DNA from: Bacteroidota bacterium
GTDB taxonomy: Bacteria > Bacteroidota > Bacteroidia > Chitinophagales > Saprospiraceae
Direction: 5' to 3'
Assembly (NCBI GenBank): GCA_024276375.1
Contig: JAJRXG010000243.1
Coordinates: forward strand, 1 to 38,084
Length of the DNA stretch: 38,084 bases
Below the pieces are notes generated by a model. The model did no database searches and was not told where the DNA came from. It was given only the letters and a program-made list of their open reading frames with translations. Of this stretch, positions 1 through 38,084 are shown piece by piece. The position numbers and the translations under genes are program-made. Numbering within the stretch: position 1 is the first letter of the stretch; each line of letters opens with the position of its first letter.

Positions 1-1309
1 AGTGCGCTGATAGGGCAAGGGGTCTATGATGTTACTTCGATAGACAGGGATATGTTGAAAAATGCTGATATCGTCATTAGAGATCATCATACATCTATCG
101 ATATACAAGCCGTGGATAAGATGTCAGTCTATCATAAATGGGTATATACGATTATTGACAATCGGTGACAAGCGGAGGTTTGTCTATCATTTTCATACGA
201 CAAATCCACAAAGATAAAATCACTTCAAGCGTATATCTATGATACAAAGGGAAAGGAAATAAAACAAATAAAAAAGAGAGAATTTAAGGATTATGCAGTG
301 TCGGAGAGTGGTACTTTGTTTTCGGACAATAGAAGGTTGAGCTATGAGTATATCGCTACGTCGTGGCCTATCACAGTGGTCACTGAAGTCCAGTACCGAT
401 CAAGGAGCACCGGATTCTTAAACAGTTGGCATCCGATTAGTAATTATATATAGACAATCGGTTGAGAGTAGCAGATTGGCTATCCGGTTTGTCAATGGAT
501 TAACTCCGAGATATTTGGAACACAATTTAGAAGGAAAGGACAATGTTGTCATTAATCGAAGTGATGGTTATATATCCTATGCTATTGGACGGGAACAGGC
601 GATTCGATATGAACCGATGGCTCCGGAATTGTTTACAATGGCACCCTATGTTGAGTTTGCCCTTACGGATTTTGAACTTGAGGGTTCAAGGGCAAGGGCA
701 TCCAATTGGGAGGAATTGGGTTCATGGTATTACAACAACCTCATCAAGTTGCAGATACGTCTCAGTACAGAAGTCATTTCAGAAGTTCGATCCTTAGTGT
801 CAGATGCGGGAAGCGATCGGGAGAAGGCAAGAAGGATATATGAATATGTCCAACAAAGAAGTCGGTATATCAGTGTTCAATTGGGTATTGGAGGTAGGAA
901 ACCGATTAGAGCTCAAGAGGTTCATGAGAAGGGTTATGGAGATTGTAAGGGCTTGACCAATTATATGATGGCATTGATGTGAAGCGTAGGGATAGCTGCC
1001 TTTTATACGATCATTTCTGCAGGAGAGCATCAAGTGCCATTGGTTGATGAGTTTTCCAGAATGCAAGGTAATCATGTCATCTTATGCCTACCTCAATTGG
1101 ATGGTAGAGATACAACGTGGTTAGAATGTACTTCCAAGGATGGTCCATTTGCGTATTCCATTGCATCGAGTCAGGACAAAGTCATAGTGACTATTTAGTA
1201 TAAGGAGAATACAGATATAATTCCTGCAAAGTACTATGATGCTTTGAAGAATTTCTTCGATATTGTTGTCGCCAAAAGACAGGAGAAGATCGTATTTGCC
1301 AAGGTGTAA
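1..1309 (+). pseudogene. Decayed DUF3857/transglutaminase-like domain protein (5' end outside window)
   Basis: Frame 1 (1-450) and frame 2 (455-1309) together read like a DUF3857+transglutaminase protein (…QSVESSRLAIRF…NLEGKD…YVQQRSRYISVQLGIGGRKP…YGDCKGLTNYMMALM…NHVILCLPQ…TTWLECTS…YYDALKNFFDIVVAKRQEKIV), interrupted by TGA 166-168, a frameshift near 445-455, TGA 980-982 and TAG 1196-1198. Confidence 0.85.
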
Positions 1310-1517
1310 GTTGACAAAGATAGAAGCTATAACAAGCAAAGTATAATAAACGCACAAAGGAGAGGGTTTGATATTCAGGCTCTTTTCGCTTATAAAATGT
1401 CATTGGTTAAGCACAAAAGGTAGAGAGCTAGCATTCTTAATCCAAGGAGATATTTACCCACACGTTGCCCACATTTAATGATTTCTCCTATCTTGACCAA
1501 CCATAACAATACCCGAG

Positions 1518-3056
1518 ATGGATTTATCATTTAGACGCTCCTTAATACTCAAGTTTGTATCGATATTGCTCTTGTTGATGTGCAACAGAGGTGGGGTAAT
1601 CGGCCAAGTATCGGATGATGAGCTTGAAGATCAAGCGATAGCGTCAATAAGTACTTTTAGAGACTTTCTATCAATTCCTAATGATGCACAATTCTTGGAT
1701 GATATTGGCAAGAATGTAGATTGGTGTAGGCAAGCCTTGGAGAAGAGGGGGTTTAGCACAATACAATGGCCATCTGCAACACGCCCAGTATTGTATGCAC
1801 AACTCCAACAACAAGAAGTGCAACCTACTGTTTTGTTTTACTTCCATATAGACGGACAATCCGTAGATCCTCAATATTGGTTTCAAGCAGATCCCTACAA
1901 GGCGGTGCTCAAAGAATCCATAGAGGGAGAAGGATGGAGGGAGATATCTTGGGACAGGCTGAGTGCATCAACGTACGATCCGGATTGGTACATATTTGCA
2001 CGATCGGCCTCGGATTCTAAGAACAATCTCATGATGATGATGACTGCCTTAGATGTGATGCGGGCACATGGAGAGGTGCTGCCTTACAATCTTAAATTGG
2101 TATTGGATTTTGAGGAAGAACGTAGTTCGCCCAGTCTTGCGGGGGTCGTCGAAGAACATCAAGCAGATCTTAGTGCGGATATGTTGGTGATATACGATGG
2201 TCCGAGGCACATCAGCAACCAACCGACTTTAGCATTTGGGGCGAGGGGAATCGCCTCGGTGACTTTAACTGTTTATGGGCCGGTGTTTCCACAGCATAGT
2301 GGTCATTATGGCAATTATGTGCCCAATCCTGCACTGAGATTGTCACAATTGCTCGCCTCTATGAAGGATGACGATGGTCGCGTCACGATACCTGGATTTT
2401 ATGATGGAATATCTTTGGATGAAGAGACATTGGCGATTCTTGCTGCTGTACCGGACAATGAGCAAGTGATTAAAGCCAAATTGGGGATCGCTAGTTCGGA
2501 TAAGGTCGCCGATTCGTATCAGAAGAGTCTCCAGTATCCATCCCTCAATATCAGAGGGATGCTGTCCGGGTGGGTGGGTACGGAGGCACGTACGATTGTG
2601 CCGGCACAAGCGACAGCAGAATTGGACATCCGTCTTGTGGTAGAGAGTGATCCTGAACGGTTAATTCAACTTTTGCGTAAGCATATCCAAGAAGAAGGGT
2701 ACCACATCATTGATGGCAGACCCACACAACGGGAGCGGTTGACGTATCCCAAGATATGCAGGATGGATAGCAGGATATCGTATCAAGCCTTTAGGACGGG
2801 ATTTGATACGCGTATCGGGCGGTGGTTGACACGTGCGATGGAAGGCGCTTTTGGGGTTACACCCGTGCGATCCCGGACGATGGGAGGCTCTATCCCGATT
2901 GCACCATTTATCAGTATCTTAAATGTTCCGGCAGTGATTGTACCGACTGCTAATCGAGACAACAACCAGCATAGTCCCAATGAGAATATACGATTGGGCA
3001 ATTATGTCGATGGCGTCAAGGCGTTGTACCATATTCTAAGTACTCCGATAGATTGA
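1518..3056 (+). CDS. M20-family metallopeptidase (secreted)
   Basis: Long ORF with N-terminal signal peptide; YFHIDGQSVDPQYW, LVLDFEEERSSPSL, RTIVPAQATAELDIRLV and C-terminal …VPTANRDNNQHSPNENIRLGNYVDGVK motifs typical of M20. Confidence 0.85.
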   Translation: MDLSFRRSLILKFVSILLLLMCNRGGVIGQVSDDELEDQAIASISTFRDFLSIPNDAQFLDDIGKNVDWCRQALEKRGFSTIQWPSATRPVLYAQLQQQEVQPTVLFYFHIDGQSVDPQYWFQADPYKAVLKESIEGEGWREISWDRLSASTYDPDWYIFARSASDSKNNLMMMMTALDVMRAHGEVLPYNLKLVLDFEEERSSPSLAGVVEEHQADLSADMLVIYDGPRHISNQPTLAFGARGIASVTLTVYGPVFPQHSGHYGNYVPNPALRLSQLLASMKDDDGRVTIPGFYDGISLDEETLAILAAVPDNEQVIKAKLGIASSDKVADSYQKSLQYPSLNIRGMLSGWVGTEARTIVPAQATAELDIRLVVESDPERLIQLLRKHIQEEGYHIIDGRPTQRERLTYPKICRMDSRISYQAFRTGFDTRIGRWLTRAMEGAFGVTPVRSRTMGGSIPIAPFISILNVPAVIVPTANRDNNQHSPNENIRLGNYVDGVKALYHILSTPID

Positions 3057-4522
3057 AAATGGAGGAGATCGATGATAGACCCGTTTCATTTTGGACGGCT
3101 TTTTTGCCCATAGGATGTTTCTTCTTTTTATTGATATATGGGTTGTTTTTGCATCCCGTCTTTTTTGGCGGATCGAGATTGCCTGTGGAGATATTGGTAC
3201 TATTAGCATTGTCTGTCAATTGTTTGTATCTATTCTATATGGGATATAATTGGAAGACAATAGAGGCTCACATGGTATCCAAGATAGGAGAATCCATACC
3301 TGTATTGTTGATCCTATTTGCAGTAGGCGTATTGATCGGTAGTTGGATCGTATCGGGGATAATACCGATGTTGATTTACTATGGGATCGGATTGATTGAT
3401 GGTGAGTGGATTTATATATATGCCTTTTTGATTTGTATCATATTCTCTTTATTGACGGGGACATCGTGGGGTTCAGCAGGTACCATCGGCGTAGTGATGA
3501 TCGGTATCGCTCAGATATACGGAGCGGATCTCAGCATTACTGCTGCGGCCATAGTAGGTGGATCATTTTTTGGAGACAAGATGTCGCCACTGAGTGATAC
3601 GACCAATATAGCCGCACTAGCAACAAATGTACCTGTGCTTGAGCACATCAAGTCCATGATATATACAACCAGTCCTGCAGCGATCATAGCTGCGGCATTA
3701 TATATATACTTATCTCCGGGTATGTCTGGCGCAACTATAGATCCGGGTATCACCCTAGGCTCTGTACAGGACACCATGAATGATCTGTCGCAGATTTTTG
3801 AATTCAATTATTTTTTATTGATTCCTATGCTGATCGTTGTTTGGGGTGCGATGAAACGCCAATCTATATTTTTGACATTGTTGATGGCGTCGTGGGCAGC
3901 GATGATTTTGGCTTTTATTTTTCAGGGTTTTACCTTGGATCAAGTGGTCAGCAGTTTTAACAAGGGCTTCTCAATAGATATGGTTCGATCCGATATTGAT
4001 ATCCAATCCGATGTAATTACGATCCTCAACCGGGGCGGGCTATACAATCTTATCGAAGGGATTGTTGTATCCCTGTTAATATTTGCGTTTATAGGAACAT
4101 TGGATGTCATCAATGCCATAGAAATCAGTATCGCCAAGCTCATGTCCACCTTAAAGACCAAATCTCAGACGGTTGTTGCGGCGTTGTTTGCCACTTTAAT
4201 CACCAATCTCACAACGTCCAATCAGTATGCGACCAGTTTTATTATTGGCGAAGCCTTTAAGCGAAAATTTGATCAATTGGGTATTGCTCGGAGAGTGTTG
4301 AGTCGTACCTTGGAAGATGCCGGTACTATGATGGAAAATATGGCACCATGGACTCCTTCGGGGATATTTATGGCCGGAGCATTGGGAGTGGCGTCATGGG
4401 ATTATGCTCCATGGCAGTTTTTATCAATTGCCAATATTTTGATAGCCTTTGTGTTTGCTGCCTTGGGTATTGCTATTTTTACAAATGAATCACAGAAAGA
4501 AGATGTCCATAAACCTACATGA
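3053..4522 (+). CDS. nhaC: Na+/H+ antiporter NhaC family
   Basis: Polytopic protein; GTSWGSAGTIGVVMIGIA, GGSFFGDKMSPLSDTTNIAA signature. Start TTG 3053 or ATG 3059. Confidence 0.9.
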   Translation: MKMEEIDDRPVSFWTAFLPIGCFFFLLIYGLFLHPVFFGGSRLPVEILVLLALSVNCLYLFYMGYNWKTIEAHMVSKIGESIPVLLILFAVGVLIGSWIVSGIIPMLIYYGIGLIDGEWIYIYAFLICIIFSLLTGTSWGSAGTIGVVMIGIAQIYGADLSITAAAIVGGSFFGDKMSPLSDTTNIAALATNVPVLEHIKSMIYTTSPAAIIAAALYIYLSPGMSGATIDPGITLGSVQDTMNDLSQIFEFNYFLLIPMLIVVWGAMKRQSIFLTLLMASWAAMILAFIFQGFTLDQVVSSFNKGFSIDMVRSDIDIQSDVITILNRGGLYNLIEGIVVSLLIFAFIGTLDVINAIEISIAKLMSTLKTKSQTVVAALFATLITNLTTSNQYATSFIIGEAFKRKFDQLGIARRVLSRTLEDAGTMMENMAPWTPSGIFMAGALGVASWDYAPWQFLSIANILIAFVFAALGIAIFTNESQKEDVHKPT

Positions 4523-5687
4523 TGACACAGAGTTGTGCCACGATGGAGATTCATACTTTGAAAACAAAGGCGCTATCGTACCACCGATATATCAGAACTC
4601 CCTCTTTGCATTTGAATCTTGGGACGATATAGATCGCGCTTTTGATGACCCTGCGGACAACTTTATATACTCCCGGATATTGAATCCGACGGTAGAGATG
4701 GCTGAGGAGAAAATCGCCAAATTATGTCGTGGCGAGCGAGCCAAGTTGTGTGCTTCGGGGATGGGAGCGATATCGGCTGCCATCATGCATTGCATTACAT
4801 CGGGAGATCATATTATAACTATCTCTAATGTGTATGGTCCTACCAATAATTTTCTGGGGAAGTATCTTGTAGAGAAGTGTGGCATCAGCATCACTTACGT
4901 CAAAGGTGCGTCCACGGATGAGTTTGAAGATGCGATTACAGACCGGACGACTTTGATATTTCTGGAGAGTCCCGCATCGATGACATTTGAGCTTCAAGAC
5001 CTCAGCGCCATAGCCCAATTAGCGCAGAAGCATAAGATCAAAACAGTCATTGACAATACTTGGGCAAGTCCGGTATTTCAGAAGCCCTTGGATCTGGGTA
5101 TAGATCTGGAGTGTCACTCCGCATCCAAGTATCTCTGTGGGCACAGTGATGTGGTAGCAGGTGTAGTCATCGGCAAGAAGGTTGATATCGATGCCATCAT
5201 CAATGCTGAGCATGCGCTATTGGGCGCCAAGATGGCACCATTGGAGGCGTGGTTGATACTCCGAAGTATGCGTACCCTATCATTGCGGATGAAGCGACAT
5301 GAGCAGAGTGCTCTGCGGATCGCTTCATGGCTTGAGACACATCCCAATGTGAGTAAGGTATATTTTCCCGGATTGCCATCATTTCCCCAGCATCAATTGG
5401 CTAGTAGGCAGATGACAGGTTATGGAGGGTTGATGAGTTTTGAGATAGATACCAGTGATATAGGGATTGTCAAGCGTTTTGTCAATGGCTTGCAATTGTT
5501 TAAATTGGGGGTCAGCTGGGGCGGTCATGAGAGTCTGGTGTACTCACCATCTATTAGTTATATCAAGGAGTTGTCCCCTGACAAATTCAAGGCAATGGGT
5601 ATTCAAATAGGTCTGGTGCGTATCAGTATCGGGTTGGAGCATTGTGAGGATCTTATTGCAGATTTGGCGCAAGCACTAGATTATTAA
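4503..5687 (+). CDS. Cys/Met metabolism PLP-dependent aminotransferase/lyase (cystathionine beta/gamma-lyase type)
   Basis: Start chosen at ATG 4503 within the 4449 ORF (MSINLHDDTELCHDG…); PLP lysine region HSASKYLCGHSDVVAGVV; YSRILNPTVEMAEEKIA. Confidence 0.88.
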   Translation: MSINLHDDTELCHDGDSYFENKGAIVPPIYQNSLFAFESWDDIDRAFDDPADNFIYSRILNPTVEMAEEKIAKLCRGERAKLCASGMGAISAAIMHCITSGDHIITISNVYGPTNNFLGKYLVEKCGISITYVKGASTDEFEDAITDRTTLIFLESPASMTFELQDLSAIAQLAQKHKIKTVIDNTWASPVFQKPLDLGIDLECHSASKYLCGHSDVVAGVVIGKKVDIDAIINAEHALLGAKMAPLEAWLILRSMRTLSLRMKRHEQSALRIASWLETHPNVSKVYFPGLPSFPQHQLASRQMTGYGGLMSFEIDTSDIGIVKRFVNGLQLFKLGVSWGGHESLVYSPSISYIKELSPDKFKAMGIQIGLVRISIGLEHCEDLIADLAQALDY

Positions 5688-5716
5688 TGTCAATGATACT
5701 ATAGGTTTGGTGTTTT

Positions 5717-5771
5717 GTTACTACTGAGGAGGGTACTTTTTAGCCAAAATGACTCCTACCTGAGGAGTAAC
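5717..5771. repeat. Short (55 bp) member of a palindromic intergenic repeat family
   Basis: GTTACTACTGAGGAGGGTAC…AGCCAAAATGACTCCTACCTGAGGAGTAAC matches the two ends of the 11868-12029 element, with the central part missing. Confidence 0.7.
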
Positions 5772-6012
5772 CCTGTTTAAGCTGTAAGTCGCTTTTTTAA
5801 ATATTAAAAAGGCTCCTTGAGGATGAACTAGTACAGGCCAATATTGTGCAAAAATAAGATCCATCGGTGCAGGTTTATTGTTTTGTTTCTTTTTTTGAAT
5901 TTTTATGGAATATATTTCATGGAGTTTGTCATCTTGCCAACTTTTTTCTGAAAAAATAATGTATTCTGGAGGATCAAATTAAACATATCATTAAGAGCTG
6001 AAGGCCATTGAT

Positions 6013-6399
6013 ATGGCAGAAAATCACCTCAAGACCATTCAGAGGGTTAGAGAGGATTATCAGATAGAGTATCAGGATCTCGAATTGGAGATTCATGAAA
6101 GGTTGAAAAAGATTGATTCTATTTCCAATGCTTCTCTTTTTGCATTGTATTATAAGTTATTGGGGAGGAAAGATGAAGCATTGGACTCATATAAGGATCA
6201 TTACTTGGCTTTGACACTGCGATATCATGAGATCGGTGTGGCAATAAAATCTATAGAATACGAGATTCAGATTGTCAAGAATAAAGTTGATTTAGGGAGA
6301 TCCCTTAAAACAAAATTACAAAAAGTAGTCACAACAGCGAAAATCCGATTTAAGCAAGCAGAATACTCGAAATACGCTACCATAGTAAAAAAAAAATAA
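6013..6399 (+). CDS. Coiled-coil hypothetical protein (possible N-terminal part of a fused ORF)
   Basis: Heptad-like, charged helical protein; ends immediately after an A10 run (6387-6396). Confidence 0.6.
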   Translation: MAENHLKTIQRVREDYQIEYQDLELEIHERLKKIDSISNASLFALYYKLLGRKDEALDSYKDHYLALTLRYHEIGVAIKSIEYEIQIVKNKVDLGRSLKTKLQKVVTTAKIRFKQAEYSKYATIVKKK

Positions 6400-6413
6400 A
6401 GAAAAAAATCGAA

Positions 6414-6884
6414 TTGGTAAAGGAATTGGAGGAGGCTATAGACCAAGGCGTTATTCTGAACAACAAGTTTAACAAGTCCATAAAATTCTTAAAAGCGAAG
6501 GCAAAGGATTACTATGGTATTTATAAATCAAAAGAGGCCGTTTATACCAGCAATGTATCCAATATCAGCAAGTATCAAAATCAGTTGGTATCAATCAGAC
6601 ATTGTCTTGTAAAGTACGAATTAGAAGTCGAAGACGTATATCGCGAAATCAGTAGAGTGAAGGAGTATTCCAATGTATTTGTTGCATATCGAGCCAATCT
6701 TAGGAGGGATCTCCATGAGAATGACAGCTTAGAGGATAGTTATACCTTCCTGAAGGGGTTCAAATCCAAGGTGATGATGATCACAAAATCCCTAAGAAGT
6801 GATCTGAGAAAAATCAGGAAAGAGTTGCTACAACTGGAGGAAGAGGAGCAAGCGGCCATTAACAAACTTAAAGCATCCATCTAG
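6414..6884 (+). CDS. Coiled-coil hypothetical protein (possible C-terminal part of the same ORF)
   Basis: Frame is open upstream through the A10 run and into 6013-6399; no good independent start (TTG at 6414). Continuous coiled-coil character. Confidence 0.55.
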   Translation: MVKELEEAIDQGVILNNKFNKSIKFLKAKAKDYYGIYKSKEAVYTSNVSNISKYQNQLVSIRHCLVKYELEVEDVYREISRVKEYSNVFVAYRANLRRDLHENDSLEDSYTFLKGFKSKVMMITKSLRSDLRKIRKELLQLEEEEQAAINKLKASI

Positions 6885-6994
6885 TGTGAGGAGATATAGT
6901 TATGTATATGCACTACAAGTGAGAGTTGACAAGGCATAATACGATCTGTAACAACGAACTCAGCTAAATTAGGTAATGGAATTGGGATGTTGGC

Positions 6995-7157
6995 GTGTGT
7001 ATAACAAATTGCATAAAATAGGATATTGCTCCGGTACGCCTCTGTCCTCATATGTTTAAGATCTCCTCATAAAGAGTCTCCCTTGATAAGCAAAACGAAT
7101 CAATCCTTTCCACACCATGCTTTTTCCAGCTATTAAAGTGCAATATGTTATACACAC
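6995..7157. mobile_element. MITE-like element, copy 1
   Basis: Perfect 12-bp TIRs GTGTGTATAACA (6995-7006) / TGTTATACACAC (7146-7157) flanked on both sides by the direct repeat ATGTTGGC (6987-6994 and 7158-7165). No coding capacity. Confidence 0.85.
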
Positions 7158-7210
7158 ATGTTGGCTTGATCTAAGAAGACGAATTATTTAATTGTATCTT
7201 CGCGCTTTTT

Positions 7211-8962
7211 TTGGAGGGGTACACGCCTTCTGATAGAAATATTAACGATCGGGACTTGTGTGAGCGCGAGATCCTGAACCACTACAATCATTTGGATTCA
7301 CAAACTACTTTTTCAGATTTAGGTCTTGACAACAATATTCTTGAGGCCTTAGAGGTGCTCAATTTTGTTACACCTACAGAGATTCAGCAACGCGCTATAC
7401 CCATTATGCTGGAGCAGGAGAGCGACATAGTCGGTGTAGCACAGACAGGTACAGGCAAGACGGCAGCATTTAGTTTGCCGATTATTCAAAAACTGGACAT
7501 GCAGGAGGCGCAACCTCAGGCACTGATATTGTCTCCTACTCGGGAGCTCTGTATTCAGATATGCCGGGATATCAAGGCCTATAGCAAGAAGAAGAAAGGG
7601 GTATCGACATTGGCTGTTTATGGAGGATCAGACATACGATCCCAGATTAAGTCGTTGGATCGAGGAGTACACATCGTAGTGGGGACTCCGGGAAGGACAT
7701 TGGATCTAATCAAACGGCGCAGACTCAATCTGCATGGGATCAAGTGGATTGTATTGGATGAGGCCGATGAGATGTTGTCGATGGGGTTTAAAGAAAGCCT
7801 TACGGAGATATTGGCGACGACTCCGGAGGAGAAGCAGACGATATTGTTTAGTGCCACGATGCCTCGGGATATCAAGCGGATCGCCAAGACTTATATGACA
7901 GATCCGATAGAGATATCTGTGAGCCATAAGCAGCGCTCTGCCAAGAACGTGCACCATAAGTATTTTACTATTCATCCTAAACAGCGATATAAAGCGCTGA
8001 AGCGGCTTGTGGATTTTCATCCTGATGTATATGGTATCATATTCTGCCGTACCAAGCGGGAGACACAGGAGGTAGCCATCAAGTTGAGTGCCGATGGTTA
8101 CAACAGTGATGCCATACATGGAGATCTCTCTCAGGCTCAGCGGGATCAGGTGATGCAGCGCTTCCGCAAAAAGCAAATACTACTTTTAGTTGCTACGGAT
8201 GTGGCGGCACGAGGCATCGATGTAAGCGATCTGACGCATGTGATCAATTTTAATCTTCCCGATAGCCTAGAGACATATGTCCACCGAAGTGGTCGTACAG
8301 GTAGAGCAAACAAAACAGGGGAGTCTCTGATTATAGTGAGTGATAAAGAAACATATCGTATTCGTCACTTGGAGAAGAAGTTTGACATAAAAGTAGAACG
8401 CGGCATCATCCCTTCAGGAATAGAAGTAAACAAAAAGCGAATTTTTGCGGAAGTGCAAAAACTAGAGGAAGCACAGATCGGGGTCCCCAATGATTTGAGT
8501 GCGATATTAGAGGAGGTGAAAGAAAGGCTTTCTGAAATGACTAAAGAGGAACTCATAGAGCGGTGGATCACCAGAGAATTTGCGGCTTCTTTGAAGCAAT
8601 TGGCACAGAGCGAGGATCTCAATATGGCTCCGAGCAAGAGTGGCGATCGTCGTAGCAGAAGAGACCAGTATACGCGTTCAGGTTCCGGCCAATATACAAG
8701 AGTCAAAGTAAATCTAGGACATAATAATCGGATCGCTCCTCGGGAACTGATTACTATGATCAATCAGAATACACGTGGAAAAAGCATACAATTGGGGCGC
8801 ATTGACATTGATCGTGCTTCATCTTACATCGATGTAGATACTACGCAAGTCAAAGATCTTCTCAAGGCATTTAAGAATACAACATTCAGAGGGCATAAAG
8901 TAGTAATGCAAACAGCCGGTGCCAAAAAGAAAACTCGTTTTAAGAGCTATAAGAAAAGGTGA
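7211..8962 (+). CDS. DEAD-box ATP-dependent RNA helicase with C-terminal DbpA-like RNA-binding domain
   Basis: AQTGTGKTAAFSLP, PTRELCIQI, TPGRTLDL, VLDEADEM, SATMP, RGIDVSDLTHVINFNLP, HRSGRTGR; C-terminus LGRIDIDRASSYIDVDTTQVKDLLKAFKNTTFRGHKV. Exact start uncertain (TTG 7211 or downstream). Confidence 0.95.
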   Translation: MEGYTPSDRNINDRDLCEREILNHYNHLDSQTTFSDLGLDNNILEALEVLNFVTPTEIQQRAIPIMLEQESDIVGVAQTGTGKTAAFSLPIIQKLDMQEAQPQALILSPTRELCIQICRDIKAYSKKKKGVSTLAVYGGSDIRSQIKSLDRGVHIVVGTPGRTLDLIKRRRLNLHGIKWIVLDEADEMLSMGFKESLTEILATTPEEKQTILFSATMPRDIKRIAKTYMTDPIEISVSHKQRSAKNVHHKYFTIHPKQRYKALKRLVDFHPDVYGIIFCRTKRETQEVAIKLSADGYNSDAIHGDLSQAQRDQVMQRFRKKQILLLVATDVAARGIDVSDLTHVINFNLPDSLETYVHRSGRTGRANKTGESLIIVSDKETYRIRHLEKKFDIKVERGIIPSGIEVNKKRIFAEVQKLEEAQIGVPNDLSAILEEVKERLSEMTKEELIERWITREFAASLKQLAQSEDLNMAPSKSGDRRSRRDQYTRSGSGQYTRVKVNLGHNNRIAPRELITMINQNTRGKSIQLGRIDIDRASSYIDVDTTQVKDLLKAFKNTTFRGHKVVMQTAGAKKKTRFKSYKKR

Positions 8963-9185
8963 TTTTCTCTCAAAGTATCCTAAAAACAGTGATCTATCCT
9001 TTCTTTAGAACAAAATGTTAAAATTGACATATGATTATTTGTCAGATTGTATGTTCAATTGTTAAGGAATTGTATATTTACGGCAGAATTTGATATTCGT
9101 GGTTTATAACGATGAACCAAAACAATATAAGGGATTCGTCATCCCTAAATCTTTTAGACTAAAATTGGATTGATAATCCTTAAGA

Positions 9186-9216
9186 ATGGCCCTCCTTTGA
9201 AGGGCTTTTCTTATTT
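9186..9216 (+). terminator. Putative intrinsic terminator
   Basis: GGCCCTcctttgAAGGGC hairpin followed by TTTTCTTATTT. Confidence 0.55.
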
Positions 9217-9278
9217 ATAGCCTCATCATAAGTCTGCCTATGCCACACTATCAGTGGAGCTATTGATGTTATATCTGT

Positions 9279-10115
9279 ATGTCGCCTCAAATCTATTGCT
9301 ATGGTCTTTGCTTACTTTTGCAAACCCTATATCACAATGTGAGTAGTGGACAGGAGAGAAAGATATCATTGTTTTTTGATACGGACCAAGATCGAGTCAC
9401 CGCAGCTCATATGGAGCATATCGGCCAAGTGTTGTCGGACACAGATTCTGTAGAACAATGGATAATAGAAGTAGTAGGCTATGCCGATCATCGGGGTGAG
9501 GACTCGTATAATATGGCACTATCTGCAAGAAGAGCGCAGGCCATTGCTGCATATCTCCAATCCGAGTATGGTGATCGGATCGACCGAATGCATACGCGAG
9601 CCGGAGGAGAAATGCCGGGATCATCAGACTTGTCAATGTACAGAAGGGTGGATGTAACGTTTATTTCTGCGATTCACCATATGAGATTGAAAGGCATCTT
9701 AGCACCGGGCGAAATCCCTCTGGAAGAATTGAAATCAGGAAGTTTGCTGCATATCAAAAATCTAAATTTCCGCCCGGGAAGACATCTGTTACTTCCCCAA
9801 TCCATACCACATTTAAAAGATTTGGAGACGTTTCTAAAAGCCAATCCAAGCATCCATATGGAGATACAAGGCCATGTCTGTTGTCCGGATCAAATCGAGG
9901 ATGCCGAAGACGGATACAACGTCGATACGAAGAAGTATAACCTCTCGGTTTCAAGGGCAGAAAATATATACCACTATCTCGTCAGATCGGGGATCGATTC
10001 GTTGCGTTTGAGCTATCGTGGATTTGGTTCTACACAACCATTGATCTATCCCGAACTTTCAGAGGACGACAAAGTGCAAAACCGTAGAGTGGAACTATTG
10101 ATTACGAAGATATAG
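9279..10115 (+). CDS. OmpA-family protein with two OmpA/MotB-like domains
   Basis: VVGYADHRGEDSYNMALSARRAQAIAAYL and IQGHVCC…NLSVSRAENIYHYLVRSGIDSLRLSYRGFGSTQP…NRRVELLI. Confidence 0.85.
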   Translation: MSPQIYCYGLCLLLQTLYHNVSSGQERKISLFFDTDQDRVTAAHMEHIGQVLSDTDSVEQWIIEVVGYADHRGEDSYNMALSARRAQAIAAYLQSEYGDRIDRMHTRAGGEMPGSSDLSMYRRVDVTFISAIHHMRLKGILAPGEIPLEELKSGSLLHIKNLNFRPGRHLLLPQSIPHLKDLETFLKANPSIHMEIQGHVCCPDQIEDAEDGYNVDTKKYNLSVSRAENIYHYLVRSGIDSLRLSYRGFGSTQPLIYPELSEDDKVQNRRVELLITKI

Positions 10116-11624
10116 TCAGTACTCCTTGTCAAAGGTATAACCGAATAAAGACAATGTAACTTGATTTTTACCATCCAAGTCAAAATCCACCAAAAACCCA
10201 TTTTCAAAATCGGCATATTCTTCAACTACTCCCCAGAAGGTATTGTAGTGCCAGTGCTCGAGGAGGACATGCCGGTCTGAGCGGGTTGTGATCCTCATAC
10301 CTTCTTTATACATTTCTACGGTCAGCGACCCTAAAAACTTATTGGTATAAGTACCGGTGTACTTTTCCAATGGCAATGAAGGATGTGTATCCGCGATGCG
10401 TTGCGCTTTTAGTGCCTTGTAGCGATCGATACTATTCTGCTTACGTTTGTCATAAAGAGCTTTGATATCCACACTCCAATCTCGATCATTCATCCCGAGA
10501 AGGCTGTCAAAAACTCTGTACATTATCGCATGACGGACTTCGGCGCCACCGAGATTGCCGGTGATATATACTCCGATGTGATGTTGTGGCATCAATCCGG
10601 CGATCGCTACCGCACCATTGAGACTGCCCGTATGAAAGATCAACTTCTCTCCATTATAATCATGCATAAACCAGCCTAATCCATAAGCCGTAAAGTACGG
10701 ATGAGTAAGACTGACACTGGGATAAAACTGACTCTTTGGTATGACTATCTGAGGAGAAGTAATCATCTCATATTGTGCTTTGGAGATAAGGCGTCGTCCT
10801 TTGTATATAGCACTATCGGCCATAAAGCTCAACCAATGGGCAATATCAGCACTACATGTCCACGCAGATCCTGCAGCAGCTATACTGTCTGCGGCAGAAT
10901 CGATTATTTCAATCACCTTTCCATCTTTGAGTGCATGGGGATGAACTCTATTGTCACTTTGGTAAGCACATACCTGCCTCGGGCAACTATGGATCATGTC
11001 CAGCGGTTCAAATATTCGTTTTCGGATGAAGGTCTCCCAGGGCATTTCGCTGAGACGTTCGATCACCAAACCCGCAGTTACATACATGATATTCTGATAT
11101 CGATATCCGCTTCTAAGACTATATTGAAGTGGTGCATACTCCATACGTCGGACGATTTGCTCCGGGGAGTAATCCCACATTGTCCATAGGAGATCTGTAC
11201 CGCCAAGTCCTGTATTATGCGTAAACAGATCCTTGATCTTTAGCTCATTGGTGACATATGGATCTTCCAATTTGAAGTAGGGGAGATGATCGATGACGCG
11301 ATCCGACCACTTGACCTTGCCTTCGTCCACGAGCATGGCCATTGCAACTGCTGTCAACGCCTTGGTGGTAGATGCCATGACAAACAATGTGTTGGTATCA
11401 ACAGGACGTGTATCATTGACACCTAGATGACCGTACCCTTTGGATAGCAAAACAGCCCCATCCTTAACAATAGTAACAGACATTCCAGGCACTTGGTATA
11501 AGATTCGCGATGACTCAATGTAGTCATCCAATTGCTGGATCCCCGAGGTGTGTTGACCCTTTAAAAGAATAGGGCTGCTAGCAATGAAGATGGCGCAGGT
11601 AAATAAAATCTGTTGAATGGACAT
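10116..11624 (-). CDS. Serine hydrolase, beta-lactamase (class C/PBP4*) family, secreted
   Basis: Signal peptide; SxxK in VMASTTKALTAVAMAM; YRYQNIMY; C-terminal DUF3471-like extension. Confidence 0.88.
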   Translation of the reverse strand: MSIQQILFTCAIFIASSPILLKGQHTSGIQQLDDYIESSRILYQVPGMSVTIVKDGAVLLSKGYGHLGVNDTRPVDTNTLFVMASTTKALTAVAMAMLVDEGKVKWSDRVIDHLPYFKLEDPYVTNELKIKDLFTHNTGLGGTDLLWTMWDYSPEQIVRRMEYAPLQYSLRSGYRYQNIMYVTAGLVIERLSEMPWETFIRKRIFEPLDMIHSCPRQVCAYQSDNRVHPHALKDGKVIEIIDSAADSIAAAGSAWTCSADIAHWLSFMADSAIYKGRRLISKAQYEMITSPQIVIPKSQFYPSVSLTHPYFTAYGLGWFMHDYNGEKLIFHTGSLNGAVAIAGLMPQHHIGVYITGNLGGAEVRHAIMYRVFDSLLGMNDRDWSVDIKALYDKRKQNSIDRYKALKAQRIADTHPSLPLEKYTGTYTNKFLGSLTVEMYKEGMRITTRSDRHVLLEHWHYNTFWGVVEEYADFENGFLVDFDLDGKNQVTLSLFGYTFDKEY

Positions 11625-11867
11625 AGGTCAAAGGCAGTTATGGAGAAACAAAATGAGTTTTATCTTATTGCTTGTGTTTTATATGAGGTCCACAAAGATA
11701 CCCAAATTGCCATAGTTAAATCGTACCTATGGTTTTGTGATCGAAGTACTATATACCTACTTAAAAGCAACTAAATTGCTTGTGATTTGTACTGTATTGT
11801 GACGAGAGAAATATAGGACATGTACTCCATTCAAAGGGAAGGGGAAACTATCTTTTCCTCCTTCTTT

Positions 11868-12029
11868 GTTACTATTCAGGAGGGGTGCTTTTGAGATAAA
11901 AAAAGGCAATTTTTTCGTCAGATGACGCTTATTTTTTGAGGCATAGCAGCGCTACGGCGAAAAAAATAGCGGAAATATGACGGGGAAAGTGTTTTTTATA
12001 GCCGAAATGACGCCTACCTGAATAGTAAC
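11868..12029. repeat. 162-bp imperfect palindromic intergenic element (REP/MITE-like)
   Basis: Ends GTTACTATTCAGGAGG / CCTACCTGAATAGTAAC are inverted; nested inverted segments CGTCAgatgaCGCTtATTTTTTgaGGcaTAG–CAGCG–CTAcGGcgAAAAAAATAGCGgaaatatgACG. Confidence 0.8.
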
Positions 12030-12134
12030 CTTTCTTTTAATAAAATCATATATCTCCTTATTTGCTTTTCGAAAAAGTTGCATTTGTTACTTGAATCTAA
12101 ACACCAAAAAAACAAATCCTCAACAATTGTAAAA

Positions 12135-13511
12135 TCAGATTTTATCCAATTTGACAGTAAAATGTCGCATGATGGGAGCTTCCCAGACAATCCGATAACC
12201 ACTTTTGGCCTCATGACGGGTATCATAGATGCGTTTTAGAGCAGCAGCTAGATATTCCATATGGTTGTGTGTGTAAGTTCTTCTTGGTATGGCAAGTCGT
12301 ACTAACTCTAGTTCAGGGTATCGGTTTTCTCTTGTGACGGGATCTCTATCCGCTAGGATGGTACCTATTTCTACGCTGCGTATCCCGGCTATAATGTATA
12401 GTTCGATGGCGAGAGATTGCGCACGAAACTCTTCCTTGGGAATCGTCGGTACAAACTTGTTGGCATCGAGATATACAGCGTGTCCGCCAATAGGTTTCTG
12501 TACAGGAACTCCAAATTCGGCCATTTTCTCACCCAGATATTGCACTTGAGTGATTCTGCTGGCGAGATAATCATAGTCAAGTGCTTCGTAGAGTCCTACT
12601 GCCAATGCACCCATATCCCTGCCACTCATACCTCCGTAAGTGACAAAGCCTTCATACATAATGTTGAAGGTGACTGCATTGTTATAAATATCTTCGTCAT
12701 TTAGTGCTATGATTCCTCCCATGTTGACCAATCCATCTTTTTTGGCACTCATTGTCATGCCATCACCATAAGAGTACATTTCACGAGCAATCTCCTGAAT
12801 AGTTTTGTCTTTATAACCGTCCTCTCGTCCTTTTATAAAAAAGCAATTCTCGGCATACCTTGCGGCATCAAATATCACTTTGATACCGTGTCGCCTGCAC
12901 AATGCAGATACGGCCTTTATATTTTGCATTGATACCGGCTGTCCTCCGGCTGTATTGCATGTGACTGTAATGATCAAAAATGGAATCTTGTCGATGGGGT
13001 TATTGTCTATGACCGATTGTAGTTTTTTAAGGTCAATATTGCCCTTAAATGGATGATAGACATCAGTGTCGTAGGCTTCATCTATCGTACAGTCAATCGC
13101 TTGACCCTTGCGAAATTCAATATGCCCTTTGGTGGTATCAAAATGTGAATTGCCCGGAATGATGTCACCTTCTTTTACCATGGCGGAGAAGAGAACATTT
13201 TCCGCAGCTCGTCCTTGATGTGAAGGAATAAAGTACTTGTATCCCGTTATGTCTTTAACAGCATTATCGAGTTTTTGAAATGATCGCGAACCCGCGTAGC
13301 TCTCATCTCCAAGCATAACCTCCGCCCACTGTCGATCACTCATAGCTCCAGTCCCCGAATCCGTCAATAGGTCAATATACACCTGATCCGACTTTAGGTT
13401 GAACAGGTTGTAGTGCGCTTCTTTTATCCATTTTTTCCTTTCTTCAATGGTTGATTGATAGATAGGTTCTACCATTTTGATGCGGTATGGCTCAGCGTAT
13501 GGAAGTTGCAT
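12135..13511 (-). CDS. tnaA: Tryptophanase / tyrosine phenol-lyase family, probably tryptophanase
   Basis: EPYRIKMVEPI, IDLLTDSGTGAMSD, DESYAGSRSFQKL, PSHQGRAAE, NTAGGQPVSMQNIKA, MTMSAKKDGLVNMGG, YEGFVTYGGMSGRDM, IPRRTYTHNHM, RHFTVKLDKI. Confidence 0.92.
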   Translation of the reverse strand: MQLPYAEPYRIKMVEPIYQSTIEERKKWIKEAHYNLFNLKSDQVYIDLLTDSGTGAMSDRQWAEVMLGDESYAGSRSFQKLDNAVKDITGYKYFIPSHQGRAAENVLFSAMVKEGDIIPGNSHFDTTKGHIEFRKGQAIDCTIDEAYDTDVYHPFKGNIDLKKLQSVIDNNPIDKIPFLIITVTCNTAGGQPVSMQNIKAVSALCRRHGIKVIFDAARYAENCFFIKGREDGYKDKTIQEIAREMYSYGDGMTMSAKKDGLVNMGGIIALNDEDIYNNAVTFNIMYEGFVTYGGMSGRDMGALAVGLYEALDYDYLASRITQVQYLGEKMAEFGVPVQKPIGGHAVYLDANKFVPTIPKEEFRAQSLAIELYIIAGIRSVEIGTILADRDPVTRENRYPELELVRLAIPRRTYTHNHMEYLAAALKRIYDTRHEAKSGYRIVWEAPIMRHFTVKLDKI

Positions 13512-13748
13512 AGTATGAGTTTATATCTTTTGATAGTTTAAAGTACACTAAGATAGATTTTATCGCGATTGTAGTATATGATCGGCATGGGTTTTTAGCA
13601 ATTGCATATATAGATTTCGGTTAGGATTTTTCCGCAATTCCAAAGAAGCTGGTTTTGGTATGTAACAGTGATTACCATCCGATTGGACAAAGTAGTATTT
13701 CTTTGAATGGTCATACATATTATTGTAACCAGTATTAACTTTATCGAG

Positions 13749-14219
13749 ATGAAAAATGCTATAGGTTTAGATCGAAAAAAAGCAAAACAATTGAGGAGCA
13801 AGTTGAATTTATTACTCGCCAATTACTCTATATTTTATCAGAATACGCGAGGATATCATTGGAATATCAGGGGAGACAATTTCTTTGAATTACATCTTAA
13901 ATTTGAAGAACTTTATAATGATCTCTTGATTAAAATTGACGAAATAGCTGAACGTATCTTAACCTTGGGAGGTAATCCCAAGCACAACTATACAAACTAT
14001 ATCAAGGTCGCAAAAATCAAAGAGAGTCCGGAGGTTTCCGAAGGGAAAAAGTCCGTTGCGGATATTTTAAATTCTCTCTCTACCATCATCAAATTGCAAC
14101 GCGAAATATTGATCCTTTCAGAGAAGTCTGTTGATGAAGGTACCAACGCGCTAATGAGTGATTATATCCGGGAACAAGAGAAGCTAGTATGGATGTATTC
14201 GGCATACCTCAATAAGTAA
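13749..14219 (+). CDS. dps: Dps/ferritin-like DNA-binding protein
   Basis: Start at ATG 13749; QNTRGYHWNIRGDNFFELHLKFEELYNDLLIKIDEIAERILTLGGNP has the Dps ferroxidase ligands. Confidence 0.9.
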   Translation: MKNAIGLDRKKAKQLRSKLNLLLANYSIFYQNTRGYHWNIRGDNFFELHLKFEELYNDLLIKIDEIAERILTLGGNPKHNYTNYIKVAKIKESPEVSEGKKSVADILNSLSTIIKLQREILILSEKSVDEGTNALMSDYIREQEKLVWMYSAYLNK

Positions 14220-14473
14220 TACAATTTCATATTGAATATTTGCCTTATTTTGAGTCTTATCTTTTGATTCATTTTATCGGTTATATCAGGTAGTGAGAAG
14301 AACAGCAATTGTAAGTAAAATTATTATATAGTTTGTCTCTTTTATCGATTATGACTATCCTTGATTGTTCTATAATTGTCAGATTCCGGAGTGGGCTCCG
14401 TATTAGATCGTTTGGCCGACGTACAGATATATGTATTAATAATTCATTTAAAGTTGACCGAAGCATTATGCCT

Positions 14474-14920
14474 TTAAAAAAGATCAAGCCATATTTCAGC
14501 TGCTTCAGTCGAATAAACAAATTGACCAGGGTGTATTAAGTCATAGATAGTTGAATCTTGAAATTTTTCTGACCATTGATAAAGTTCTCCAATAGCTGTC
14601 TCAATTTTCTTTCCGGTTTTTTCTGATGGATAACCAATGATTACTTTTATTTTTCCTTCGTTTATCACAAAAACAGTAGGGTCATGAACTAAATCGGTTA
14701 TATCTAGGGATCCGAGCCAATTGGTGTTTTCTACAACGAGGCAATATACGGTATCTCCTTTTGAAGTTATGGAATCCAGTCTTAAATTGCTATTCAAGGC
14801 CTTTTCTATATCATAGGCATTATGTGCAAGGATATATGATTTGAGCACTTCTTGAGGATCTTGATCCGAACAAGAAATGCATACTAATATACTAAGAATG
14901 AAACGAATAATATTTTTCAT
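14474..14920 (-). CDS. Hypothetical lipoprotein
   Basis: Start at MKNIIRFILSILVCISCSDQ (lipobox-like) within the 14962 ORF; no family recognised. Confidence 0.65.
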   Translation of the reverse strand: MKNIIRFILSILVCISCSDQDPQEVLKSYILAHNAYDIEKALNSNLRLDSITSKGDTVYCLVVENTNWLGSLDITDLVHDPTVFVINEGKIKVIIGYPSEKTGKKIETAIGELYQWSEKFQDSTIYDLIHPGQFVYSTEAAEIWLDLF

Positions 14921-15283
14921 AAACTCTTGGACTAAGGTCTTTCTTGGGTTTCTTCCTACCAATGGAACGGAAGCCTAAGACATCATCCCGATAGGGTATT
15001 AATTTGATATATATTGTGAGTACCGACAATGGCAACATTTTGTATGAATATACAAAATATTTCAATGAGTGAAAGCTTTTTGTGGTAAGAAAGAACGCTT
15101 ACAATCAACAGTTAGTCGCAAGGTTGTCTTGGGCGAGGATGGAAATGATGGAAGAGGGAGGGATGGGTGATTTCAATGCGAAATCAATGACACACCAATG
15201 TCTTGGAAGGTTGTATGAATTGTATATAAACCATCTCTTATCGAGCGAAGTACGAGTGAGTTCATAGCGAGAGTTATCTATTC

Positions 15284-15403
15284 ATGGAGCAACTGAAGTA
15301 TTTAATTTTCTTTCTAAATTTATGTAGTATGTCATTTATTTTTTCTCAAAATCAGAACAGAAAAATTTGCCGTACTTGTTTTGGGTCAAAAATTGCTGTT
15401 TGA
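15284..15403 (+). other. Possible 39-aa secreted-peptide ORF or gene remnant
   Basis: MEQLKYLIFFLNLCSMSFIFSQNQNRKICRTCFGSKIAV: signal-peptide-like N-terminus, then a stop. Confidence 0.25.
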
Positions 15404-15564
15404 TTTTTATAAGAAATTTTATCATAAGCTATTGATGGGTCACAATGACGCATGGATATAGGAGGAGATTTATAGCCTTCAAATCATGAAAGTTGAGCAC
15501 ATGTCGGTTATATCTCTTATCTCTATACAAGGGGCAAATCACCAATAGTAGATCTTCAAATGAA

Positions 15565-17706
<2,142 letters not shown>

Positions 17707-17964
17707 TCATTTGGAATCATATCTTATCTGATAGATCTTGTGTTCCCACGAGTGATCATCTGGCCGCTCGCTGTGTGTTTAGCACAATATCCCATCCGGA
17801 GATAGGGTCAATGCAGACCCTTTTGAATTAATGCTTTATTGGTTATATCCCAACTGGGTATGTAGTATCACTACTTTTCTTTAAGAAACTTCACATAATC
17901 TTGTGACATGCTTTTGAGTATTAAAATCTTATCATTTTGCTTTTGTGACAATATCCATTATTCT

Positions 17965-18011
17965 GTTGAGAAAGTTATAAATTGGTACCACCGCACTAAC
18001 TGTATATATTC
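17965..18011 (+). promoter_or_regulatory. Putative Bacteroidota-type promoter upstream of the cyclase gene
   Basis: TTG-N20-TATATTCG (resembles TTTG/TAnnTTTG, one mismatch at the -7 box) shortly before ATG 18039. Confidence 0.35.
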
Positions 18012-18038
18012 GTTCAGTTATCTTGGCATTCGCATTTT

Positions 18039-20078
18039 ATGAATATATTTTCTATCAAGAATCTTCTTTCCAAGTTTTATCTTGCTTTGATATGCTTGGC
18101 AATGTGCAACGTGCTCTTCCCGGCATCCGATGCACAAAGTAAGATAGATTCGCTTCGCCAGATATATGAGCAGCAGGACATTGATTCCTTGAGATATAAA
18201 TCCCTTCGACTATATGAAAAGGCGGTAAGAAGAAGTGATCGAGTGGCTGCACTGCCGCTTATGAAGGAGCGTGTTCGCCTAGCTCAGATGGTTGACAATA
18301 GTGATTGGGTCATCAAGTCACTGCTCACACTGGGCAATAATTTTATGTATTTGTCAGAGCCCGATTCTGCTCGTATTGTTTTGGATGAGGCAGTTGTGCT
18401 TTCTAGAAAAATCGGCGTTCTGAACCTTCTCAGTGCCGGACTCAATAGTAGCGCAACACTCTATCAACGCGAAAATGATTATGAACACGCCATCGAAGCA
18501 TACCATGAGGTTATTGTAATAAGTGATTCGCTGGGGGATTATGTCAACCAACTGGTAGGGTATGGCAATCTGAGTGTCATTCTTATGGAACAAGGCAATT
18601 ATGAGCGCGCACTAGAGCACTTGCTGAAGACGGAAGACCTTTATACCGATTTGCTAAAAAAGAAGGATGACAGTTTAGCAGAGTTTGAGAGTTTTTTAAC
18701 GGCGACTTTTCAGAACATAGCCATGTGTTATTCGGAATTGGGGAATATAGATTTGGCATCCTCTTATTTTGAAAAAGCCAAATCTTTTATTCCAAAAATT
18801 AAAGATGCCTACTCTTCAACCTACTATAGTGCATTTATAAAACATGGTATTGTATCAATTGAAATCGACAAATGTATAGATCGGGGCAATTGCAACAGGA
18901 CAAGATGGAATGAACTATTGGAAGAAGCACAGGAATCCTTGAACGGATTTCTGGAGATCGAGTATGAGCGGGGCATTGCTATGAGTCTTTTGGATATTGG
19001 AAAGGTCTTGAATGGTATAGGAGATTACCGATCGGCTAAGGATACCCTCGCCAATGTCTTGAATCTCTCATTGCAATTAAATTATAAAGAATTGGTCAAA
19101 GATTGTTATCGGGCACTCTCGGACAATGCAGAAAGTTTGGGCTCTTTTCGAAAAGCCAACGAGTATTTAAAGCAATGGACGCTGTACAGAGACTCTATAC
19201 GCAATGAAGAGCGCGATAAGTTTACTCAGCAAAAAGAGATAGAACTTGAGACTTTTCAAAAGGAGAATGAGATTTTGCAATTGCAAGTGGAGGCTGAGGC
19301 ACAGTCGAGACGTCAAGCGATACAGTTGTTTGCCTTTCTGATATTACTGATCTCTATTATTGCTGGCGCATATATATTATATACGCGTTATAAATTGAAA
19401 AAGGAACGTGAGATTGCAGCTTTTGAACGCGCCGTCAACCAGGCGATGTCGCGATTTGTACCGATGGCATTTATTAGAGCTATCGGGCGCGAGGCCATCA
19501 CTGAAGTAGAGTTGGGAGATCAAGTAGAGAAGGAAGTGACAGTTGTATTTACGGATATACGGGATTTTACAACGATCTCAGAAGGGATGGAGCCTGCGGA
19601 AAATTTCAATTTTGTCAAGGACTATGCTGCTCGTATGGGGCCCATCATTGAGGCCAACGGGGGATTTGTCAATCAGTACCTCGGCGATGGTATTATGGCG
19701 ATTTTTGAACGCAGTCCCAACGATGCGCTCAATGCCTGCATTGCCATGCAAAAAGAGATTGAAGATTATAATGAGACCTTAATAGCCAAGGGGCAAAAAG
19801 GGATAAGAGTGGGGATGGGCATGCATACAGGGCCGCTCATTATGGGTATAATAGGAGATCAGATACGGAGAGATGCGACGATTATATCTGATACTGTCAA
19901 CTCTGCTTCGCGTATTGAGAGTACGACTAAGATGTATCAACACAACATCCTATTGAGTGGGGCATCTTATGATCGACTCGAGGGTCAAGGGCAGTATGAC
20001 TTAGTCTTGATGGGAGATATCATGGTCAAAGGAAAAACCAGATCCGTGGAGGTATATGCTTGTCTTTACGAAAATTAG
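18039..20078 (+). CDS. TPR-repeat sensor with transmembrane helix and class III adenylate/guanylate cyclase domain
   Basis: Signal peptide, multiple TPRs, TM (AIQLFAFLILLISIIAGAYIL), cyclase domain with VVFTDIRDFTTISEGM, NQYLGDGIMAIFE, DTVNSASRIES. Confidence 0.93.
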   Translation: MNIFSIKNLLSKFYLALICLAMCNVLFPASDAQSKIDSLRQIYEQQDIDSLRYKSLRLYEKAVRRSDRVAALPLMKERVRLAQMVDNSDWVIKSLLTLGNNFMYLSEPDSARIVLDEAVVLSRKIGVLNLLSAGLNSSATLYQRENDYEHAIEAYHEVIVISDSLGDYVNQLVGYGNLSVILMEQGNYERALEHLLKTEDLYTDLLKKKDDSLAEFESFLTATFQNIAMCYSELGNIDLASSYFEKAKSFIPKIKDAYSSTYYSAFIKHGIVSIEIDKCIDRGNCNRTRWNELLEEAQESLNGFLEIEYERGIAMSLLDIGKVLNGIGDYRSAKDTLANVLNLSLQLNYKELVKDCYRALSDNAESLGSFRKANEYLKQWTLYRDSIRNEERDKFTQQKEIELETFQKENEILQLQVEAEAQSRRQAIQLFAFLILLISIIAGAYILYTRYKLKKEREIAAFERAVNQAMSRFVPMAFIRAIGREAITEVELGDQVEKEVTVVFTDIRDFTTISEGMEPAENFNFVKDYAARMGPIIEANGGFVNQYLGDGIMAIFERSPNDALNACIAMQKEIEDYNETLIAKGQKGIRVGMGMHTGPLIMGIIGDQIRRDATIISDTVNSASRIESTTKMYQHNILLSGASYDRLEGQGQYDLVLMGDIMVKGKTRSVEVYACLYEN

Positions 20079-20140
20079 CTTATTTTTCAATTTTCCTAAA
20101 GCAAAATTGGCTACATTTACACCCTAAGAATGTTGATCCG

Positions 20141-20761
20141 ATGAGAAAGAGTATTGTCCTTCCCCTGTTGTTGATGATGTCCATTGAGTTGTTTGCCGGT
20201 GGCAGACCTGTACAGATCATCCGGTGTGTAGATCGAAATCAAGTCAATAATCTCAATAGAGTAGCTGCGTTTATGGCTTCAGATACTACGGATCATTTTT
20301 GTTATCCCGGATTATTGACTGTTGTAGAACCGGCAGGAGGGTATTGTGGATCTGCCAACAACGCCAATACCATCTTTACCATATCTATAACCGCAGATAC
20401 CTTGTTGCCCAATGATGCATTGACCATCAATAGTCTGACCAATATTATGTTGACAGATCAAACAGATTCTCTCTCGGGAACGATTGATTTCACAACGACG
20501 GATGTACGTCTTGCTTTTACGGCAGATGGGACGGCCACGGTCGAAATTGACTTTACGAGAGATCCTTATCAAGAGTCCATAATTGAATTTCGCAATGCGG
20601 TTTTGGATGCCTCTGGAACTAAGATATTGCGCATACCTGCATGTACCACTATTGGATCTACCATACCGACTATGGGACAATGGGGATTGATTAGCTTGGG
20701 ATTGCTACTATTGATCTTTGGGATCAGTGCTGTACGGCAGAGCCATCTTGTAGCATTATAA
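20141..20761 (+). CDS. Secreted protein with C-terminal IPTL-CTERM sorting signal
   Basis: Start at MRKSIVLPLLLMMSIELFAGG; C-terminus IPTMGQWGLISLGLLLLIFGISAVRQSHL matches the IPTL-CTERM pattern (IPT-x2-QWG, TM, basic tail). Confidence 0.85.
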   Translation: MRKSIVLPLLLMMSIELFAGGRPVQIIRCVDRNQVNNLNRVAAFMASDTTDHFCYPGLLTVVEPAGGYCGSANNANTIFTISITADTLLPNDALTINSLTNIMLTDQTDSLSGTIDFTTTDVRLAFTADGTATVEIDFTRDPYQESIIEFRNAVLDASGTKILRIPACTTIGSTIPTMGQWGLISLGLLLLIFGISAVRQSHLVAL

Positions 20762-21002
20762 GCGGATTGGTAAAATATCGTTGGTACTCCAACATAGAAG
20801 TCAATACTGGGATTTCATAATGACATTTGCGGTCAAAGACATGATTGTTGTCCCAAGACGATATTGTGTATGGTTGTTTTGCCTTGAAGCAGAAGAACCA
20901 AATGTTCAAGTTGCTTTAAAAGCTTTCCACAAGCAGGCACCCGCGTCCGCGTAGAGCAACATGGCACGCCCGCACTTGTAAACGGGCTTTCATCCTTGTA
21001 GA

Positions 21003-21132
21003 GAGTTTTGTCACAATTATTGATGGCCATCGCCCCTCCGGCATCCGCGCGCGTCAATAATGTGCGCCAAAACAGGGTGTGGTATTATTGCTGATCTTGG
21101 GTTAAAACCCAAGGCAAAAGGTATGAAGCTCC
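21003..21132. repeat. Intergenic hairpin-rich direct repeat, copy A
   Basis: GAGTTTTGTCACAATTATTGATGGCCATCGCC…GTCAATAATGTGCGCCAAAACAGGGTGTGGTATTATTGCTGATCTTGGGTTAAAACCCAAGGCAAAAGGTATG repeated at 21211. Confidence 0.9.
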
Positions 21133-21210
21133 TGCGGAGCTATAGCAATAGGATGAAGGTGTCGGACTTATTTACCACGAGCATTTTTAATAATTGCCCC
21201 TCCGGCTACG

Positions 21211-21340
21211 GAGTTTTGTCACAATTATTGATGGCCATTGCCACTCCGGCTTCGGAGCGCGTCAATAATGTGCGCCAAAACAGGGTGTGGTATTATTGCT
21301 GACCTTGGGTTAAAACCCAAGGCAAAAGGTATGGCGCTCC
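21211..21340. repeat. Intergenic hairpin-rich direct repeat, copy B
   Basis: Near-identical to 21003-21132; contains CCTTGGGTT-AA-AACCCAAGG (21303-21322) and ATTATTGA…CTCCGgcttCGGAG…TCAATAAT nested hairpin. Confidence 0.9.
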
Positions 21341-21345
21341 TTTAG

Positions 21346-21376
21346 ATATGGCTCAATTGTATGGATAGAGCCATAT
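21346..21376. repeat. Inverted repeat ATATGGCTC…GAGCCATAT
   Basis: Perfect 9-bp arms (21346-21354, 21368-21376) with 13-nt loop, between the repeat array and the end of the Gfo/Idh/MocA gene. Confidence 0.6.
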
Positions 21377-21467
21377 TGATATACCCTCTTTTGATCCGTC
21401 GGTTAAAGTCAGACGGCGATGATTGATCAACAACTCTGCACCTATAATAACTTTGCAAATCAACACA

Positions 21468-22796
21468 TCACAGCGATGGAGCCCATCCCGGTTCATAATC
21501 TCGATGCCACATAGCCAGTGCCTGCTCATTGTTGAGGATATGACCGTTACGTGGATCTGTATCTATGCTGCCACCACATTCCTGCGCGATATTGCCGAGG
21601 TGGGGCATGAGATTGCTGATGTATCCATCACGGATATCTGAATTGAGCAGAGTGCCCTTGCGTATGGCGCTTGCGAAGTTGTTCATATGTATATTGTCGA
21701 GACTACCTCCGCCGACTTTATCCATAGTATTGGAATTTCCTTCACCGGATACATATTTGATCACTTGATTGTCCATATTGTAGGCGGTGTATCCATTGCG
21801 ATCGAGTAGGGCGGTACCTTCTGTACCATGGATGGTGACGCCACGTCCACGATCAAAATATTGCATATTGTTACAGCTCTTTCCTTCCCAAGTGATCATT
21901 TTGTTGTCTTCAAATTCAAAGCTGGCGACTTGGGTGTCATAGAATTGCCAATCGTCTTGAAAGTGGTATCTACCTCCGGAAGAAGTGACACGTTTGGGAT
22001 AATCGACGCCTAAGGCATATCGACAGATGTCTATCTCGTGAGTACCATTGTTATTGATCTCGCCGGTGCCCCAATTCCAAAACCAGTGCCAGTTGTAATG
22101 TACGATGTTGTCTTTGTATGGACGGCGCGGAGCGGGTCCTTGAAACAAGTCCCAATTGAGCCAATCAGGTACTGCACTTGGCTTACCGATGCCGATAGAT
22201 CCCCGCTGATTGGAGTACCATGCTTTGCCCATGTAAGCACGCCCAATTATACCGTCGTGGATATCTTGCACCCCTTCTATAGTCGATGGACCGGAGCGTT
22301 GCTGATTGCCCATTTGTATGATGGCATTATACTTATTGCGTACTTGCACGAGTAGTTCACCTTCGGCAGGATTATGGCAACAGGGTTTTTCGACATAGAC
22401 TGCTTTGCCTGCTTTGGCACCAAGGATGGCCATAGGAGTATGCCAATGATCCGGTGTTGCAATGGCGATGGCGTCGATATCTTTATTGTCGATCAGCGTT
22501 CTAAAGTCCTCCACTTGGATTGCTTTAGGAAGACCTAGATTGTCAAGTTGTTTTTGCCTTTTGGCAAATACGCGGCTATCTACATCGCATAGGTGAGTTA
22601 TGGAAGCATTGGGAACCGAAGCGATCGCATTGATGAGGGCGCCACCACGACTATTGAGGCCGATCACTGCAAATCGTATGTGGTCATTGGCGCCTATAAC
22701 ATTTTTTCCAATAGAAAATAGTTGTGGTCCTAATGCCACGACAGCTATTCCGGTAGTCGCTGATTTTTTTATAAAGTCTCTTCTATTTCTTTTCAT
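21468..22796 (-). CDS. Gfo/Idh/MocA family oxidoreductase, TAT-exported
   Basis: N-terminal MKRNRRDFIKKSATTGIAVVALG (RR motif); Rossmann FAVIGLNSRGGALINA; ATPDHWHTPMAILGAKAGKAVYVEKP. Confidence 0.92.
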   Translation of the reverse strand: MKRNRRDFIKKSATTGIAVVALGPQLFSIGKNVIGANDHIRFAVIGLNSRGGALINAIASVPNASITHLCDVDSRVFAKRQKQLDNLGLPKAIQVEDFRTLIDNKDIDAIAIATPDHWHTPMAILGAKAGKAVYVEKPCCHNPAEGELLVQVRNKYNAIIQMGNQQRSGPSTIEGVQDIHDGIIGRAYMGKAWYSNQRGSIGIGKPSAVPDWLNWDLFQGPAPRRPYKDNIVHYNWHWFWNWGTGEINNNGTHEIDICRYALGVDYPKRVTSSGGRYHFQDDWQFYDTQVASFEFEDNKMITWEGKSCNNMQYFDRGRGVTIHGTEGTALLDRNGYTAYNMDNQVIKYVSGEGNSNTMDKVGGGSLDNIHMNNFASAIRKGTLLNSDIRDGYISNLMPHLGNIAQECGGSIDTDPRNGHILNNEQALAMWHRDYEPGWAPSL

Positions 22797-24193
22797 AATA
22801 CTCTGATTTTAATATTTCTAAAGGATACTTGATCACCATGATCTTGCAGCAGGATATGGCCCTGTGTCTGTTGTCCAAAATTATCCCATTTGGCATATTT
22901 GCTATAAGCGACAAGGGCTTTAAACATTTGCGAAAAGCGATTGTAGCTTACTACTTTGGCACCATTGAGCCAGTGCTCTACCTGCCCATCGATGGATATG
23001 ATGCGTCCGGTATTCCATTGTCCCGGAGATTTCATCGGTTTGCTTCTTCCCGCAACCGAGAGATTGTCGGCCGCTATGAGGTCGTAGAGTGAAGACATAG
23101 TTCGATTGCCCGCAATACCATTTTTGGCATCCGGGTGATTGACATCATCTAGTATCTGATATTCTAATCCGATGGCAGAACCCGCACCTCTGTTGAGTTG
23201 AGGATCTACATAATACTTGACACCACTATTTGCTCCCTTGGTGATTCTGAATTCCCACATTAGTTCGAAGTTGCCATATGTATGTGTAGTGATGATATCT
23301 CCACCATTGGTGCTTTCGCCGCCGTCACTGCCTTCAACGGTGAGTATTCCATCTTCAATTTTCCATCCATGATCGGGAAATGCACTTCCTTTGGCACTAC
23401 GCCATCCGTCGGTACTGTGACCATCCCATAACAAGTGCCATCCGCGTTCTACTTCATGCGGTGTGAGGGTATTGGGGATGAGGTTGAGTTGTCTGACAGT
23501 CGCATCTGATGTCCAGCGATAGTCCTCCAGATGGTGTGTCATAACTCTAAGATTGCGCCACTTGACTTGGGTTCCTTCAATCTCCTTATTGTAGATGGAA
23601 TGTACTCGGAGAGCGATAAATCCTTCGGCGGTCATATCATCGATCAGATGGACTGTCTGTATGCCATTGACCCATACTTGAATAGTATTTCCGATGGCTT
23701 CAATGTGGTATTTGTTCCACTGTCCGTTGACCCACGCCTTACGTCCTTTGGGGTTATAGGATAGGGGATAGAGCCATCCACGTCTTGCTTCATCATAGAT
23801 ACCTCCACTGTAAGCACGTACAGAAGGATCTATTTCTACTTGATAACCATGGACGCGTCCATCCCTATATCCGGGGAGCGAATTGCTGCGTATCTGAATG
23901 CCTGAATTTAACGGAGGATCTACATATATCTCGGCTTCGAGGATAAAATCGCTATAACGCTTTTTAGTTGCTAGGAAGGTATTGGGGGTACCCATCTGTG
24001 AGGTTCCTGTGATGATTCCATCCTTGACGGTAAATGTTGCTGTGCCATTGAGGCGCTCAAAATCATTTAAAGTTTCCCCATCAAAGAGGTCATGCCAGGG
24101 AGCATCTTCTTGACCACGGAGGTTTATACTTACCCCTATGAGAGTGATGATGCAGGCTATAAGTTTTAATTGCATGGTAGTATCATTTAGCAT
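22793..24193 (-). CDS. DUF1080 protein with two DUF1080 (3-keto-disaccharide hydrolase) domains
   Basis: DLFDGETLNDFERLNGTATFTVKDGIITGTS… and HLLWDGHSTDGWRSAKG…WKIEDGILTVEGSDGGES…YGNFELMWEFRITKGANSGVKYYV; signal peptide if start is ATG 24175. Confidence 0.88.
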   Translation of the reverse strand: MLNDTTMQLKLIACIITLIGVSINLRGQEDAPWHDLFDGETLNDFERLNGTATFTVKDGIITGTSQMGTPNTFLATKKRYSDFILEAEIYVDPPLNSGIQIRSNSLPGYRDGRVHGYQVEIDPSVRAYSGGIYDEARRGWLYPLSYNPKGRKAWVNGQWNKYHIEAIGNTIQVWVNGIQTVHLIDDMTAEGFIALRVHSIYNKEIEGTQVKWRNLRVMTHHLEDYRWTSDATVRQLNLIPNTLTPHEVERGWHLLWDGHSTDGWRSAKGSAFPDHGWKIEDGILTVEGSDGGESTNGGDIITTHTYGNFELMWEFRITKGANSGVKYYVDPQLNRGAGSAIGLEYQILDDVNHPDAKNGIAGNRTMSSLYDLIAADNLSVAGRSKPMKSPGQWNTGRIISIDGQVEHWLNGAKVVSYNRFSQMFKALVAYSKYAKWDNFGQQTQGHILLQDHGDQVSFRNIKIRVL

Positions 24194-24199
24194 TTTGAA

Positions 24200-25555
24200 T
24201 TATCTTCGTGGTATGAGTGTTGTCGGAAAGGACACCGGACTTTCGTGCCCATTGGGAGCGACAGACACAACTCCAAAGAGGTAATTGTCTATTACAATCC
24301 CCTCTAGGGTTACGTCCGTAGCATTTCCTACATACCTGGAGTATTGCCACTGTGGGGCGGTTGTATCGCGCCAGTATATTTTGTATTTGATATTTGGATC
24401 TGCGGAGGCATTCCATTTTAGTCTGGTTGAAGGTTTTACAACACCGCCGATCATAAGTCCTTGAGGTGTCGGTGGAGCCCATGCCAATGCTGCGAGGGTG
24501 ATGGCGTTGACAGCAGTCAACTTAGCAGCGTAATCGAAGTTAACTCCGGAAATAACGTCACCATATGCGATACCATCCTCCTTACGTATATCTTGGTGTT
24601 GCATATTGTAATTTTCGTGGGCTTCCATAATGCGGATCCCTGCATAACCAGCATCATTGAAGGGTCTGTGATGACCTCCTCTGCCAAATCGATCCAATCG
24701 ATAGACCATCATGGGGTTCATTTCGGGCATATAGGCAACAGTCATCCTGTGGACATATCGTGCCAGTTGTCTGGAGATGCCATCTACTTCACCGCCATAG
24801 AAGCGCTTCCAGATACGTTGCTGCTCGGTCTCTCCGGGTAGGTTAGCCTCACTAAAGATCCTAAAGGTGCGATTGTCAATGACGCCATCTATACCATGAA
24901 TATTGCCGATCATATCATTGTTGAGAATACCGATGACGTCCCATCCTTCTTCTTTTATTTTTTCGGCCATGATCTTACCACCAAATAATCCTTGCTCTTC
25001 ACCGGACAGCCCTACAAAAACGATGCTGCTTTCGAAGTCATAGTGACTCAATACACGAGCTGCTTCCAATACTCCGGCGAGACCCGAGGCATTGTCGTTG
25101 GCACCGGGAGATTCATCTCGAGCATTGAGTGGATCACTAATACGAGAATCTATATCTCCGGACATAATGATATAGCGGTTGGGGTATTTGGTACCGCGCT
25201 TGATTGTGACCACATTCACAATCTTAGTAGTCATGGGTATGCGCGGACTGATACCTCCTTCTACAAGGCCACTTAGGTATGATACTTCAAGGCAGTTGCC
25301 ACAGTCACTTGATATGTGTTCAAATTGAGATTTCAACCATCTTCGGGCAGCTCCAATACCGCGGTCAGAAGACATTGTGTCAGACAACGTATGTCTGGTT
25401 CCAAATGATACCAATGTCTCAATGTCATGGTGAATGCGATCGGCAGAGCAAGCTTGGATGATATCATATAAGCGTGTATCTATGCTTTGTGTCGATTGGG
25501 CATTTGCCGGAAGGTGGCCTATAATCATCAACCACAACAACACTGTCCATCTCAT
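24200..25555 (-). CDS. M28-family zinc peptidase, secreted
   Basis: Signal peptide; IIMSGDIDSR, ESPGANDNASGLAGVLEAARVL, VFVGLSGEEQGLFGG, NNDMIGN, HHRPFNDAGYAGIRIMEA. Confidence 0.92.
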   Translation of the reverse strand: MRWTVLLWLMIIGHLPANAQSTQSIDTRLYDIIQACSADRIHHDIETLVSFGTRHTLSDTMSSDRGIGAARRWLKSQFEHISSDCGNCLEVSYLSGLVEGGISPRIPMTTKIVNVVTIKRGTKYPNRYIIMSGDIDSRISDPLNARDESPGANDNASGLAGVLEAARVLSHYDFESSIVFVGLSGEEQGLFGGKIMAEKIKEEGWDVIGILNNDMIGNIHGIDGVIDNRTFRIFSEANLPGETEQQRIWKRFYGGEVDGISRQLARYVHRMTVAYMPEMNPMMVYRLDRFGRGGHHRPFNDAGYAGIRIMEAHENYNMQHQDIRKEDGIAYGDVISGVNFDYAAKLTAVNAITLAALAWAPPTPQGLMIGGVVKPSTRLKWNASADPNIKYKIYWRDTTAPQWQYSRYVGNATDVTLEGIVIDNYLFGVVSVAPNGHESPVSFPTTLIPRR

Positions 25556-25734
25556 CTTTGTGTATTAATAGTGAGACTCTAAGATATAAAATTATTGTTC
25601 TCATATACATGATCATTTTATAAATGTGCTCGGCATTTAGGAAAACATTACTGGGATCCTCCATCACCCAGTCCTGCAATGACGGAATAAGAAGAATGCG
25701 CGCCTTTCACCGAATAGTTACAGGAGAGTATATT

Positions 25735-25898
25735 GTGTATAACATACTGCACTTTATCAGCTGGCAATGCGTGGTGGGGAGGGATTGATTCATTTCGCTC
25801 AGCTCATCAAGGGAGACTCTATATGAGGAGTTCTTAAACATATGAGGACAGAGGTGTACCGGATCAATATCCTATTTTATGCAATTTGTTATATACAC
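25735..25898. mobile_element. MITE-like element, copy 2 (inverted relative to copy 1)
   Basis: Reverse complement aligns over its full length with 6995-7157 (e.g. TAACAAATTGCATAAAATAGGATATTG-TCCGGTAC-CCTCTGTCCTCATATGTTTAAGA-CTCCTCATA-AGAGTCTCCCTTGAT); ends GTGTATAACA / TGTTATATACAC. Confidence 0.85.
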
Positions 25899-25907
25899 TA
25901 ACTAATG

Positions 25908-27377
25908 TTAAAAATGATATTGCACGCCCAGACGGACACCGATGAAATGACGCCTTTGGTTGAGTACTTCTCTATTGTTCCAGTAGGATTGTTGATTGAA
26001 GCGGTATCGAGGTGATGCATAGAGTTCCCAACGATCTTTGACCCAATAGCCCAAATGAAGACCCCCTTCGATGGAGACGCCTATGGTTGTGTTGGTATAA
26101 GTTGGACTGTTAGCAGCATCTATGGTGATGAGGCTAAAATCAGGTCTCAGGTATCTACCTCTAAATCGCATGGATATATTGAATATGGCTGCTGCATTGG
26201 CTTTTAAGCGCCATGGGCCTTTTTGATACAATGAATAGCTGATCTGAACGGGCACGTTGAGTAGTGTAGTGATATTGCCGATGGCAACGGTACGGTCGTA
26301 GGTACTTATAGCGGTAACGGAGTCACCTACCCAAACGACATTGTCGTTGTCATCATAGAAGAAATATGCGTTGGGATCATATATAGTGATGCGTTCCGTA
26401 ATGGTCTGTTTGGTTTTGTATTGTGACTCGAGACGTTGGTATTCTATCCCGAGTGCTATATCGATACCCGACGGCAGTTTATATCCGAGTGCACCACCTA
26501 TGGAAATTGCAGGGAGAGATTCATACCTTTCATTCCAAGTATTGAGATATTCAATCTGATCAGTGTTCCCGGGATTGAGGGAGTTGTTATCCAATGGTAA
26601 GGCGGCAAGGCTGTAGAGGTCTAGATAGAATCTACCTTTTGTAACGGCATCGCAAGCCAAAATTCCAATGTTGCCATTTTTCAATTTTGGAAGTTGCATG
26701 ACGGGCTTCAATCGATTGATGCGCTGATATAAATCAGGCAAGGAGGATGATTTTTTTTGTAAAATGGGATAATGAGTTGGTGCAAAGGCAGGTGCGGGTG
26801 CATGTTTTTCTGAAATATTGGAAATGGGTTGATTGTTAGTGCGGGGCTCTTCTGCATTATTGGATTGGAGAAACTTTACATTTTTGCGGGTCTTTGATTC
26901 ATGTGTATGTTGAGTACTTTTATCGTTCAAAATAGAAGGGGTCTGGGGTGCTGTATTTTGTTGATTGTTGACAACCTGTGATAGCTCAGGATTGGATTGG
27001 ATTGTGAGGGCAGAATTATTGCGATAGCCAGTAAGTGTGTTAGAGTTGTGAGTAGCAAGATCAGGGGATGCGGAATCAAGAATATTTTCTATTTTTGATA
27101 TTCTGATATCATTGATTTGGGTGGGATTGGACAACTGAGTTTTCAAAGTTATGTCGGTATAAAGATCGTTATTTTTATTTTGCTGTTCATTCCAGATAGA
27201 GTATGTGACACCGGAGGCAAGAAGTATTCCTAGTGTTAAGATCCAAGGCAAAAATTTGTTTTTCTTATCCGGTTGGATTCTATACCACAGCTGATCCTTA
27301 TTGGAAACAGGTACTTCATGACCATGAAAATGTTGGCGAAACATGTGGTCTATATCGTTGCTAAGAGGCTTTTTCAT
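25908..27377 (-). CDS. Membrane-anchored protein with N-terminal cytosolic/TM segment and C-terminal outer-membrane beta-barrel-like domain; probable sigma-factor partner
   Basis: Overlaps the ECF sigma gene by 17 bp; TM FLPWILTLGILLASGVTYSIW; polar linker; C-terminal alternating beta-strand pattern ending GVQYHF. Confidence 0.7.
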   Translation of the reverse strand: MKKPLSNDIDHMFRQHFHGHEVPVSNKDQLWYRIQPDKKNKFLPWILTLGILLASGVTYSIWNEQQNKNNDLYTDITLKTQLSNPTQINDIRISKIENILDSASPDLATHNSNTLTGYRNNSALTIQSNPELSQVVNNQQNTAPQTPSILNDKSTQHTHESKTRKNVKFLQSNNAEEPRTNNQPISNISEKHAPAPAFAPTHYPILQKKSSSLPDLYQRINRLKPVMQLPKLKNGNIGILACDAVTKGRFYLDLYSLAALPLDNNSLNPGNTDQIEYLNTWNERYESLPAISIGGALGYKLPSGIDIALGIEYQRLESQYKTKQTITERITIYDPNAYFFYDDNDNVVWVGDSVTAISTYDRTVAIGNITTLLNVPVQISYSLYQKGPWRLKANAAAIFNISMRFRGRYLRPDFSLITIDAANSPTYTNTTIGVSIEGGLHLGYWVKDRWELYASPRYRFNQQSYWNNREVLNQRRHFIGVRLGVQYHF

Positions 27378-27894
27378 AGCTTTTTATTTTCGTTAGTTGT
27401 AATTTTAATTGTGCTCTTGCTCGTGTGAGTAATGATCGTGAGGAGCTCTCGGCGATGTCCATTTTTTGAGCGATTTCGCGGTGGGTATATCCTTCTATGG
27501 CATGCATATTGAAGACGAGTCTCTGTTGATCCGGCAATGTTAGGAGTATAGCATAGAGTTCATCTTCAAACACATGGTTGAATGTGGTGTTATCTTGAGC
27601 ATTTAAAGCTGTAGATGCAGTCCAGCGTTTTGATTTTTTGATGTAGCGAATCGCCTCAGTTGCGGTAATTTGGCGGAGCCACCCATATGTGGCTGAATCG
27701 TTGATGTATTGGAATTGGGGTAGATTGGAAAATATCCGGAGGTATGTCTCCTGGAGTATATCTTCCGCGATACTGTGATCGGCGACATAGCGTAGGGCTA
27801 CGCTTTTGAGTTGATCGCATGTCAAATCAAACAGCTGTCTCTGAGCTCTAGCATTGCCTTTTGAGGCAGCCGAAATTATTTTTTTTAATATCAT
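27361..27894 (-). CDS. RNA polymerase ECF-type sigma-70 factor
   Basis: DHSIAEDILQETYLRIFSNLPQF, YGWLRQITATEAIRYIKKSKRW, LPDQQRLVFNMHAIEGYTHREIAQKMDIAESSSRSLLTRARAQLK. Confidence 0.93.
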   Translation of the reverse strand: MILKKIISAASKGNARAQRQLFDLTCDQLKSVALRYVADHSIAEDILQETYLRIFSNLPQFQYINDSATYGWLRQITATEAIRYIKKSKRWTASTALNAQDNTTFNHVFEDELYAILLTLPDQQRLVFNMHAIEGYTHREIAQKMDIAESSSRSLLTRARAQLKLQLTKIKSYEKAS

Positions 27895-27968
27895 TTATAT
27901 TCTAAATGCCGAGGTGTACGGGACACCTCGGCTATTCGTATTTAAAATGTTAATCCATCGCGACAGAA

Positions 27969-29789
27969 TCATCTGACTGGAACTTTAAAACTTCCATTAA
28001 TATTTCTTATCGTCACATCGTTAGAACCTCTATCCTTACACATGACTGTACCGGAATAAGTGCCGGATACGATATCTCCCGGCGCATTGCCGTATTGCAG
28101 TATGGTTACTTCTAAACCCGTACCTTCTGTATAGCAGACTCCCTTGTCCGTTGAGAATACGAGGCCTATATAACCAACCGACTGTGGTACTTGCGTAGGA
28201 GCCTTAAACAGCAGTTCAAATGATTGATATCCGGAGGTATCTTCTTTGCTGTATTTTATATAGACGACTTCTTGGTTGATACTGTCTCCTTGAAGGTCTT
28301 CAAATCCTATCAGGACATTGGGGGTGAGCAAGATTTCAGGATCACTGTCGATGGTGATGGCAATGAAGTCATTGAGTTCATCGCATATGATGAGATCGAA
28401 CAATTCAACTGTCATGGACATAGGGTTGATCTCTTCCATTTTGGTGAGAATATTGTCAAGATCTACGATTTGCAGCAATGCGGAATTGTCATCACAAAGG
28501 TCAATACTAAATTCAAAGAAACCATTGGTGTCCACAGGGAAGGATAGCTGGCGGCCTTCTTGAATCATTGATAGACTTGCATTGGATACGGCATTGCCAT
28601 TGCAATCTAGGGCATTGCCTATAATCTTAACAATGTTATTGTTGAGGCTTACCTCTATGATTCCCAGATGTGTATCCTCAGAGTAGGGTCCGAAAGTCTC
28701 GACAAATATTTCATTTTCGCACTGGTCATATACTTTCAATTTGAATTTCTCATCCTTGGGGAAATTATAAAACCTGAAAGCTCCGTCACTACTCAACCAG
28801 CCGCCTTTTCGGCCAAAGGATTCTGCACACACATATATTTTTAGATACGAACCACCGACAGAGCCATCTTCGACATTCCACTTGACTTGTCCGGTGATCT
28901 CAATGGGATCTTCCATTATATCTACATTCCAGGCACTGAAGTGAGTGACCTTGGCAATATACTTGTCGCCTTCAAGGTTGGCAACGCCCTCTTGGATCCA
29001 AGTTCCATAATTTTCGTCATAACTCCAGAGAGGGATGGTTGATGGCGCATCGGCCATCATTGAGGACGGGACGGGAAATTGCAATTCTGCTTCTCGATTA
29101 GCGGCGATGTTCAATAGATTGCCATTTTGATCGATCAATTCTACTTGCAACATCCCAAATGATGCAAGGGCTCTTGGGTTATTGTTTTCATCGATACCGC
29201 TTAGATCTCCGATGATCCGTGCTGATAGATTGGGAGCAGCGGGATCTATCCATGTCATCGCCACTTCAACGGTGCCGGTATATGGTTGTCCGGATCGGTT
29301 GACAATACCTCCTGCCGGTAGCGATATTTTTGCTCCATCGGATTGATCTAAACTCCCTCCTGTCGCTGCATCAATGACGCCGATAATTGTTCTGTCGGAC
29401 ATTTCAACTTCGGTATAATTGTATCTATCGGGTAGGACTGAAAACTTTCGAAATGCATCAAATTTTCCGGGATAACTAATGGTGATGTAAGCTGCGGCAC
29501 CCTTGTTTTGAATATTTTTGATGAGGAAGTATCCCTGCTCATCTGTATCGATCTGTAGAGGTTGACGTCCCGATCGATAGGTGACAGTTGCATTGGATAT
29601 GGGCTGACCTAGGTCGTCTATAACACGTCCATATAAGGTCGTCGTGATGATCTCTTGAGATTGGGGGATGATGATGCGTGGAGATTCTTCAATGATACCC
29701 TCTTCGGCACAGGAGGAGAGCAGAACCAAGATGACAGATACGATCATCAGAAGTAGATAACTATGTGAAATTTTTGTGGCGCTATTCAT
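27969..29789 (-). CDS. Lipoprotein with carboxypeptidase-regulatory-like domains
   Basis: Lipobox LVLLSSCAEEG; TLYGRVIDDLGQPISNATVTYRSGRQPLQIDTDEQGYFLIKNI; second repeat IIGNALDCNGNAVSNASLSMI…DTNGFFEFSI. Confidence 0.82.
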   Translation of the reverse strand: MNSATKISHSYLLLMIVSVILVLLSSCAEEGIIEESPRIIIPQSQEIITTTLYGRVIDDLGQPISNATVTYRSGRQPLQIDTDEQGYFLIKNIQNKGAAAYITISYPGKFDAFRKFSVLPDRYNYTEVEMSDRTIIGVIDAATGGSLDQSDGAKISLPAGGIVNRSGQPYTGTVEVAMTWIDPAAPNLSARIIGDLSGIDENNNPRALASFGMLQVELIDQNGNLLNIAANREAELQFPVPSSMMADAPSTIPLWSYDENYGTWIQEGVANLEGDKYIAKVTHFSAWNVDIMEDPIEITGQVKWNVEDGSVGGSYLKIYVCAESFGRKGGWLSSDGAFRFYNFPKDEKFKLKVYDQCENEIFVETFGPYSEDTHLGIIEVSLNNNIVKIIGNALDCNGNAVSNASLSMIQEGRQLSFPVDTNGFFEFSIDLCDDNSALLQIVDLDNILTKMEEINPMSMTVELFDLIICDELNDFIAITIDSDPEILLTPNVLIGFEDLQGDSINQEVVYIKYSKEDTSGYQSFELLFKAPTQVPQSVGYIGLVFSTDKGVCYTEGTGLEVTILQYGNAPGDIVSGTYSGTVMCKDRGSNDVTIRNINGSFKVPVR

Positions 29790-30030
29790 ATACTTTTTTT
29801 ACTCACTAAAAACATCTCGTTATGAAAACGCTGCAATCAACGGGATTTATTTTATTAAAAATATTTATATTGGGATGAATTGATAAAGTGGGATGCTCAT
29901 CCCATCGGTCAGCCTTGAAAAATATAAGGTAAGGTGCCCAAGGGTTTATCCTAGGATCAATTTGTTAGGTTTCCCTAAGACGTTCTGCTCGAAGAGTGAT
30001 AGTTTTGTGTCTTCAATAAATGGTATAAGA

Positions 30031-31605
30031 ATGAAGAAGGGTATAGTGGTACTATTGGTTTATATGATGAGTGTCATCGGAATACAAGGTCAAAACTTGA
30101 TTGAAAGAATTCAATTGGGATTGGAGTTGGATGCAGCAGTTAGTGGCAACAATTTGGCACGGGAGATTGGATTGAGTAGCTATCAAAAGACTAATAGGAC
30201 CTTTGCCTTGTTTGAATATGTATCAAACAAGGGCAATAAAAGCAATGATATAGGCCTTGTCCTCGATCAGCAGGTATTGAAAAGATTAAAAAGTGTACAG
30301 GAAGGAGTTGTTGAATTGAGGATTCCGGTATCTCGTGATGCTTATATCAACGTGCTTTTGCGGAAGTTTAACTTGTTATCGAGAGATTTTAAAGTTTTGT
30401 TGGGATGTGGTGAAATCACAAGTGTCCCCTCTGAAGATCTTGTTTTTTATCGAGGTATCGTGGAGGATGATCCCTCTTCTATGGTATCTCTGTCTATTGG
30501 ATTTGACGAAGTTCAGATATCCATATCGGATCAGGCAGGTATCTATCGAGTTGTACCCAAAGATTTGAAATCTTATACCTATAATCTATACATCGAAAAA
30601 CCAATTGATAAAAGTATTATGACATGTGGTACAGAAGGGTCATTTTTTTATGTAGGTGAACGTAATCCTGCTGCTACGGGAACTAAGACGCCGGAAAATA
30701 AGAAAGCTGGAGACATAGTAGAGGTTTACTTTGAGTGTGATTATGCTCTCTATAACAGTAAGGGCGGAACCAATGGAACACTGTCATATCTCAATGCACT
30801 TTTTACTGAGATTGCCACATTTTATGCCAATGAAAATGCAGGAATTTATATGGAGATGACGTCACCTAAAATTTGGAATGTTACCGATCCATATGTCAAT
30901 GAAAGTAGTACGTTTGGAATGTTGGATTTGTTTGGTCGTACGGTGAAGGATAATTATCCGGGACGTTTGGCCTCATTGCTGAGTGGACGACAGCTCAATG
31001 GAGGTAATATCGGAGGCATTGCTTGGATAGATGTCTTATGTGATACTTATAACCCGACCTACAATTTTGGTCCTTATTCATTTCTATACAACGTTGGCAA
31101 TTCTTCTATCAATCCTTACCCGCAATACTCAGTAGATGTAAGTATTCTTGCGCATGAATTGGGACACAACTTTGGGTCTGAACATACGCATGATTGTGTA
31201 TGGGGACCCAATCACGATCAAGCCATAGATTATTGTGGCGGCAACAATTGTTCTTTGTCCAGCAATGCCGAGGATAATACCATTATGAGCTATTGTTCTA
31301 CCGTAGAATTTACAAAGGGGTTTGGAGTGGAACCCGGAGCACTTGTTTATAACAATTATGTCAATGCCACATGTCTTAAGAATGGATATCCGGACTGTAC
31401 ACATGAGTCTCTTACCTATCAGAATTCGACTATAAGTGGCAATACAGTGGTCTATGTCAATAGTATAATCTCGATCGACAACAATGTCGTCACAGGGACA
31501 GAAGGTGCAATCCAATTGAACGTAGAAAGTGATTTCGAGGTGATTCGTGACTTTACTATTCCCGCAACTAGTGTGCTTGAAATCAATATTGAAATATGCA
31601 ACTAG
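30031..31605 (+). CDS. Reprolysin-like (M12B-type) metallopeptidase, secreted
   Basis: Start at ATG 30031 (MKKGIVVLLVYMMSVIGIQGQ); zinc motif HELGHNFGSEHTHDC and Met-turn IMSYC. Confidence 0.92.
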   Translation: MKKGIVVLLVYMMSVIGIQGQNLIERIQLGLELDAAVSGNNLAREIGLSSYQKTNRTFALFEYVSNKGNKSNDIGLVLDQQVLKRLKSVQEGVVELRIPVSRDAYINVLLRKFNLLSRDFKVLLGCGEITSVPSEDLVFYRGIVEDDPSSMVSLSIGFDEVQISISDQAGIYRVVPKDLKSYTYNLYIEKPIDKSIMTCGTEGSFFYVGERNPAATGTKTPENKKAGDIVEVYFECDYALYNSKGGTNGTLSYLNALFTEIATFYANENAGIYMEMTSPKIWNVTDPYVNESSTFGMLDLFGRTVKDNYPGRLASLLSGRQLNGGNIGGIAWIDVLCDTYNPTYNFGPYSFLYNVGNSSINPYPQYSVDVSILAHELGHNFGSEHTHDCVWGPNHDQAIDYCGGNNCSLSSNAEDNTIMSYCSTVEFTKGFGVEPGALVYNNYVNATCLKNGYPDCTHESLTYQNSTISGNTVVYVNSIISIDNNVVTGTEGAIQLNVESDFEVIRDFTIPATSVLEINIEICN

Positions 31606-31645
31606 AACATAGAATGTGTAAATTTGAATTTAGTGGACATATTCT

Positions 31646-32653
31646 ATGGCGACCAACAAACATGCAATTGTCAGATACCGGACAATAGATAGGTGCTTGA
31701 AAGATCGAGATCGATCATGGACTTGGCAGGATCTCCGCGATGCTTGTGAAGCGGCTATTGAGGAAACGACTGGAAGACATGCAGTGATTTCGGAGCGTAC
31801 TCTGAAGTATGATATCGCCGCCATGAGGTCAAATGATATACTGGGATATTATGCCCCTATTCGCTATGATCGAAAGGAAAAGACCTATTATTACTCTGAC
31901 CTCAAATATAGTCTAACAGAGACTCCTATCACTAAAAAGGATAAACGCGACCTTAATAGTGCGTTGCAATTACTGCAACAATTTATCGGGCAGTCTCATC
32001 TTATGGGCTTGCAAACGATCCTTACCAAATTGCATAATAGTATCGATCGCTATGACTCGGAAAACACAAAATTTATTCAATTTGATCACCCTCTGGAGTC
32101 CAAAGATCAAAGGTGGTTGTATGGACTGTATCAGGCGATCTTGCAAAAACAATGTGTCAATATTGTCTATCACCCGTTTGGGAAATCCCGATCCACAAGA
32201 CGCGTCAGTCCTTATCTTCTCAAAGAATACAAGCGCCGATGGTACCTGATCTCTTTTGATCATCTGAAAAAGGCCATCAGGGTTTATGCCTTGGATCGGA
32301 TTGAGGATTTGTCGCCAAGTCTGGATCAGTATCATCTTGATGATGAATTTCATGTTGAGGATTATTTTCGGGATATCGTCGGGGTCTCTCTATTGAGAGA
32401 CAAAGAAGTTGTCAAGATTCATATCCAAGTATTTGGTCGTCAGGTGGACTACTTCTTAACGCAGCCGTTGCATGCGAGTCAGCGGATTATAGAACGAAAA
32501 GACAATAGCACTATTTTTGAAATTCGTGTTCGTATCAACATTGAATTAATCAGAGAACTCCTTTCATATGGCGCCTCCGTACGGGTTATCAGTCCGGATC
32601 TGTTGGTCTCACAGATTCGAGAAGAGCTTGTGAAGCAACTCAATCACTATTGA
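31646..32653 (+). CDS. WYL-domain transcriptional regulator
   Basis: N-terminal HTH-like region; VNIVYHPFGKSRSTRRVSPYLLKEYKRRWYLISFD and C-terminal WCX-like segment. Confidence 0.88.
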   Translation: MATNKHAIVRYRTIDRCLKDRDRSWTWQDLRDACEAAIEETTGRHAVISERTLKYDIAAMRSNDILGYYAPIRYDRKEKTYYYSDLKYSLTETPITKKDKRDLNSALQLLQQFIGQSHLMGLQTILTKLHNSIDRYDSENTKFIQFDHPLESKDQRWLYGLYQAILQKQCVNIVYHPFGKSRSTRRVSPYLLKEYKRRWYLISFDHLKKAIRVYALDRIEDLSPSLDQYHLDDEFHVEDYFRDIVGVSLLRDKEVVKIHIQVFGRQVDYFLTQPLHASQRIIERKDNSTIFEIRVRINIELIRELLSYGASVRVISPDLLVSQIREELVKQLNHY

Positions 32654-32913
32654 TGGGACAAGTCCGTGATTCATAATGACTTTTGAATAGTCTTGTTCAC
32701 GCCGATCAAGGTCTGTAAGCGTCAAGCAATCTATCCAAATCGTTGTTTTGGGCATAAAATGGCGCACTATAAGACTTACTTTAATTTTTTAATTAACCTA
32801 TATATAATTGATATTTAAGGATTTAAACATGTTATTTTATTTGTATGCAAATTAATTGCATTCTAACATGTATCTTAGCGTTATTGTTTTATTTACCACC
32901 AAAACTCATCCCA

Positions 32914-33561
32914 ATGATAAAGAACCAAAGCATTGTACATCACTTATTGGTCATAGATGAAAGCGGAGCCATGCGCCTAATCGCTCGAGAGGTCATCTAT
33001 CAAGTCAACCAGGCGATTCACGCGATACGTACCGAGGCTATCCGCAATGAGCATCAGGAACATAAGATCACATTGATTGTGACCAGTAGTGTAGCCATCA
33101 GATGTATTTATTCCAATGCTGCGGCATTGGTCTCACCATTGCTCCACCTTGAGCATTACGTACCGACCGGATATTGCAATATATATGATGCATTGGGCGT
33201 CGGTATCGCCACCTTGCGAGTTGCGGAAAACAGAAGTGATGCGTGCATGCGAAATCAAGTTACCATATTTACCAATAGCAAGGCTTGTGGTTCTAAGAAG
33301 TATGGAGTTGCGTCTCTGCGATCCTTGATTCGAATGCTCAAGGGCCAAGGATGGATTTTTTCTTTTGTTTGCCTAAGCGATGTATATCTTCATATAGCCA
33401 AAGAACTGGGAATTGATCTGTGTTGTGTTGTAAAAACAAGGAATAAGCAACAACACAAGGAGGTAGTCATCAATATGATGAAAAGACAATGGATATTGCG
33501 CCACCAATCTATTGACAAGATAGGAGAGGAGTCTGTGACAGACCGGATTGAAGCCGCTTAA
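32914..33561 (+). CDS. VWA-fold protein with degenerate MIDAS
   Basis: Start at ATG 32914; HHLLVIDESGAMRLI, LEHYVPTGYCNIYDALGVGI, VTIFTNSKACGS align to the three VWA MIDAS motifs with substitutions. Confidence 0.75.
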   Translation: MIKNQSIVHHLLVIDESGAMRLIAREVIYQVNQAIHAIRTEAIRNEHQEHKITLIVTSSVAIRCIYSNAAALVSPLLHLEHYVPTGYCNIYDALGVGIATLRVAENRSDACMRNQVTIFTNSKACGSKKYGVASLRSLIRMLKGQGWIFSFVCLSDVYLHIAKELGIDLCCVVKTRNKQQHKEVVINMMKRQWILRHQSIDKIGEESVTDRIEAA

Positions 33562-33675
33562 GGTATCATTGACCGATTCTATTATCCATAGACATAATAA
33601 ACTAATATTACGAATTTTGGTTTATTAATCAATTGTTTATATATTAGCATAATTTTTAATATGTAGATAGAACCG

Positions 33676-34209
33676 ATGGTAGAATCACTTATTCTACATC
33701 CCGCGCTATTGGTAGCCAAGGGATTTGAATCTTTGAACACGCGGGACATGCGATTTTTGCATGTATATCGCCGGTATTTTGAAGAGGCCAAGGAGAAGCA
33801 TAAGACTAGAGTGTATAGCCCTGAGGACTTTCAGTTGGGTGGCATATTGAATCCTGAGTCTCAATTTTTGGATGTGCATGCGACTTTTATGGAAGCGAGC
33901 GACAGGATTGATTCATTTCCGTATTTGACTTTATATGAAGTTAGGACTCATTTTTATTATGGCCGCATCTCTCAGATTTTTGATGCTTTGATGTCTGAGG
34001 TTTTTAGGGGATTGGATGATAGCGGAGTCTTGGATTATTACGGAGATATTCTGCTAAGAGTTGATAAAAGGATCATAAAGTCCTTAGAGCGCACCCGGGT
34101 TTATAATCAGATCATGGCATTGCATCGATGTGGTCTTGAGAGGAAGCTTTCGGGGGCTTTCCAATATGTATTGTCTCGGTATGTAGCACATATCAAGGAG
34201 TCAGCATGA
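33676..34209 (+). CDS. Hypothetical protein, no recognised family
   Basis: 177-aa ORF with ATG start and good coding composition, same strand as the VWA gene. Confidence 0.65.
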   Translation: MVESLILHPALLVAKGFESLNTRDMRFLHVYRRYFEEAKEKHKTRVYSPEDFQLGGILNPESQFLDVHATFMEASDRIDSFPYLTLYEVRTHFYYGRISQIFDALMSEVFRGLDDSGVLDYYGDILLRVDKRIIKSLERTRVYNQIMALHRCGLERKLSGAFQYVLSRYVAHIKESA

Positions 34210-34458
34210 ATCGTGATGCCCGGATATACTCACCATGATTATGGAGTACAAATTCAAGCATTGGGTTATTTCCTGACTTTGACACTTAATATTCATTACA
34301 ATCTGATAATCAGCGAGTTGTATTTGGGCAATGTTGCATATTGCCACTACGGGACAAGCACTGTTGTATCCGCCCCCATATACTTTTGTCCTTCATTTTC
34401 TTTTTTTGAGCAAAACATGAAAAGTGACAATTTAGGAACGTCTCGTACTTGTTCACCT

Positions 34459-35334
34459 TCAGCTCGAAGATATCAATAGGATTGCCAGGACTCCAAGTCC
34501 AATACCGATTATCTTATACCTATCTCCATGTTCTTTGTACAGCAGAAAACCTACAATGGAAGTTCCAATGAGTATGCCTACACTATTGATCGGAAAAAGT
34601 ACAGACGCCTGCCAACCTTTGGATAGTAAAAACACTAGGAGATATATCGTGAGAAAATTGGGGACACCCAAGGTGATACCGGCCTTTAGTTCTTTCATCC
34701 TCGGATAGATTCCTTGAGCGAAAACTCGATACAAGCTATATATAGCTCCAAAAATACCTGCTAATCCAAAACATGTAGATGTAAATAAAATCCCTTCGTC
34801 AACCACGAGCCCTTCTACTTCAACATAAAAGAGCAAGATCTCTATGATACCGCTCATGACCAAAGTCAGCAGTGGCAATATCAAAATCGGATCCCAAAGA
34901 GAAAACCTTCTTTTACTTGTCTCATCATTGGGATGATTGACAAAAAAGATCGCCGCCAGCGCTATACCAATTCCGAGACCTTTCATCCACGGTAGCGGTT
35001 CACTGTAAAAAGCTATGGCAAATGAAGAAGGTACAATAAGAGACATCTTCTGTACGATGGCAGTGATGGCGACTCCACTCTTTTGAAAAGATAAGGCCAT
35101 GACATTGAAGCCTGAGATAAATAGGAGCCCTAGCAGGACTGCCCAAATAGCCCAGGGCTTTTCCCATAAATTCATCGGAAATGCAAATTCTCCCAAGACA
35201 ATCGAGGCCACAATCACACATACAAAGTAATTGATGACAATGGCATTGTGATTATCGACATTGTATCTCTGAAATGTCTTAAATATTATGGCCAGTAATA
35301 TGTTGAATGTAATACAAAGAAATAACCAAATCAT
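34459..35334 (-). CDS. EamA/DMT-superfamily transporter
   Basis: Ten predicted hydrophobic segments; LGLLFISGFNVMALSFQKSGVAITAIVQKMSLIVP; C-terminal VGILIGTSIVGFLLYKEHG. Confidence 0.85.
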   Translation of the reverse strand: MIWLFLCITFNILLAIIFKTFQRYNVDNHNAIVINYFVCVIVASIVLGEFAFPMNLWEKPWAIWAVLLGLLFISGFNVMALSFQKSGVAITAIVQKMSLIVPSSFAIAFYSEPLPWMKGLGIGIALAAIFFVNHPNDETSKRRFSLWDPILILPLLTLVMSGIIEILLFYVEVEGLVVDEGILFTSTCFGLAGIFGAIYSLYRVFAQGIYPRMKELKAGITLGVPNFLTIYLLVFLLSKGWQASVLFPINSVGILIGTSIVGFLLYKEHGDRYKIIGIGLGVLAILLISSS

Positions 35335-35745
35335 AGTAGATCGTAAGTCGCGACAAATATAGCTCTATCGCAACTACTCGCGACCATGTGATCCAAACAT
35401 TAAAACCAAAGATCCGTAAGATGCTTCCTTCCGCCCGTATAATCGATCTGTATTGTCGGTACCGACTGACAACTCTTGTACTGATTGGAATTTGATCATT
35501 TCATCTTCATAATCCATTATCACTTTGGCATTTGAGCCAGAAGAGTGATTATATAGACTTCTATATTATAGAGCCAAACATGCAGTATATGGATCTTCTT
35601 CCCATAAGTAATACTCATAGAAGAATGGTCTGATCTATGTATATCATATCATTCCGGTTTGTTTTTGATTGTAGAGCCCTTGAAGTGCGGCGAAAATGAT
35701 GAATTATCGTATCTGCTGACCTATTGGATATGTTCGAAATATTTA

Positions 35746-36462
35746 TTAATGTTTGGACTCCAGTTTGTCGATCAGTTTTTGGGCATATTGATAGGCATCA
35801 TCCGGATATCGTGCGGTAATCAAGTTGCCATCTTCTATCACCAATGGTTTAAAAGGATTGCCGGTGATAAATTGTTCTTTCTTGGCCAGGGTCTCAACAA
35901 TTTCGTCTTGAACGTAAGCGGGGTAGGTGCGGTAGTATTTGCCCAGTTTCCAAGCTGTTAGCCAATAAGCTGTTCTTTCTAATATCTTAGTTAACGCTGT
36001 TAGAGTCCGGGTATGTATAACACTTTTGTTGGTAGCCGGATCTATGCTCCTGGCGAGAACTACACCTCCATGACATATAGCACCGATGATTTTATCTTGT
36101 CTGAAGAAGGCTACTACTTTATCTTGGAGGACTTTGTTCTCTAAATACTGCTTCATACCTTGAGCATGACCGCCTGGCAGATGCAAGAGATCATACGCCT
36201 CAACATCTATATTTTTAAATTTTATAGGATGTAAGAATTCAGGTGATTTTTCTAAAAGCCGATACCACTGAATGGCTTCCTTCTTAGCGCCCAATTGACC
36301 AAATATAACACCTGAAATGAGCAATGGGTCTGTTTGAGCTAGGGCACCATTTTCGGTGGCAAACTCAACTATATAACCCTTCTCTTTTAAGCGTTTCCAT
36401 GGGACAGCTACTTCGGTTAAATCAAAATCCTTGTCTGGAAGGGGGATGAGTATTCTTTTCAT
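35746..36462 (-). CDS. DJ-1/PfpI family (type 1 glutamine amidotransferase-like) protein
   Basis: LLHLPGGHAQGMKQYLE and nucleophile elbow IGAICHGGVVLARS. Confidence 0.88.
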   Translation of the reverse strand: MKRILIPLPDKDFDLTEVAVPWKRLKEKGYIVEFATENGALAQTDPLLISGVIFGQLGAKKEAIQWYRLLEKSPEFLHPIKFKNIDVEAYDLLHLPGGHAQGMKQYLENKVLQDKVVAFFRQDKIIGAICHGGVVLARSIDPATNKSVIHTRTLTALTKILERTAYWLTAWKLGKYYRTYPAYVQDEIVETLAKKEQFITGNPFKPLVIEDGNLITARYPDDAYQYAQKLIDKLESKH

Positions 36463-36516
36463 TGGCTCGACGATGATATATTATTTATTGTCAATGTATA
36501 TATAGAAAAATGGTAT

Positions 36517-38055
36517 CTATTCTGCTCCTTGTATTTTATTATTTTTATCTATAACAATGGAATTGCCCATGAAGATGGTAGCTTTTTCTAACTTTATGTT
36601 TTGGGAGTAGTACCATTGAGCTGTGGCGTGATTTTTTTCTAATTTCAGCAAGGTGTATCCATGTTGGCTTCCATTGACATATTTCAAGTGTGCATTGGAG
36701 GACAACAATGCTTTTTCCGCTTTTGTGACATTTTCCTTAGAGCTTCCTTTTCTTTCATCCCAATTGGCCGAAGTGATACTTGGTGTACCTATCTCGATAG
36801 CAACACTTGCTCCTGTATCTTTGTAGGTCGATACATTACGAGGCACTTCAAAGGCCCATGATGCATGGGTATCCCCGGTGACAAATATAGTATTAGCGAT
36901 ACCCTGATGAGCCAAAAAATCAATGATGTGATCTCGTTCATAGCTATAACCATCCCAAGCATCCAGATTTAAAGGTGCTTTGGGTCGGATGAGGGTCAGA
37001 TCCAAGGGAGAGAAGATCACTTGGTTACCGATGATGCGCCAAGTGGCATTGGAAGAAGTCAATTGATGTTCCAACCATTGCAATTGGTCAATGCCCAGCA
37101 TGGTTCGCTGGTCATGTGCTTGTTCTTGCTGTGAAGCCGGCGTTGCTCTACCGATATAGCGCTCATCGAGCATGATGATATCCACGAGGTTGCCGTAGTG
37201 ATAGGATCTGTAGATCGTCTCATGTGCTGTCTCTCTTATCGGCTGCCATTCAAAATAGGCTTGTTTGGCGACAGCTTTACGCCTTTCCCAATCTCCTTCA
37301 TCCTCTTGATGGTTTTGTGCACCTGTCTTGTATATGTTATTGGCAAATTCATGGTCATCCCAAATCAAGACAAATGGATGGTTTTGATGTGCTCTTTGCA
37401 AGCCTTTATCAAGTCGATATTGGGCATATCGTATTCTGTAATCCTCCAAGTCTATAAGTTCTTTGGCGGGTAAGTGTTTGCGCGAGAAGTCCTTGTCGCC
37501 ATATTTGTTGGGGCCGTATTCATAGATATAGTCACCGAGGTGTAATATGGCATCTAAGTCCGCATCGGCAAGTCCTTCGTAAGCATTAAAATATCCAAAT
37601 TCGTAATTGCTACAACTTACAATACCCAATACCACTTCATTATTGTGGCCTTGAGGTACGGTTTTAGTTCGACCTGTCATCGAGATTTTGCCGAGTGCCT
37701 TGAAGCGATAGTAGTAATGTGTGGCCGGTTTAAGACCCGTGACGTCAATCTTGACTGTATAATCTCTCGATGACCCGGTCATGGTCTCACCCGATGCGAC
37801 AATCGCGTCAAATCCCTGATCTGTACTCATCTCCCATGTTACAGCAACATTTTTTTGCCTTTTGGGTGTAATGCGCGTCCATATAATAACACGATCGGTC
37901 TGGGGATCTCCGGAAGCTACGCCATGATAAAAAGGAGCCTGACGAGCATCGTAAGCAGCTTCCGTACCATTGGGTACTAGCTCGACCTGCTTGTAGGTGG
38001 TACAACTCGTGAAGATGACCAAGGTGAATAAATAAAGAATCGTATCTATCTTCAT
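36517..38055 (-). CDS. phoD: Alkaline phosphatase D (PhoD)-family protein, lipoprotein
   Basis: Lipobox IFTSCTTYK; FYHGVASGDPQTDRVIIWTRITP, ILHLGDYIYEYG, IWDDHEFANN, FVTGDTHASWAFEV. Confidence 0.92.
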   Translation of the reverse strand: MKIDTILYLFTLVIFTSCTTYKQVELVPNGTEAAYDARQAPFYHGVASGDPQTDRVIIWTRITPKRQKNVAVTWEMSTDQGFDAIVASGETMTGSSRDYTVKIDVTGLKPATHYYYRFKALGKISMTGRTKTVPQGHNNEVVLGIVSCSNYEFGYFNAYEGLADADLDAILHLGDYIYEYGPNKYGDKDFSRKHLPAKELIDLEDYRIRYAQYRLDKGLQRAHQNHPFVLIWDDHEFANNIYKTGAQNHQEDEGDWERRKAVAKQAYFEWQPIRETAHETIYRSYHYGNLVDIIMLDERYIGRATPASQQEQAHDQRTMLGIDQLQWLEHQLTSSNATWRIIGNQVIFSPLDLTLIRPKAPLNLDAWDGYSYERDHIIDFLAHQGIANTIFVTGDTHASWAFEVPRNVSTYKDTGASVAIEIGTPSITSANWDERKGSSKENVTKAEKALLSSNAHLKYVNGSQHGYTLLKLEKNHATAQWYYSQNIKLEKATIFMGNSIVIDKNNKIQGAE

Positions 38056-38084
38056 AACCTGTAGGATTTGACCTGTATGGCTCC

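Follow-up and report, generated by a model that had tools for sequence, protein, structure and literature searches.

Structure and setting of the window element

The window, by which we mean the whole 38,084-nucleotide stretch of Saprospiraceae DNA analyzed here, harbors at positions 6995 to 7157 (plus strand) a 163-bp element with no open reading frame (ORF) of note. Its terminal inverted repeats are perfect over 12 bp and reach 19 bp if a single mismatch is allowed (GTGTGTATAACA[A/T]ATTGCA). The left repeat, GTGTGTATAACAAATTGCA, occupies positions 6995 to 7013 on the plus strand, and the right one, GTGTGTATAACATATTGCA in the minus-strand reading, positions 7139 to 7157. The element is flanked by two unstranded copies of the 8-bp sequence ATGTTGGC, the left one at 6987 to 6994 and the right one at 7158 to 7165, and the junctions read ...GGG ATGTTGGC / GTGTGTATAACA...TGTTATACACAC / ATGTTGGC TTGA.... 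An earlier note had described a miniature inverted-repeat transposable element (MITE) with perfect 12-bp inverted repeats and an 8-bp target-site duplication. This description is exact in the sequence and is borne out by dozens of dispersed copies in the genome. However, the span given there, 6987 to 7165, includes both duplications, while the element proper is limited to 6995 to 7157.

Among inverted pairs spanning up to 400 bp, this MITE is the sole perfect 12-bp pair of the window whose flanks carry an exact 8-bp repeat, and no comparable combination was found in five mononucleotide shuffles of the window. Given its genome-wide copies, the element is far beyond chance.

Upstream of the MITE lies an ORF of unknown function without Pfam match (6414 to 6884). 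The downstream neighbor, which is not part of the MITE, encodes a DEAD-box RNA helicase with a DbpA RNA-binding domain (7211 to 8962, plus strand). Position 7211 is the start of the longest helicase ORF, a TTG codon whose use as start is uncertain, and the MITE ends 53 bp before this longest plausible start. The window also contains a second, older copy of the MITE, left out of the earlier note (25733 to 25898, minus strand, 166 bp, 86% identical), which carries one mismatch in each 12-bp end and has lost its duplication.

Dispersed copies, target duplications and an empty site

A BLAST search of the genome from which the window derives, a draft of 3.85 Mb in 414 contigs that is 93% complete, returned 44 matches to the MITE, the window element being one of them and some being fragments. 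The near-full-length copies (n = 30) share a mean pairwise identity of 88% (81 to 99%) and have a consensus of 161 bp. With at most one mismatch allowed, the end pattern occurs at 119 places in the genome, compared to 12 for the reversed control. A 108-bp subfamily corresponds to the same element with an internal deletion. Since most of its full-length copies are 95 to 100% identical to the copy at L039, this subfamily looks younger, judging from sequence identity.

Exact 8-bp duplications flank 10 copies and are nearly all of different sequence (for example, ATGTTGGC, CTATTGAA, GAAATTAC, GATTCCGA, GGCCTTGA, AAGCACCC, ATCTGGTG, and GTTGACCA), and 5 further copies have a duplication with one mismatch. 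Exact 9-bp duplications were found at 3 copies, all of the 108-bp form, and in many old copies the duplication is lost. Because the duplications differ between copies, ATGTTGGC is target DNA and not a part of the element. The earlier note had named the presence of ATGTTGGC in every genome-wide copy as grounds for rejecting an insertion, and this is excluded, as the copies carry their own 8- or 9-bp duplications. The occurrence of both lengths indicates that the transposase staggers its cut by 8 or 9 bp, and the perfect duplications of the 108-bp copies argue for fairly recent activity.

An empty site could be read within the same genome. At L040, a 108-bp copy lies within another dispersed repeat, with AAGCACCC on both sides. 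In the paralogous repeats at L003, L020, L025, and L049, the site is uninterrupted and AAGCACCC is present once each, and the L040 flanks, when joined with a single AAGCACCC, align continuously to all four. Two other copies of the host repeat (L036 and L021) are diverged at the spot of the L040 insertion. This comparison directly shows insertion with target duplication inside the genome. For the window insertion itself, no empty site was readable in the six genomes of the genus, the flanks not being conserved.

Outside this genome, the same MITE body was found neither in the genus (6 genomes including its own) nor in 150 genomes of the family (including its own), and a search of plasmids, phages, and viral contigs gave no match to the MITE. 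At one end of the MITE, 22 to 34 bases match in 7 of the other genus and family genomes searched.

Complete insertion sequences with the same ends and the candidate driver

We found the end sequence GTGTGTATAACAWATTGCA in at least 96 stretches of a 257-Gb genome collection. Among the matches listed, nearly all come from Saprospiraceae or relatives, a few being labelled only Bacteroidetes or Bacteroidota. Similarly, GTGTGTATAACAAATTGCA recurs in many Saprospiraceae. The search for a full-length insertion sequence (IS) with the same inverted repeats, recommended in the earlier note, was successful in related genomes: Saprospiraceae contain complete elements of 1.28 to 1.5 kb bounded by GTGTGTATAACAAATTGCA-type ends, mostly with 8- or 9-bp duplications. 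The one in Phaeodactylibacter xiamenensis (L099 = L160) measures 1282 bp, with 21-bp perfect ends and the 9-bp duplication ATCCAACGC. The element at L095 (= L185) is 1530 bp long with the 9-bp duplication AGTGAAGAC, the one at L100 (= L159) is 1309 bp long and has no duplication, and none is present at the element of L096. A more distant element (L101, 777 to 2056) has GGGTGTATGACA ends and the 8-bp duplication CATTTCAA. Inverted repeats are perfect over 20 to 22 bp at L095, L099, and L100 and near-perfect at L101.

The main ORFs of the complete elements have the ISKra4 model NF033572 as their best match (E values of 1e-49 to 1e-54), with scores of 168 to 186 bits that lie below the NCBI curated cut-off of 205. 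At L095, L096, L099, L100, and L101, the transposase is encoded in two frames, ORF1 of about 70 to 76 and ORF2 of about 334 to 366 amino acids, and in all 5 elements examined the two overlap at a run of eight or nine A residues, a predicted -1 frameshift slip site.

Members of the Mutator-like prokaryotic transposase superfamily, whose hosts include Bacteroidetes, have inverted repeats of 18 to 39 bp, in which the terminal C is conserved, as well as 8- or 9-bp direct repeats, and a two-ORF transposase restored by a -1 frameshift occurs in the ISMich2 group only (PMC3942029). The window-type ends, 19 to 21 bp long with an outermost G/C and 8- or 9-bp duplications, resemble those of the ISKra4 family and its ISMich2 group (p-MULT 4, PMC3942029). 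The complete Saprospiraceae relatives further share with the ISMich2 group the two-ORF transposase, the A8/A9 slip site, and the match to NF033572, and thus appear, at the sequence level, to fit each ISMich2 trait examined. They score below the curated cut-off, and their ISMich2 placement is by traits rather than by tree. The window element, in contrast to ISKra4/ISMich2 elements, has no transposase gene.

We consider it very probable that the window element is a MITE moved by an ISKra4-family, ISMich2-like transposase. Both the MITE reading and mobilization in trans, as the earlier note had presumed, are supported by the dispersed copies with their own duplications, by the empty site, and by the complete IS elements that share these ends in related genomes. 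The MITE would have kept only the terminal inverted repeats recognized by an ISKra4-family (ISMich2-like, Mutator-related DDE) transposase. Supplied by a complete IS elsewhere, this transposase would bind the 19- to 20-bp ends, shift the 163-bp body, and insert it at a staggered cut, the repair of which by the host would duplicate 8 or 9 bp of the target.

Neither the two protein searches nor the family search detected an intact ISKra4 transposase in the assembly of this genome, which contains only a decayed ISKra4 fragment with stops (contig 37, about 15.6 to 15.8 kb). That an ISKra4-family transposase acts on the copies in this genome is inferred rather than shown, since the assembly has no intact copy of it. 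Multicopy IS elements are often missing from short-read assemblies. The driver may therefore be present yet unassembled, or it may have been lost. Beyond about 25 to 35 bp, the MITE body matches no complete IS found, so the comparison does not establish the MITE as a deletion product of any known element.

Two candidate drivers with matching ends were rejected. A 1433-bp element at L075 (= L147, 3570 to 5002) looked like an autonomous IS but carries an IS110-family transposase gene. The more likely reading is an IS110 element within an older MITE of this end type, with the 9-bp duplication GATCTTTGA on its flanks. The second candidate, the G055 copy (L084/L089), combines the ends with an ISKra4-like gene but is broken in its right half.

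A transposase of a different DDE family could also have mobilized the MITE, its ends resembling the ISKra4 type by coincidence. The lack of an intact driver in the assembly and a body that matches no complete element found would be in line with such a scenario. However, the shared end of 19 bases would be expected by chance only a handful of times in 257 Gb; among the matches listed (at least 96), nearly all are from Saprospiraceae or other Bacteroidota, the shared end bounds ISKra4-family elements, and the duplication lengths agree. We consider this scenario unlikely. Even less probable is that the repeat is not a transposon but a REP-like extragenic palindromic or RNA-coding repeat that serves the host as a hairpin RNA, terminator, or promoter. 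Both strands do fold stably as RNA (z scores of -5.4 and -4.1), but this stability stems from the terminal inverted repeats, and the body is variable, with 108-bp internal-deletion forms. Searches of the MITE region against Rfam and for terminators above chance were negative in the Rfam and promoter/terminator scans, and sigma-70-type promoter sites are not in excess (1 found, 1.5 expected). As the origin of the element, a host-function repeat is refuted, because transposition is evident from the empty site and from target duplications that are still fresh; a secondary role may exist if conserved positions yield transcripts.

The same scan bears on the helicase gene, whose promoter, according to the earlier note, the insertion may have altered. 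Nothing we found supports this: the single sigma-70-type site does not lie in the gap to the helicase gene. That the insertion was selected because it changed helicase expression is suggested by its closeness to the gene, but promoter-like sites are not enriched, and most copies with duplications are intergenic, upstream or downstream of their neighbors alike, a pattern expected if only harmless insertions survive. Selection through the helicase gene is therefore highly improbable in our view, and we retain the reading of a MITE moved by an ISKra4-family transposase.

Related repeats, compound units and known MITEs

The family described here is a new one of a well-known kind, and the general understanding of MITEs is unchanged by it. 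It resembles the IS982-derived MITE of the Cardinium endosymbiont of Oedothorax gibbosus in being a MITE of Bacteroidota spread by a related IS, but the IS family is another one, and intact parents are present in the Cardinium genome, while none is assembled here (PMC9769881). Like the MITE of Porphyromonas gingivalis, ours is short and non-coding, has inverted repeats, and resides in a Bacteroidota genome; unlike ours, the P. gingivalis MITE contains a minisatellite, and the likeness is one of description only (PMC4596501). Our literature search returned no report of a MITE for the ISKra4 family or of MITEs in Saprospiraceae. A likely driver can now be named for a repeat family overlooked by annotation pipelines. 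MITEs with such ends recur among the Saprospiraceae, which are common in water and sludge, and this also explains many contig breaks in these draft genomes.

Several of the GTGTGTATAACAWATTGCA stretches are MITE-sized pairs of 123 to 178 bp, and other Saprospiraceae have MITE families of their own, with lengths of 131 to 170 bp (L135, L136, L145, L155, L173, L187, and others). They have the same ends, bodies unlike that of the window element, and mostly 9-bp duplications. At L104 (1077 to 1920) and L101 (777 to 2056), we found related elements that have GGGTGTATGACA or GGGTGTAAGACA ends together with 8-bp duplications, and their sequences suggest that several end subtypes exist within the family.

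In the genome of the window, a palindrome-rich repeat (GGCTTTAGCC, GGGCTAAAGCCC, and CCCCGGTCTTTAGACTGGGG) is found inside the MITE or abutting it and forms compound units with it (L022, L028, L029, L048, and L061). At L022 (1261 to 1663), a whole 403-bp compound unit is located between 9-bp duplications (AATCCATGG), and at L028, a 330-bp compound unit is located between the duplications TGTGTGAG.

A broader picture, which we hold with about even confidence, would be that independent MITE families of 123 to 178 bp, with different bodies and the same 19- to 20-bp ISKra4/ISMich2-type ends, have expanded in several species across the Saprospiraceae. In the species studied here, the family would apparently have outlived its transposase and given rise to compound mobile units, built of a MITE fragment, a palindrome-rich repeat, and a MITE, with foreign repeat DNA transported between the ends.

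A second and more abundant MITE family, with GTTACTATTCAGG...CCTGAATAGTAAC ends, is also represented in the window, at 11868 to 12029 and, in a short form, at about 5717 to 5771. Its members are about 160 bp long, with a 55-bp form, and 199 exact ends occur in the genome. Members of this family with 8-bp duplications were found at L020, L021, L024, L036, L003, and L040.
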